Assembly: GCF_002282565.1 (NCBI RefSeq)
Contig: NZ_NCJT01000001.1
Location: 1-52,465 of the forward strand
Direction of reading: 5' to 3'
Source of the DNA: Hyphomonas sp. 34-62-18
GTDB lineage: Bacteria; Pseudomonadota; Alphaproteobacteria; Caulobacterales; Hyphomonadaceae
Length of the DNA stretch: 52,465 nucleotides
In this document: piece after piece, positions 1 to 52,465 of the stretch
Position numbering within the stretch: position 1 is the stretch's first letter
Layout: the number at the start of each line of letters is the position of its first letter
Notes under the pieces: model-generated
The model's database searches: none
Told to the model about the DNA's origin: nothing
What the model saw: the letters and a program-made list of their open reading frames with translations, nothing else
Translations under genes and position numbers: made by a program

Positions 1-39
1 GGTCCCCCGCTCGCCAAAGCTCGGGACCGGTTCAAACAT

Positions 40-99
40 GGGTCACTTCTCAGTGGAAATTTCTGCCCTCCCAGGGTCAATTCTCAACGGCAATCAACA
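40..99. mobile_element. Outer end of an IS21-family-like element (partial)
   Basis: Two related 23-bp units begin with GGGTCA at 40 and 74, 34 bp apart. They share the pattern GGGTCAnTTCTCAnnGGnAAT, and the second ends in CA at 98-99. Read on the minus strand the end starts TGTTGATTGCCGTTGAGAAT, which resembles the repeated termini of IS21-family elements downstream of istB. The transposase genes would lie left of the window. Assignment is from memory of the family's end structure. Confidence 0.5.
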
Positions 100-150
100 A
101 TGTGCTCTATGAATTGGATGCGAGCTTCGATCGGTCTTGCATCGTATCTA

Positions 151-184
151 GAGACAAAAAACGAGGGTGCCCTAGGCACCCTCG
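151..184 (-). terminator. Rho-independent terminator on the minus strand
   Basis: CGAGGGTGCC (162-171) and GGCACCCTCG (175-184) form a perfect 10-bp stem with a 3-nt loop. On the minus strand the stem is followed directly by TTTTTT. It lies 8 bp past the stop of the small minus-strand ORF ending at 192, which supports that ORF being transcribed. Confidence 0.85.
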
Positions 185-191
185 CAAGCGA

Positions 192-470
192 TTACTCAAC
201 CCTTGTATCCGGGTGGATTAGGCTCTCTTCACCCTTATCGGGTCCGCCCTTTGTCTCTTCTGAGACTGACCCAAGTGCGATTGGTTCGAACTCGTCAACT
301 TCGTGACGATCGGTCTTTTCGGTTTTCATCTCTGTGTCCTTTGCTTCTGGGGGTGGTGCCGCTGGCCAATCGGCCATCGAAGCGTGCGCGCTTGAGTCGG
401 GGGCGTCAACGAGAGAGAAATTAAAAATGATAGAAAAAACAATGAGGTATATGGGGTTGAGCGGTCGCAT
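192..470 (-). CDS. Small hypothetical protein with N-terminal hydrophobic segment
   Basis: About 92 residues from the ATG at 470. The N-terminus (residues 4-22, PIYLIVFSIIFNFSL) is strongly hydrophobic and could be a signal peptide or membrane anchor. The rest is rich in Glu, Asp, Lys and Pro with no recognised domain. A perfect terminator sits 8 bp after the stop, the best reason to accept the gene. No good ribosome site is visible before the ATG; a TTG at 512 would add 14 residues. It lies between an IS end and the LicD-type gene, which are on the same strand or adjacent. Function unknown. Confidence 0.5.
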   Translation of the reverse strand: MRPLNPIYLIVFSIIFNFSLVDAPDSSAHASMADWPAAPPPEAKDTEMKTEKTDRHEVDEFEPIALGSVSEETKGGPDKGEESLIHPDTRVE

Positions 471-539
471 CCGATGAATCTGTATCGGTGAAAAACTTTG
501 GTAACGGATCAATCGCGCAAGGGGCTTCGAGCCGCTGCG

Positions 540-1991
540 TCAACCGTCCGGCAGAGAAAGCGCGTTACTGTCTGCGCCGTTGTCGCGCTTTGATGACGAC
601 GTCAATGCGCCTTTCGGTGCATTCAGGAATAACGGGATCGGCGATTGTCGGATCAGCGCTTCTGCTTTCATCCGGTCGCCGGAGGCGAGTGCATTCTTCG
701 CGCGTGCGCTGCTGTAAAACGCGCGCACATACGAATCTACCATGTAGAGGGCGGGCGAACTGATCGCTGACGCAAAGCCCGTGTCGGGCCGGCGCCAGTC
801 CGGACCATAACTCTCCGCAAGATAGCGCTCCGTTGTATCCGGGATTGCCCATACTTCGCCGTTGAAACGTGCCTCTGCGATCTCAAAGGGGGTGAACCGC
901 CATTGGATGTCGCCGTTGAGGTCGCTCACGCCGCAGACCAAGTGATCGTCAATTTTATCATGCACGAAGATGTCGATGCCGATGCCTTTGTGCATGAGGG
1001 CAAAGTATCGGTCGCCTGGGCGCGCACGTCGCTTAAGAATGAGATCCGGATGCGTGCGGAATATCCCGGCAATGTCAGGCCCGCCATCTGAAGTGCGCAT
1101 GACGCCGATGTCGACATCCCGGTCGTGTGGCAGTGGGCCGCCCTCGCGATAAAAGCCGAGCAGCGTACCGGCCGCAAGGAAGAAGGAGATGGCGTGCGAT
1201 GTGAGAATCCGGCCGATCTCGCGCAGCGCATCGGTCGCGGCGCCGGGCGAGAACGCAAGGGGGGCCTGCGCAGTCGGGGCAGGGGACAGGGCGAGCGCCC
1301 TTGCCTTGTGTTCGAACGCCGCGCGATACGCGCCCATATAATAATGTGCGCGGCCGAGCGCGTCATAGGCCGTCGCCTCGTCGCAAAAGCGCGGCTGCAT
1401 CTCGCAGGTGAAGGCGACCGCATCTTCCGGCCGGTGCGCGTCGAGGAGCGCGGTGACACATTCGGTGTAGAGCGCGGGGGCGGCGTCTCTTTCGCGGCAA
1501 TGCGCTTCGAGCGTATCCGCGGTGCGGTGGATTGCGTCGAGGCGTTCCCCCTCGTGCGGCGTGATGTCGGCGATCGAGCCCCAGGATTTCCACGCATTGG
1601 GATCGGAAGCGGCAGCGGCGCGGAATGCGATGAGCGCGCCGGATCGGTCCTGAAGCTTCAGCAAGGCCAGCCCACGCCCATGCAGCGTGTCCGCTTGTCC
1701 CGGTGCGAGCGTCAGCGCACGGTCGAATGTATTCAGCGCCGCCTCCGCCTCTCCGGCGCGCAACAGGGCAGACGCGAGCGCCTGAAGAGTGGGGATGTGG
1801 TCGGCGCGCAGCACGCTGGCGCGCCGGAGCAGGGGAAGGGCGTCTTGCGGCTGTCCCGCCTTTACGCGCGCGATCCCGCTGCGAACACAGATGCGCCATT
1901 CGCTGTCCGCGCTCGCGCGCGGATTCGGACCGGGCTCTCGCTTGCGCGATCGGGGTCCGATCGGCCGCGGCTCATGGCCTTGCGCGTTCAC
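540..1991 (-). CDS. TPR-repeat protein with LicD/fukutin-like nucleotidyltransferase domain
   Basis: About 483 residues from a GTG at 1991 preceded by GGGGGACCGGGAGA; the frame stays open upstream to a GTG at 2207, so the start is uncertain. Residues about 30-130 are TPR-like helical repeats (ADHIPTLQALASALLRAG, then a repeat with LAPGQAD). The C-terminal half carries the LicD signature: GTLLGFYREGG about 275-285, then HDRDVDIGV about 289-297, whose acidic residues are expected to bind metal and nucleotide. LicD-type enzymes transfer phosphocholine or sugar-phosphate groups to surface glycans or glycoproteins, so a role in decorating a surface polymer is inferred. It stands alone on the minus strand with no glycan cluster nearby. 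Confidence 0.75.
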   Translation of the reverse strand: MNAQGHEPRPIGPRSRKREPGPNPRASADSEWRICVRSGIARVKAGQPQDALPLLRRASVLRADHIPTLQALASALLRAGEAEAALNTFDRALTLAPGQADTLHGRGLALLKLQDRSGALIAFRAAAASDPNAWKSWGSIADITPHEGERLDAIHRTADTLEAHCRERDAAPALYTECVTALLDAHRPEDAVAFTCEMQPRFCDEATAYDALGRAHYYMGAYRAAFEHKARALALSPAPTAQAPLAFSPGAATDALREIGRILTSHAISFFLAAGTLLGFYREGGPLPHDRDVDIGVMRTSDGGPDIAGIFRTHPDLILKRRARPGDRYFALMHKGIGIDIFVHDKIDDHLVCGVSDLNGDIQWRFTPFEIAEARFNGEVWAIPDTTERYLAESYGPDWRRPDTGFASAISSPALYMVDSYVRAFYSSARAKNALASGDRMKAEALIRQSPIPLFLNAPKGALTSSSKRDNGADSNALSLPDG

Positions 1992-2521
1992 TCTCCCGGT
2001 CCCCCGAAGATGCCGCGCCGGCAGCCAGGCAATGGCTTGCTGGACGCCGGACACGGCGCGGCGCAGGGCGCCTTCGCTCCAAAGCCTCCGCAGTGGGCTC
2101 TGGCCTGAGATGATGCGGTGTGACTGCCGGAATGCGCACACCAGGGCAGAACGACACAGCGGCGACGCCGCGTATCTGTTCGTCCGGTCAGGCGTGTCTT
2201 CACGCACTGAAGTGGCAGTCAGATAGCGATATCAGACTAGAACTGTTCCGGGCAGGAACAACTAAAAATTGCGACATTCCGCAGGCTGACCTGTGGGCGA
2301 GTAACGCGGATGTATTGTGCGCATCATCGAGAGATCTCTTCTCCGTGCGGGCCGCAAATCGCGGATGAGCTGCGCCGCTCTGCGTGTCGATCATCGCCGA
2401 AAGCGATCCGCATCATGCGCTGCACTGTAACACCAGTATGAGGCGAGTTCGATTGACGCGGGTGTACCTTGTTCTTAATCGCGGCGGTCATACACGCAGC
2501 AATCATAAGGGCAGATTTGAA
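1992..2521. other. Long upstream region without a firm gene
   Basis: This 530-bp stretch separates the divergent LicD-type gene and H-NS-like gene. Part of it (1992-2207) can be read as an Arg-rich N-terminal extension of the LicD-type protein. From about 2225 the sequence becomes A/T-richer (for example around 2260-2275 and 2335), which fits promoters for both genes, but no clear -35/-10 pair was identified. Confidence 0.4.
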
Positions 2522-2863
2522 ATGGCGCGCAGATCTCTTCCGAAAATCGACCATCTCTCTGCTGCGGAATTGCAGACGCTGATCAAACGCGCCGAACAGC
2601 GCCTCGCGGCAAAGCGCGACGAGGCGAAAGCGGAATTCCTGGCGAAGATGCGCAAGGAGGCAAAGGCGCTGGGCCTCAGCCTCGACGATATTGTTAGGCC
2701 GGCAAAACCCGCGCGCCGGAAACGCGCCGATGCCGGCGTGAAGCTCAAGCCGAAATATATCGGCCCCAATGGCGAAACCTATGGCGGGCGCGGCCCGACG
2801 CCCGCCTGGCTGAAGAAGCTTGAGGCCAAAGGCCACAAGCGCGAGAAATACCTCGCCAAATAG
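2522..2863 (+). CDS. H-NS family histone-like nucleoid-structuring protein
   Basis: 113 residues. The N-terminal half (about 10-55) is charged and helical, as in the H-NS oligomerization region. The C-terminus carries the family DNA-binding core: KYIGPNGETYGGRGPTPAWL at about 81-100, equivalent to the GxxWxGRGRxPxWL loop that enters AT-rich minor grooves. The ATG at 2522 is chosen because AAGGG lies about 11 nt upstream and homologues begin just before this helix; an in-frame upstream ATG at 2384 would add unconserved sequence. H-NS proteins silence horizontally acquired DNA, and island-borne copies often modulate transfer genes; that role here is inferred. Confidence 0.85.
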   Translation: MARRSLPKIDHLSAAELQTLIKRAEQRLAAKRDEAKAEFLAKMRKEAKALGLSLDDIVRPAKPARRKRADAGVKLKPKYIGPNGETYGGRGPTPAWLKKLEAKGHKREKYLAK

Positions 2864-2938
2864 TGCTTTCCCGGCAGCGATCGGCGCCGATGAACGCGCC
2901 CGGCATCAAACCGGACGGCATGCGCTCTTAGATTGACC

Positions 2939-2953
2939 CATATGCGCCATATG
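2939..2953. promoter_or_regulatory. CATATG-CGC-CATATG dyad, possible operator
   Basis: Two CATATG palindromes are separated by 3 bp, giving a 15-bp dyad about 140 bp upstream of the XRE regulator gene. Operators of Cro/CI-type proteins have this size and symmetry. Binding is inferred only from position and symmetry. Confidence 0.3.
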
Positions 2954-3094
2954 AAATAAATTGGCGGCAATCCGGTAGCGTTGTTTGAGAATGGGCGTGA
3001 CGCCGTGGCGTGCTCTGACTGAGCCAGCTGTCTCGCCTCTTATCAATCCGGATCGCATCGGCGGCCAGAGCGGCGGCCAGATTGAGGAGACTGA

Positions 3095-3463
3095 ATGGGC
3101 GACGCTCGCGGCACGAACAAACGATCGCCGACCGATATTGACCGGCTGGTCGGAGCCAATGTGCGCGCATTGAGAATACAGCTCGGTGTGCCGCTGGCTG
3201 AACTCGCAGTCACGTTGAGGATCAGCCATCAGCAGCTTCAGAAATACGAAACCGGCGCGAACCGGCTGAGCGCCGGTATGCTTGCCGCCATCGCAAAAAC
3301 GCTGAGTGTGCCGATTGATGACCTCTATCGCCGGAATGACGGGAAAGAGGGCTCCAAAACCACCCAGCTCGATCGCGCCCGGTCGAAATGCCGGCATCTG
3401 GTCGATACGACACAGTCCGTCGACACACTGAACACCATGGCCCGCGTCCTGAGGGCCTTGTAA
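3095..3463 (+). CDS. XRE-family (Cro/CI-type) helix-turn-helix regulator
   Basis: 122 residues. A typical HTH_3 domain spans about 15-75: VGANVRALRIQLG, the turn and recognition helix LRISHQQLQKYETGANRLSA, and then LAAIAKTLSVPIDDLY. The start is supported by GAGGAG about 8 nt before the ATG. The C-terminal 40 residues are not recognised. The type is common in alphaproteobacterial chromosomes and mobile elements, where such proteins repress neighbouring promoters. The CATATG dyad at 2939 is a possible target. Confidence 0.8.
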   Translation: MGDARGTNKRSPTDIDRLVGANVRALRIQLGVPLAELAVTLRISHQQLQKYETGANRLSAGMLAAIAKTLSVPIDDLYRRNDGKEGSKTTQLDRARSKCRHLVDTTQSVDTLNTMARVLRAL

Positions 3464-3581
3464 ACTGGCGATGGCCGACACGAAGCGAAGCTGGCCGGCG
3501 CACGCAGCAGATTACGAGACGCGCGGGAAAAGCTGCGCGACTACGGCGGTCGCGCGCTGGCCGACCTCTCTGCGCCGGAAA

Positions 3582-3932
3582 TCATTTCCTGTTTCTCCCC
3601 GAACGCCGGCGCGCCGGCGGCTGCGCCAGGAATATCTCCCAATGCTCCAGTGCATCGCGCATCGCAAAGCGCGCTTCCCGCTCGCATCGGGCGATGGCGG
3701 CCTCGAAACTGTCATGCGAGCCGAGATCCGTGCCGTTAAGGCTCGCCCGCCACACCGTCCGGTCCGGCGAGGCGGCAACCGAGAAACGCAGCAGCATGCC
3801 GATCTCAAGCCCATAGCCCTCGCATGATCCGCGGCCCCAGCGCGTCCATCGCCCATAACTCAAGTCGGCCTCCTGCAGCCGGTCGCGCCGGTTGAATTCG
3901 CGTTCCACCGTCATCCAGTCCGCGCGTGTCAT
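3582..3932 (-). CDS. Hypothetical protein
   Basis: 116 residues from the ATG at 3932, which has GAGGGG immediately before it; a second ATG at 3914 (MTVEREFNRR) may be the true start. The sequence is rich in Trp, Arg and Asp/Glu. The centre looks like a small beta-rich fold (GYGLEIGMLLRFSVAASPDRTVW, split here: LEIGMLLRFSVAA then RTVWRASLNG). The C-terminus is helical (AAIARCEREARFAM). No known domain recognised. Similar short ORFs are common beside mobilization modules, but no function can be given. Confidence 0.45.
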   Translation of the reverse strand: MTRADWMTVEREFNRRDRLQEADLSYGRWTRWGRGSCEGYGLEIGMLLRFSVAASPDRTVWRASLNGTDLGSHDSFEAAIARCEREARFAMRDALEHWEIFLAQPPARRRSGRNRK

Positions 3933-4100
3933 CCCCTCATTCTAGATCAAGAACAAAAAGAGAACAATAGGGCGATCAGGCCATAAAGCTCACCTCGGCG
4001 CGCGCGTTCTTCATGCCGGAATCGACCAAGGCGCATCACCAGTCACCCGCGCCCACAATCGGCGCGGCAAACACGTCTTTCTCTTTCAGATTTCTTTGTC

Positions 4101-4322
4101 CGCGCGGCTTTGGCCGCGCGCGTGTGCGCTCCGATGGGAGCGCATATCCGGCGGGCATCGCCTTGCGGCGATGACTTTGTTTGTGGGGCCAGACCCCGGT
4201 CGGGGGGTGGCCGGCGCTCCCTTCTAGGCCCGCTCCGGCGCATTGCAACGCGGGGGACGAGCCCCCGCGTCCGGCACTTCGTTAGGCCCTGAAGGGTGCA
4301 ATGCGCCTCCTTGAGCGGGCCT
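4101..4322. repeat. Cluster of tandem and nested perfect hairpins upstream of a methyltransferase gene
   Basis: Five hairpins lie in series: CGCGCGGC/GCCGCGCG (4101-4120), TGCGCTCC/GGAGCGCA (4125-4144), CATCGCC/GGCGATG (4156-4173), GGCCA..CCCC/GGGG..TGGCC (4187-4212) and ACGCGGGGG/CCCCCGCGT (4248-4270). The last is nested in a larger inverted repeat: AGGCCCGCT (4226-4234) with AGCGGGCCT (4314-4322), and GGCGCATTGCA (4237-4247) with TGCAATGCGCC (4297-4307). It fills most of the 503-bp gap 3933-4435, where no gene is credible. Origin of replication or transfer, a single-strand initiation site, or a structured RNA are possible. Confidence 0.8.
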
Positions 4323-4435
4323 GGCGGTCGCTATTCGCCGCCCACCCCCCTCCCTGGGTCAGGCCCGTGAGATTGAAGGTCGAGCGGGTGATTGGCCGGG
4401 GAAATCCACTCACCGGGCGGCGGATGGAGACTGAT

Positions 4436-5113
4436 ATGACCTGCTTTACTTCCGACGCCGCGAACGCCGCACCTCGCAACTGCATTCTGCAAGGCGATTG
4501 CATAGACCTGATGCGCGCGCTTCCGGCCGGCTCAGCCGACTTTATTCTAACCGATCCGCCTTACATCGCACGTTTCCGCGACAGGCAGGGCCGCACCGTT
4601 GCGAATGACGACAACGGCCGCTGGCTTGTGCCGGCCGTTCGGGAGATGCACCGCGTCCTGAAACCCGGCGGCTTTTGTGTCAGCTTCTATGGCTGGTCGC
4701 ACGTTGACCGATTTGTGCAGGCGTGGCGCGGAGCCGGCTTCCGCATCGTCGGCCATATCGTTTTCCGCAAGCGCTACGCTTCCAGCACACGCTTTCTGAG
4801 CTACGAGCATGAACAAGCCTACTTGCTGGCGAAAGGCGATGTGTGCCCGCCGGAGAAGCCGATCCCGGATGTGATAGATTTTCCCTACACAGGCAATCGT
4901 CTGCATCCGACGCAGAAGCCGGTCAGAGCGCTGATGCCGCTGATCGAATGTTTCAGCAAACCCGGTGAGCTGGTGCTTGATCCGTTCTGCGGTTCAGGTT
5001 CGACGCTGGTTGCTGCCCGCAATCTCGGGCGTGACTGGCTCGGCTGCGAACTCAGCGCAGAGCATCACGCGACCGCCACGCAGCGGCTTTCCGGGGCGCA
5101 GCGTGTTGCCTGA
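4436..5113 (+). CDS. Orphan site-specific DNA methyltransferase (N6_N4_Mtase family)
   Basis: 225 residues. The catalytic motif DPPY is at 40-43 (ILTDPPYIARF) and the S-adenosylmethionine motif DPFCGSGST at about 182-190. DPPY before FxGxG is the beta-class order of N6-adenine/N4-cytosine methyltransferases. HPTQKPVRALMPLIE, typical before the cofactor motif, is also present. The ATG at 4436 is preferred because GGAG is 7 nt upstream; an ATG at 4424 would add four residues. There is no nuclease partner, so an orphan enzyme protecting or marking the mobile DNA is likely. It lies just downstream of the hairpin cluster. Confidence 0.85.
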   Translation: MTCFTSDAANAAPRNCILQGDCIDLMRALPAGSADFILTDPPYIARFRDRQGRTVANDDNGRWLVPAVREMHRVLKPGGFCVSFYGWSHVDRFVQAWRGAGFRIVGHIVFRKRYASSTRFLSYEHEQAYLLAKGDVCPPEKPIPDVIDFPYTGNRLHPTQKPVRALMPLIECFSKPGELVLDPFCGSGSTLVAARNLGRDWLGCELSAEHHATATQRLSGAQRVA

Positions 5114-5121
5114 TCGTGCAT

Positions 5122-5147
5122 CCGGGGCCGCGTTCGCGCGGTCCCGG
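5122..5147 (+). terminator. TTCG-capped hairpin after the methyltransferase gene
   Basis: CCGGGGCCGCG (5122-5132) and CGCGGTCCCGG (5137-5147) form an 11-bp stem with one G-T pair and a TTCG tetraloop, 8 nt after the stop codon. No T-run follows, so it is a weak terminator or an RNA 3'-end stabiliser. Confidence 0.5.
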
Positions 5148-5180
5148 ACCTGCGGGCCGCCGGCGCCGAAAGTAAATGCG

Positions 5181-5260
5181 GGTGTTGGAAAGCCGGCATC
5201 GCTGATTTTCCGGCTCCCCGAAACGAGCAGTTTTCATCAAGCCTTTGCAATCACGCGCGG
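5181..5260 (+). repeat. Diverged 80-bp upstream repeat, copy 1
   Basis: The region begins GGTGTTGGAAA and contains TTTTCCGGCT (about 5206-5215), GCAGTTTT and CAAGCCTTTGC (about 5239-5249). The same blocks in the same order and spacing occur at 6467-6545. GGAAA and TTTCC arms make a dyad. It ends about 45 bp before the primase start, so it is probably a shared promoter/operator. Confidence 0.6.
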
Positions 5261-5304
5261 CGATCCGAAATGTGTCGTAACGCGCACGCCCCAGGAGGCG
5301 CACC

Positions 5305-6357
5305 ATGAACAGCGACGTTGCAACGATCACCCGGCTTCTGGCCGACCGCGCGGAGGATGTCTGCCGCCACTATCTCCCGGCCGGTGTGCGCGAAGGGCGT
5401 TACTGGATGGTGGGGGACGTTCACAATACGCCGGGGCGCAGCATGTATGTACGCCTCAGCGGGAGCGATGGCGGCGGCGCGGGTAAATGGACGGACGCCG
5501 AATCCGGCGAGTATGGCGACCTGCTCGACCTGATCGCCAAGCGCTGCGGGCACGCGCAGTTTCGCGATACGCTTGAGGAAGCCCGCCGCTTCCTTGCCTT
5601 GCCTCAGCTCACTCCGCCGCCATCGCAAAGGCAGAAGCGCGAACGTGCGCCCGGCGGTACGCCGGAAGCGGCGGGGCGGCTGTTCAAAGCCTCGCAGCCG
5701 ATCCAATCGACGCTGGCGGAAGCCTATCTGCGCAGGCGCGGAATAAGCGTGCCGGTGAACTGGAGTGCGCTGCGCTATCACCCCGATTGCTATTACAGGC
5801 CGGGGCGTGCAGACGCGCCATCCGTGCGCACGTCATGGCCCGCTATGATCGCCGCCATCACGGATGACACCGGGGCGATCACCGCGGTTCTGCGTACCTG
5901 GCTCGACCCCGGCACGGTATCGAAAGCGCCGGTCGCATCGCCGCGCCGCTCGCTTGGTCACGTCCTTGGCCACGGCATCCGCTTCGGCCGGGAAGGGCGG
6001 ACAATGATCTTCGGCGAGGGCGTCGAGACGGTTGCTTCGCTGCGCACGATCATGCCCGGCGTTGGGATGATTGCCGCGACTTCGGCGGCGCACCTTGCCG
6101 CTGTGCGGTTTCCCGCGGCGCTGCGTCATCTGATTGTCGCGCGCGACGATGATGCCGCCGGCGCAAAGGCGTATGCGAAGCTCGCGCAGCGGGCCTCGGA
6201 AGCCGGAATTTCCTGCACGCCGCTTGATCCGATCCGTGACGATTTCAACGCCGATCTGCAACGGCTCGGCTTGAAGCAATTCAGGGAGCATGTGCGCACC
6301 CGGCTTGCGGAAGCCGGAGCGGAACAGCTTCTCGGCGGCGGCTCACACACGACCTGA
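5305..6357 (+). CDS. Toprim-domain DNA primase-like protein of mobile elements
   Basis: 350 residues; AGGAGG lies 8 nt before the ATG. The N-terminus (about 1-100) resembles the DUF7146-type region found before Toprim domains in plasmid primases (KWTDAESGEYGDLLDLIA). The C-terminal half (about 220-335) is a Toprim fold: IFGEGVETVASL supplies the glutamate, and LIVARDDDAAGAKAYAKL the DxD metal-binding motif. Such proteins accompany relaxase modules in alphaproteobacteria and are thought to prime complementary-strand synthesis after transfer or during replication. It sits between the methyltransferase and the HTH/TraF genes, preceded by a repeat it shares with the HTH gene. Confidence 0.85.
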   Translation: MNSDVATITRLLADRAEDVCRHYLPAGVREGRYWMVGDVHNTPGRSMYVRLSGSDGGGAGKWTDAESGEYGDLLDLIAKRCGHAQFRDTLEEARRFLALPQLTPPPSQRQKRERAPGGTPEAAGRLFKASQPIQSTLAEAYLRRRGISVPVNWSALRYHPDCYYRPGRADAPSVRTSWPAMIAAITDDTGAITAVLRTWLDPGTVSKAPVASPRRSLGHVLGHGIRFGREGRTMIFGEGVETVASLRTIMPGVGMIAATSAAHLAAVRFPAALRHLIVARDDDAAGAKAYAKLAQRASEAGISCTPLDPIRDDFNADLQRLGLKQFREHVRTRLAEAGAEQLLGGGSHTT

Positions 6358-6466
6358 AGCGCCCACCCCACGCGCGCGCAAGCCGCAAGCCGGCTCCGCA
6401 CGCAATCGCGCGGGCTGGCTTGCCCGGCGATGATGCGCCGTGACAACGCGCGCCATGGTTATCGCC

Positions 6467-6545
6467 GGTGTTGGAAAATCGGCGGCCGCGATATTCCGGC
6501 TTCCGGCGGATGCAGATTTGTCCAAGCCTTTGCGAACAGACGCAT
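6467..6545 (+). repeat. Diverged 80-bp upstream repeat, copy 2
   Basis: Blocks GGTGTTGGAAAA, GATATTCCGGCTTCC, GCAGATTT and CAAGCCTTTGC match copy 1 (5181-5260) in order and spacing. GGAAAATCG and CGATATTCC make a 9-bp near-perfect dyad (6473-6497). It ends about 20 bp before the HTH gene and overlaps its likely promoter. Confidence 0.6.
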
Positions 6546-6564
6546 CAAGGCAGGACTTGTCGCA

Positions 6565-6843
6565 ATGAAGAAAGACCAGAGAAATAAGCCGGACGAACCG
6601 GAGACGCCAACGGAGCCGGGCAAAGAGGAAACAAGAAATCTCGACGATCTTGTAAGCGTCGTGGAAGCCGCAAAAATCCTGAAGTTGATGCGCTCAACGC
6701 TCGATCATTATCGCTGCGAAGGACGCGGGCCTGTCTATCGAAAACACGGCGGGCGCGTCTTCTACAAGAAGGCAGACCTTATCGCCTGGTCGGAGCGAAA
6801 CACATTTCGTTCGACATCCCAGCGCATCGGAAAATCGAAATGA
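6565..6843 (+). CDS. Helix-turn-helix (MerR/excisionase-like) protein
   Basis: 92 residues. The N-terminal 30 are charged and Pro/Glu-rich. The C-terminal 60 form a winged-helix HTH_17-type domain: LVSVVEAAKILKLMRSTLDHY, then EGRGPVYRKHGGRVFYKKADL. These are the landmarks of excisionase-like DNA-binding proteins that choose sites on mobile elements. The start at 6565 is taken because AGGA lies about 9 nt upstream and the region before it is the repeat. The stop overlaps the traF start by 4 bp (ATGA), so the two are translationally coupled. Likely regulator or accessory factor of transfer. Confidence 0.8.
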   Translation: MKKDQRNKPDEPETPTEPGKEETRNLDDLVSVVEAAKILKLMRSTLDHYRCEGRGPVYRKHGGRVFYKKADLIAWSERNTFRSTSQRIGKSK

Positions 6844-7340
6844 AAGTGCGCGTGCTTTCCGCCGCGCTCACCGGCGCGTTGCTGGCGCTCTGCGGCCTCG
6901 CGATCGGTGAGACGCCCTGGCTGATCTGGAACCGCACCGGGAGCGCGCCGATTGGCCTCTACCGCCTCAGCGGCGAGGCGGTCGCGCCGGGAAAATGGGT
7001 GTCCGTCTCCGCCGAAAGCGAGGCCGCGCGCTGGGCTCAGGAGCGCGGCTTTATTGGCAGAAGCTGGCCGCTCCTGAAGCGGATCGCCGCGCTTCCCGGC
7101 GCTGAAATCTGCCGCGAAGGAGCAGCGATTTCCATCGACGGCGCATGGGTTGCGGTGGCCAGAGAGCACGACTCATTCGGCCGCGAGATGCCCGTATGGA
7201 GCGGTTGCCACACGCTCCAGAAGGACGAGCTGTTCCTTCTGAACGCGCATCCCCGGTCGCTCGACGGGCGCTATTTCGGCCCAACGCGCGTGCAGGACGT
7301 GGAGGGCGTCGCCCTTCCCGTCTTCACGTTTGAGCGATGA
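6840..7340 (+). CDS. traF: TraF-type conjugal transfer peptidase (S26 family)
   Basis: 166 residues. A membrane segment at 5-22 precedes the catalytic serine in TGSAPIGLYRL (Ser35). The general-base lysine follows in LLKRIAALPG (Lys80), giving the Ser-Lys dyad of signal peptidase I relatives. In IncP-type systems TraF matures and cyclises the pilin TrbC. No trbC or other mating-pair gene is visible here, so its substrate is missing from the window. It overlaps the HTH gene upstream and precedes the cytosine methyltransferase by 15 bp. It probably acts at the periplasmic face of the inner membrane. Confidence 0.85.
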   Translation: MKVRVLSAALTGALLALCGLAIGETPWLIWNRTGSAPIGLYRLSGEAVAPGKWVSVSAESEAARWAQERGFIGRSWPLLKRIAALPGAEICREGAAISIDGAWVAVAREHDSFGREMPVWSGCHTLQKDELFLLNAHPRSLDGRYFGPTRVQDVEGVALPVFTFER

Positions 7341-7355
7341 CCGGAGCAGCGGATC

Positions 7356-8921
7356 ATGCCAGGCGCGGCGAAGACATCGGGCAAGCGGACACGCGGAAGC
7401 CAGCGTGCAGCACAGGCCAATCCGCCTCCGATGCGCGCGCTCGATCTGTTCAGCGCGGCGGCGGGCGGTTGGTCGCTCGGCCTGCATCGTGCGGGCTTCA
7501 TCACCGTGGCCGCCTGCGAGATCGTCGAGTGGCGTCGCATCCTCTACGCGGAGAATAATCCCCATGTCAGACTCTACGAGGACGTGTGCGCCCTCACGGC
7601 AGCTCGACTTGTTTCCGATCTCGGTTTCCTCCCAGACATCATCGTCGGCAGCCCGCCGTGCCAGGACATCAGCAGCGCCAATACCAAAGGCAAGGGGATC
7701 GAAGGCGAGCGGTCGGGCCTCTACCTCGAAGCCGTCCGCCTTGTCGGAGATTGCCGCCCTCGCTGGTTCGCTTTTGAGAACAGCGCTAATCTCCGAACTC
7801 GCGGCGCTGACCGGCTGCTCGATGCGCTGGAAGCGCTCGGCTACGCCTGCGAACCGTGCGTGGTGGGTGCTGGCGATGTCGGCGCCAATCACGTCCGCAA
7901 GCGGTCCTGGCTCATCGGCTACGACCCCGGCCAGCTTGTCGACGCCCGTATCACAATCGCAGCACGGCGGCATCCGCATGGAAGGCGGATCCGGCACCCG
8001 GAAGGCGATGAAGGAATCGGGCCTGTTCGACCTGTTCCGCGCGGGGAAACTGCCGACGCCGATGGCGACGGACGGGATGAAGGACGGCACGGGCGGGGGA
8101 GCGGGATCGACATATCCGCTGCGCATGATCCTCGCCACGCCGCGAAAATCGGACGCAGATCGGGGCGGCCGGGGCGACGTGTTGAGCCAGTTGCAGGGGC
8201 ACGCCAGCCGACATGCGGGCATGATGGGGACACCGACAGCAAATGCGGCACCGCGGGGAAGCGTGCTTCGCAAGGTGAAGGGCCGGATGACTTCCGATCA
8301 GGACGATTTCGACCGGGCGCCGACGATAAGCGAAGTGCTGCATTTCGACAGCCTGGACCCGTCCTATGGGATGATGCCGACGCCGGTGAAGCCGAACGGC
8401 GGGCGTCGTTTGCGTCGTCAGGAGATCGAGACGGGCAAGAGGACAAACGGCGCGAAGGCGCAGATCGACACGCCGAACCTGCTGCGTCATGCGGCGGAAA
8501 TCCTGCCGACACCGACGAAGCGCGACAGCCGCATGGACGGATGGAGCCCGGCCTACGACCGGCGGAAATCCCCGACCATGGACGCGGTGATGGACGGCGC
8601 GATGACGGATCGGGCGCCGGACAAATGGGCGGGAGCGAGAGCATTGGCGGCGATGCTCAGGAGCCATGGGCTGACTGGAACGGCGGCCTTGCCCATCACC
8701 TATGGCTGGATGATGGGCTTTCCCCCTGGCTGGCTGGCACGCGCATTGCGCTCGGCAGTCGCAAAGGGACTTCTGCTGCCAGCCTGATCGTCGAAGCCTT
8801 CGGCGACGCCGTTCTCCCGCAAATCCCCGAAGCCATTGGCCGTGCGATCCTGCGCACCGAAACGGCGCTTGCAATAGCCTATGCGCGGCCGGCATTCGTC
8901 GTGATCGGACGCCGCGCATGA
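7356..8921 (+). CDS. DNA (cytosine-5) methyltransferase, middle third frame-conflicted
   Basis: 521 residues. C5-methyltransferase motifs are clear to about residue 190: DLFSAAAGG (motif I, 30-38), GSPPCQDIS with nucleophile Cys102 (motif IV), FENSANL (motif VI, with ENS instead of ENV) and VRKRSWLIG (motif VIII). The end, EAFGDAVLPQIPEAIGRAI, resembles motif X. Between about 7940 and 8780 this frame gives low-complexity Arg/Gly/Asp sequence, while the +1 frame has the codon bias and MTase-like motifs. Either two compensating frameshifts replaced the target-recognition region or the true product uses both frames. The start has GGAG about 9 nt upstream. It lies between traF and the relaxase operon. 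Confidence 0.7.
   Translation: MPGAAKTSGKRTRGSQRAAQANPPPMRALDLFSAAAGGWSLGLHRAGFITVAACEIVEWRRILYAENNPHVRLYEDVCALTAARLVSDLGFLPDIIVGSPPCQDISSANTKGKGIEGERSGLYLEAVRLVGDCRPRWFAFENSANLRTRGADRLLDALEALGYACEPCVVGAGDVGANHVRKRSWLIGYDPGQLVDARITIAARRHPHGRRIRHPEGDEGIGPVRPVPRGETADADGDGRDEGRHGRGSGIDISAAHDPRHAAKIGRRSGRPGRRVEPVAGARQPTCGHDGDTDSKCGTAGKRASQGEGPDDFRSGRFRPGADDKRSAAFRQPGPVLWDDADAGEAERRASFASSGDRDGQEDKRREGADRHAEPAASCGGNPADTDEARQPHGRMEPGLRPAEIPDHGRGDGRRDDGSGAGQMGGSESIGGDAQEPWADWNGGLAHHLWLDDGLSPWLAGTRIALGSRKGTSAASLIVEAFGDAVLPQIPEAIGRAILRTETALAIAYARPAFVVIGRRA
7978..8787 (+). CDS. Overlapping +1-frame segment resembling the target-recognition part of cytosine methyltransferases
   Basis: 269 codons from an ATG at 7978, overlapping the gene above in another frame. 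Third positions are overwhelmingly G or C, as in neighbouring genes. The product has LPTPMATDGMKDG, MGTPTANAAP, MMPTPVKPNGG and ILPTPTKRDSR, PTP units typical of phage and mobile-element cytosine methyltransferases. Near the end it has YGWMMGFPPGW, matching their WLMGFPxGW motif. The ribosome site is weak. I read it as the genuine coding frame of the middle of the methyltransferase rather than a separate gene, but independent translation is not excluded. Confidence 0.5.
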   Translation: MEGGSGTRKAMKESGLFDLFRAGKLPTPMATDGMKDGTGGGAGSTYPLRMILATPRKSDADRGGRGDVLSQLQGHASRHAGMMGTPTANAAPRGSVLRKVKGRMTSDQDDFDRAPTISEVLHFDSLDPSYGMMPTPVKPNGGRRLRRQEIETGKRTNGAKAQIDTPNLLRHAAEILPTPTKRDSRMDGWSPAYDRRKSPTMDAVMDGAMTDRAPDKWAGARALAAMLRSHGLTGTAALPITYGWMMGFPPGWLARALRSAVAKGLLLPA

Positions 8922-9070
8922 CACGCGTGGCGGTTTCCGCGAAGCTCCGTGGTGCCCTGCTTCATCGCGCCGGTGCGCACATGCGCGCGCCCGATCGAGG
9001 GCGCTTCATCCTGGCGCGGACCAACGCGCTGGACGGCGCAGCGCGCGCGCGTTTCCGTACAGATCGTTGA
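8918..9070 (+). CDS. Small basic hypothetical protein, translationally coupled
   Basis: 50 residues, starting ATGACACGCG inside the stop region of the methyltransferase gene (ATGA overlap). It is Arg/Ala-rich (MRAPDRGRFILARTNALDG), with coding-like third positions in its first half and no recognised domain. Its stop overlaps a TTG that can start the next small ORF. Position between methyltransferase and relaxase suggests an accessory mobilization protein, but nothing in the sequence proves it. Confidence 0.4.
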   Translation: MTRVAVSAKLRGALLHRAGAHMRAPDRGRFILARTNALDGAARARFRTDR

Positions 9071-9279
9071 AGGATTGCAGAGCGATGCAGTCGGCGGCAA
9101 GGATTTGCAAGGCACAGGCAGGCGGACCCGGCAGGGCAAGATTAAAGCTGCGGCACCACGCTTCGCGTAGTGCCTTGTCTGCACATCTTTTTTCGAGCGC
9201 CCTTTGCACAGCTATGTGGCGCTCGCGATTCCGCGAATGCCTTGAAATCAAACGCAATCACCTGGCGCCAGCATCATGA
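9067..9279 (+). CDS. Possible small basic protein ahead of the relaxase
   Basis: 70 residues from a TTG at 9067 that overlaps the previous stop; an ATG at 9085 is an alternative. Its own stop overlaps the relaxase start by 4 bp. It is Arg/Ala/Cys-rich (MQSAARICKAQAGGPG) with no known domain, and codon preference is weaker than in neighbours. The chain of overlaps on both sides is the main argument for it. It may instead be leader sequence of the relaxase gene. Confidence 0.3.
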   Translation: MKDCRAMQSAARICKAQAGGPGRARLKLRHHASRSALSAHLFSSALCTAMWRSRFRECLEIKRNHLAPAS

Positions 9280-11189
9280 GCGACGATGATGACGTCACAC
9301 CGCACCTTGGCCGCATCGGCGACAAGGGAAAAGCGGGCGGCCGGCGCGCGAGCACGCAGCTTAGACGCGCTGTGGCGCGTCAGGGAAGAGGCGGAAAGGC
9401 ATCGGCCTTCACCGGCGCGCGCTATGGCAAGGGCGGAGCGGCGACGACAAAAGCCAGAGCGACCCATCATCTTCAGCGTCACCGGATGCGCCGTGTCATT
9501 GTGAAGGTCCATATCGCAAAGCCCGGCAAATCGGGCGTCCGAGTCTTCGGTGAACATCTGCGCTACATCCAGCGCGACGGCGTTGATCGCAACGGCAAAG
9601 GCGGGGAGATGTACGACCGGGACAGCGAGGGGATCAGCCGCCAGGACATTCTCGAACGCAGCGAGAATGATCCGCATCAGTTCCGCCTTATCGTGTCGGC
9701 CGAGGACGGCATGGCGCTGGGCGACCTGAAGCCGATGGTGCGCGAGCTGATGGAGCAGATGGAACGCGATCTTGGGCGGCGGCTCGATTGGGTGGCCGTG
9801 GACCACTACAACACCGGCCATCCGCACACGCATATCGTCATTCGCGGGCGCGACCTGCGGATGAAGGATGTCGTCATCGCAAAGGACTATCTGACGCGGG
9901 GCATCCGGGAGGCGGCGGAGGATATTGTCACTGCGCGCCTTGGCCCGCGCCGCGATCTCGAAATCATGGCGTCCCGCCAGCGCGAAGTAGATCAGGACCG
10001 CATGACCGCCATCGACCGGGCGCTTGAGCGGAGCGCGGTCGATGGCGTGGTGCGCATAGATCCCGCCCGGTCGGAGGTCGCCCGGTTTGAACGCCATCTG
10101 AAGCTCGCGCGGCTCCGGCATCTGGAGCTGCTGCACCTTGCCCGGAAAACCGGCCCCGACACCTGGACCATGCGCGCCGGCTGGACGGAAAGCTTGAAGG
10201 CGATGGCGCGGCGCGGCGACATCGTGCGCTCGATCGCCCACATACGGGGCAGGGAAGCGGAAAATGTTCTGCTCGCGGAGTCGCTGGCGCCCGGCGCACC
10301 GCCGATCACAGGCACCGTTGCGAATTACGGACCCGAGGACGAGCTGCGCGATACGCGCTTCCTGCTGGTGGAGGATTTTGACGGCCGGATATGGCATGTG
10401 CCGTCCGCAGCGGTGGACCCGGCGAATGCACCTCGAATGGGCGCTGTAGTCGAGGTGCGCAAGGGCGAGGCAACGCCGAAGCGTTCCGATCGGACGATTG
10501 CCGGAATCGCGGAGCGCACCGGCGGCGTGTGGTCCGAAGCCATGCACGCCGAAATCGATCCGGGCTCGACGGCGGAATACAGGCTCGCGCACAAACGCCG
10601 CCTCGAAGCGTTGCGCCGCGTGGGTATCGTGGAGCGGCTGCGGGATGGCACCTGGCAGGTGCCGGAAAACTATCTCGAACAGGTCATCGCCCACGAAGCG
10701 CAGCGCGGCGGCGGGCTGAGGGTGAAAACGCTCTCATGGATGCCGCTGGATCAGCAGCAGGTGGCGCACGCGGACACTTGGCTCGACGGCACCCAGGCGG
10801 CGGGCGACAGGCTGACGGGCATGCGCGCGGCGCGCACGGCATTTCTGCGGGCGGAGGGGGTGATCGCTCAGGAAGAAAAAGTGCTCACCGATGCGCAGCG
10901 CGCGGCACTCCGGCAAAAGGAGTTGCAGCGCGCTCTCAACGCCCATATGGCGCGGACGGGGAGGGCGGTCGCTCAGCTCGAAATGGGTGAGCGGTTTGAG
11001 GGCAAACTCGAAGGGATTCTTGATCTGGCCCAGGGCCGCATGGCGATTGTCGGCAATGAGAGAGCCTTCGCCTTGGTGCCCTGGCGCGACAATCTCGGAC
11101 GGCAGATCGGGCGCGAGATGGCGATCGAGCGGACCACGCGAGGGATTGGCTGGACGATCGGAAGAACGCACGCACGCGGAATAAATTGA
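9276..11189 (+). CDS. VirD2-type relaxase with C-terminal DUF3363
   Basis: 637 residues. The N-terminus is Arg/Gly-rich and basic. The relaxase core runs about 70-200: FGEHLRYIQRDGVDRNGKGG (conserved patch with a putative catalytic Tyr), HQFRLIVSAEDG, and the metal-binding histidine motif DHYNTGHPHTHIVIRG. The long C-terminal part matches the DUF3363 architecture of alphaproteobacterial island relaxases (ARKTGPDTWTMRAGW, GRIWHVPSAA, VKTLSWMPLDQQQVAHADTW). It should nick one strand at oriT, stay covalently bound and be passed to TraG. The order TraF-relaxase-TraG-CopG is the usual one, interrupted here by the STAND cargo. Confidence 0.9.
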   Translation: MSDDDDVTPHLGRIGDKGKAGGRRASTQLRRAVARQGRGGKASAFTGARYGKGGAATTKARATHHLQRHRMRRVIVKVHIAKPGKSGVRVFGEHLRYIQRDGVDRNGKGGEMYDRDSEGISRQDILERSENDPHQFRLIVSAEDGMALGDLKPMVRELMEQMERDLGRRLDWVAVDHYNTGHPHTHIVIRGRDLRMKDVVIAKDYLTRGIREAAEDIVTARLGPRRDLEIMASRQREVDQDRMTAIDRALERSAVDGVVRIDPARSEVARFERHLKLARLRHLELLHLARKTGPDTWTMRAGWTESLKAMARRGDIVRSIAHIRGREAENVLLAESLAPGAPPITGTVANYGPEDELRDTRFLLVEDFDGRIWHVPSAAVDPANAPRMGAVVEVRKGEATPKRSDRTIAGIAERTGGVWSEAMHAEIDPGSTAEYRLAHKRRLEALRRVGIVERLRDGTWQVPENYLEQVIAHEAQRGGGLRVKTLSWMPLDQQQVAHADTWLDGTQAAGDRLTGMRAARTAFLRAEGVIAQEEKVLTDAQRAALRQKELQRALNAHMARTGRAVAQLEMGERFEGKLEGILDLAQGRMAIVGNERAFALVPWRDNLGRQIGREMAIERTTRGIGWTIGRTHARGIN

Positions 11190-11506
11190 TATGCGGCTCT
11201 ATCGGAAGCGCCTTGGCTTCAGCGACCGTACGATAACATCGGGCAGCCGAGTGGCGCTGCACGATAGCATTGTGCGGTCCAAGTGAATCTGCCGCAGGCC
11301 TACTATTTCCGGCATAATCGGGAAGGGGCAAAGCCACTGCTCAATAATTGTCCCTCGGGCGGCGATTGGCCCTGAAATGTCGGTCGCGAGTTTGGTTTGA
11401 ACGGCAGGATTGAGCGCACTTCAGGCCGCTGCGCTACGCGTCCGTGCTTCCCGTCACCGGCAGCCTGTGCTTATCTGCACGTAGCGTCCGCGGGGGGGGG
11501 GAGCGT
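11190..11506. other. Relaxase-STAND spacer
   Basis: This 317-bp gap holds only a possible 31-codon ORF starting 2 nt after the relaxase stop (11191-11286, MRLYRKRLGFSDRT), which may be leftover coding sequence. It ends in the G10 tract before the STAND gene. No promoter could be placed. It may mark the left junction of the inserted cargo. Confidence 0.4.
11492..11501 (+). repeat. Run of ten G within the ribosome-binding region
   Basis: Ten consecutive G (11492-11501) are followed by AGCGT and then the ATG at 11507. The tract supplies the Shine-Dalgarno sequence, so slippage would change the spacing between ribosome site and start. Confidence 0.8.
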
Positions 11507-14254
11507 ATGGGCGTTCTATTCATCAGCCATTCGAGCCAGGACAATGATCAGGCGATCAAGGTCCGTGATTGGCTCAGATCGAACGGGTGGGGCGAGGTGT
11601 TTCTTGACCTAGACCCAGCCCATGGACTTGCGCCAGGTCAGCGGTGGCAAGAAGAACTGAAACGCGCCGGCGAGAATTGCGCTGCCGTTGTCGTGCTGGT
11701 TTCTCCGAATTGGGTGGCGTCGCGCTGGTGCCAGACCGAGTTTCTAGTCGCCGATCAGCTCAGCAAGCGCATCTTCCCCGTCTTGATCGCGCCGACCTCG
11801 TTCGACGATCTGCCGTTTGAGCTGAAGGCCAAATTCCAGCTTGCCGACATTTCGATGCCGGAAAAGGAAACCGAAGGTTTTCAATCGCTGGCGATCGGCC
11901 TCAAACGCGCCGGGCTTGATCCCAAGAGCTTCGATTGGCCACCGCCGAACGAACCCAACCGATCCGTCTATCGCGGCCTGCAAGCGCTCGACGTGCAGGA
12001 TTCCGCGATCTTCTTCGGCCGTGACGCGCATATTACGCGCGGCCTCGACGAATTGCGCCGGCTGCGCGACGGCGCGCCGCAACGAATTCTGGTCATCCTC
12101 GGCGCCTCAGGCGCGGGAAAGTCGTCGTTTCTGCGCGCAGGTCTCATCGCGCGCTTGAAACGCGATGAAGAAAACTTTTTAGTGCTGCCCATCGCGCGAC
12201 CAGAGCGGGCGGCGCTGAGCGGCGCTCAAGGCTTGAACGCGAGTGTGTCGGCGGCGCTGGGGCGTAGCACAACACTGAACGGCGCGGCTGATTTGGCCCA
12301 AGCCTTAGCTGATCTGCGCAAGCCCGTGATGGAACGGCTGACGCGCAATGCCGAAGCGGCGCGGGAAACCTATGCCGCCAAGCCGCCGACCATCATTCTT
12401 CCGATAGATCAGGCGGAGGAATTGTTCGACGCGGAGAACACTGAGCGCGCTACGTTCCGCGACATGGTCGCCGGTGCTATCGCCCAAGACGGCAATGCGC
12501 TGATCGTCGCGACCATCCGTACCGACTCCTATGAGGGCCTGCAGAAAGGCTGGCTCCCCGACAGCCAGGCGATTTTGACCTTGCCGCCCATTTCTGCGGG
12601 CTCATTCCAGCAGATCATCGAAGCTCCGGCCCGCTTGGCGACGCCGCCGCTTACAATTGAGCCCGCGCTGACGCAGCAATTGCTGGCTGATCTCTCCGCC
12701 GCCGATGCGTTACCCTTGCTGGCGTTCACGCTGGAGCGTTTGCAGACACAAAATGGTCAGGACGGCAAGCTTTCACTCGCGGACTATCGCGACAAGGACA
12801 AGCTCAACGGTATTGAGGGTGCGATCCAATCGGCGGTGAACGCGGTGCTGGGAGCGCAACCTAGCAAGGATAAACTCGCCCTGGCGCGGCGTCTGTTCGT
12901 ACCGGCGCTGGTGCAGGTGGATCAGGATGGCGTGAAACGCCGCGTGGCACGGCGCGCTGATCTCCCTGCAGACACGCACGCTCTGGCCGATCAATTCATC
13001 ACGCAGCGTCTGCTGGTCAGTGACGAAGGAAAGATCGAGGTGGCTCATGAAGCCATTCTGCGCCAGTGGCCGGCGCTGGCTGGCTGGATTGCTGAGGAGC
13101 GCAGCGCACTGGTGACGCTCGACGGGGTGCGCGCCGCGGCGCGTGACTGGAGAGCGCGTTGCTACGAAGCGGAATACTCTGAGAAAAAATCGCGCCAAAG
13201 GCCTGACGAGGGGAGTTGGCTTCTGCATCGCAGCGAGCGGCTCAAGGATGCCCAAAAGATTGCAGCGCGCAGCGATTTCGCGGTAGCGGTCGATGACGAC
13301 ATCCGCGCTTATCTCACCGCCTGCCGCCGGGCTGAGCGGCGCGCAGCTGCCGGCCGGCTGCGCATGCAGGTGCTGGCGGGCATCTTGGCGCTGATGGTGT
13401 TGGGGGTCGGTTACGCCTACACGCAGCGCGACACTCTAGAGCCGTTGTGGGCCAGTTGGACCAAATACCGGCCGTATGTCGTACCCAGTGGCACGCTACT
13501 CTCAGCAACTCCCGGAACGACGTTCCAGGATTGCCAGCGCGGTTCAGCTGGCTGCCCCGTTATGGTGGTCATCCCAAGGGGAGTATTCCTCATGGGTTCG
13601 GAGCAGGGCGACAGAGATGCCCGACCAGATGAGATGCCGCTGCATTCCGTGGAGGTCGCGAGTTTTGCGGTCTCGGAACGAGAGATTACAGTAGACGAGT
13701 GGCGTAGCTGTGTTAGCGCAGGCGCTTGTGCGACGAATTCGACCCTTCAAAGCGACGGCCGTGCCCCTGTTTCGCTCGTGTCATGGGAAGATGCGCGCGA
13801 CTACGCAGATTGGCTCTCGCAGATGACCGGTGAGAGCTACCGACTCTTGAACGAACCCGAATGGGAATATGTCGCACGCGCCAGTCCCGAGCACGACGTG
13901 CGCACACGATTTAGTTGGGGCGACGACGATCCATCGTGCGACTTTCGGGCGGCGAATGGTGCTTCGTTTGCAGGATGCGAACTGGAAGGCCCCCTCCCTA
14001 CTGGCTCATTTCGTTCAAACGCCTTCGGTGTTTACGATATGCACGGCAACGTTTTTGAGTGGACACAAGATTGCTTCCGAAATTACGCCACACAACTGGC
14101 GGATGCTGAAAATCCATGCGAGCGCGTTGTCCGCGGCGGCGCCTGGGACTTTCAAGCTCGTGACCTTCGAGCGGCGTTCCGGTACGGTTTCGACCAGAGA
14201 GTGAGAATGAGGATTATCGGCCTGAGAGTGGCGCGGTCGCTCCACCCCGACTAG
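11507..14254 (+). CDS. TIR-STAND NTPase with transmembrane segment and FGE-sulfatase-type domain (putative anti-phage protein)
   Basis: 915 residues. An N-terminal TIR domain (about 1-130) begins MGVLFISHSSQDND and has the putative catalytic Glu78 in SRWCQTEF. A STAND (nSTAND1-like) module follows: FFGRDAHITRGLDELRRL, the P-loop GASGAGKSS (about 199-207), IILPIDQAEELFD (about 296-308) and VAHEAILRQWPALAGWI. After a membrane span (about 621-639) comes an FGE/SUMF1-type domain (about 684-911) with VVIPRGVFLMGSE, LLNEPEWEYVARA, FGVYDMHGNVFEWTQD and VRGGAWDFQ. TIR domains in bacterial defence consume NAD+; STAND proteins switch on ligand sensing. The periplasmic or membrane FGE-like domain may be the sensor (inference). 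It is convergent with the next gene, sharing a CTAG stop. Confidence 0.85.
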   Translation: MGVLFISHSSQDNDQAIKVRDWLRSNGWGEVFLDLDPAHGLAPGQRWQEELKRAGENCAAVVVLVSPNWVASRWCQTEFLVADQLSKRIFPVLIAPTSFDDLPFELKAKFQLADISMPEKETEGFQSLAIGLKRAGLDPKSFDWPPPNEPNRSVYRGLQALDVQDSAIFFGRDAHITRGLDELRRLRDGAPQRILVILGASGAGKSSFLRAGLIARLKRDEENFLVLPIARPERAALSGAQGLNASVSAALGRSTTLNGAADLAQALADLRKPVMERLTRNAEAARETYAAKPPTIILPIDQAEELFDAENTERATFRDMVAGAIAQDGNALIVATIRTDSYEGLQKGWLPDSQAILTLPPISAGSFQQIIEAPARLATPPLTIEPALTQQLLADLSAADALPLLAFTLERLQTQNGQDGKLSLADYRDKDKLNGIEGAIQSAVNAVLGAQPSKDKLALARRLFVPALVQVDQDGVKRRVARRADLPADTHALADQFITQRLLVSDEGKIEVAHEAILRQWPALAGWIAEERSALVTLDGVRAAARDWRARCYEAEYSEKKSRQRPDEGSWLLHRSERLKDAQKIAARSDFAVAVDDDIRAYLTACRRAERRAAAGRLRMQVLAGILALMVLGVGYAYTQRDTLEPLWASWTKYRPYVVPSGTLLSATPGTTFQDCQRGSAGCPVMVVIPRGVFLMGSEQGDRDARPDEMPLHSVEVASFAVSEREITVDEWRSCVSAGACATNSTLQSDGRAPVSLVSWEDARDYADWLSQMTGESYRLLNEPEWEYVARASPEHDVRTRFSWGDDDPSCDFRAANGASFAGCELEGPLPTGSFRSNAFGVYDMHGNVFEWTQDCFRNYATQLADAENPCERVVRGGAWDFQARDLRAAFRYGFDQRVRMRIIGLRVARSLHPD

Positions 14255-15003
14255 GGCATGAGAATCATGCAGGCTCGGATATCTAGGTTTGCAAAGCCTC
14301 GCTCAAAGCTAAGATGATTTGTCTGAGCTGAACCATCCATTGAGTTGGCGCGCTCGTTGTAGGCAGCCACGGTGGCCATGAACTCACCTGGGCTGAACAC
14401 TCCAATTTCTGTAGCGTACGCGCCCCAGACACCGGTTAGGCACTCCGCTCGGTCGCGTGTGGAAGAACTGTACTCCATAGGAGCGTGCGCGACGTCTGCG
14501 AAGGCGAGAGACCCTGATTGGTTCAATACATGAAACGCCGTGGCGCGTACCATCAGCAAAGCTGGCACAGCATCTGTGTCTGCAAGAGTGCCGCGCCATG
14601 CTTCCATCAACGCTGTCGGATCAACATAGATTTGTTGATCTGTTGCACAATACGTTGGTTCGGTGGGGCGGATAATGACCCCGCACCCTGTTGAGACGCC
14701 CCCGTCGAATGCGACTGTTAGCGGCGGCGCGTAGTCACCGCTAACTGATTGTCTGACAGCCGCCTTCCAATGGTCTTCTGTTAGTCCAAGAACTGCCTGA
14801 AGGACGTGCGTCTGCACGGTGCGCCGTGTCTCCAGAGAACGTTTGCGCTCGGCCAAGAGATCATTCGAATACGCTTGAGGGAACCTGATTGAAGATGAGG
14901 ATGCCAGGATGCCCCGATGATGCGCAAGGAACGTGACGCCAGTCGCCAACGCGATGGCGAAAGCACCGAGCATCAATGCCGCTCTCAATGCGCGACCAGA
15001 CAT
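14251..15003 (-). CDS. YpfJ-like (putative neutral zinc metallopeptidase family) protein lacking HExxH
   Basis: 250 residues, starting at the ATG at 15003 behind GGGAGG. An N-terminal membrane segment (about 8-27) anchors it. The rest follows the YpfJ/PF04228 pattern: VAFDGGVSTGCGVI, TYCATDQQIYVDP, then RAECLTGVWGAYA in place of the usual ADCLAGVW, and a C-terminal LSFERGFANLD. Where the family has the zinc-binding HExGH helix this protein reads VRATAFHVLNQ (about 152-162), so it is predicted to be catalytically dead. It faces the TIR-STAND gene tail to tail with overlapping stop codons (CTAG, 14251-14254), suggesting co-inheritance. It may bind a ligand or partner instead of cutting protein. 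Confidence 0.65.
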   Translation of the reverse strand: MSGRALRAALMLGAFAIALATGVTFLAHHRGILASSSSIRFPQAYSNDLLAERKRSLETRRTVQTHVLQAVLGLTEDHWKAAVRQSVSGDYAPPLTVAFDGGVSTGCGVIIRPTEPTYCATDQQIYVDPTALMEAWRGTLADTDAVPALLMVRATAFHVLNQSGSLAFADVAHAPMEYSSSTRDRAECLTGVWGAYATEIGVFSPGEFMATVAAYNERANSMDGSAQTNHLSFERGFANLDIRACMILMP

Positions 15004-15144
15004 CCGACCTCCCACAATAATTCTATCTTACAGCCATGCTGATCCGAATGTAATGGGCTACTAAAGGCTGCGCGCCCAGCGGAGATTTGGTTGATCCGCT
15101 TTTCGGGACGGCAGGTGCCTCCGTTCTAGCCGTGTGAGGAAGCG

Positions 15145-15245
15145 GCAACGTCTGTTTTCGAGTGCCGCGTGACTTTGCACTGCGTTGCTGTTTTTTGCAG
15201 GACTTCCAACTAGCCTTGATTTGTCCGTACCCCGATCCTGCCCGC
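15145..15245 (+). other. oriT: Candidate origin of transfer upstream of traG
   Basis: GATCCTGCCCG at about 15233-15243 matches the RP4 nic core ATCCTG/CCCG except for the base before A. About 45 bp upstream is a nested inverted repeat: GCAACG (15145-15150) with CGTTGC (15183-15188), enclosing AGTGC (15161-15165) with GCACT (15177-15181). Placement next to the coupling-protein gene and after the relaxase gene fits, but an 11-base match is weak evidence alone. Confidence 0.3.
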
Positions 15246-15274
15246 TGCTCTTTACCTTGCCCGCAGGACTATCG

Positions 15275-17242
15275 ATGACCGGCACGCGCATTCTCATCGG
15301 TCAGATACTGATCGTCTTGGCCATCGTCTTCTTTGCGCACTGGCTCGCAACGCAGATAACGGCGCAGGCCCTCGGCAATCAGCCTGCGCTCGGAGCGCCC
15401 TGGTTCGTGGTGGGCGAGCGGCCGGTCTACAAGCCGTGGCGGTTATATCAGTGGTGGTATGCGTACGACGCTTACGCGCCCGATGTGTTTGCGCGCGGCG
15501 GCGCAATCACGCTCGGTGGATCTGTCCTGGGTATCATCGCGGCTGTCATCGGCTCCCTTCTTCGCAGCCGGCATGAGCGAAACGTCACGACCTACGGTTC
15601 CGCGCGCTGGGCCAAATACCGCGACCTGAAACATGGCCGCCTGATCGGCAATGACGGCGTGTTCGTCGGTCGCTGGAAGAACCACTATCTGCGCCATGCA
15701 GGGCCGGAGCATGTAATGGCATTCGCGCCGACGAGAAGCGGCAAAGGCGTTGGACTGGTGGTGCCGACGCTACTCTCATGGACGGATAGCGTACTGGTCC
15801 ACGACATCAAGGGTGAAAACTGGTCGATCACCTCCGGCTGGCGCTCGACCTTTTCGACCTGCATCCGGTTCGATCCGACCGACCGCCGCTCCCCGCGTTA
15901 CAATCCGCTGATGGCGGTGCGCAAGGGCGAGCATGAGGTGAGGGACGTTCAGAATATCGCGGACATCCTTGTCGATCCCGAAGGTTCGTTGGAGCGTAGG
16001 AGCCATTGGGAAAAGACAGGGCACGCCCTTCTTGTTGGTGTCATCCTGCATGTGCTCTACGCGGAGCAGGATAAGACACTATCAGGGTGCGCAACCTTCC
16101 TCTCCGATCCAAAGCGGCCATTTTCGGCAACGCTTCGGGCGATGATGCAGACACGGCACCTCGGGGCAGAGGGCGTTCATCCCGTCGTGGCGCAGTCGGC
16201 GCGGGAGCTGATGAACAAGAGCGAGAACGAACGCAGCGGCGTCCTCTCGACGGCGATGAGTTTTCTGGCGCTCTACAGAGATCCCGTCATCGCGGAAGTC
16301 ACCAGCCGCTCGGATTGGCGGATTGAAGATCTTGTGGAAGCTGAACGGCCAGTGTCGCTCTTTCTGGTCGTGCCCCCGTCAGACCTGTCCAGGACCAAAT
16401 CCCTGATGCGTCTCATACTCAATCAGGTCGGTCGGCGGCTCACCGAGGAATTGCCGCAAGCCTCCGGTCGGAAGCGCCGGCAGCTTCTCCTGATGCTCGA
16501 TGAGTTTCCGGCGTTGGGCAGGCTCGATTTTTTTGAGTCCGCGCTGGCCTTCATGGCGGGCTATGGCCTCAGAAGCTATCTGATCACGCAATCGCTGAAC
16601 CAGATTGAAAAAGCCTACGGCCCGAACAACTCCATTCTGGACAATTGCCACATCAGGATTGCCTTCGCCACGAATGATGAGAGGACCGCCCGGAGGATTT
16701 CCGATGCGATCGGCACAACAACCGAACTGCGCTCCCAACGAAACTTCACCGGGCACCGGCTGGCGCCATGGCTTTCCCACGTCATGGTGTCGCGTCAGGA
16801 AACCCAGCGGCCACTGATCACGACAGGGGAGGTGATGCAGCTCTCGCCGCACGATGAGATCGTCCTCGCCTCCGGCACGCCCCCGGTGCGCGCCAAAAAG
16901 CTCCGCTACTATAAGGACAGGAATTTCACGAGCCGGGTGCTTCCGGAAACATCCGTCGCGTTGGCAAGCCCTCTCGGAGCGCCGAGCACCTGGAAGGGTG
17001 TTATTGCACCGCCGGTCGCGCCGCGTGCGCGCGCCGGCGCAAGCGTTGAAGGTCCGGAGGTTCAGCTTGTGCTTCAGCCCGAACTGGACCTTGAACCGAC
17101 GCAAGCGGATGAAACGCCCGCTTCAGTCGTGGAGCCCGAACACGATGAGTCCGCCGATCCGGCCGGCGACAAGCATCTCGACACCATCCGCCGCGCTGTC
17201 GGGCTCGACCGCGCTGATCCCGATTTCCTGCCTGACTTCTGA
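15275..17242 (+). CDS. traG: TraG/VirD4 family coupling protein
   Basis: 655 residues; AGGA precedes the ATG at 15275 (an in-frame ATG at 15185 would add 30 unlikely residues). Two N-terminal membrane segments (about 8-27 and 78-96) precede the ATPase. Walker A is APTRSGKGVG (about 151-160) and Walker B is LLLMLDEFPALGRL. EHVMAFAPTR and SYLITQSLNQIEKAYG are typical of the family. The C-terminus is an acidic, Pro-rich tail (LDLEPTQADETPAS). The hexameric inner-membrane ATPase links the relaxase-DNA complex to a type IV secretion channel. No channel genes follow. Confidence 0.92.
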   Translation: MTGTRILIGQILIVLAIVFFAHWLATQITAQALGNQPALGAPWFVVGERPVYKPWRLYQWWYAYDAYAPDVFARGGAITLGGSVLGIIAAVIGSLLRSRHERNVTTYGSARWAKYRDLKHGRLIGNDGVFVGRWKNHYLRHAGPEHVMAFAPTRSGKGVGLVVPTLLSWTDSVLVHDIKGENWSITSGWRSTFSTCIRFDPTDRRSPRYNPLMAVRKGEHEVRDVQNIADILVDPEGSLERRSHWEKTGHALLVGVILHVLYAEQDKTLSGCATFLSDPKRPFSATLRAMMQTRHLGAEGVHPVVAQSARELMNKSENERSGVLSTAMSFLALYRDPVIAEVTSRSDWRIEDLVEAERPVSLFLVVPPSDLSRTKSLMRLILNQVGRRLTEELPQASGRKRRQLLLMLDEFPALGRLDFFESALAFMAGYGLRSYLITQSLNQIEKAYGPNNSILDNCHIRIAFATNDERTARRISDAIGTTTELRSQRNFTGHRLAPWLSHVMVSRQETQRPLITTGEVMQLSPHDEIVLASGTPPVRAKKLRYYKDRNFTSRVLPETSVALASPLGAPSTWKGVIAPPVAPRARAGASVEGPEVQLVLQPELDLEPTQADETPASVVEPEHDESADPAGDKHLDTIRRAVGLDRADPDFLPDF

Positions 17243-17247
17243 CGCCC

Positions 17248-17622
17248 ATGTCCAAACCGAGAGTCCACGTCCGCCTTCCCACCAATATCTACGCCCGGCT
17301 GTGCGAGGCATCCGACAGGCCCGGTGTCACGAAGGCGCAGATCATTGAAGATGCGCTGCGGGCCTGGTTCGATCCCGAGACGAAATCGACGCTGGAGCAA
17401 CGCCTGCTGCATCGCCTGGACGCATTCGATGAGCGGCAATCCGCGATCGAGCGCGACGTGGCCATGACCTTCGAGACGCTCGCTCATTATATTCTGTACT
17501 GGCTGACGCGAACGGAGCCGATTCCGGACGGAGAGCGCGACGCTGCGCACGCTTTGGGCAAACGGCGTTATGACTATTTCATAGAACAGGTCGCGCGAAA
17601 GATATCCGGACAACCGAAGTAA
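17248..17622 (+). CDS. CopG-family ribbon-helix-helix protein of the conjugation module
   Basis: 124 residues, 5 bp after traG. The N-terminus is a ribbon-helix-helix domain: RVHVRLPTNIYARL forms the strand, then VTKAQIIEDALRAWFDP. The middle is a coiled coil (LEQRLLHRLDAFDERQSAIERD). The C-terminal part has a hydrophobic stretch (AHYILYWLTRT). In IncP/Ti-like modules this small gene sits between traG and trbB and probably regulates the trb operon. Here trbB and all following genes are missing, so it may be a stranded regulator. Confidence 0.8.
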   Translation: MSKPRVHVRLPTNIYARLCEASDRPGVTKAQIIEDALRAWFDPETKSTLEQRLLHRLDAFDERQSAIERDVAMTFETLAHYILYWLTRTEPIPDGERDAAHALGKRRYDYFIEQVARKISGQPK

Positions 17623-17819
17623 GATAGCTCCGTAGCAACGGTCCTTTCGAACAAGGATGGAATGACACGTCGAGTTAGCCATCGCTGATCCTCGGGATCG
17701 TGAAGTTTGGCAGCTGACGGTCGCCTCGTGATTTCTCCACAAAAAAGCAGAGTTGCCCCCAGCTGCAAATCCGGCTGAAAATTAATTGAACCCATCTGAA
17801 AATTTGGAGGAAGGGGCCG

Positions 17820-18929
17820 ATGGCTGCGGGCAAACGAAACGATCCAAACAGGAATATCGCCAGCCTTCTGTCAGATGCGCATCTGGAGACGGTGCGTGGG
17901 GGTATGCTTAGCGCGGTTAGGGCCTTCGAGAGGATGGATTTGAGAAGTCACCTCCTTAGTCAGCTTGAGCTGATCAATCGGCCGGGGCAGCTGGACCAAA
18001 TGCGGAGCCTCGCGCAACGCTTCGCAGACCTAGACGCAGCACAGCATATGAATCCGCGATGGGTCGATTCCCTTCGGGAGATGGCGAAAGCCATGGAGCG
18101 CGATAATCAGGCGTTGGCCAATCGGTTCGCGACCATTAACGCTGCCATCGATGCGAGCATGCCCGCCACATTCCGACTGCTAGAAAAGCATACTGCCCTT
18201 CAGGCCGCATTGAATTCATCAGAATGGCAAAAGCAGCTCTCTCAGTTTGCCGAAGCGGTCGGACCGCAACTCTCTGCATTCCAAACTGCGATGGAACGCT
18301 TAGCGCTGATCGACTTGGCGACGCTGCGTGCGAACTCAGAAGATTCGCGAGAGGCCGCCGCACGGGCTGCTCATGCACAGGCGGTTGAAGCTCAGAACTT
18401 GGTCGAAGCGCTAATCGAGGCGCCATCGCCCGAAGAGGGCGCGCAATTGCTCACGTTGCTGCTGCCCTTGTTGGTGAACCTCCTGAAGAACACCACCGTA
18501 GAACTTCGGTCTTTGGGGCTAGTGGGACTCCTCACCGTATTAATAGCGCTAAACTCATTGTTGCCCGACACTGCCATTCAGGAGCTGTCAGAGGAGCAAC
18601 GCGCGGGCTTCATGGAAATGCGCGAACAGATTGATGTTCTGACCGCGCATGTCGTGGAGCTGAAGGGCACCGATGAGGAGCTAACTCAAGCGCATCTGGA
18701 AGGACTGGAGCGCGGCGAATTGCAACGCACCGCCAACATTCGCCGATCGCCCACAGGCGACGCCGAGCTGATATTGAAGGGCATGGAAGGCATGCCATTC
18801 GCTATCGTCGAGCGGCAAGGGAGGTGGACGCTCATCATCGTCCGTGATCCGCTGACGGATCGCCTCCTACAAGGCTGGGTCTACGGCAATGCGGTTCATC
18901 TAACTCGCTGGCCACAAGAAGCAGATTAG
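17820..18929 (+). CDS. Membrane protein with long helical N-terminus and SH3-like C-terminus
   Basis: 369 residues with a strong ribosome site (GGAGGAAGGGG) before the ATG. Residues 1-200 are predicted largely helical with coiled-coil character (REMAKAMERDNQALANRF). Two hydrophobic segments follow (about 205-225 LLTLLLPLLVNLL; about 232-250 LGLVGLLTVLIALNSLL), making a hairpin in the membrane. The end (about 305-360) looks like a bacterial SH3 fold (TANIRRSPTGDAELI, GRWTLIIVRD, LQGWVYGNAVHL). The region is visibly more A/T-rich than the tra genes. No known family recognised. Only 25 nt separate it from the next open frame, so the two form a likely operon. Confidence 0.65.
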   Translation: MAAGKRNDPNRNIASLLSDAHLETVRGGMLSAVRAFERMDLRSHLLSQLELINRPGQLDQMRSLAQRFADLDAAQHMNPRWVDSLREMAKAMERDNQALANRFATINAAIDASMPATFRLLEKHTALQAALNSSEWQKQLSQFAEAVGPQLSAFQTAMERLALIDLATLRANSEDSREAAARAAHAQAVEAQNLVEALIEAPSPEEGAQLLTLLLPLLVNLLKNTTVELRSLGLVGLLTVLIALNSLLPDTAIQELSEEQRAGFMEMREQIDVLTAHVVELKGTDEELTQAHLEGLERGELQRTANIRRSPTGDAELILKGMEGMPFAIVERQGRWTLIIVRDPLTDRLLQGWVYGNAVHLTRWPQEAD

Positions 18930-19050
18930 GAAGTTTCGCCTGCTAAGGGCTCCGATGGCCGTGGAAATCGACTTGTCCGGTCGAAAAATCCGCCGGACTG
19001 TGAGCCGGGACTTGGGCGTTATGGTTACTGGCTCCACATCTCATGGAGCC

Positions 19051-20058
19051 ATGACACTCATTCTGACTCTCGTGCATCGAGACTACGTTTTGCAATCAAG
19101 CGATCGGCTTGTGTCATTGGCACAGCGTGGCGAGTTGCGGGAGGGCGACCGGCGCGCGAACAAATGCGTCATCTACCGCGCGACAGACGGCGTTCTTTCG
19201 ATTGGTTACGCGGGGTATGCCTACCTGGGCGGCATGCCTGCCGATGAGTGGATTGTTGAGACACTGCTACGAAAACCACTCGACGGTCCGCGAACGCCCG
19301 ATGGGCGGCGCTTCGGAATACAAAGTGGCGCATCGATAGCACCGCTTACAGCTCCACAGGCGGCTTGGGAAATCGAGCAAGCGATCCGCAAAGCGGTCCC
19401 ACCCGACCAGCATTTTGAAATCGTACTGGCGGGGTTTAGACAGCGGCGCAATCGCATCCTCCCGTATTGGGTGGATATCCAGAAGCGCGCGAACGACAGC
19501 GTTCGTGTGCTCAATCGGTCAAAACGCTTTCCGGAGGTAAATGGTCGTTATGCCCTGATATGGCAGGGCGGCGGAGTCACAGCGACAGAAATGGTCGAAT
19601 TGCATGAGCGGCTGCGGTCGCTCGGAAAGCAAATAGCGGAACAACACGAGAGAAATCCCAACCTGAAAGAAGTCTCAACGGTGATGGTCCAGTTCACCCG
19701 AGACATGGCAGATGTTCACGACGGGATCGGAAAAAACGTCTTGACTGTCGGACTCACGCAATGGGGGCGTGGATACTGCGAGTTCCACGGCGCGGAAAGG
19801 CACCCTCTTCGGTTGGTTGGGAACAGATCGTCGCCAATCGAAGTCGTTGATAGCGCTCAACGGCCGTGGATCGTCTCGCCTGGCTTGCTGGCAGCTCCGT
19901 CTTATGAAGTCGGAGTGTCCGACTTCAATCTTTGTGGATATGAGTTTCGTTCAATCGGTGCAGACGCGACTGGAGGTTTGTTGGGGCTCAGTTCCAGCAT
20001 TCGGCGACCAACCATAGCTGAGATGATCGGCCGGTCCACAACGACAACGCCAGATTAG
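19051..20058 (+). CDS. Proteasome-like Ntn-hydrolase fold protein (N-terminal threonine type), putative
   Basis: 335 residues from the ATG at 19051, with GGAG just upstream; the frame is open from an ATG at 18955, which would add a 32-residue propeptide-like leader. Directly after Met is Thr: MTLILTLVHRDYVLQSSDRL. Counting that Thr as 1, Asp lies at 17 in SSDRLVS and Lys at 37 in ANKCVIY. Then comes IGYAGYAYLGG. This matches the Thr1-Asp17-Lys33 and AG pattern of proteasome beta subunits and HslV. The remainder (about 100-335) has no recognised domain. Active threonine-type hydrolase is inferred, not shown. It pairs with the SH3 membrane protein upstream in the place of the trb genes. Confidence 0.6.
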   Translation: MTLILTLVHRDYVLQSSDRLVSLAQRGELREGDRRANKCVIYRATDGVLSIGYAGYAYLGGMPADEWIVETLLRKPLDGPRTPDGRRFGIQSGASIAPLTAPQAAWEIEQAIRKAVPPDQHFEIVLAGFRQRRNRILPYWVDIQKRANDSVRVLNRSKRFPEVNGRYALIWQGGGVTATEMVELHERLRSLGKQIAEQHERNPNLKEVSTVMVQFTRDMADVHDGIGKNVLTVGLTQWGRGYCEFHGAERHPLRLVGNRSSPIEVVDSAQRPWIVSPGLLAAPSYEVGVSDFNLCGYEFRSIGADATGGLLGLSSSIRRPTIAEMIGRSTTTTPD

Positions 20059-20110
20059 GCCCCAATGTCAGTCAAGCAACAATGATGATGATAATGTCCG
20101 GCTGCGATTG

Positions 20111-21385
20111 TCAGCCTGCCCCGGACCACAGACTGCTGACCGGGAGTGCAAACAGCCCGCCGCCAAATGACAGTTTTTCTGATCCCAAATAAAAGACGAG
20201 CCCTGTGAACTGCCTTGTTCGCCCCGGCCCATCCTGGCCGAACCAGCGCAGATGGCGGAAGTCGCTTGCATCGACGGTTGCTGCCGCCTTGACTTCAACG
20301 CCGACCAGTTTCCGTCCGCTTTCGATCAGGATATCGATCTCGCGTTTGTCCGCACTGCGCCAGTGATAGAAACGCGCGTCGGTGTCCTGCATCGGCGCCG
20401 CTCGCAGGAGTTCGTTCAGAACATAGCTTTCGAGCACAGCGCCAAAAGCCGCCGGGTCCGCCCCCAGGTCGAAGGCGTTGTCTCCAAAGCGACGCAGCGC
20501 GCACAGGACGCCGCTGTCCACGAAATGGTATTTCGGATTCTTGATTTCTCGCTTTCCTTCCCCCGAAGCCCATGCGCCAAGCTGCACGATTACCGAGAGT
20601 CTGAGCAGGATATCGATGTATTGTTCGATCGTCTCGCGACGGACTTTCACGGCGTTGGACAGCTCGGCGATATTCAGCTCATTGGCGGTACGCGCAGCCA
20701 TCTGATCGATTAGACGGCGAAGCGCATCGGTTTTCCGGATCTTTATGATGTCAGCGACGTCACGATCGACCATAGTGTCGACATTGTCCCGGTATTGTCT
20801 CTGCCGCTCTCTCAAAGGCATCTGACGGATTTCCGGGAAACCGCCTCTCAGAATCAGATCAATGACGCCCGAACGGGAAACAGGCTCGGCTTTGATGGCC
20901 GACAGTTGAGGCTCTTTTTCCGACGCCCAGCTGATCAGCCGGGAGACCGGCGCACGATGAATCTCGGCAGCCGAGAGCGGCCAGAGCGTCAGGGTGCGCA
21001 TACGTCCCGCAAGAGAATCGGCGACATTCGCTGTACGAAAGACATTCGAGGAGCCGGTCAGAACAAATTGTCCCTTGCGCCGGTCCTCATCGACAATCCG
21101 CTTGATGGCGAGCGAGAGATCGGTGGAGCGCTGTGCTTCATCGATGATCAGGGGGGTGTCACCGAGTTCCTCGCGCATTGCCTTGATTTGCCCATAGGGG
21201 TCTGCCTCGATTGCCGCGAGCGTTGCTGCATCGTCGAGACTGACAAAGCGGCCTCTGGCGAAGAGGTCGCGCACGAGCGTTGTTTTGCCCGCCTGACGGG
21301 GGCCGATCAGATTGACAACCCTTGTGTGCCCGAGTGCGGCCTCCAATTCAGGCACGAGGTGCCGGGGCAGGTAGGTATCCGGCAT
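20111..21385 (-). CDS. ATP-binding protein of the AAA_14/DUF4143 family
   Basis: 424 residues from the ATG at 21385. The P-loop NLIGPRQAGKTTLVRD is at about 25-40 and the Walker B LIIDEAQRS at about 79-87. VLTGSSNVF is the sensor-like segment and LAGRMRTLTLWPLSAAEI is diagnostic. The C-terminal half is DUF4143: YRDNVDTMVDRDVADI, then KYHFVDSGVLCALRR. Its end has an endonuclease-like core (KREIDILIESGRKLVGVEVK, a D-ExK arrangement). Such ATPases are frequent solitary genes in bacteria and of unclear role, with toxin or defence links suggested. Three 23-bp-period repeats lie just upstream. Confidence 0.85.
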   Translation of the reverse strand: MPDTYLPRHLVPELEAALGHTRVVNLIGPRQAGKTTLVRDLFARGRFVSLDDAATLAAIEADPYGQIKAMREELGDTPLIIDEAQRSTDLSLAIKRIVDEDRRKGQFVLTGSSNVFRTANVADSLAGRMRTLTLWPLSAAEIHRAPVSRLISWASEKEPQLSAIKAEPVSRSGVIDLILRGGFPEIRQMPLRERQRQYRDNVDTMVDRDVADIIKIRKTDALRRLIDQMAARTANELNIAELSNAVKVRRETIEQYIDILLRLSVIVQLGAWASGEGKREIKNPKYHFVDSGVLCALRRFGDNAFDLGADPAAFGAVLESYVLNELLRAAPMQDTDARFYHWRSADKREIDILIESGRKLVGVEVKAAATVDASDFRHLRWFGQDGPGRTRQFTGLVFYLGSEKLSFGGGLFALPVSSLWSGAG

Positions 21386-21435
21386 GAGCGGCCACTCCGA
21401 GTTATTCCGCTTCACCAAGATGCGGTTAGAGGAAT

Positions 21436-21496
21436 CACCAAATTGCTACTACGTGACTCACGAAATTACTAGCTCAGAGCCCACCAAATTCCTATT
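21436..21496. repeat. Three direct repeats with exact 23-bp period upstream of the DUF4143 ATPase gene
   Basis: Copies CACCAAATTGCTACT (21436), CACGAAATTACTAGC (21459) and CACCAAATTCCTATT (21482) share CACsAAATTnCTA. They start exactly 23 bp apart with unrelated 8-bp spacers. They begin about 50 bp before the ATPase start, so a regulatory array is likely. Confidence 0.75.
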
Positions 21497-21530
21497 AGAC
21501 CATGCGCAGAGCTTCAGGTGAAGGCAGGGC

Positions 21531-21612
21531 AGCACGGGAGGGATTCGAACCCGCAGCGGAACTGGAAGCACCAGATTTTTGCTACACATTCTGCTACACA
21601 ATCTGCTACGCG
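21531..21612 (-). other. tRNA 3'-end-like fragment with adjacent direct repeats; possible integration scar
   Basis: On the minus strand 21554-21538 reads GCGGGTTCGAATCCCTC, a T-stem, TTCGAAT loop and T-stem, followed by CCGTGCT where an acceptor strand would be. No D-arm or anticodon arm precedes it and no CCA follows. Upstream in tRNA sense are TGCTACACA (21580-21588), TGCTACACA (21592-21600) and TGCTACGCG (21604-21612), period 12, like integrase arm-type sites. In tRNA sense the repeats lie to the right, so an element should lie to the right, which does not fit the left-hand island. It may be a relic of another insertion. Confidence 0.45.
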
Positions 21613-21811
21613 CCAATTTTATGAATTCCAATTTTACAAGGTATTATCAAGTAGATAGATGGCGGAGGAAGCCCTGTCTCTCCGCCAGCCCCCTGTTTAG
21701 GTCCACCTGATCGCACGCCAGAGGGTGGAACTATCCCGGGTTGATAATATCCCCCTCTTTTCAACATATCCGGAATGCGGCACCAAGGTCCCGAGCCATG
21801 TGGGGACAATC

Positions 21812-22288
21812 ATGCGCTGGATATTTGTGCTGATGTTTGGCGGCTTGGGGGTGATGCTGGTCTATGTCGGCGTCACGCAGTATTTCATCCAGAAGCGCAT
21901 CGCGGCGAATGCCCGGACCATCGAAGTGGAAATCCTCCGGTCGGATGTGACCCGCTCGGAGTCGATGGATACCGATCGCAGCCTGACGCGGAACACATCC
22001 ACCACCACCTGGTCGCCCAATGTCCGCTTTCGCTATGTGGTCAACGGAACATCTTATGAAAGCGAGATGCTGCGCCCGAACATCATCGGGTCAAGCTTTG
22101 GCTCGCAGGCGGAGGCGGCCGAGGTGATTGCCCCTTATCCGGTGGGGGCAAAGGTGCTGGCCTATGTGGATGAGCGGCATCCGGACAAGGCGTTCCTGAT
22201 ACTCGAGAAAGGGGCGGGGCCGGTCGTTTTCATGTTGGTAGGCCCGATTGCTCTGGCGGCGGCTTATCTCTCTTTCCGGTTTCTGTGA
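21812..22288 (+). CDS. DUF3592-type membrane protein
   Basis: 158 residues from the ATG at 21812 behind GTGGGGA. Membrane segments lie at about 2-22 (WIFVLMFGGLGVMLVYVG) and at the C-terminus (VVFMLVGPIALAAAYLSF). The middle is a beta-rich extracytoplasmic domain: TIEVEILRSDVTRS, NVRFRYVVNGTSYES, and YPVGAKVLAYVDERHPDKAFL. This is the DUF3592 layout of a beta domain between two helices. Function is unknown. The stop TGA overlaps the next ATG, so the two genes are coupled. It starts the chromosomal segment right of the accessory region. Confidence 0.8.
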   Translation: MRWIFVLMFGGLGVMLVYVGVTQYFIQKRIAANARTIEVEILRSDVTRSESMDTDRSLTRNTSTTTWSPNVRFRYVVNGTSYESEMLRPNIIGSSFGSQAEAAEVIAPYPVGAKVLAYVDERHPDKAFLILEKGAGPVVFMLVGPIALAAAYLSFRFL

Positions 22289-23070
22289 TGGCTTATCCCC
22301 GTCGCCGGTTTGGCGCTTTGTCGCTGGAAGTGCCGCCCGGCCTTTTCCCGGATGACGAGGCGCCCGCAGAGTACGCCGCCGCGCTGACGGCTTTGGTTCC
22401 GGCAACGCTGCGTATCCGGACGATCCCGCTGGCAGGCGCGGCAGTTCTTGCAGAGGTTCTGAGCCGGGCAGGCGGCGGGCCGCCCCGGCAGATCTCGGCA
22501 ACGGGTGAAGACTATGTGTGGCCCGGCCTATCGGCCGCAATGGACGGCGCGCCGCATGAGGCCGTCTATGCCTTCGAAAGCGAGGGGCAGGTCTGGCTCG
22601 GAACGCTCAGTGTTCCGGGCGAACATTGGAATGACTACGCCCCCTTTCTGGAGGGGGCGATGGTGTCGCTGGATATCGGCACGCGGCCGGCGCCAACGGT
22701 TCCCCTGTTTGCAGGGTCGGCGGTCCCGGTCATCTCGGAAAGGGCGTTTCTGCCTGATCCTGTTGAGACCATGCAGCAACGCCTCGCGGAGATGGCTGGG
22801 GAGACCGTGCGCCTCATACTGGATTTGCGCTTTGACGAAGCTGAAGCGGCAGTGCGTCAGATCGATAGCGACATCTATGGCGCCAATGCGCTGGCCAATG
22901 CGTATGAAGCGGCGCTGCGCCACAACCCTAGGGATGAGGCCATGCTCAGTCGCGCAACCATCTGGGCAAGGAACGCTTTTCCCGAGCCGCATACCGCTCT
23001 TGAGGCAGAGACTTATCGCAGCGCCGCCGAAGCGCGTGTGGCAGGGCTCATGAGTATCTTCCAGCCTTGA
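22288..23070 (+). CDS. Hypothetical protein
   Basis: 260 residues, start ATG at 22288 overlapping the previous TGA. No membrane segment or known domain is recognised. The N-terminal 130 residues are alpha/beta with AVYAFESEGQVWLGTLSVPG. The C-terminal part is helical (ETVRLILDLRFDEAEAAVRQ, then DEAMLSRATIWARNAF) and may be TPR-like. Coupling to the DUF3592 gene suggests a shared envelope-related process. Function unknown. Confidence 0.65.
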   Translation: MAYPRRRFGALSLEVPPGLFPDDEAPAEYAAALTALVPATLRIRTIPLAGAAVLAEVLSRAGGGPPRQISATGEDYVWPGLSAAMDGAPHEAVYAFESEGQVWLGTLSVPGEHWNDYAPFLEGAMVSLDIGTRPAPTVPLFAGSAVPVISERAFLPDPVETMQQRLAEMAGETVRLILDLRFDEAEAAVRQIDSDIYGANALANAYEAALRHNPRDEAMLSRATIWARNAFPEPHTALEAETYRSAAEARVAGLMSIFQP

Positions 23071-23125
23071 TCGGGCGGCAAAGGAAGCTGCGGCTTACCA
23101 GCGCTTGCATACTTCATAGGCAAAG

Positions 23126-23166
23126 CCGGGGAGGCAGGCGCGCCGTGTTGCGGCCTGCCTCCCCGG
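23126..23166. terminator. Bidirectional hairpin between convergent genes
   Basis: CCGGGGAGGCAGGC (23126-23139) and GCCTGCCTCCCCGG (23153-23166) form a perfect 14-bp stem with a 13-nt loop between the convergent genes ending at 23070 and 23179. There is no long T-run on either strand, so termination strength is uncertain. Confidence 0.65.
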
Positions 23167-23178
23167 AGTGGTGGTAGA

Positions 23179-23622
23179 TCAGCGCGGTTTGGCGGGCTGA
23201 TCCTTGGAGTCCTTGGAAGGTTCGTCCTGTTTGGGTTTGGATTGGTCCTTGGTGCCAGATTGATCTTTCTGGCCGGGCCCCATCCTGGCCTTTTCCGGCG
23301 CGGGGTGGCCCTTTTGGGGCTTCGGCTGGGGTTTCTCCGCCTGGAGAAGGGGAGAGTACACCCATTTCTCTGGCTTGCCGGGCGGGGAGATGCGGGCCCA
23401 GTCGCCGGTGACGGCGTAGATCTGGACTTCGGCGCCGAGCAGCAGGACTTCGATAACCGAATTGCCGGTGCCGGGACCGCCGCGGACATTGACCCTCTCC
23501 GACTTGATGTACCGGGGACCTTCGGGGGGCTGAGTGGGTTGGGCATGGGCAATGGCGCTGAAGGCGATGAGGGCGGCCAGGGTGCTGGCGGCAATACGGG
23601 CGCTGAAACGGCGTGTCCGCAT
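23179..23622 (-). CDS. Secreted SH3-domain protein
   Basis: 147 residues from the ATG at 23622, with AGGAG 8 nt upstream. The signal peptide (residues 1-28) ends ...AIAHAQ. A bacterial SH3 (SH3_3) domain follows: YIKSERVNVRGGPGTGNSV, IEVLLLGAEVQIYA, and WARISPPGKPEKWVYSPLL. The last 50 residues are a Lys/Gln/Pro/Asp-rich tail likely to be disordered. SH3_3 proteins in the periplasm commonly bind peptidoglycan peptides. It is divergent from trpF, with about 210 bp between them. Confidence 0.8.
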   Translation of the reverse strand: MRTRRFSARIAASTLAALIAFSAIAHAQPTQPPEGPRYIKSERVNVRGGPGTGNSVIEVLLLGAEVQIYAVTGDWARISPPGKPEKWVYSPLLQAEKPQPKPQKGHPAPEKARMGPGQKDQSGTKDQSKPKQDEPSKDSKDQPAKPR

Positions 23623-23836
23623 GGGAAAACTCCTGTCAGATTGGGCCGGGAACGTGGCCATGTGATCTGGCCTCCGGGGGATGAGGCCAGTAGGGAAAGG
23701 TCTAGGGGCGAGCCATGTCAGGGCTTTGCCGCTTGCAGCTCAGATGCAGCGGGCCCTGACATATCCCGGGCAAAAGTAAGGCGGGGCGGCGCATAGGCCC
23801 GTGGACGCGCGGCGCTGGCTGGCGTAACGGGCTCTC

Positions 23837-24478
23837 ATGGTGACGGTGAAGATCTGCGGGCTTCGGGACCCGGATATGGTGGCGTTCGCGGCCCGGGAGG
23901 GGGCGGACTGGATCGGCTTCAACTTCGTGCCGCAGAGCGCGCGCTATGTGACACCGGAGGCGGCTGCGACGCTGATGCTGAAACTGGGGAAGGCGGTGCC
24001 GGTGGCGCTGGTGGCTGATCCTGATGATGCGCTGGTGATGCAGATTGCCGCGCTGGGCTTTCCCATCCTGCAGCTGCATGGGCAGGAAACGCCGGAGCGT
24101 GCAGCCGAGATCAAAAGCCTGTCAGGCCGGGCGATCTGGAAGGCATTTGGTGTCCAAACGCGTTCAGATCTTGAACAGATCGTTGCATATCGTTGCATCG
24201 ACGCACTGTTGGTGGACGCCAAGGCGCCAGACGGGGCCGCTTTTGGCGGCGGGCATGGACAGGTGTTCGACTGGTCGATCCTGAAAGACTGGACCGCGCC
24301 GAAGCCCTGGCTGCTGGCCGGAGGGCTCAGGCCCGACAACGTTGCCGAAGCCATTCGCCAGACCGGGGCGCCGGGCGTTGATGTGTCCTCTGGTGTTGAA
24401 CGTATCCGGGGGCTAAAGGACAGAGAACTCGTCCGCGCGTTCATCCGCGCGGCGAAGGGAAGTGCCGAGCAGCCCTGA
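23837..24478 (+). CDS. trpF: Phosphoribosylanthranilate isomerase
   Basis: 213 residues, a usual length for this TIM barrel. It converts N-(5'-phosphoribosyl)anthranilate to the CdRP intermediate of tryptophan synthesis. VKICGLRDPDMV carries the conserved Cys general base near the N-terminus. WIGFNFVPQSARYV, LQLHGQETPE and the phosphate-binding WLLAGGLRPDNV and GVDVSSGVE are family landmarks. It is followed at 39 bp by trpB, starting a trpF-trpB-cutA-trpA-accD-folC run. Confidence 0.95.
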   Translation: MVTVKICGLRDPDMVAFAAREGADWIGFNFVPQSARYVTPEAAATLMLKLGKAVPVALVADPDDALVMQIAALGFPILQLHGQETPERAAEIKSLSGRAIWKAFGVQTRSDLEQIVAYRCIDALLVDAKAPDGAAFGGGHGQVFDWSILKDWTAPKPWLLAGGLRPDNVAEAIRQTGAPGVDVSSGVERIRGLKDRELVRAFIRAAKGSAEQP

Positions 24479-24517
24479 GCGCGATCCATCGCGCAGCGGG
24501 GATCAAAGGATAGAGTG

Positions 24518-25729
24518 ATGGACCTGCGCAATACCTGGGATCAATGGCCGGACGCAAATGGCCGGTTTGGCGAGTTTGGCGGGCGGTATGTGGCCGAGAC
24601 GCTGATGCCGCTGATCCTCGACCTGGAGCGCGAATACCGCGCGGCCAAGCAGGACCCGGCCTTCAAGGCGGAAATGGATGACCTGTGGACCCATTATGTG
24701 GGCCGCCCGTCGCCGCTCTATTTCGCCGAGCGCCTGACCGAGCATTTCGGCGGGGCGAAGATCTATTTCAAACGCGATGAACTGAACCATACCGGCGCGC
24801 ACAAGATCAATAACTGCCTGGGGCAGGTGCTGCTGGCGCGGCGGATGGGCAAGAAGCGCATCATTGCCGAGACGGGCGCGGGCCAGCACGGCGTTGCGAC
24901 GGCAACGATCTGCGCGCGCTTTGGCCTGGAATGCGTGGTGTTCATGGGCGAGACGGACGTTGAGCGGCAGAAGCCGAATGTGTTCCGCATGCGCCTGCTC
25001 GGCGCGAAGATCGTGCCGGTCTCCTCCGGAACGGGCACGCTGAAAGACGCCATGAACGAAGCCCTGCGCGACTGGGTGACGAATGTGGACGACACCTTCT
25101 ACTGCATCGGCACGGCGGCTGGCCCGCACCCCTATCCGGAGATGGTGCGCGATTTCCAGTCGGTCATCGGCCGGGAAGCGCGCGCGCAGATTCTGGAGCG
25201 GGAAGGGCGCCTGCCCGACGCCGTGATGGCGTGCATCGGGGGCGGGTCGAACGCGATTGGCCTCTTCCATCCCTTCATCGAGGATGAAGGCGTGCGCCTG
25301 ATCGGCGTGGAAGCGGCCGGGCACGGTATCGAGACGGGCGAGCATGCCGCTGCGCTGAACGGTGGCAAGCCGGGCATCCTGCATGGCAACCGCACTTACC
25401 TTTTGCAGACCGATGACGGCCAGATCATCGATGCACATTCGATCTCTGCGGGCCTAGATTATCCCGGCATCGGGCCGGAGCACGCCTTCCTGCGCGATGC
25501 GGGCCGGGCCGAATACCTGTCGTGTACGGATCAGGAGGCGCTCGACGCTTTCCAGCTCTGCACGCGGCTGGAAGGGATCATTCCGGCGCTGGAGCCGTCG
25601 CACGCGATTGCGCGGGTGGGCGAGGTGGCCAAGGAACTGGGCAAGGACGGCCTGTTGATCCTCAACATGTGCGGACGCGGCGACAAGGATGTGTTCTCTG
25701 TGGCCAAAGCGCTGGGGGTGGATGTATGA
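24518..25729 (+). CDS. trpB: Tryptophan synthase beta chain
   Basis: 403 residues. The PLP lysine is in [45 protein letters not shown] (phosphate cup) and [10 protein letters not shown] near the end are classic TrpB motifs. It joins indole and serine to make tryptophan in the alpha2-beta2 complex. AAAGGA lies 7 nt before the ATG at 24518; a GTG three bases upstream is less likely. The stop overlaps the cutA start by 4 bp. Confidence 0.97.
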
Positions 25730-26046
25730 GCAAGCTGCTCCTTATCCGGATTACCTGTCCGTCCCGTCGCGTGGCGGAGGATATCGCCGACGCCGCGCTT
25801 GAGGCGCGCCTGGCGGCATGCGCAAACCTCGAAGGGCCGGTGACCTCTTCCTATCGCTGGAAAGGCGTGATTGAGCAGTCGTTTGAGTTCATCCTCTGGC
25901 TGAAGGCGCCGGAAGCCAACTGGGCGAAGATCGACGATATGGTCCAGCGCCTGCACCCCTATGATGTGCCGGCCATCGTGGCGATGCCGCTGACGCATGT
26001 AAGTTCCGCCTACGAAGCGTGGGCGATTGAGAATACGGAAAGCTGA
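25726..26046 (+). CDS. cutA: CutA family divalent-cation-binding protein
   Basis: 106 residues. [39 protein letters not shown] and [16 protein letters not shown] follow the ferredoxin-like trimer of CutA, which is linked to divalent metal tolerance though its role is unsettled. [19 protein letters not shown] is the typical C-terminus. The ATGA overlap with trpB and the 2-bp gap to trpA show that it is read as part of the tryptophan operon, an unusual position between the two synthase subunit genes. Confidence 0.92.
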
Positions 26047-26048
26047 CC

Positions 26049-26876
26049 ATGGGCCGGGAAAGAATTGACGCCGCTTTCGCACGGGCGAAGAGCGAAAACC
26101 GCGCTGCGCTTGTGACCTATATGATGGCGGGCGACCCAAGCCTTGAGGAGAGCTTCAAGGCGCTCTGCGCCCTGCGCGACAATGGGGCCGACATCATCGA
26201 GCTGGGCGCGCCGTTTACTGATCCGATGGCGGATGGCCCGGCGATCCAGCGCGCCGGGCTGCGCGCCCTGGCGAATGGAACAAAGCTGACCGATGTGCTG
26301 GCGCTGGCCGCGCGCTTCCGCAAGGACGACCAGACAACGCCGCTGATCCTCATGGGCTATGCCAACCCCATTCATTCGATGGGCTATGAGGCGTTTGCCA
26401 AGGCGGCCGCCGAAGCAGGCATCGATGGCACGATCATCGTGGACCTGCCGCCGGAAGAAGACGCTGGCCTGCGGGAAATCTACGGGCGCCTTGGCCTGTC
26501 GGTGATCCGCCTGGCGACGCCGACGACCGATGAGGCCCGCGCCGCGAAAGTGGCCGATGGGGCCTCGGGCTTCATTTACTTTGTGGCCGTGACCGGCGTG
26601 ACCGGGGCTGGCAGCGCTGATCCTGCAGCAATTGCAGGGAAGGTGGCGATGGTGCGCCGTGTTTCCGGCCTGCCGGTTTGTGTCGGTTTCGGTGTAAAAA
26701 ATGGTGCACAGGCCGCAGAAATGGCTAAGATCGCCGACGGGGTGGTGGTTGGTTCGGCTTTTGTGGAAAAGGCGCAGGATGCGCACGAAACTGGGAAGTT
26801 TGAGACGGCAGCCCCTGCCATGGGTCACCTTGCCGGTGAACTGCGCCGCGCGCTCGCGGGCGTGGCCAAAGGCTGA
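26049..26876 (+). CDS. trpA: Tryptophan synthase alpha chain
   Basis: 275 residues. It cleaves indole-3-glycerol phosphate to indole for TrpB. LVTYMMAGDPSLEES and DIIELGAPFTDPMADGPAIQ contain the catalytic Glu and Asp region. LMGYANPIHSMGYEAF and FIYFVAVTGVTGAG (phosphate-binding loop) follow, and VCVGFGVKNGAQAAEM closes the barrel. The start has GGAAAG about 8 nt upstream. accD follows after 30 bp. Confidence 0.97.
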   Translation: MGRERIDAAFARAKSENRAALVTYMMAGDPSLEESFKALCALRDNGADIIELGAPFTDPMADGPAIQRAGLRALANGTKLTDVLALAARFRKDDQTTPLILMGYANPIHSMGYEAFAKAAAEAGIDGTIIVDLPPEEDAGLREIYGRLGLSVIRLATPTTDEARAAKVADGASGFIYFVAVTGVTGAGSADPAAIAGKVAMVRRVSGLPVCVGFGVKNGAQAAEMAKIADGVVVGSAFVEKAQDAHETGKFETAAPAMGHLAGELRRALAGVAKG

Positions 26877-26906
26877 TACCGCCGGGAAATCGGGAGACAT
26901 CTTCAG

Positions 26907-27887
26907 ATGAACTGGATCAACAAGGTAACGCCGCCCGGCCTCAAGACGATGATGTCCAAGAAGGACACGCCGGACGATCTGTGGGTCAAATGTCCTGCAT
27001 CGGGCGAGCTGATCTATCGCAGCGATCTTGAGCAAAGCTGGTATGTGACGCCGGCGGGCGCACATCTTCGCATTTCGCCGCGCATGCGCTTCCGCATCCT
27101 GTTTGACGATGAGCGCTGGGAGCCGATCTCGCTGCCGCCTGTGCCGCTCGATCCGCTGAAGTTCAAGGATGACAAGCCTTATCCGGCGCGCCTCAAGGCG
27201 GCGAAGGCCAAAATCCAGAATCGGGACTTAAAGGAAACCGAAGAGGGCGGGGCGCCGCTGCTGCAGGAAGACTGCATGGTGGCTGCCTATGGCAAGATTG
27301 GCGGCGTGCCCGCGGTCGTGCTGGTGCAGGATTTTGACTTCATGGGCGGATCGCTGGGCATGGCGGCGGGTGAGGCGTTCATTACCGCTGCGCAGCTTGC
27401 CCTGGCGCGCAAGTCTGCCTTTGTCGTTTGCACCGCTTCGGGCGGGGCCCGGATGCAGGAAGGCACGCTCAGCCTGATGCAGATGCCGCGCACGACGCTG
27501 GCCATCAATGACCTTGCCGATGCGAAGCTGCCTTACATCGTAATCCTGACCGACCCGACCTCGGGGGGCGTTTCGGCCTCTTATGCGATGCTGGGCGATG
27601 TTCACATTGCCGAGCCGGGCGCGATGATTGCCTTCTCCGGGCCGCGCGTGATCGAGCAGACGATCCGCGAGAGCCTGCCGAAAGGTTTCCAGCGGTCTGA
27701 ATTCCTGCGGGAAAAAGGCCAGGTGGATATCGTGGTGGACCGGCGCAAGCTGAAGGCGACCGTGGCGCGCGTGCTGGGCCATCTGCTGCCGATGTCACGC
27801 CGCCGGGAGGATCGCTCGTCCCTGCAGCTGACGCCGCCCCGAACCCATGCGGAAAAGCTGCCCGAGGCAAAGGGCAAAGCTGATTGA
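26907..27887 (+). CDS. accD: Acetyl-CoA carboxylase carboxyltransferase beta subunit
   Basis: 326 residues. The crotonase-like core is clear: VVLVQDFDFMGGSLGMAAGE, CTASGGARMQEGTLSLMQM and LTDPTSGGVSASYAMLGDVH. The N-terminus WVKCPASGELIYRSDLEQ keeps one Cys of the zinc ribbon; the second pair is replaced (SWYVTPAGAHLRI), a state common in alphaproteobacterial AccD. With AccA it transfers carboxyl from biotin to acetyl-CoA for fatty-acid synthesis. Its TGA overlaps the folC TTG start. Confidence 0.96.
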   Translation: MNWINKVTPPGLKTMMSKKDTPDDLWVKCPASGELIYRSDLEQSWYVTPAGAHLRISPRMRFRILFDDERWEPISLPPVPLDPLKFKDDKPYPARLKAAKAKIQNRDLKETEEGGAPLLQEDCMVAAYGKIGGVPAVVLVQDFDFMGGSLGMAAGEAFITAAQLALARKSAFVVCTASGGARMQEGTLSLMQMPRTTLAINDLADAKLPYIVILTDPTSGGVSASYAMLGDVHIAEPGAMIAFSGPRVIEQTIRESLPKGFQRSEFLREKGQVDIVVDRRKLKATVARVLGHLLPMSRRREDRSSLQLTPPRTHAEKLPEAKGKAD

Positions 27888-29137
27888 GCGGCCATTCACC
27901 GGCCCTCGATGCGGCTCTGAAGCGGTTCGAAGGCCTTTATCCAGACATTATCGAGCTGTCGCTCGGGCGGATTGAACGTGCGCTCGACCGGTTGGGCCGT
28001 CCGCAGGACCGTCTGCCCCCGGTGATCCATGTGGCGGGCACGAACGGGAAGGGGTCCACCTGCGCCTTCATGCGCGCGATGGCGGAAGCTGCGGGCCTGA
28101 AGGTGCATGTGTTCACCTCGCCGCATCTGGTGCGGTTCAACGAGCGTATCAGGCTGGCGGGAAAGCTGGTCGAAGACGAGGCGCTGATCGGCTGGCTGGA
28201 CCGGACGTATACCGCCATCGAGGGGGGCGAGATCACCCATTTCGAAGCGACCACCGCGGCGGCGCTGCTGGCGTTTTCCGAAGTACCGGCAGATGTGCTG
28301 ATCCTGGAGGTTGGCCTTGGCGGGCGGTTTGACGCGACGAATGTGATCGATGCGCCCGCGCTTTCGGTGATCACGCCGGTGGATTATGATCATGCAGCTT
28401 TCCTCGGCACCGAGCTTGCCGGGATTGCGGGAGAGAAAGCGGGGATCATCAAGGCGGGCCGCCCCGCGCTGACGGCGATCCAGCAGGAGGTGGCAGACGC
28501 CGTGATTGCGGCGCGGGCCGCCGAAGTGGGCGCGCCGCTTTACCGGCTGCAGCCCTATTTCATTGACGCGATGCCCGAGGATATTGCGCTGAGCGGGCCT
28601 CACCAGCGGGCCAATGCGGCGCTGGCGGCAATGGCGATGCAGCTGTTCGGCAATTCCACGCGGATCAGCCAGGCGGCGATCTTTGAGGGCGCGCGCAAGG
28701 CGGTGTGGCCGGCGCGGATGCAGCGGCTGAAGGATGGGCCGGTGACGGGGCTGGCGGGTGGGCTGCCGGTGTGGCTGGACGGGGGGCACAACCCGCATGC
28801 GGCGCGCGCGATTGCGGCCTATCTCTCCGGCATGGGGGGCAAGACCGCTTTGGTGACGGCAATGCTGGCGAGCAAGGATTCGGCAGGGTTTTTTGTGCCG
28901 TTTGCGCCCCTGGGGGTGGAGGTGTTCACCTGCCCGAACGCGCCGGGGCACCAGGCGTCCACGCCCGCTGACCTGGCGCAGGCGGCGTCCAATGCCGGGT
29001 TGGCCGTGACGGCCTGCACAAGCCTGGAAGACGCCCTGCGGGCCGCCGGGGCGAGCGGGGCAGACCGTGTGCTGATCTGCGGCTCGCTCTATCTGGCGGG
29101 CGAAGTGCTGGGCGCGAACGGGGAAGCGCCGGAGTAG
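27884..29137 (+). CDS. folC: Bifunctional folylpolyglutamate/dihydrofolate synthase
   Basis: 417 residues. The Mur-ligase-type ATPase has the P-loop VAGTNGKGSTCAFMRA, then FTSPHLVRFNERIRL and LEVGLGGRFDATNVID. TPVDYDHAAFLGTELAGIAGEKAGIIK is the family signature (quoted in part: DHAAFLGTEL). PVWLDGGHNPHAARAI starts the C-terminal domain. It adds glutamate to dihydropteroate and folates. Translation appears to start at a TTG that overlaps the accD stop (TTGA), with AGGG upstream, a coupling often seen for this pair in alphaproteobacteria. Confidence 0.95.
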   Translation: MSGHSPALDAALKRFEGLYPDIIELSLGRIERALDRLGRPQDRLPPVIHVAGTNGKGSTCAFMRAMAEAAGLKVHVFTSPHLVRFNERIRLAGKLVEDEALIGWLDRTYTAIEGGEITHFEATTAAALLAFSEVPADVLILEVGLGGRFDATNVIDAPALSVITPVDYDHAAFLGTELAGIAGEKAGIIKAGRPALTAIQQEVADAVIAARAAEVGAPLYRLQPYFIDAMPEDIALSGPHQRANAALAAMAMQLFGNSTRISQAAIFEGARKAVWPARMQRLKDGPVTGLAGGLPVWLDGGHNPHAARAIAAYLSGMGGKTALVTAMLASKDSAGFFVPFAPLGVEVFTCPNAPGHQASTPADLAQAASNAGLAVTACTSLEDALRAAGASGADRVLICGSLYLAGEVLGANGEAPE

Positions 29138-29139
29138 GT

Positions 29140-29307
29140 TCAGCCATCATCGGCGCCTACATCTTTCAGCAGATGCGGTGGCAGCCGGGTTTGCAGCTGT
29201 GCATGCGCACGGCGTTTCAGGGATTGGATATCTAGCGCAGCGCTATTGGACCGGGGTGAGCGCAAGACCCGTCTGGCGGCTTGGGCCAGTCGTTGAAGCG
29301 TTTTCAT
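29140..29307 (-). CDS. Small DUF1127-like protein
   Basis: 55 residues on the minus strand, stop 3 bp from the folC stop. It is basic (MKTLQRLAQAARRVLRSPRS) and ends LPPHLLKDVGADDG, like the LLxDIGL C-terminus of DUF1127 proteins common in alphaproteobacteria. AAGG lies 5 nt upstream of the ATG. DUF1127 proteins include small regulators that interact with RNA or phosphate metabolism in related species. The Arg-rich N-terminus is less typical, so the call is moderate. Confidence 0.5.
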   Translation of the reverse strand: MKTLQRLAQAARRVLRSPRSNSAALDIQSLKRRAHAQLQTRLPPHLLKDVGADDG

Positions 29308-29463
29308 GGAAACCTTGAAGCTGGAAGGAGATACAGGCGAGGCGCATGGCGTGGGTCTCCTTTCTGCTTCGAGGCGCGCGCACGGTCTGCGGCGCTGTTT
29401 GATGACACCAACAGTAGCGGTTTGAGGGGCGGGTGAACAGTCCCCGCCGCGCCAATTTGACCC

Positions 29464-29477
29464 TGACGTAAGCGTCA
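29464..29477. promoter_or_regulatory. TGACG-TAAG-CGTCA dyad upstream of etfBA
   Basis: A perfect 5-bp dyad with 4-bp centre lies 82 bp before the etfB start; on the minus strand it reads CTTGACGCTTACGTCA. This resembles operators of MerR-type LiuR regulators of branched-chain amino-acid/acyl-CoA breakdown (TTGACGT..ACGTCAA). Identity of the regulator is inferred. Confidence 0.4.
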
Positions 29478-29559
29478 AGCCTTGCGCGCGGGGCGCCCTA
29501 TATGTAGGGACAGCGCACTTTAAAGTGCCAAGAACCGTAGCCAACCTGGGAGCGCCCGC

Positions 29560-30306
29560 ATGAAGGTCCTCGTGCCCGTCAAGCGCGTGATTGATTATAA
29601 CGTGAAGGTCCGCGTGAAGCCGGACCAGACCGGGGTCGATCTCGCCAACGTCAAGATGTCCATGAACCCCTTCGACGAAATCTCCGTCGAGGAGGCTGTT
29701 CGCCTGAAAGAAGCAGGCGTTGCCACCGAGATCGTGGTTGTCTCCATCGGGCCGCAACAGGCGCAGGAAACGATCCGCACCGCCCTCGCCATGGGCGCTG
29801 ACCGCGGCATCCTGATCAAGACCGATGCCACCGTCGAGCCGCTGGCCGTTGCCAAGCTGCTGGCGAAAGTTGTCGGCGAAGAAAGCCCTGACCTGGTCCT
29901 CCTCGGCAAGCAGGCAATCGACGACGATTCCAACCAGACCGGCCAGATGCTGGCCGCGCTGCTCGACTGGCCGCAGGGCACCTTTGCGTTCAAGGTCGAA
30001 AAAGACGGCGACGCGCTGAAAGTCACCCGCGAAGTCGATGGCGGCCTGCAGACCGTGAAACTCGCCCTGCCGGCGGTTGTCACCGTTGACCTGCGCCTCA
30101 ACGAGCCGCGCTACGCCTCGCTGCCGAACATCATGAAGGCGAAGAAGAAGCCGATCGACGAGAAAGCGCCGGAAGCGTACGGCGTCGACATCTCGCCGCG
30201 CCTCACGGTTGTGAAAGTGTCTGAGCCGCCGGTGCGCAGCGCCGGTATCAAGGTGGAAGACGTTGCAACGCTGGTTTCGAAACTCAAGACTGCGGGAGCT
30301 GTGTAA
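29560..30306 (+). CDS. etfB: Electron transfer flavoprotein, beta subunit
   Basis: 248 residues. It begins [17 protein letters not shown], and [18 protein letters not shown] is characteristic. [20 protein letters not shown] and [19 protein letters not shown] make the AMP-binding fold. The heterodimer takes electrons from acyl-CoA and other dehydrogenases and passes them to ETF-ubiquinone oxidoreductase. The last base of the stop TAA is the first base of the etfA ATG. Confidence 0.97.
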
Positions 30307-31235
30307 TGGCCGTCCTCGTTATTGCAGAACATAGCCATGGCGCGCTGTCCGACGCGACGCACAAGGTTGTCACCGCAGCTGGCAAGTTCGGCGGCGATGT
30401 CGACGTACTGGTGGCCGGTGAGAATGCCGGGACCGTTGCCCCGGAAGCGGCGAAGATTTCCGGCGTCCGCAAGGTGCTGAAAGCTGAAGGCGAGAGCCTG
30501 CGCAAGCAGACGGCCGAAGCCATGGAAGCCCTCGTTGTGCCGCTGATGGCAGGCTATGACGCCGTGTTCCTGGCGGCGACCACCACGGGCAAGAACATTG
30601 CCCCGCGCATTGCGGCCAAGCTCGACGTGATGCAGATTTCCGAAATCATTGGCATCGAAGACGCCTCGACCTTCGTGCGTCCGATCTATGCCGGTAACGC
30701 CATCCAGACGGTCAAATCGGCCGACGCCAAGAAAGTCATCACCGTTCGCGGCACCGCTTTCCCGGCAGCCGGCAATGACGGTTCGGCGTCTGTGGAAGAC
30801 ACGGCTGCTCCGGCTGGCCCGTTCAAATCGGAGTTCGTCTCCGAAGAGATGGTGAAATCGGACCGCCCGGAACTCGCCGGCGCCAAGCGCGTCGTCTCCG
30901 GTGGCCGCGCGCTCGGCTCTTCCGAGAAGTTCCAGGAAGTCATCTTCCCGCTGGCTGACAAGCTCGGCGCCGCTGTCGGCGCGTCGCGCGCGGCTGTGGA
31001 CGCAGGCTATGCCCCGAACGACTATCAGGTTGGCCAGACCGGCAAGATCGTCGCGCCGGAACTCTACATCGCCGTCGGTATCTCGGGCGCCATCCAGCAC
31101 CTTGCTGGCATGAAGGATTCCAAGATCATCGTGGCGATCAACAAGGACGAAGAGGCCCCGATCTTCCAGGTGGCCGATTACGGCCTCGTGGCAGACCTCT
31201 TCACGGCGGTTCCGGAGCTGACCAAAGCGCTCTGA
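30306..31235 (+). CDS. etfA: Electron transfer flavoprotein, alpha subunit
   Basis: 309 residues. The N-terminal domain starts [15 protein letters not shown]. The FAD-binding C-terminal domain shows [57 protein letters not shown] (quoted in two overlaps) and [19 protein letters not shown], all strongly conserved. It is co-transcribed with etfB (1-nt overlap) and followed by a clear terminator. Confidence 0.97.
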
Positions 31236-31260
31236 TCCGGCCTCAGGCTGAAACAGAAAG

Positions 31261-31295
31261 AGCCCGGTGCCCTGGCGGCGCCGGGCTTTTTCTTT
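31261..31295 (+). terminator. Rho-independent terminator of etfBA
   Basis: AGCCCGGTGCC (31261-31271) pairs with GGCGCCGGGCT (31277-31287) with one T-G pair and a 5-nt loop, followed by TTTTTCTTT. It lies 26 bp after the etfA stop. Confidence 0.9.
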
Positions 31296-31387
31296 GGGCC
31301 GGAAGCGGCGTCTGCCAGCCAGACTTTGACGCACTGCACAATGGGGTATAACCCTTGGCAAAAACCAAAATCAGGATGCAGCAGGCT

Positions 31388-32266
31388 ATGACAGAAATTC
31401 GGACAGTCGGCGTGATTGGCGCAGGCCAGATGGGCAACGGGATTGCCCATGTGAGCGCGCTTGCGGGCTATGATGTTGTGGTGAGCGATGTTTCCGAGGC
31501 GGCGCTGAAGGCCGGGATGGAGACCATCGAGCGCAACATGTCGCGCCAGGTGGCGCGGGAAATGATCACGCTTGAGCAGATGCAGACGGCGCTGAAGCGG
31601 ATTCGCCCGTCAGCCTCGGTGAAGGCGCATGAAGCCTCCGATCTGATCATCGAAGCGGCCACCGAGAAGCGCGACGTGAAGGAACAGATCTTCCGGGCGC
31701 TGTGCGAGGTGGTGCCCTCCCATGCGCTGCTGGCGACCAATACCTCGTCGATCTCGATCACCCGGCTGGCATCTGTCACGGACCGGCCGGAGCGGTTTAT
31801 CGGTCTGCACTTCATGAACCCGGTGCCGCTGATGAAGCTGGTAGAGGTGATCCGTGGTCTGAATACAGACCAGGCGACCTATGACACAGTGATCGGCTAC
31901 ACAAAGGCCATCGGCAAGACGACGACCAATGCCGAGGACTATCCGGCCTTCATCGTGAACCGCATCCTGATGCCGATGATCAATGAAGCGGTCTACACGC
32001 TCTATGAAGGTGTGGGTTCGGTGGCCTCCATCGATACCGCCATGAAGCTCGGCGCAAACCATCCGATGGGGCCGTTGCAGCTGGCCGATTTCATCGGCCT
32101 CGATACCTGTCTGTCGATCATGCAGGTGCTGCATGATGGCCTCGCCGATACGAAGTATCGCCCGTGCCCGCTGCTGGTGAAATTCGTGGAAGCAGGCTGG
32201 CTCGGCAAGAAGACCGGCAAGGGCTTCTATGACTATTCGGGCGATACGCCGGTGCCCAGCCGGTAA
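31388..32266 (+). CDS. 3-hydroxybutyryl-CoA (3-hydroxyacyl-CoA) dehydrogenase
   Basis: 292 residues. The NAD-binding motif [16 protein letters not shown] is at about 6-21. [19 protein letters not shown] contains the catalytic His, [12 protein letters not shown] the dyad region, and [19 protein letters not shown] the C-terminal signature. It oxidises 3-hydroxyacyl-CoA with NAD+ in fatty-acid or butanoate/PHB metabolism (hbd/paaH type). The ATG at 31388 is preferred; an ATG 12 nt upstream is possible. Its location behind etfBA fits a beta-oxidation context. Confidence 0.92.
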
Positions 32267-32383
32267 TCCTGGTTACCAAATTAACCGTTTTTGTTAGAGA
32301 TCCTTGCATTCCGGTCAGGGTTCTAAACGTCCGGTTAACACAGTTTCGGCAGGCTTCTCTCCGGGTATTCCGGAGGCTGAGCT

Positions 32384-32866
32384 ATGTTTGTCCGCGCACG
32401 AATTGTGCCCATTGTCGGAACCATTGTGTTTATCCTGATCGCGCTCTTCGGGGCGAGGTTTGCGTCGGAGAACGCCCAGGCCTCGACCGAGCTTGGCGGA
32501 ACGGTCTACTGGTCGGACGGGGATTCCGGGCGCCTGTCAGATGGCACGAAGTTCCGCCTGCATGGCGTGGACGCGCCAGAAACGGGATCGATGAAACAGC
32601 GCGGCGGGGCGAAGTGTGAGGCGGAACGCGCGCTTGGCTATGATGCGAAGGCCGCCGCCGTGGAGCTGACGCGCGGGCGGGCGGTGACCGTGACGCAGAT
32701 CATGGGCCGGGACCGGTATGGCCGGAATGTTGTGAGCCTCAATATGGACGGCGAAGATCTGGCCGCGCTGCTGGTGGCGAGCGGCTCGCATCGCGCCTGG
32801 GATTATGATGGCGGCGCGCCCAAGCCGGACTGGTGCGGCGGACAGGCGAGCGGCGCGGCTCCGTGA
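32384..32866 (+). CDS. Membrane-anchored SNase-like nuclease
   Basis: 160 residues. An N-terminal hydrophobic segment (about 8-28) anchors or exports it. The staphylococcal-nuclease (thermonuclease) core follows: WSDGDSGRL, FRLHGVDAPETG with the catalytic Arg and Glu, and MGRDRYGRNVV with the second Arg. LAALLVASGSHRAWDYD ends the fold. The three catalytic residues are all present. It probably degrades nucleic acid outside the cytoplasm. Confidence 0.88.
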   Translation: MFVRARIVPIVGTIVFILIALFGARFASENAQASTELGGTVYWSDGDSGRLSDGTKFRLHGVDAPETGSMKQRGGAKCEAERALGYDAKAAAVELTRGRAVTVTQIMGRDRYGRNVVSLNMDGEDLAALLVASGSHRAWDYDGGAPKPDWCGGQASGAAP

Positions 32867-32940
32867 AGTTTTCGCAAGGGCCTTGTAAAGACAGGGCCCG
32901 CGATTAGCGTCGTCTCAGTTCTTTTGGATGAGGCGCTTGA

Positions 32941-33687
32941 ATGATTCCAGGGTTGCTGAAGCTGACAGCGGGCGCCGGTCTGGCGCTGATGGTGGCGGCG
33001 TGTGACGAGGCCTCAACCCAACAGGGCGGGCCAGCGCCTTTGGATCCCATGTCGGCCAAACCCGCTGTGGCGAAGGCTGCGACGCCGGAGGAGGCCGCCA
33101 GCTGGACCACGCCAGAGCAGGCGGCGTTTCTCTCTGGCCGTCTGATTGCGGCGGACATGATGTTCCGGGCAGGGGAGCGGGACGGCGCGAAAGCCCAGCT
33201 TGTGGCCTTGAAGCAGAAGATGACAACTCTGGATGCCGGGGCGCTGCAGGCGCTGGGATATGAACCGGCGCGGATCGATGCCATCGAGGGCGCGCTCGAT
33301 CTTGGCCTTGCGGATGAAGAGATCACGCCGCTGTTTGCCGGGGCGGAAGCAAATCTCTCCGGTGTGATTGAAGCATCCGGGGCGGCGCCGAAGGATACGG
33401 TTACCTTCCTGATGCGGCTGTCGGCGCAATCCTACGAAGCCGGTGTCAAACTGGGCGACATCGTAGACCTGGATGCCTATCAGGCCGCCTTTGGATACGC
33501 CGTGGCGGCGCGCGACATGATCGCGCCGTTGGACGAGGCGGTTTATGGGGATTTGCGGCTGGAGCTGGATATTCTGGTGCTGATGTGGCCAGCGGGCGGG
33601 CCCCTTGCCGGGCACACACCGCCGCCGGAAGTGCGCATGTCGGAACAGTTCGGCCGGGTGAAGCTCGCCCTGGCGAGTATTCCCTAG
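32941..33687 (+). CDS. Hypothetical lipoprotein
   Basis: 248 residues. A signal peptide ends in the lipobox LMVAAC at about residues 16-21. The mature part is alpha-helical and Ala/Glu-rich with no known domain (EQAAFLSGRLIAADMMFRAG). It is convergent with the thioredoxin-like gene, sharing CTAG across the two stop codons (33684-33687). Function unknown. Confidence 0.8.
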   Translation: MIPGLLKLTAGAGLALMVAACDEASTQQGGPAPLDPMSAKPAVAKAATPEEAASWTTPEQAAFLSGRLIAADMMFRAGERDGAKAQLVALKQKMTTLDAGALQALGYEPARIDAIEGALDLGLADEEITPLFAGAEANLSGVIEASGAAPKDTVTFLMRLSAQSYEAGVKLGDIVDLDAYQAAFGYAVAARDMIAPLDEAVYGDLRLELDILVLMWPAGGPLAGHTPPPEVRMSEQFGRVKLALASIP

Positions 33688-34277
33688 CGGGCCTGGTCTT
33701 TCAGCACCGCGTCGATGAACTGGACCGCTTCGGGAGAGGCCCAGTCGGCATCGCCGGCGAGGCGCGCAATTTCCAGCCCGTCGGCGCCATAGAGGATGGT
33801 CGTCGGGAAGCCGCGAACGCCGGCGCCATAGATCACATCGCCATTGTCCATCGGGGCGTGCCGGAAGGCGATGTTGGCAGCGCCAAGTTCGGTGAGGCGG
33901 CGTCTGGCGTAGTCGGCATCTTCCGGCGAATCGACGCTGAGGGCGACGACTTCGAAACTGTCGCTGGCCCGCGCGGTCTGCAGGGCGCCGAGGGAGGGCA
34001 TTTCCTTTTCGCAGGGCGGGCACCAGGTGGCCCAGTAATTCACAAGGATGGTCTTGCCCTTGAAGATTTCGAGCGTCTGGGGGGTATTGTCCACATCGGT
34101 GAAGGTGCCCGCCGGGATTGGCTGGCCGGCGCTGCCGAATTCCAGCTTGGCCATCTGCCCGGTGGCAAAGCCCTGATAGGGATTTCCTGCGGGCTTTCCT
34201 GTCGCAGCGCTCATCAGCACGTAGACAATCGCTCCAAGGCCGACCAAGAAGAGGCCGATATAGGCGTAGCGGGTCAT
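33684..34277 (-). CDS. TlpA/ResA-like thiol-disulfide oxidoreductase
   Basis: 197 residues. One N-terminal membrane anchor (about 5-25). The thioredoxin fold has ILVNYWATWCPPCEKEMPSL with the CPPC active site, and GVRGFPTTILYGADG with the cis-Pro. Such periplasmic proteins reduce disulfides, commonly for cytochrome c maturation. It is divergent from argH with only 41-47 bp between starts, next to the argH-lptM-lysA group, a known neighbourhood in alphaproteobacteria. Confidence 0.92.
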   Translation of the reverse strand: MTRYAYIGLFLVGLGAIVYVLMSAATGKPAGNPYQGFATGQMAKLEFGSAGQPIPAGTFTDVDNTPQTLEIFKGKTILVNYWATWCPPCEKEMPSLGALQTARASDSFEVVALSVDSPEDADYARRRLTELGAANIAFRHAPMDNGDVIYGAGVRGFPTTILYGADGLEIARLAGDADWASPEAVQFIDAVLKDQAR

Positions 34278-34324
34278 GGAGTGGTCCCCTCATTGGCGTC
34301 AGATAGAGATACGAGGATATGGCA

Positions 34325-35722
34325 ATGGCGGATGACAAAGGCCAGATGATGTGGGGCGGGCGATTTGCCGCGACACCTTCGGCCATCATGGAAGAGATCA
34401 ACGCCTCGCTGGATATCGACCGGCGCATGGCAGAGGAAGACGTGGCAGGCAGCCGCGCCCATGCCGACATGCTGGCCGAAATGGGTATCCTGAGCGGAGC
34501 CGACAATGAGGCCATCCAGGCCGGGCTCGACCAGGTGATCGAAGAGATGCGGGCCGGGACATTCCCATTCCGCCGGGAGCTTGAAGACATTCATATGAAT
34601 GTCGAGGCGCGCCTGAAGGAGCTGATCGGGGAGCCTGCCGGGCGGTTGCACACCGCGCGCTCCCGCAACGATCAGGTGATCACCGACTTCCGCCTCTGGA
34701 CGCGCCGGGCGCTGGACGAGACGGGTCAGCTGGTGGCGGGGCTTCAGGCGATGCTGGTGCGCCGGGCAGGGGAGAACACAGCCACGGTGATGCCGGGCTT
34801 TACCCATCTGCAGACGGCGCAGCCTGTCACGCTGGGCCATCATCTGCTCGCCTATGTCGAGATGCTGGAGCGGGATCGCTCGCGGCTGCTCGATTGCGCG
34901 GTGCGCCTTAATGAATGCCCGCTGGGCGCTGCGGCGCTGGCCGGGACAGGCTTTCCGATCGACCGCGACATGACGGCCGAAGCACTGGGTTTCTCCCGGC
35001 CGATGGCCAATTCGCTGGACGCGGTATCGGCGCGCGATTTTGCGCTGGAGGCGCTGTCGTCACTCTCGATCGCGGCCACCCATCTTTCGCGCCTCGCCGA
35101 AGAAATCGTTCTGTGGACGAGCCCGCAGTTCGGCTTCGCGCGCCTCAGCGACCAGTGGTCGACGGGCTCCTCCATCATGCCTCAGAAACGCAACCCGGAT
35201 GCGGCCGAGCTGATCCGGGCGAAGGCTTCGCTGATCACTGGCCAGTATGCGGCGCTGCAGGGGGCCATCAAGGCGCTGCCATTGGCCTATGCGAAGGATC
35301 TGCAGGACGACAAACGCCTCACTTTTGACGCCTTCGACACGTTCAATCTGTGCGTCCGGGCAATGACCGGCATGATCGAGACCATCAGCTTCAAACCCGA
35401 TGTGATGCGGGCGGCAGCGGCAAAGGGTTTCTCCACGGCGACGGATCTGGCCGACTGGCTGGTTCGGGAGCTGGGAATGCCGTTCCGCGACGCGCACCAT
35501 GTCACGGGCCGCATCGTGGCGCGGGCAGAAGCCAAGGGAGTTGATCTTGCTGATCTGCCGCTGAAGGAAATGCAGGCCGTGCACAGCGCCATCACGCAGG
35601 AAGTTTTCAGCGTGCTCAGCGTGGAAGCATCGGCGGCGTCACGTACATCCTATGGCGCCACAAGCCCTGTTCGCGTGGCCGAACAGGTGGCACAGTGGAA
35701 ACAGAGACTTCGACTGGAGTAG
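34325..35722 (+). CDS. argH: Argininosuccinate lyase
   Basis: 465 residues from the ATG at 34325, chosen because GAGG lies 8 nt upstream; an ATG at 34319 is in frame but too close to it. [32 protein letters not shown] and the signature [18 protein letters not shown] with catalytic Ser identify the family. It cleaves argininosuccinate to arginine and fumarate. lptM follows after 4 bp. Confidence 0.97.
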
Positions 35723-35726
35723 TCCG

Positions 35727-35969
35727 ATGAAACGTATTCTTGCCCTTGCGGCTGTTGCCCTTCTCACCACCAGCCTGTCGGCGTGCGGCCTGCAGGGACC
35801 GCTTCAGCGGCCTGGCCCCCTGATTGGAAATCCTTCGGGCGCGATTGACCCTGCCACGTTGCCGGACGGAGAAGCCCAGGACCTGCCGACCCTGCCGGAT
35901 CGCCCGCAGAATTCTGAAGAAGACGCTGAGGCTGAAGACGAACTTCTCGGCGGGCCGGGAGGTTTCTGA
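35727..35969 (+). CDS. lptM: LPS translocon maturation chaperone LptM (YifL)
   Basis: 80 residues. The signal peptide ends LSACGLQGPLQRPGP: the lipobox Cys is followed by GLQGPL, the conserved CGxxGPL core of LptM. The remainder is Pro/Asp/Glu-rich. LptM helps LptD form correct disulfides for LPS export in E. coli. The argH-lptM-lysA order matches many alpha- and gammaproteobacteria. GGAG lies about 9 nt before the ATG, and its stop shares bases with the next ATG. Confidence 0.88.
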   Translation: MKRILALAAVALLTTSLSACGLQGPLQRPGPLIGNPSGAIDPATLPDGEAQDLPTLPDRPQNSEEDAEAEDELLGGPGGF

Positions 35970-36199
35970 TGCGGCTGAAAGCCTGTTTGCTGGCGGTGGC
36001 CGCCGGCGCGTTTCTGGCGGCCTGCCAGACAGCGCCCGCTGCCCCTGAGCCCGAGCCGGTGGCCGAGCAGACCCCTGCGGTCGACGTGCCGCCACCCCCA
36101 GCTGCGGACAAACCCCGCGTGAATGAATGGGGCGGGGAAGTTCCCGAGAACAAGCCCGCCGGGGATGTCGATGAAGGCGGACTTGGCGACCTCTCCTGA
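35969..36199 (+). CDS. Small lipoprotein
   Basis: 76 residues. The lipobox FLAAC ends the signal peptide (residues 1-18); the mature part is short and Pro/Glu-rich (APEPEPVAEQTPAVDVPPPP). It overlaps the LptM stop by one base and precedes lysA by 12 bp. No domain recognised; possibly an envelope accessory protein. Confidence 0.75.
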   Translation: MRLKACLLAVAAGAFLAACQTAPAAPEPEPVAEQTPAVDVPPPPAADKPRVNEWGGEVPENKPAGDVDEGGLGDLS

Positions 36200-36211
36200 C
36201 CTGGAGCCTAC

Positions 36212-37486
36212 ATGCATCATTTCAATTATGCCGGAGGCCGCCTCCAGTGTGAGGGCGTCGACCTTGGCCGCATTGCGGACGAGGTGGGCACACCGGTCTA
36301 CGTCTATTCAAACGCCACGCTGGAGCGGCATGCGCGGGTGATTGCCGAAGCCTTCAGCGGCCAGAAGGTGCTGATAGCCTATTCGGTGAAGGCCAATGGC
36401 AACCTCGCTGTTCTGGCGACCCTGGCGGCGCAGGGATGCGGGGCAGATGTGGTGTCCGGCGGCGAGATGCAGCGGGCGATGAAGGCGGGCATCCCGGCCT
36501 CGCGCATCGTATTCTCCGGTGTTGGCAAGACGGCAGCCGAGATGAAGCTGGCGCTGGAAGCGGGCATTCACCAGTTCAATGTGGAGAGCGCGGGAGAGCT
36601 TCGCCTCCTGTCCAAAGTGGCGAGCGGCCTGGGCCGTACGGCCCCGATTGCGCTGCGCGTGAACCCGGATGTGGCCGCGGGTGGCCATCCCAACATCTCG
36701 ACAGGCAAATCCGGCGACAAGTTCGGAGTGCCCTGGGGCGAGGCCGAAGCGCTTTATGCCGAGGCGGGCAAGCTGCCGGGCATCAAGGTGGTTGGCGTCG
36801 ATGTGCATATCGGTAGCCAGATCGGCGAGCTGGCCCCGATGCGGGCCGCGTTTGAGAAGGTGGTGGGCCTTGCCTTGCGTCTGCGGGAGCAGGGGCATGC
36901 CATCGCGCGCATCGATGTGGGCGGCGGGCTTGGCATTCCCTATCGCGAAACCGATGCTCCGGCGGCGCCATCGGCCTATGCTGCGATGATTGCCGAAGTG
37001 ACCGCAGGCCACGGGTTTGAGGTGATCCTTGAGCCGGGCCGGGTGATTGCCGGGAACGCCGGCGTTTTGCTGACGACCGCCCTCTATGAAAAGCAGGCGC
37101 CGGACCGGACGTTCCTGATCATTGACGCCGGGATGAATGACCTTATCCGCCCAGCGCTCTACGGCGCCCATCACGACATCCGTCCCTTGGTGGAACCTGC
37201 GCAAGGCGCAGCAGAGAAGACCTATGACGTGGTCGGGCCGATCTGCGAGTCTACCGACAAATTTGCCACCGGGCGCGCTTTGCCGGAGGTGGCTCCGGGG
37301 GACCGCCTGGCTTTCATGTCTGCAGGCGCCTATGGCGCTGTGCTCTCTTCGGCCTACAATGCTCGTCCATTGGTTCCGGAAGTTCTGGTCAATGGCGAAC
37401 ACTACAGCGTGGTGCGCCGGCGGCCGGACTTTGAAGAAATGACGATGCTGGAAGAGGTGCCCGATTGGATCAAGGCGAAGGCCTGA
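36212..37486 (+). CDS. lysA: Diaminopimelate decarboxylase
   Basis: 424 residues. The PLP lysine is in LIAYSVKANGN. SGGEMQRAMKAG, GGHPNISTGKSGDKFGV, HIGSQIGEL and the substrate/PLP residues in LEPGRVIAGNAG, and VVGPICESTDKFATGR (catalytic Cys at the dimer interface) are typical. It makes lysine from meso-diaminopimelate. The next gene starts inside its 3' end. Confidence 0.97.
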   Translation: MHHFNYAGGRLQCEGVDLGRIADEVGTPVYVYSNATLERHARVIAEAFSGQKVLIAYSVKANGNLAVLATLAAQGCGADVVSGGEMQRAMKAGIPASRIVFSGVGKTAAEMKLALEAGIHQFNVESAGELRLLSKVASGLGRTAPIALRVNPDVAAGGHPNISTGKSGDKFGVPWGEAEALYAEAGKLPGIKVVGVDVHIGSQIGELAPMRAAFEKVVGLALRLREQGHAIARIDVGGGLGIPYRETDAPAAPSAYAAMIAEVTAGHGFEVILEPGRVIAGNAGVLLTTALYEKQAPDRTFLIIDAGMNDLIRPALYGAHHDIRPLVEPAQGAAEKTYDVVGPICESTDKFATGRALPEVAPGDRLAFMSAGAYGAVLSSAYNARPLVPEVLVNGEHYSVVRRRPDFEEMTMLEEVPDWIKAKA

Positions 37487-40152
37487 ACACGCTGGGGAAG
37501 AAGCTTGCGGCCACACGCCGCCGGCTGACGCTTCTGGCGATGGGCCGCGCCGGGTGGCCAGCCTTTGTCTTTGGTGCCGTCTTCCTGGCAATCGCTCTGG
37601 CGGGCGGCTTTGACCGGCTGAGCAGCTTTCTGGCGGCGGCGATCCTGCCGGTTCTGATCCTCACCGGGCTTGGCCTGCTCTGGATGTCCTGGCGGCGCTA
37701 CCAGCCGCCCACTGAGGCAGACGTCATCCGCGCGCTGGATCGCCAGTCCGAACTGCGGCCCGTTTCCTCGCTGACAGACCGGCCAGCCGATGCCTCTGCC
37801 GCGCCGGCCAGCCTGTGGCGGGCGCACCGGGCGCGGCTGATGGCCGAAATCGGAAACCTTCGCCTCCCGTGCCTTGGTGCCGAATGGGCGGCACTTGATC
37901 CCTACCGGCTGCGCTATGTTCTCCCCGTTGGCGTGATCGCGCTGGCGCTGATTGCCGGGCCTGCCGCGCCGGGGCGCATTTTACGGGCGCTGAGCCCGGA
38001 CCTTGGCGCGCTGGCGGGCGCCGACAAGATGGTGGTGGAAGCCTGGGTAACGCCACCAGAATATACCGGGCGGGCGCCGATCTTCCTGCAGGCGGGCATG
38101 AAAGAGGTACGTGTGCCGGCGGGCTCGGAAGTGACCTTGCGCACGCAGGCGCCCTCTGCGCCCAAGCTGATCCTGCGGGGCGACAAGCGCAAGACGCTGC
38201 GCTTTGCCAAGACACCTGAAGGCGCCTTCGAGGCGCGCGCCCGCATTGAGGACGACACCCGCCTTTCGGTCAACTGGTGGGGCGAGCGGGCGCGGTGGAC
38301 CTTCAGTGTGCTGCCCGATGAGGTGCCCCTGATCGCGTTTGACAGTTCACCCGTGCCCGGTGAGCGCGACCAGGTGGAATTCAAATGGAAGGCGGGCGAT
38401 GATTATGGCGTGACGGCGGTGGAGTTGGCCATCCGGCTGCGCACGCCCCATCCGGCTGCTCCGGAGGCGGAAGACCGTGTGCCGGTGCCAATGCCAGGCG
38501 CGCCGGGCGCCAAGGAGCTGTCTGCTACCGCGCAGCTGGATCTGACGCGGCACCGCTGGGCAGGCCTGCCGGTGGATGTGCGGCTGGTGGCCCGTGATGG
38601 GGCTGGGCAGGAGGGCTTCAGCGAATCCCTGCCGTTCATTCTGCCGGAGAAGCTGTTCCTGGATCCGCTGGCGCAGGCTGCGCAGGAGGCCCGCGTGACC
38701 GTGCTGCGCGAGCCGCGCCCCTACGCAGAGCTTCCGAAGAACGAGTCGGCGCTGACTGATGGCGCCATCAATGCGGCTGCAACCGGGCGCCTCGACGCTG
38801 CGCCGGAAGGCGTGCGGCAGGCGGCGCTGATGCTCGATTCGGTGACCTATCGCGGGGAGATGTTCATCAATGACCTGGGCGCGTTCATGGGCCTGCGCAT
38901 GGCGCTGAGCACGCTGCAATCTGCGGGCACCAAGGCCGAAGCCGACGCTGTGGAGCCGCTGCTCTGGGCGATTGCGCTGAAACTGGAGCATGGCAGCGTG
39001 GCGGACGCGCGCGCCCGGCTGGAAGCGGCCCGCGCGGCGTTGGAGCGGGCCCTGCGCGAGGGCGCATCCGAGGAGGAAATCCGCAGGCTGATGGAAGCCT
39101 TCCGCGATGCGGCTAATGAATATCTTGCCGCAAAGATGGCCGAGGCGATGGCGGGCGGGCTGGACGGGCCGGAGCAGCAACAGGACGGGCAGGCGCAGGC
39201 GGGTGGCGATTCCCTGGGCGGGCAGGACTTTGAAGACATGCTGAACGCCCTGCAGGACCTGACCGAGACCGGCGCAGCCGAACAGGCGCGGCAGCTGTTG
39301 TCGGACATCACCAATTTGCTCGAAAATCTCGAATTCCAGCGCGGCCAGGGCCAGGGCGGCGACGGTATGCCGGGCGAACAGGCCGACGGGCAGGAAAACG
39401 ATCTTCCGCCTGAAGAGCAGGAGCTGACAGACGCGATGCGGCGCCTGTCTGAAATCCTTCGCGAGCAGCGCCAGCTCAATGATGACACCCTTGCCCAGCA
39501 ACGGGGCGAACAGCCCGGCCAGATGGGGGAGCAGCCCGGTGAGGGATCCGAGCAGGGTCAGGGCGGTGATATGGAAGGCCAGGGCACCGGCGAAGGGCAG
39601 GAACAAGGCGAGCAGGGCGGAGGCGCCCGCGAGGGCGGCGGAGAGCCGGGCAATGGACGTGGCGGCACGCTTGCCGAGCGTCAGGCCGAGCTTGGCCGTC
39701 TTGTGGAAGAATTGGCGCGGCGCGGCGGCAATAGCGGGCAGACCGGCGAAGAGGGCGCAGGCCAGCCCGGCGCGGGCATTGACGAAGAGACCTTGGAGGC
39801 CATTCTGGACGCGCAGCGGCGGGCCGAGCGCGCGCTTGAGGGCGGCAATGAAGGCCGCGCGATCCTGGATCAGGAGCGGGCGACGCAGATGCTGTCTGAA
39901 CTTTCCCGCGACATGGCCAACCAGATCGATCAGATGCGGGCAAACCGCATGGGTGAGCAGGGGCAGAGTTCCAACGATCCGCTGGGCCGGCCCCTGACCG
40001 GCGCAGGCAATGACGGCCAGGGCGTGGAAATCCCTTCTGAGTCCGAACGTCAGCGTGCCAAGGATATTCTCGATGAACTCCGCCGCCGCTATGAGCAGGC
40101 AGAGGACGAGGAAGAGCGCGAATATCTCCGCCGGTTGCTGGAGCGGTTCTGA
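37465..40152 (+). CDS. DUF4175/TIGR02302 family large membrane protein
   Basis: 895 residues from a TTG at 37465 that overlaps lysA by 22 nt, with GAAGAGG 8 nt upstream; an ATG at 37543 is an alternative. Three hydrophobic segments lie near residues 25-75 and 150-170, followed by a periplasmic beta region (VEAWVTPPEYTGRAPIFLQAG and FDSSPVPGERDQVEFKWKAG, each quoted in part). From about 560 to 790 there is a long Gln/Gly/Glu/Asp-rich low-complexity stretch, then helical LSRDMANQIDQMRANRMG. The layout matches DUF4175 proteins downstream of lysA in alphaproteobacteria. Function unknown; an envelope role is likely. Confidence 0.85.
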   Translation: MDQGEGLNTLGKKLAATRRRLTLLAMGRAGWPAFVFGAVFLAIALAGGFDRLSSFLAAAILPVLILTGLGLLWMSWRRYQPPTEADVIRALDRQSELRPVSSLTDRPADASAAPASLWRAHRARLMAEIGNLRLPCLGAEWAALDPYRLRYVLPVGVIALALIAGPAAPGRILRALSPDLGALAGADKMVVEAWVTPPEYTGRAPIFLQAGMKEVRVPAGSEVTLRTQAPSAPKLILRGDKRKTLRFAKTPEGAFEARARIEDDTRLSVNWWGERARWTFSVLPDEVPLIAFDSSPVPGERDQVEFKWKAGDDYGVTAVELAIRLRTPHPAAPEAEDRVPVPMPGAPGAKELSATAQLDLTRHRWAGLPVDVRLVARDGAGQEGFSESLPFILPEKLFLDPLAQAAQEARVTVLREPRPYAELPKNESALTDGAINAAATGRLDAAPEGVRQAALMLDSVTYRGEMFINDLGAFMGLRMALSTLQSAGTKAEADAVEPLLWAIALKLEHGSVADARARLEAARAALERALREGASEEEIRRLMEAFRDAANEYLAAKMAEAMAGGLDGPEQQQDGQAQAGGDSLGGQDFEDMLNALQDLTETGAAEQARQLLSDITNLLENLEFQRGQGQGGDGMPGEQADGQENDLPPEEQELTDAMRRLSEILREQRQLNDDTLAQQRGEQPGQMGEQPGEGSEQGQGGDMEGQGTGEGQEQGEQGGGAREGGGEPGNGRGGTLAERQAELGRLVEELARRGGNSGQTGEEGAGQPGAGIDEETLEAILDAQRRAERALEGGNEGRAILDQERATQMLSELSRDMANQIDQMRANRMGEQGQSSNDPLGRPLTGAGNDGQGVEIPSESERQRAKDILDELRRRYEQAEDEEEREYLRRLLERF

Positions 40153-40217
40153 TCAGACGCTTGCGAGGCCAGCGGCGGCGTGGTCTCTTCCGGCAAAAGA
40201 CTGACCAGGAGGAGAGC

Positions 40218-41180
40218 ATGGCGGCGCGCTGGGAATACACGAAGGGCCTGAAGGACATCGGCAATGGGCTTTACGCCTGGCTGCAACCCGATGGCGGCTG
40301 GGGCTGGTCGAATGCTGGGCTGATCCGCGATGGAGACGCTTCGCTTCTGGTCGATACGCTGTTTGACATGGCGCTGACCCGCGAGATGCTCGACGCGATG
40401 GCCGATGCCACCGGGATTGGTGCCGACAAGATTGGCACGATTGTAAATACCCATGCCAATGGCGATCATTGCCATGGCAACGGATGTTGTCCGCAGGCGG
40501 AGATTATTGCCTCTGAAGCAAGCGCAAAAGAGATGGCGGAAGTGCCGCCGGCCATGCTCGCGCAGTTCAAGAAGATGGGCGCGCAGCTTGGCCCGGCGGG
40601 CAGCTATTTTGCCGACATCTTCGCACCGTTTGATTTTGAGAATGTCGATGAGCGCACGCCGACGAAGACATTTTCCGGAACGCTGGACCTGAAGGTCGGC
40701 GACAAGGCCGTGAAGCTGATCGAGGTTGGCCCGGCGCATACGGGCGGGGATGTGCTGGTGCTTGTGCCCGGAGACAAGGCGGTGTTCACCGGGGACATTC
40801 TCTTCATTGATGGCACGCCGCTGATGTGGGCGGGGCCGGTGGCGAACTGGATCCGGGCGTGTGAGACAATCATTGCGATGGATGTTGATGTCATCGTGCC
40901 GGGGCATGGTCCGGTGACGGATAAGGCAGGCGTGCGCCGCGTAGCGGACTATCTCGCTTTTGTGGACCGGGAAGCGCGGGAGCGTTTCGATGCTGGGATG
41001 AGCGTCCGTGAAGCAGCACTCGACATTGCGCTGGGGGACTATGCCAGCTGGGGCGATGCAGAGCGGATCGCCGTCAATGTGGACAGTCTTTATAGGGAAT
41101 ATCGCGGCGACGGGAAAGTGACGCCGGTGATCGAACTGTTTGCCCTGATGGCCGAGGTGCGGGATGCGCAGCGCCGGTGA
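40218..41180 (+). CDS. MBL-fold metallo-hydrolase
   Basis: 320 residues; AGGAGG lies before the ATG at 40218. Metallo-beta-lactamase motifs: NTHANGDHCHG, where the usual HxHxDH reads HANGDH (second His is Asn), VGPAHTGGDVLVL, AVFTGDILF with the bridging Asp, and VIVPGHGPVTD. This HxN variant occurs in a branch of MBL hydrolases. The C-terminal 90 residues are helical. Substrate unknown. Confidence 0.85.
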   Translation: MAARWEYTKGLKDIGNGLYAWLQPDGGWGWSNAGLIRDGDASLLVDTLFDMALTREMLDAMADATGIGADKIGTIVNTHANGDHCHGNGCCPQAEIIASEASAKEMAEVPPAMLAQFKKMGAQLGPAGSYFADIFAPFDFENVDERTPTKTFSGTLDLKVGDKAVKLIEVGPAHTGGDVLVLVPGDKAVFTGDILFIDGTPLMWAGPVANWIRACETIIAMDVDVIVPGHGPVTDKAGVRRVADYLAFVDREARERFDAGMSVREAALDIALGDYASWGDAERIAVNVDSLYREYRGDGKVTPVIELFALMAEVRDAQRR

Positions 41181-41183
41181 TGC

Positions 41184-41756
41184 CTAGCGGTTCGCGCCGG
41201 GTACCCATTTTACATCATCCGCGCCATCATTGTTGGCGGCGCGCCCGGCCACGAACAGCCAGTCCGACAGCCGGTTGATGAAGGCGAGCGCTTCAGGGTT
41301 CACCGGCTCATTCTCAAGGCTGGCAAGCTCGGCAATGGCGCGCTCGGCACGGCGGCAGAGGGTGCGGGCGACATGCATCTGCGCGGCAAGGCGCGAGCCG
41401 CCCGGCAGGATGAAACTGTCGAGCGGAGGGATCGAGGCGTTCATGGCATCGATCTCTTCCTCAAGCCGGGTGACCTGGGTGGCGATGATGCGTAGCGGCG
41501 TCCATTCCAGAACGCGGCCCCGGTCTGGCGTGGCAAGGTCTGCGCCAAGGTCGAAGAGATCGTTCTGTATACGGCGCAGGCGTTCCAGCATCTCGCCGCT
41601 GGCCTCCAGCGCGGCAACGCCGAGGGCTGCGTTGAGTTCATCGACGGTGCCGTAGGCGGCCACGCGGGGGTGCCATTTCGCAACCGGCTCGCCCGTTGAG
41701 AGGCGAGTTTCGCCCTTGTCTCCGGTGCGGGTGTAGATCTTGTCGAGGCGAACCAT
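41184..41756 (-). CDS. Cob(I)alamin adenosyltransferase, PduO type
   Basis: 190 residues. The N-terminus VRLDKIYTRTGDKGETRLSTG is the ATP-binding motif of PduO enzymes, and YGTVDELNAALGVA and FILPGGSRLAAQMHVARTLCRRAER (quoted in part: HVARTLCRRAER) are also diagnostic. It transfers adenosyl from ATP to cobalamin. It ends 3 bp from the stop of the MBL gene (convergent). A HIG1-type gene lies upstream. Confidence 0.95.
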   Translation of the reverse strand: MVRLDKIYTRTGDKGETRLSTGEPVAKWHPRVAAYGTVDELNAALGVAALEASGEMLERLRRIQNDLFDLGADLATPDRGRVLEWTPLRIIATQVTRLEEEIDAMNASIPPLDSFILPGGSRLAAQMHVARTLCRRAERAIAELASLENEPVNPEALAFINRLSDWLFVAGRAANNDGADDVKWVPGANR

Positions 41757-41773
41757 GGCCTGGCTCCTATTCT

Positions 41774-41986
41774 TCAGCCGCCGAACTTGATGGCCCCGGC
41801 AGCGATACCGATGAGGACCAGGAAAGCAATGGCAATGGCCTGGAAGATGACGCGCATCCGCATCAGCTTGTTGGACCGGCTCACCTGGTTGCCATCCCGG
41901 CGGGCAAGATTGGCAACGCCGATCACCAGAACCACGGCGACTGCGATCAGGGCGGCGTAAAAGCCGATGGTCAGGAATTGTTGCAT
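41774..41986 (-). CDS. HIG1-domain twin-transmembrane protein
   Basis: 70 residues with two membrane segments (about 6-28 and 46-66) around the basic loop NLARRDGNQVSRSNKLMRMR. This is the HIG_1_N pattern of small inner-membrane proteins linked in eukaryotes to respiratory complexes. Pairing with the PduO gene is common in alphaproteobacteria. Confidence 0.88.
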   Translation of the reverse strand: MQQFLTIGFYAALIAVAVVLVIGVANLARRDGNQVSRSNKLMRMRVIFQAIAIAFLVLIGIAAGAIKFGG

Positions 41987-42028
41987 GGCGTGTCGCCTTT
42001 CATCCTTTGAGGGGGGAATACTAGTCCG

Positions 42029-42706
42029 CTATTGGTTGGGGCGCCCTGCTGCATCGGGTCGCGGCAGGCGGTGGACCAGTCGGACCATGGCGCCCGCCCC
42101 GACCAGTGGGGCAAAGAAGGGAATGACCGAGCAGGCAAGCCCGACGAGGAACACCGAAAATCCGTGCCGGTTTCTCAGGGCGACGGCGTCCCGGAAGCTC
42201 ATGTGCCGGCTGGCGGCAAGGGTGGCGTATTCCCGGCCCATCAGGACCGCGTTCATCAAAATGAACACGACCACATTTACCCCGGGAATGAAGTAGAGCG
42301 GGATGGCCAGAAGGTTCAGGAGCAGGGCGGGCAGGGCGATCTTGAGGCCGTTGCTGATCCCTTCCGCCAGGGGTACGGCGCGCGCCTTTGGGGCGCCGAT
42401 GGCTTTCTCCACCCGCTCTGCGGCGATATCGAACAACAGCCCGCCGACCAGCATCGAGGCGGCCGGCGACAGCGCAATCGCCAGGATGACCAGCACGACA
42501 CTCGCGGCCACCTCTCCGGCCGTGGAGACATAGCCGAGCCAGCCGGACCCGTCCGGAATGAGCGGCACGCCATAGCGGATCAACGCGAATGCCGCGCCGC
42601 CTGTCAGGGCAATGGCGAGGATCAGGTTCAGGATGGCGAGCAGGGTCAGCCGCCCGAAGACGACATCCTTTACGCCGCCAACCATGGCACTGATGGCCCG
42701 GCTCAT
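42029..42706 (-). CDS. EI24/CysZ-like membrane protein
   Basis: 225 residues with about four to five membrane segments. LLAILNLILAIALTGGAAFAL and LLNLLAIPLYFIPGVNVVVF (quoted in part) with HMSFRDAVALRNRHG are typical of the EI24 (CysZ-like) family. CysZ imports sulfate in E. coli; for this alphaproteobacterial branch the substrate is unproven. It overlaps zapA by 4 bp. Confidence 0.85.
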   Translation of the reverse strand: MSRAISAMVGGVKDVVFGRLTLLAILNLILAIALTGGAAFALIRYGVPLIPDGSGWLGYVSTAGEVAASVVLVILAIALSPAASMLVGGLLFDIAAERVEKAIGAPKARAVPLAEGISNGLKIALPALLLNLLAIPLYFIPGVNVVVFILMNAVLMGREYATLAASRHMSFRDAVALRNRHGFSVFLVGLACSVIPFFAPLVGAGAMVRLVHRLPRPDAAGRPNQ

Positions 42707-43014
42707 GCCGCGCCGCCGCTTTCGAGGCGCGCGGCCAAAGCCTCAACCTTCATGGCCATCGCGGTCAGCAGCGTGGCAGCCTGGGCATCGCTGGCTGCCG
42801 AGGGGGCCGCCTGCCGGGCGGCGTCCAACTCATCCAGCAATGCCAGGGCCGCAATCAGCAGCAGCCGGTCATCACCAATATCGCCAACGGCTGAGGAGAT
42901 GACGGTGAGCCGGGCATCAAGCTGCTCGGCGAGGCGCTGAACCCGCATTTCCTGTCCCGGCGTGCAGGCGATGGAAAAGCTGCGGCCCCGGATGCGGATG
43001 TCAGCCTTTGCCAT
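42703..43014 (-). CDS. zapA: Cell division protein ZapA
   Basis: 103 residues. ADIRIRGRSFSIACTPGQE and LAEQLDARLTVISSAVGDIG, then RLLLIAALALLDEL give the ZapA fold: a small N-terminal domain and a coiled coil that bundles FtsZ filaments. Two adjacent ATGs (43017, 43014) are possible; the inner one has AGGAG at 7 nt. It overlaps the end of the DUF4164 gene by 14 bp and the CysZ-like gene by 4 bp. Confidence 0.92.
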   Translation of the reverse strand: MAKADIRIRGRSFSIACTPGQEMRVQRLAEQLDARLTVISSAVGDIGDDRLLLIAALALLDELDAARQAAPSAASDAQAATLLTAMAMKVEALAARLESGGAA

Positions 43015-43294
43015 CATCCGTCTCCTGTTCCTCAGGACCAAGCGCGGCGCGCACTTCCAGGATGGCGGCGCCGAGGGCTTCACTCGCTTCATCGGCGAGC
43101 GCCTGAAGCTCTCGCTCCCGCGCGAGGGCTGTATCCAGTTCTTCGGCCAGCCGGGCACGGTCTTCGACAAGGGCGGCAATTTCCGCCTTCAGCGCGGCCG
43201 GGTCTCCGGCACGCGTCATATGGGCCTCGAGCGCGACTTCCAGGCGCTTCAGGGCCGCATCCAGACGCGTGGCTGCCGAGTCCATGTCATTCAT
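43001..43294 (-). CDS. DUF4164 family coiled-coil protein
   Basis: 97 residues, nearly all a predicted coiled coil (ATRLDAALKRLEVALEAH, LVEDRARLAEELDTALARER). DUF4164 genes lie directly before zapA in alphaproteobacteria, sometimes described as ZapB-like partners by position. It is divergent from the transketolase gene, with 105 bp between starts. Confidence 0.85.
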   Translation of the reverse strand: MNDMDSAATRLDAALKRLEVALEAHMTRAGDPAALKAEIAALVEDRARLAEELDTALARERELQALADEASEALGAAILEVRAALGPEEQETDDGKG

Positions 43295-43399
43295 GATTTA
43301 TTGGAGTATCTGCATTGGTTTGCGCCGCCAAGCGCCTTGACGGCAGCCAGCAAGTCTGGCCTAGCACCCTCGAACTCAAAACTTCGGGAGATCAGCAGA

Positions 43400-45373
43400 A
43401 TGGCTGTCACCAATCGCGACATGGCAAATGCCGTGCGAGCCTTGTCCATGGATGCTGTCGAAGCGGCCAAGTCGGGCCATGTGGGCCTGCCCCTCGGCAT
43501 GGCGGACGCGGCAACCGTCCTCTTCCGCAAGTTCCTGAAGTTTGATCCGAAAGACCCCAATTGGGCTGACCGTGACCGGTTCGTGCTTTCGGCAGGCCAT
43601 GGGTCGATGCTGATCTACTCGCTGCTGCACCTGACAGGCTATGCTTCGGTCAGCCGCGATGACATACGGAATTTCCGCCAGCTGGGCGCCAACACGCCGG
43701 GCCATCCGGAGAATTTCGTGACCCCCGGCGTTGAGACGACCACCGGCCCGCTGGGGCAGGGGATCGCCACTGCGGTCGGAATGGCCATTGCAGAACGCCA
43801 CCTCAATGCCCGTTTCGGCAATGATCTGGTGGACCACCGCACCTGGGTGATCGCCGGGGACGGCTGCCTCATGGAAGGCGTCAGCCAGGAGGCGATCACG
43901 CTCGCCGGCCACCTGAAGCTGAACAAGCTGATCGTGCTCTTCGACGACAACGCCGTCACTATCGATGGCTCGACGGACCTGTCGGATTCCACCGATCAGT
44001 GTGCCCGCTTTGAAGCCTCGGGCTGGGTTTCCCGCCGCGTGGACGGCCATGACGAGAAAGACGTTGAGGCGGCCCTGAAATGGGCCACTAAGCAGAAGAA
44101 GCCGGTATTCCTCGCCGTCAAAACGATTATCGGTTTCGGCGCGCCGAAGCTCGCCGGCACGGGCAAGGCCCATGGCGGCCCCTATGGCGCCGAGGAAATC
44201 GCAGGCATCCGCAAATCGCTGGATTGGCCGCACGCCCCGTTTGAAGTGCCCGAAGCGATCGAGAAAGCCTGGGCGAAAGCCGGTGAGCGGTCGCAGGCCG
44301 AGCATGCCGCCTGGAAGAAACGCCTGGCTGCAAGCGCGCACAAGGGCGAGTTCAATGCTGCTATCGCCGGTCGCCTGCCGAAAAATCTCGGCAAGGCCGT
44401 GATCAAGCACAAGAAGGCCGTGGCCGAAGGCGGCGCCTCCAAGGCGACCCGCGTCTGGAGCGGTGAAGCGCTCGAAGTGATCACCGGTCTTGTTCCGGAA
44501 ATGGTTGGCGGCTCGGCAGACCTTTCGGGCTCGAACAATACCAAGACCAGCCACACCGCGCCGATGACACCGAAAAGCTGGGATGGCCGCTACATCCACT
44601 ACGGGGTGCGCGAGCATGCGATGGCCGCGGCGATGAACGGCATGGCGCTGCATGGCGGCATTATTCCGTATTCGGGCACCTTCCTTGTGTTTGCCGATTA
44701 TAGCCGCGCCGCCATCCGCCTCGGCGCCCTGATGGGCACGCAGGTGATCCATGTTATGACCCATGATTCCATCGGCCTTGGCGAAGACGGCCCAACCCAC
44801 CAGCCGGTTGAGCATGTTGCCTCGCTGCGCGCGATGCCGAACATGGTGGTGTTCCGCCCGGCAGACGGCGTTGAAACGGCCGAGTGCTGGGAACTGGCGC
44901 TGCACCGGAATGACGGCCCGTCGACCATGGCGTTGACCCGCCAGAATGTGGCGCCCGCCCGCAAGACGCATACGGACGAAAACCTGTCTGCGAAGGGCGG
45001 CTATGTGCTCTCGCCGGCCGGCAAGGGCAAGGAACGCGGCGTGCTGATCGCGACGGGTTCCGAAGTGGAGATTGCGCTGAAGGCGCAGGCCATGCTGGCG
45101 GAAGAGGGGATTGCCGTGCGCGTTGTCTCGATGCCGTCCATGGAACTGTTCGGCCAGCAGGACGCGGCGTACCGCGCCGAAACGCTGGGCAAGGATTTAC
45201 CGAAGGTGGCGATTGAAGCAGGGGTCCGCTTCGGCTGGGACCGCTGGATCGGTGCAGACGGCGGCTTTGTGGGCATGGACAGCTTCGGCGCCAGCGCGCC
45301 CTACCAGAAGCTCTACCAGCATTTCGGTATCACGGCAGAGGCTGCCGTCGCCGCCCTCAAAGAGCGTATCTGA
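43400..45373 (+). CDS. tkt: Transketolase
   Basis: 657 residues from the ATG at 43400, with GGGAG upstream. The thiamine-diphosphate motif is WVIAGDGCLMEGVSQEA; SAKSGHVGLPLGMADAA-type substrate contacts appear as AAKSGHVGLPLGMADAA. THDSIGLGEDGPTHQPVEH (pyrimidine-binding domain) and IATGSEVEIALKAQ (C-terminal domain) confirm. It moves two-carbon units in the pentose phosphate pathway. It has its own terminator. Confidence 0.97.
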   Translation: MAVTNRDMANAVRALSMDAVEAAKSGHVGLPLGMADAATVLFRKFLKFDPKDPNWADRDRFVLSAGHGSMLIYSLLHLTGYASVSRDDIRNFRQLGANTPGHPENFVTPGVETTTGPLGQGIATAVGMAIAERHLNARFGNDLVDHRTWVIAGDGCLMEGVSQEAITLAGHLKLNKLIVLFDDNAVTIDGSTDLSDSTDQCARFEASGWVSRRVDGHDEKDVEAALKWATKQKKPVFLAVKTIIGFGAPKLAGTGKAHGGPYGAEEIAGIRKSLDWPHAPFEVPEAIEKAWAKAGERSQAEHAAWKKRLAASAHKGEFNAAIAGRLPKNLGKAVIKHKKAVAEGGASKATRVWSGEALEVITGLVPEMVGGSADLSGSNNTKTSHTAPMTPKSWDGRYIHYGVREHAMAAAMNGMALHGGIIPYSGTFLVFADYSRAAIRLGALMGTQVIHVMTHDSIGLGEDGPTHQPVEHVASLRAMPNMVVFRPADGVETAECWELALHRNDGPSTMALTRQNVAPARKTHTDENLSAKGGYVLSPAGKGKERGVLIATGSEVEIALKAQAMLAEEGIAVRVVSMPSMELFGQQDAAYRAETLGKDLPKVAIEAGVRFGWDRWIGADGGFVGMDSFGASAPYQKLYQHFGITAEAAVAALKERI

Positions 45374-45400
45374 TCATCTGATCGGCAGACCGGACAAGTT

Positions 45401-45433
45401 GCGGCGCGAAGGGCGGCTTCGCGCCGCTTTCCG
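45401..45433 (+). terminator. Terminator after transketolase
   Basis: GCGGCGCGAAG (45401-45411) and CTTCGCGCCGC (45417-45427) form a perfect 11-bp stem with a GGCGG loop, followed by TTTCCGTTT. It sits between the convergent tkt gene and the minus-strand gene ending at 45436. Confidence 0.85.
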
Positions 45434-45435
45434 TT

Positions 45436-45882
45436 TCAGCCCTTCAGATTCTTGCTGAAGAGGTCGAGCTGGTTGGGGTCAACCGGCTTTTTACGGCGTG
45501 TCTTGGTGCGGCCCCGGCGGAAGTAGAGGTCGTCCGTGTGATCCTCTTCCGGTGGCAACGGGGGCGGCAAGGGCGGCTCGAAAGCGCGCTTCTCCGGAGG
45601 GCGGACATCATTGGGATCCACCAGTTTCCACCAGTTGACCGCGATAACTGCGTGGCCGGAAGTATCCTCATAACGCTGCAAATGGCCGGCCGGGCCCTCG
45701 GCGCCGATGGCCTTGAACAGGGCGTCTGCTTCCGCCTCGGGCAGGTGTAGCCAACTGGTCTCCAGGCCTTCCAGCGCCAGCCCCTTGGCGCGCGCCAGCG
45801 CCTCCCGGCGGCTGCGCGCGGTGGGCGCGCCCGGCTTCAGGGCATCTTCGAGGGATCGGGCAATGGGATAAGCTAGGCTCAT
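45436..45882 (-). CDS. Hypothetical protein downstream of mmcB
   Basis: 148 residues from the ATG at 45882, overlapping the mmcB stop by 4 bp. The N-terminal half is helical (REALARAKGLALEGLE). A middle VIAVNWWKLVDPNDV is followed by a Pro-rich segment (PPLPPPLPPEED) and a basic tail ending KPVDPNQLDLFSKNLKG. No known domain recognised. Coupling to mmcB suggests co-expression. Confidence 0.75.
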   Translation of the reverse strand: MSLAYPIARSLEDALKPGAPTARSRREALARAKGLALEGLETSWLHLPEAEADALFKAIGAEGPAGHLQRYEDTSGHAVIAVNWWKLVDPNDVRPPEKRAFEPPLPPPLPPEEDHTDDLYFRRGRTKTRRKKPVDPNQLDLFSKNLKG

Positions 45883-46364
45883 GGCAGGGGCGAGGTAAGC
45901 GTGTCCTCGCCCGGCGTCCAGCCTGTATCGTAGACATTCGTCAGGCGCGCTGCGGCGAGGCGGGCAAATCGCAAGGTGACGGCCTTGCGCCGGGCCGCCG
46001 CCAGCCGGGCTTCCGGCGCTTCCCGTATAACGGCGCCATAGAAGGCATCCGCGACGATCAGCCCGGCGTCCGGCGGGATCAGCTCCTGCGGGAAGTCTGC
46101 ACCGACGGCGAAGGTCAGCCGGTCGCAATAGTCCATGTATTCCCGCCATTTGGTGTCGGATTTGAAGTCCTGCACGCTGGACTTGATTTCGATCATCCAG
46201 ATGTCCCCGGCAGGGCCTATGGCGGCTATATCTGCCCGGCGATTGTTTGCCAGCGTCATCTCGGTGACACCATAATAGCCAAGCTGCGCCATCAGCCGCA
46301 GCGTGCCCCGGCAGATTTCGGCGGCGCGGCGGAGGGGAGCCTCTTCGTTGAAGGCGTCGGCCAT
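45879..46364 (-). CDS. mmcB: MmcB family DNA repair protein
   Basis: 161 residues. It shows a PD-(D/E)xK nuclease-like core: NRRADIAAIGPAGDIWMIEI followed by KSSVQDF, giving D...ExK. YMDYCDRLTFAVGADFPQEL and AGLIVADAFYGAVIRE are typical of the family, named from a mitomycin-inducible Caulobacter gene in the SOS response. No LexA box could be defined with confidence in the short gap to rpoH. Confidence 0.9.
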   Translation of the reverse strand: MADAFNEEAPLRRAAEICRGTLRLMAQLGYYGVTEMTLANNRRADIAAIGPAGDIWMIEIKSSVQDFKSDTKWREYMDYCDRLTFAVGADFPQELIPPDAGLIVADAFYGAVIREAPEARLAAARRKAVTLRFARLAAARLTNVYDTGWTPGEDTLTSPLP

Positions 46365-46551
46365 GGCAGCGTGTTCCGGTATTGTTCCTTTTGGGCACCC
46401 TATGCCCGGCGGGGTTTACGGGTCAAGCCGAGGGCGCGCGAGCTGCGCTTGGGCGGATCGGGCGAAAATCAAGGCAGGATGTGATCCAGCCAAGGCGGAG
46501 GCTCGTAGAGACACGCAACAGAAGCATATCCGGCCCAGCAGGAGGTTTCGC

Positions 46552-47439
46552 GTGCCAAGTGCATATTCAGCAACGAGCCCGGCGGATCGCCAGTTCGTCA
46601 AGACGGCGATGAAGGCTGCGCTGCTTGATCCCGTGCATGAGGCGTCCCTTGCCCGGCGCTGGCGCGAGGGCGGGGACGAGGCGGCCCTGCATGAGCTGAC
46701 CACGGCTTATATGCGCCTTGTGATCTCGATGGCCGCAAAGTTCCGGCACTATGGCTTGCCGATGGCCGACCTTGTGTCAGAGGGCAATGTTGGCCTGATG
46801 CAGGCGGCCGCCCGGTTTGAGCCGGAACGTGAGGTCCGCTTCTCGACCTATGCCAGCTGGTGGATCCGCTCTTCCATTCAGGATTATGTGCTGCGGAACT
46901 GGTCTATCGTCCGCACCGGGACGACCTCGGCGCAGAAATCCCTCTTCTTCAATCTCCGCCGGCTGCGCGCCCGTATCTCCGATCTCGGGGACGGCACGAT
47001 GACGGCGGAAAATCAGCAATGGGTCGCCACGCATCTGGGCGTGCCCTTGCGGGACGTGGAAGCGATGTCAGCCCGGCTGTCGGGCTCAGACCGGTCTCTC
47101 AATGCGCCGCTCACCATGGACGGCGATGCCGAATGGCAGGACATGATCGCCGACGAAAGCCTGCCGCCCGAAGAGGCGGTGATGCGCAGCCGGGACACAG
47201 AGCGCCGCCGCAGCTGGATTGGTGAGGCGATGAAGACGCTGACCCAGCGCGAGAGCTATATCATCACCCGCCGCCGCTTGTCGGATGAGCCGATGACGCT
47301 GGAAGCTTTGGGCGAGGAGATCGGCGTTTCGAAGGAACGTGTACGGCAGATCGAGCACAATGCCCTATTGAAGCTGAAGCGCGCGTTGGAACAGATCGCC
47401 GGGGACCCGGTCGCGGCGGGCATCGTTCCCGACGATTGA
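46552..47439 (+). CDS. rpoH: RNA polymerase sigma factor RpoH (sigma-32)
   Basis: 295 residues from a GTG at 46552 with AGGAGG 6 nt upstream. Region 2: LVISMAAKFRHYGLPMADLV, FEPEREVRFSTYASWWIRSS. The RpoH box AQKSLFFNLRRLR identifies the heat-shock class. Region 4.2: TLEALGEEIGVSKERVRQIE. It directs RNA polymerase to heat-shock promoters. An upstream ATG is in frame but would add sequence not seen in the family. Divergent from mmcB. Confidence 0.95.
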   Translation: MPSAYSATSPADRQFVKTAMKAALLDPVHEASLARRWREGGDEAALHELTTAYMRLVISMAAKFRHYGLPMADLVSEGNVGLMQAAARFEPEREVRFSTYASWWIRSSIQDYVLRNWSIVRTGTTSAQKSLFFNLRRLRARISDLGDGTMTAENQQWVATHLGVPLRDVEAMSARLSGSDRSLNAPLTMDGDAEWQDMIADESLPPEEAVMRSRDTERRRSWIGEAMKTLTQRESYIITRRRLSDEPMTLEALGEEIGVSKERVRQIEHNALLKLKRALEQIAGDPVAAGIVPDD

Positions 47440-47451
47440 TCGGCGGCGCGA

Positions 47452-48243
47452 TCAGGGCGTTTCCAGTATCTCGACATTCAGCGGATGGGTGATCTCCATG
47501 CGGAGATTGCGGACATAGCCGCGGGCACGGATCTTTGTGCCCGGGTCCATCTGGCAGAGCGCGGCCGCGGCGCTTTCCACCTCAAGCACGAGCAAGGACC
47601 GCTCCAGCAGCACATCGCAGGAGACACCTGGAAAATCCGAGCCATGCATGCCGCTGGTCGCCCCCTCCATCACCTGGAAGCCCTGGAATGTGTCGGGCAG
47701 GGCATCAGCCGGCGTGATTGCCCAGAGGCGGCCTTTCCAGAGACCTGTTTTTTCTTCGCGGGCAGCGGCCTCCAGGGGCAGGAGCGCATCATTGGCAGCG
47801 GCTGTATCTGGATAGACGCGCACACGCGCGGCGCCGCGTTTGATCATTTCCGCATTGAGCCAGTATTCCGGCCCGAGCGTGTCGGCGGTGACGACATGGG
47901 CCAGCGCCCGGTCATACCGGTCACGCGTCAGGCCGGCATAGCGCAGCTCCACTTCGCGGCCGAGCGCCAGGTCTTCCAACGCCCGTTTGGCTTCTTCAAA
48001 GCCCGGCTCGCCATCCCGGCCCCGGCTTGGGCCGGCAGGGGCTTCGATGCCGATGAGGCGAACGCTCTGGCCGGTCGAGAGTATCAGCGCGTCGCCGTCG
48101 ATCACGCGGACCACGCGGCCCTTTTCGCCCACGGCCAGGCCTTCGAGCGGATCAGCGGGCGCGCGGGCGCACGCCGCCACGACCAGCGCGGCGGCGAAGA
48201 TCAGAAAATTGCGGATCGGCGCCCGGCGCCCTGCCTCGTCCAT
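47452..48243 (-). CDS. SNase-domain lipoprotein with altered active site
   Basis: 263 residues from the ATG at 48243. The lipobox VVAAC gives a lipid-anchored protein. The staphylococcal-nuclease core is VRVIDGDALILS, SVRLIGIEAPAGPSRG and LTRDRYDRALAHVV. The catalytic Glu that follows AP in active members (compare GVDAPET in the other nuclease of this window) is Ala, so activity is doubtful. LNAEMIKRGAARVRVYP and EKTGLWKGRLWAI are typical. The frame continues upstream through the tRNA gene, but that extension is artefactual. Convergent with rpoH. Confidence 0.88.
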   Translation of the reverse strand: MDEAGRRAPIRNFLIFAAALVVAACARAPADPLEGLAVGEKGRVVRVIDGDALILSTGQSVRLIGIEAPAGPSRGRDGEPGFEEAKRALEDLALGREVELRYAGLTRDRYDRALAHVVTADTLGPEYWLNAEMIKRGAARVRVYPDTAAANDALLPLEAAAREEKTGLWKGRLWAITPADALPDTFQGFQVMEGATSGMHGSDFPGVSCDVLLERSLLVLEVESAAAALCQMDPGTKIRARGYVRNLRMEITHPLNVEILETP

Positions 48244-48365
48244 TGGCCAACTATCACCCGGCAAACCGGCGCGAAGCAAGGGGCTTCGCCTGAGGCGGCG
48301 CGGGCCTGTTGCGCAGGATTTCTGCTTCAATGCGAGCGCGTTTTCGGATAGGGGAAGCTTCGGCT

Positions 48366-48442
48366 GGTCCCGTAGCTCAGCAGGATAGAGCGACAGATTC
48401 CTAATCTGTAGGTCGTGCGTTCGAATCGCGCCGGGATCACCA
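48366..48442 (+). tRNA. tRNA-Arg (anticodon CCT)
   Basis: 77 nt. The acceptor stem GGTCCCG pairs with CGGGATC (one G-T), followed by A and an encoded CCA. The anticodon arm ACAGA-TTCCTAA-TCTGT gives anticodon CCT. The T arm is GTGCG-TTCGAAT-CGCGC. Reads AGG codons. Confidence 0.97.
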
Positions 48443-48769
48443 TTTCTTTCTTTTCTTGCTCGCGACTGATCCCGGCCCGAAGGCGGGGGCACTTGTCCTT
48501 CGCTTTACTTGCAAGGTGTTGGGGAGGATGTGGGAAAGGGGCGGCGCGTGTTTATCGAACGGTTCAGTTCTCACGCCAGTTTTCGCGCTCGTTTGCCGGG
48601 AAGAAGGGAGAGACGAATTGTCCTTCGGCGGAGCAGGGTGACATAAAACGGTCATTTATATCCGGGGCGTTTGTCATAAAACTTTTGTGGCAATGGGGCA
48701 TGAGGCAGGCTTCAAGGTTATCGGGCGGGCTTACTCTCTTCCGAAGGCCAGACAATCAGGAGAGAACTG
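48443..48769. other. Intergenic region between tRNA-Arg and the phosphoesterase-like gene
   Basis: 327 bp without a gene. It starts with a T/C-rich stretch after the tRNA (48443-48456), which may help termination, and contains the two Pho-box-like sites. An open frame through it is not supported by codon use. Confidence 0.6.
48638..48688 (+). promoter_or_regulatory. Two Pho-box-like sites
   Basis: GTGACAT-AAAA-CGGTCAT (48638-48655) and TTGTCAT-AAAA-CTTTTGT (48671-48688) both have the 7-4-7 layout of PhoB boxes (CTGTCAT-N4-CTGTCAT). Their starts are 33 bp apart, about three helical turns. They lie 80-130 bp before a phosphoesterase-like gene. The second half of the second site is a weak match. 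Confidence 0.5.
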
Positions 48770-49672
48770 ATGATCCGATTTCGTCCAAAGCCTTTGAGGT
48801 ATCTGATCGCCGCCGCGCAGTTGGTGGTCCTGTCCCTGGTCGCCGCTTGCGCGACGCCGGCTCCCGCAGCAGAGGAAACTGTGGCGCTGCGCTTTGCCGT
48901 GCTGGGGGATGCCGAGCCAAAGCCGCTCGCAGAGTTCCCCAATATGGCCGCAGCTGTCGCGGACGTGAATGCATTGGCAAGCCGTGAGCGGATCGATTTC
49001 GTAGTCGGCGTCGGGGACATCGCGCATAAGGGTACACTGCTGCAGTATGAAGCTGCCACGCCGGTTCTGCAGGCGCTGATGCTGCCGTTCTACCCGATCA
49101 TGGGCAATGAAGAATTCAATGAGACCGAAGAGCGCTTTCTTGAGTTCGCCAATCGCTGGAATGAGGGTAAGGCCACATTCGACAGCCGCCGCTATGTTCA
49201 GGATGAGGGGCCGGTTGTGATGGTTTATGCATCGCCCGATTTCAGCCGTCAGTTCAATGATGAAGGCGTTGCCTGGGTGCTTGAGCAGGTGAAGGCAGCG
49301 GCGCCGAAACCGGTGTTCCTGATCGTGCATGGCGCGCAGGTTGGTGTGTATCCGGAAAATGCGGAGAAGGGCATCGAAAACCCCGCCTTTGCGGAGGTTG
49401 TCGCCCAGCCAAATCTGGCTGCCGTGATCTCAGGCGACCTGCATATGGACATGGACCGCGTAGACCATTCCAAACAGATCGGCGAGGTGCATTACCTGCA
49501 CATTCCAGCGCTGGAGCGCACCAAGATCCCCGATGAAACCCGCCATACGCCGATGTACCGCGTGTTCACGGTAAGCGAGGGCGGTGAGGCTACCGTTGAC
49601 ACCTATGAGGTGGGTAACCCAGCAGCCCTGGAGCGTCACGCCTACAGCTTTGATCTTCCTGTGGCGGAATAA
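48770..49672 (+). CDS. Metallophosphoesterase-like lipoprotein
   Basis: 300 residues; AGGAGAG lies upstream of the ATG. The lipobox LVAAC ends the signal peptide at about residue 26. The calcineurin-like fold is recognisable: LRFAVLGDAEPKP, FVVGVGDIAHKGTL, FYPIMGNEEFNE, FLIVHGAQVG and VISGDLHMDMD. Several metal ligands of the canonical DxH, GNHE and GHxH motifs are replaced (DAE, GNEE, GDLH), so the metal site is altered. Upstream Pho-box-like sites suggest induction by phosphate starvation. Confidence 0.75.
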   Translation: MIRFRPKPLRYLIAAAQLVVLSLVAACATPAPAAEETVALRFAVLGDAEPKPLAEFPNMAAAVADVNALASRERIDFVVGVGDIAHKGTLLQYEAATPVLQALMLPFYPIMGNEEFNETEERFLEFANRWNEGKATFDSRRYVQDEGPVVMVYASPDFSRQFNDEGVAWVLEQVKAAAPKPVFLIVHGAQVGVYPENAEKGIENPAFAEVVAQPNLAAVISGDLHMDMDRVDHSKQIGEVHYLHIPALERTKIPDETRHTPMYRVFTVSEGGEATVDTYEVGNPAALERHAYSFDLPVAE

Positions 49673-49706
49673 AGGGAGGCTGGCCGCCGCCCGCCCGTAA
49701 AGGGCC

Positions 49707-50180
49707 TTACCAGACGCCGATATTCGGCGCGCTGGCCCAAGGCTCCTTCGGTGGCTGCGGCTTGCCTTTCTGCAGAAGCTCCACGGAAATACCGTCAGGT
49801 GACCGGATGAAAGTCATCCGGCCGTCCCTGGGCGGACGGTTGATCGTGACGCCCAGATCCGCAAAGCGCTGGGTGGCTGCGTAGATATCTTCAACCTGAT
49901 AGGCGAGGTGGCCGAAATTGCGTCCGCCGGCATACTCTTTCTCATCCCAGTTATAGGTGAGCTCCACCATGGGGATGTTGAGGGAGGTGGGCGAAGCGCC
50001 TTCGGGTACGCCGCCACCCCGCTCGATATCGGCCGGTGCCGCCAGGAAGACGAGCGTGAAACGGCCCGCTTCATTGTCGTAACGGGTGACTTCCGCCAGG
50101 CCGAGGCCATCGCAGAAGAAACGCTTTGCCGCGTCAATGTCGCCAACGCGGATCATGGTGTGGAGAAATTCTGGGCTCAT
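49707..50180 (-). CDS. gloA: Glyoxalase I (lactoylglutathione lyase)-like VOC protein
   Basis: 157 residues. Paired VOC motifs: FLHTMIRVGDIDAAKRFF with the first His ligand, and VELTYNWDEKEYAGGRNFGH with Glu and His, then FIRSPDGISVELLQKG with the last Glu. This is the metal set of glyoxalase I, which converts the methylglyoxal-glutathione adduct to lactoylglutathione. It overlaps the membrane protein gene downstream by 4 bp. Confidence 0.88.
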   Translation of the reverse strand: MSPEFLHTMIRVGDIDAAKRFFCDGLGLAEVTRYDNEAGRFTLVFLAAPADIERGGGVPEGASPTSLNIPMVELTYNWDEKEYAGGRNFGHLAYQVEDIYAATQRFADLGVTINRPPRDGRMTFIRSPDGISVELLQKGKPQPPKEPWASAPNIGVW

Positions 50181-50635
50181 GAATGGGCGTCCTTCAGATT
50201 GCTGATGACCTGCCGGAGGTTTGGCGGTGTCAGGGTGTAGTAGCGGCGCAGGGCAGCGGCGAGAAGCAGTACGGTCACGCCCATGAAGGCGAGAAAGATG
50301 CTGAATGTGTGGATCAGGGTGCCGCGCTCGAATACGGGGGAGGTGCCGGAGAGGTGCCAGAAAGTGTCCCAGATCATGTTGAAGACTGCGACGAGAGGGC
50401 CAAGGCCGAGGGTCAGCAGCAGGGCGCAGGCATAGATGTAGGTCCCCGCGCGCGGGCCTTCGGCGCGCACATAGAGATCGGTAAACTCTTTCTCATCAAT
50501 GCCGGGTGGCAACTCCCCGGATTGCTGGCGCAGGGCGAGCAGTTGCGGCGCAAAATCCCGTGTCTGTTTCCACCGCCAGGCGAGATGAGCGCCCCAGGCT
50601 ATGACGGCAAAGACGAGAAGAAAATAAAGCCACAT
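50177..50635 (-). CDS. Hypothetical membrane protein
   Basis: 152 residues with three membrane segments (about 2-20, 68-90 and 110-128: YIYACALLLTLGLGPLVAVF; FSIFLAFMGVTVLLLAAAL). The loop WKQTRDFAPQLLALRQQSGE is charged. Coupled to gloA by an ATGA overlap. No family recognised. Confidence 0.7.
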   Translation of the reverse strand: MWLYFLLVFAVIAWGAHLAWRWKQTRDFAPQLLALRQQSGELPPGIDEKEFTDLYVRAEGPRAGTYIYACALLLTLGLGPLVAVFNMIWDTFWHLSGTSPVFERGTLIHTFSIFLAFMGVTVLLLAAALRRYYTLTPPNLRQVISNLKDAHS

Positions 50636-50696
50636 GGGTCAGGTCCGCTTCCGGGGCCAGGATTGGGCGCCCGAAGCTGGCTGGCCCGTGAGAGGA

Positions 50697-51581
50697 TCAG
50701 GCCAGGTGGGCGCGTTCGTATACCAGCATGGCGCGCTTTCGCGCCACACCCCAATGATAGTTATGTAGCCGGCCATCGGCTGCAAGGGCCCGGTGGCAGG
50801 GGATGAACCAGCTGACCGGGTTGGCGCCAACCGCCGCGCCGACCGCGCGGGACGCCTTGGGCGCGTCGATTGCGGCAGCAAGCCGCCCATAGGTGCAGGT
50901 TTCGCCCGCCGGTATGTCGAGCAGCGCGCGCCACACCTGGCGCCGGAACGGCGTACCATAGAGGCAGACGGGCAGGGGCGCGCCATCCTCGAACACGTCT
51001 CGCGCCATACGTTCGGCGGCTGCGTCATCCCGGCGGATGGATGCGGCGGGATAGCGGGCGGCGAGATTGGCGAAGGCGTCCTCTTCGCGGCGCCCCTGAT
51101 GCTCAAACCCGGTGCGGGGGGCGGCATCTTCATCGATGAAGCCAAGGGCAACAAGGCCGCGCGGCCCGATGAGCCAGGCGCCCATGCCGAAGGGGGTGGG
51201 GGCCTTGCCGAGGATAAGGTCTGCGCCCTTACCGCCGGCCTTGGCCTCGCCGGGGGTGAGGCCCTCATGCGCGATGAATAGGTCATGCAGGCGGCCGGGG
51301 CCGGATAGACCGGCCTCGAGGCTGGCGTCGAGCACGCTCGCGCCCTGGCGCAGCAGGTCACCCGCCGCGCCGTGGGCGAGCGCGCCCTGAAACTGTTTCG
51401 GGCTGATGCCGGCCCAGCGGGTAAACTCGCGCTGGAAATGATGGGGGGAGAGGCCCATGGCGCGGGCGGCCGCGTCGAGGCCCGGCCAGTCCTGCCAGGT
51501 ATCGCCGAGCCATTCGAGGGCTCTGGCCATCCGGTCATAGGCACGGGCGCGCTCATCGAGGGGGAAGAATGTGTCAGCCAT
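50697..51581 (-). CDS. AraC-type HTH fused to methylated-DNA-protein cysteine methyltransferase (Ada-like)
   Basis: 294 residues from the ATG at 51581. The N-terminal AraC HTH (about 20-100) has AARAMGLSPHHFQREFTRWA and SVLDASLEAGLSGPGRLHDL. The C-terminal MGMT domain has VWRALLDIPAGETCTYGRLA and WFIPCHRALAADGRLHNYHW (last residue omitted), with the acceptor Cys in PCHR. It lacks the N-terminal Cys4 zinc domain of E. coli Ada. It removes O6-methylguanine damage and may activate its own transcription. Confidence 0.9.
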   Translation of the reverse strand: MADTFFPLDERARAYDRMARALEWLGDTWQDWPGLDAAARAMGLSPHHFQREFTRWAGISPKQFQGALAHGAAGDLLRQGASVLDASLEAGLSGPGRLHDLFIAHEGLTPGEAKAGGKGADLILGKAPTPFGMGAWLIGPRGLVALGFIDEDAAPRTGFEHQGRREEDAFANLAARYPAASIRRDDAAAERMARDVFEDGAPLPVCLYGTPFRRQVWRALLDIPAGETCTYGRLAAAIDAPKASRAVGAAVGANPVSWFIPCHRALAADGRLHNYHWGVARKRAMLVYERAHLA

Positions 51582-51743
51582 GCCGCCAAGTTTGCCGGAG
51601 GGGCGTGGGCCGCGCCACCCGTTTCTTGCCATTCCCTGCCACGCCCTATCGCCGGGTTAAGGGCGGAATTTACACTTTCCTGCAAACAGGAACGCGCGCA
51701 ATGTGCGCCCCAAAAACAGAGCCTGGGAGGCAAGACGGTTATC

Positions 51744-52465
51744 ATGGCGGACGCCCGCAGCATCATCCTGCACGAATATCCCGCATCGCCCTACGCCGAG
51801 AAGGTGCGCCTGACGCTTCGCCTCAAGAACCTCGCCTATGCGCGGGTTGAGCAGCCTTCGATCATGCCGAAGCCGGACCTGATCCCGCTGACGGGCGGTT
51901 ACCGGCGCATCCCCGTTTTGCAGATTGGGGCCGACATCTACTGCGATACGGCGATCATCCTCCGGGAGCTCGAGGCGCGCTATCCGATGGCGGCGCTGAA
52001 GCTGCCCGGCCATGAGGGCATCGCGCAGATGGTGGCGGGTTGGACGGACGGGCGCTGGTTCCAGTCATCCGTGGCGGTGATCTTTGGTGAGATCGGTGAC
52101 AATGTGCCCGAGGCTTTCATCAAGGACCGAGAGCAGCTTTCCGGGCGGCCGTTCAATGTGGCGGGGATGAAGGCTGTGGCCCCGATGATGCGCGATCAGT
52201 GGCGCGCGCGGCTGATGCTTCTGGAGGAGCGGTTGGCGGGCGCCAGGGGCGCCGGTGGCGGGCTATATCTGATCGGCGCCAAGCCCGGCCTCGTGGACGT
52301 GCATGCCTATATGAATGTGTGGTGGATGAAACAGGCCGTGCCAGCCTTTGCCGACGCGTGTTTCGAGAGCGCGCCCCTGACGCGGGCCTGGTATGACAGG
52401 CTGACCGAGGTGGAAGGGCAGACGCCCGAAACGATCACATCGGCGCAAGCTGTGGCGATCGCCAA
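51744..52465 (+). CDS. Glutathione S-transferase family protein (cut by the window edge)
   Basis: At least 240 residues, open to the right end with no stop. The thioredoxin-like N-terminal domain is MADARSIILHEYPASPYAEK, RRIPVLQIGADIYCDTAIIL with the cis-Pro and the Asp/Thr of the glutathione site (GADIYCDTA). A helical domain follows, with LIGAKPGLVDVHAYMNVW containing the conserved Asp. GGGAGG lies about 13 nt before the ATG. Reaction and substrate cannot be told; detoxification or dehalogenation types are possible. Confidence 0.9.
   Translation, partial: MADARSIILHEYPASPYAEKVRLTLRLKNLAYARVEQPSIMPKPDLIPLTGGYRRIPVLQIGADIYCDTAIILRELEARYPMAALKLPGHEGIAQMVAGWTDGRWFQSSVAVIFGEIGDNVPEAFIKDREQLSGRPFNVAGMKAVAPMMRDQWRARLMLLEERLAGARGAGGGLYLIGAKPGLVDVHAYMNVWWMKQAVPAFADACFESAPLTRAWYDRLTEVEGQTPETITSAQAVAIA

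Follow-up and report, generated by a model that had tools for sequence, protein, structure and literature searches.

A TIR-nSTAND1 protein with a predicted membrane span and a PvdO/FGE-type domain as cargo of a mobile element in Hyphomonas

The window, i.e., the whole stretch of 52,465 nucleotides of Hyphomonas sp. 34-62-18 (NZ_NCJT01000001.1) that was analysed, carries a mobile element in which two convergent genes are the whole content of the gap between a relaxase gene and a traG gene. One encodes a protein of 915 residues combining a TIR domain, an nSTAND1 NTPase, a predicted membrane span and an FGE-type domain; the other encodes a relative of YpfJ devoid of the zinc site. The original prediction had placed these genes as cargo between relaxase and TraG, with stop codons overlapping in CTAG, and both points are borne out, by the flanking RlxS-like relaxase and TraG matches and by positions 14251-14254, respectively. 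The features are as follows.

9276..11189, + strand: RlxS-like relaxase, left edge of the slot (NCBIfam RlxS 534 bits, below the cut-off of 850)
11492..11501, + strand: run of ten G, five bases upstream of the ATG at 11507
11507..14254, + strand: TIR-nSTAND1-TM-FGE protein, 915 aa (open reading frame, Pfam, structure model)
11519..11890, + strand: TIR domain, residues 5-128, with the putative catalytic Glu78 (TIR_2 1.9e-20; Foldseek TIR folds)
11969..13159, + strand: nSTAND1 NTPase, residues 155-551, with P-loop 199-207 and DQAEEL 301-306 (7.5e-73; conserved residues)
13364..13420, + strand: predicted membrane span, residues 620-638 (hydropathy)
13556..14236, + strand: FGE/PvdO-like domain, residues 684-910 (Pfam FGE-sulfatase 2.8e-45; PvdO 5hha 5.3e-32)
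14251..14254, no strand: CTAG common to both stop codons of the convergent genes
14251..15003, - strand: YpfJ-like protein without HExxH, 250 aa, with an N-terminal hydrophobic segment and four Cys (Pfam, alignment, hydropathy)
15185..17242, + strand: TraG/VirD4 coupling protein, right edge of the slot (1044 bits, above cut-off)

To the right of the element, the window turns to genes for PRAI (trpF), a PLP enzyme (read as trpB) and trpA, and to an accD-like gene. The only TrbE-type match of the genome lies on another contig, so this copy of the element may lack its own transfer ATPase.

Regarding the start of the 915-residue protein, GGAG stands immediately upstream of the ATG at 11507, and an in-frame GTG at 11444 would give a protein of 936 residues. 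The run of ten G is the single instance of eight or more G in the whole window, and no sigma-70-like promoter was found (0 against 1.2 expected by chance). Pfam recognises TIR_2 (E 1.9e-20), nSTAND1 (E 7.5e-73) and FGE-sulfatase (E 2.8e-45) in the protein and, together with hydropathy, confirms the predicted order of TIR domain, STAND NTPase, membrane span and FGE domain. In an alignment of 49 proteins, comprising the window protein and 48 relatives chosen from 80 TIR-nSTAND1 loci among the matches listed, position 78 is Glu in 44 (otherwise three gaps, a Gly and a Gln), and Lys205 and Asp301 are each found in 48, the one remaining sequence having a gap in either case.

The structure model of this protein, built from 14 sequences, has a mean pLDDT of 71.5, with the TIR and NTPase parts mostly at 75-94 apart from some weaker stretches. 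Its Foldseek matches in the PDB include PvdO, FGE, the plant NLR RPP1, SPARTA TIR-APAZ chains (target TM-score 0.80) and the Hydra TRR-2 TIR domain (0.83), and the TIR fold, on which the prediction had been made to depend, is thus recovered. By sequence, no solved relative of the TIR-STAND part was found at E 0.01. PADLOC returned partial TIR or ATPase matches only, so the protein is not a catalogued system in PADLOC; its ThsB models matched the TIR part weakly. Thoeris combines the TIR protein ThsB with a ThsA partner.

The FGE part is poorly modelled (pLDDT mostly about 30-60, much of it near 30), and its fold assignment hence rests on sequence. Its best solved match is PvdO (PDB 5hha, 5.3e-32), with which it has Cys pairs in common in the alignment and from which it differs in that PvdO is a stand-alone protein, named dihydropyoverdine dehydrogenase in NCBIfam. 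Eight Cys are located at 676-871, within the domain and just ahead of it. Catalytic formylglycine-generating enzymes possess a Cys pair after an RGG motif; this pair is absent from the window domain, with no Cys from RVVRGG onward and none beyond residue 871, and the domain is therefore read as a binding domain. The strongest hydrophobic peak of the protein lies at residues 620-638, a helix being predicted in the model at 597-635, with ACRRAERRAAAGRLR on its N-side. This span and its positive N-side flank support, as probable, the earlier proposal of an extracytoplasmic FGE-like domain.

Regarding the convergent neighbour, it matches Pfam Zn_peptidase (PF04228) with 2.2e-12 (47.5 bits, cut-off 23.2) over profile positions 77-240 of 290, and NCBIfam YpfJ with 60.9 bits, under the model cut-off of 250; its hydrophobic segment is near the N-terminus. 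Its description as a dead metallopeptidase holds. In an alignment whose register was repeated, RATAF stands where YpfJ has HEVGH, both histidines and the glutamate being replaced, and an Arg occupies the place of the Glu of ELQADC, which we take to be the likely third zinc ligand of YpfJ, while H158, the His after the motif, and the four Cys are retained. HExxH is present in all 26 other YpfJ-like frames aligned with the neighbour (taken from 31 frames at the 30 best order-genome loci, 13 of the 26 rows being displayed). In a second motif check on ten YpfJ-carrying loci, 12 of 14 frames have both motifs, and the other two, both on L195, overlap and have one motif each. The neighbour is 24-28% identical to nine YpfJ proteins, and the loss of the zinc site in a frame kept intact at this identity argues for an old, retained, non-catalytic protein. 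The same genome encodes a canonical YpfJ elsewhere (326.9 bits, HExxH present). The neighbour is homologous to YpfJ/KPN_02809 (PF04228) and differs by the absence of the HEXXH motif of KPN_02809, which is described in the relevant portion of PMC3269727 as an active protease whose motif residue His171 matters for zinc binding.

In searches of class, phylum and order genome samples, which overlap, the 385 class genomes gave, at a threshold of E 1e-16, no match except the neighbour itself, and 398 phylum genomes gave one other (8.9e-18), a canonical YpfJ with HExxH. A YpfJ-type match was found in 113 of 299 order genomes, the best other match reaching 61 bits versus 551 for the neighbour itself. 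Plasmid records yielded 42 matches, all below 60% identity, and phages no neighbour-like protein at E 1e-5. Viral contigs gave no confirmed match with the neighbour as query, and one and six YpfJ-like loci with alignments of YpfJ proteins as query. No solved relative was found by sequence at E 1, and a fold search with the structure model (8 sequences, mean pLDDT 73.8) gave no PDB match at E 0.001 and is uninformative.

A genome scan for relatives of the TIR-STAND protein gave at least 552 confirmed stretches (of at least 593), and 80 TIR-nSTAND1 loci were retained. Tails were analysed in 69 frames, after removal of minus-strand frames, of frames truncated at their 3' end or under 120 residues long, and of those running out early in the profile. 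Among the matches listed, 49 of these tails match WD40, and a hydrophobic stretch is present in the first 150 residues of 60, the N-side being more positive in 52 of the 60; most of these are thus predicted to have their C-terminus on the outside. FGE matches occur in five of the 80 loci among the matches listed, four as tails (L114, L157, L179 and L117, where the frame is split) and one as a separate gene (L176); these tails were sought by phmmer with the single window FGE domain, by which divergent tails can be missed. One counterpart, L114, is a 984-residue frame of a Xanthobacteraceae MAG with the same four parts, i.e., TIR, nSTAND1, hydrophobic stretch and an FGE domain with eight tail Cys, and it is the sole one of the four FGE-tailed relatives among the matches listed to have both a clear span and eight Cys. 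However, it has no YpfJ-profile match, and neither relaxase nor TraG was seen among its neighbours by eye. Two Cys and a moderate hydropathy of 1.05, for which the start was placed later than in the tail analysis, characterise the tail of L157, whereas L179 (eight Cys, peak 0.97) and L117 (seven Cys, peak 1.13) are without a strong stretch. Over residues 1-610, the TIR-nSTAND1-WD40 protein of L111 shows 55% identity, and it likewise has a hydrophobic stretch following the NTPase, but WD40 repeats stand where the window protein has the FGE domain. As judged from these comparisons, tails are exchanged among TIR-nSTAND1 relatives. In the class sample, 39 of 289 genomes have an FGE match, mostly Cys-rich. 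Of 30 FGE frames from other genomes, all but two, which match in part only, contain 5-8 Cys in the region matched, and in several a hydrophobic stretch lies 20-45 residues ahead of the domain; fusions to TIR (L215) and to caspase (L205, L211, L219, L222 and L228) were found in this sample.

The slot itself was compared in 40 related places, the best-matching of 79 other relaxase places bar one at a contig end. The rlxS-traG gap is empty in 15 and filled in 15, these counts not being independent, as several empty slots are near-copies (5/15 at 122 bp), and in the other ten places the stretch covered shows no TraG, in several cases owing to the end of the contig. Measured between alignment ends, empty gaps span 79-277 bp (n=15) and filled gaps 0.84-9.4 kb (n=15). 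Other occupants include proteins matching known defence families: with PADLOC and Pfam applied to ten proteins from seven of the 15 filled slots, such matches were obtained in five, namely a short pAgo with a SIR2-type partner (L105), a long pAgo with a helical REase (L107), Dsr1 (L109), HamB (L110) and, at the family level, an OLD/AriA/GajA-type protein (L106). The cargo of L085 and L103 gave helicase-type matches only and was not counted as defence.

The domain arrangement had been predicted to be unfamiliar, and this did not stand. In the portion of an eLife 2021 paper that concerns them, STAND-FGS fusions form a counter-invader class with TIR among the N-terminal parts and nSTAND1 among the NTPases (PMC8195603), and L114 has all four parts. 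The same paper proposes FGS as an intracellular sensor and reports its frequent association with diversity-generating retroelements (DGRs). The window protein resembles these systems by its STAND NTPase (7.5e-73), its PF03781 FGE domain (2.8e-45) and its N-terminal TIR, and departs from them by the span ahead of the FGE domain, as opposed to intracellular sensing. It also differs with respect to the DGR association, reverse transcriptase (PF00078) having no match in its own incomplete genome (92.68% complete, 524 contigs). DGR-diversified STAND targets, as presented in part of a PNAS 2024 paper, join nSTAND1 or NACHT to a C-terminal CLec, some with TIR or peptidase N-termini, and periplasmic placement is predicted for one DGR target (PMC10907252). 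The nSTAND1-type NTPase and, for some, the TIR N-terminus are shared between these CLec/FGE sensors and the window protein, the difference being that no DGR was found in this incomplete genome. With STAND-FGS fusions and these related TIR-bearing sensors described (PMC8195603; PMC10907252, in the portions cited), the kind of protein found here is thus already known. The portions cited of PMC8195603, PMC10907252, PMC7159879 and PMC3269727 contain no test of the outside-facing orientation.

The original prediction had also joined both genes into a two-gene system, a claim whose co-occurrence test fails in the genomes searched, nothing beyond adjacency tying them together. Indeed, the YpfJ profile, which included the protein of the window and recovered, as a positive control, 14 YpfJ frames in ten loci picked for carrying YpfJ, matched in none of the 80 TIR-nSTAND1 loci among the matches listed (some flanks, notably of L157 and L179, being cut by contig ends), leaving a partnership by recurrent gene neighbourhood unsupported. 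Nor did it match in 40 other rlxS downstream regions or in 29 FGE loci taken with some 1.5 kb on either side. The window is the sole instance of a TIR-STAND gene beside an inactive YpfJ relative in the genomes searched, with TIR-nSTAND1 loci among the matches listed, and a pairing seen once is no evidence of function. In the open-access literature, where the topics were searched separately rather than jointly, no pairing of TIR/STAND with YpfJ was recognised. Most likely, the neighbour is periplasmic cargo in its own right and acts non-catalytically; it may be linked in function to the TIR-STAND protein, but this is unsupported.

We consider it reasonably probable that the mobile element carries, as cargo, an immune sensor-effector that is anchored in the membrane and encoded by one gene, namely the 915-residue protein. 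At the level of its sequence, it has the putative key residues of TIR and nSTAND1, one predicted hydrophobic span and, after the span, a Cys-rich PvdO/FGE-type domain, and by analogy with known TIR and STAND proteins it may sense at the surface, deplete NAD and defend against phages. The FGE domain would be periplasmic and act as a ligand-binding sensor, not an enzyme; binding of a ligand, e.g., a phage part or a sign of envelope damage, would be relayed through the span, the NTPase would switch and oligomerise, and the TIR domains would cluster and break down NAD so that the cell stops. Several observations speak against a sensor-effector, i.e., the partial PADLOC matches, the poor FGE part of the model, the missing sigma-70-like promoter, the helicase-type cargo of L085 and L103, the intracellular sensing proposed for FGS in the portion cited of PMC8195603, and the full match of the layout in only one of the four FGE-tailed relatives among the matches listed (L114). 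The proposed intracellular sensing would fit with a cytoplasmic FGE domain sensing intracellular phage products, the hydrophobic stretch being no span or otherwise oriented, and two of these four relatives (L117 and L179) are without a strong hydrophobic stretch; we nevertheless hold this unlikely in view of the hydrophobic peak, the positive N-side flank and the Cys pairs in common with PvdO. It is also quite unlikely that the two genes do nothing, or that their purpose is other than defence, such as host envelope-stress sensing or protection of the mobile element itself: signalling of programmed death in general would be compatible with the domain layout too, but the frames are open, the catalytic residues are conserved and the slot of relatives harbours defence-family genes.

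A genuine partnership, in which the YpfJ relative would be a periplasmic pseudoprotease that binds the FGE domain, or a bait for a phage factor, and would silence the TIR-STAND protein until displaced, appears improbable. The two genes alone occupy the slot with overlapping stops, domains of both proteins likely face the periplasm, and a canonical YpfJ is retained elsewhere in the host. Moreover, although HExxH is lost, the frame of the neighbour has remained open at 24-28% identity and still encodes the four Cys and the hydrophobic segment at the N-terminus, which fits a kept non-catalytic protein better than recent decay. However, the pair is convergent and not an operon, the closest other match to the neighbour in the phylum genomes is a canonical YpfJ with HExxH, and the profile is absent from all 80 TIR-nSTAND1 loci among the matches listed, the four FGE-tailed ones included, some flanks being cut by contig ends. 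More specifically, a guard-decoy pair across the inner membrane, with the periplasmic FGE domain restrained by a dedicated YpfJ-derived pseudoprotease, is in our estimate highly improbable; if true, a phage or rival displacing or targeting periplasmic YpfJ-like proteins would trigger TIR-driven NAD loss.

With the single-gene sensor-effector as the preferred reading, the window protein illustrates, in compact form, a TIR-STAND protein whose sensor probably faces the periplasm, an orientation that simple hydropathy and charge predict for 52 of the 69 tails analysed in relatives among the matches listed. Finally, the rlxS-traG gap is a recurrent cargo site and a place to look for further defence genes.

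The gap between the RlxS-like relaxase gene and traG, which in the window holds the TIR-nSTAND1-TM-FGE protein and the YpfJ relative, is a cargo site that recurs among related relaxase places: in 40 of the 79 other such places (L071-L110), it was empty in 15 and filled in 15, while in the remaining 10 the fetched stretch contained no TraG. Genes of the pAgo, Dsr1 and Hachiman types are among the cargoes, of which those of 7 of the 15 filled gaps were scanned. Two genomes (L106 and L108) carry closely similar four-frame cargoes with an SbcD/SbcC-like pair, recognised by eye, and an OLD/AriA-like ATPase, identified by the scan of the L106 cargo.

To the right of TraG, the window contains:

17820-20058, two genes (369 and 367 aa), following a CopG-like gene
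20111-21418 (-), DUF4143/AAA_14 ATPase, between the mobile element's genes and the trp genes

The gene pair is possibly a second cargo; in Pfam, the first gene has just two weak matches, both below cut-off, and the second none at 0.1.

Regarding relatives of the main protein, a class-sample search gave L215:76-2214 (+), which joins TIR and FGE domains in one protein with no STAND match in Pfam, the same layout in shortened form. In Sinorhizobium, the TIR-STAND match (L032/L033) spans two annotated genes in M103 and C101 and one in K101.

Finally, a ten-G run (11492-11501), the sole G run of at least 8 in all 52,465 nt, lies five bases 5' of the TIR-nSTAND1-TM-FGE start codon. G runs of this kind can vary in length, and such a change could switch translation of this gene.
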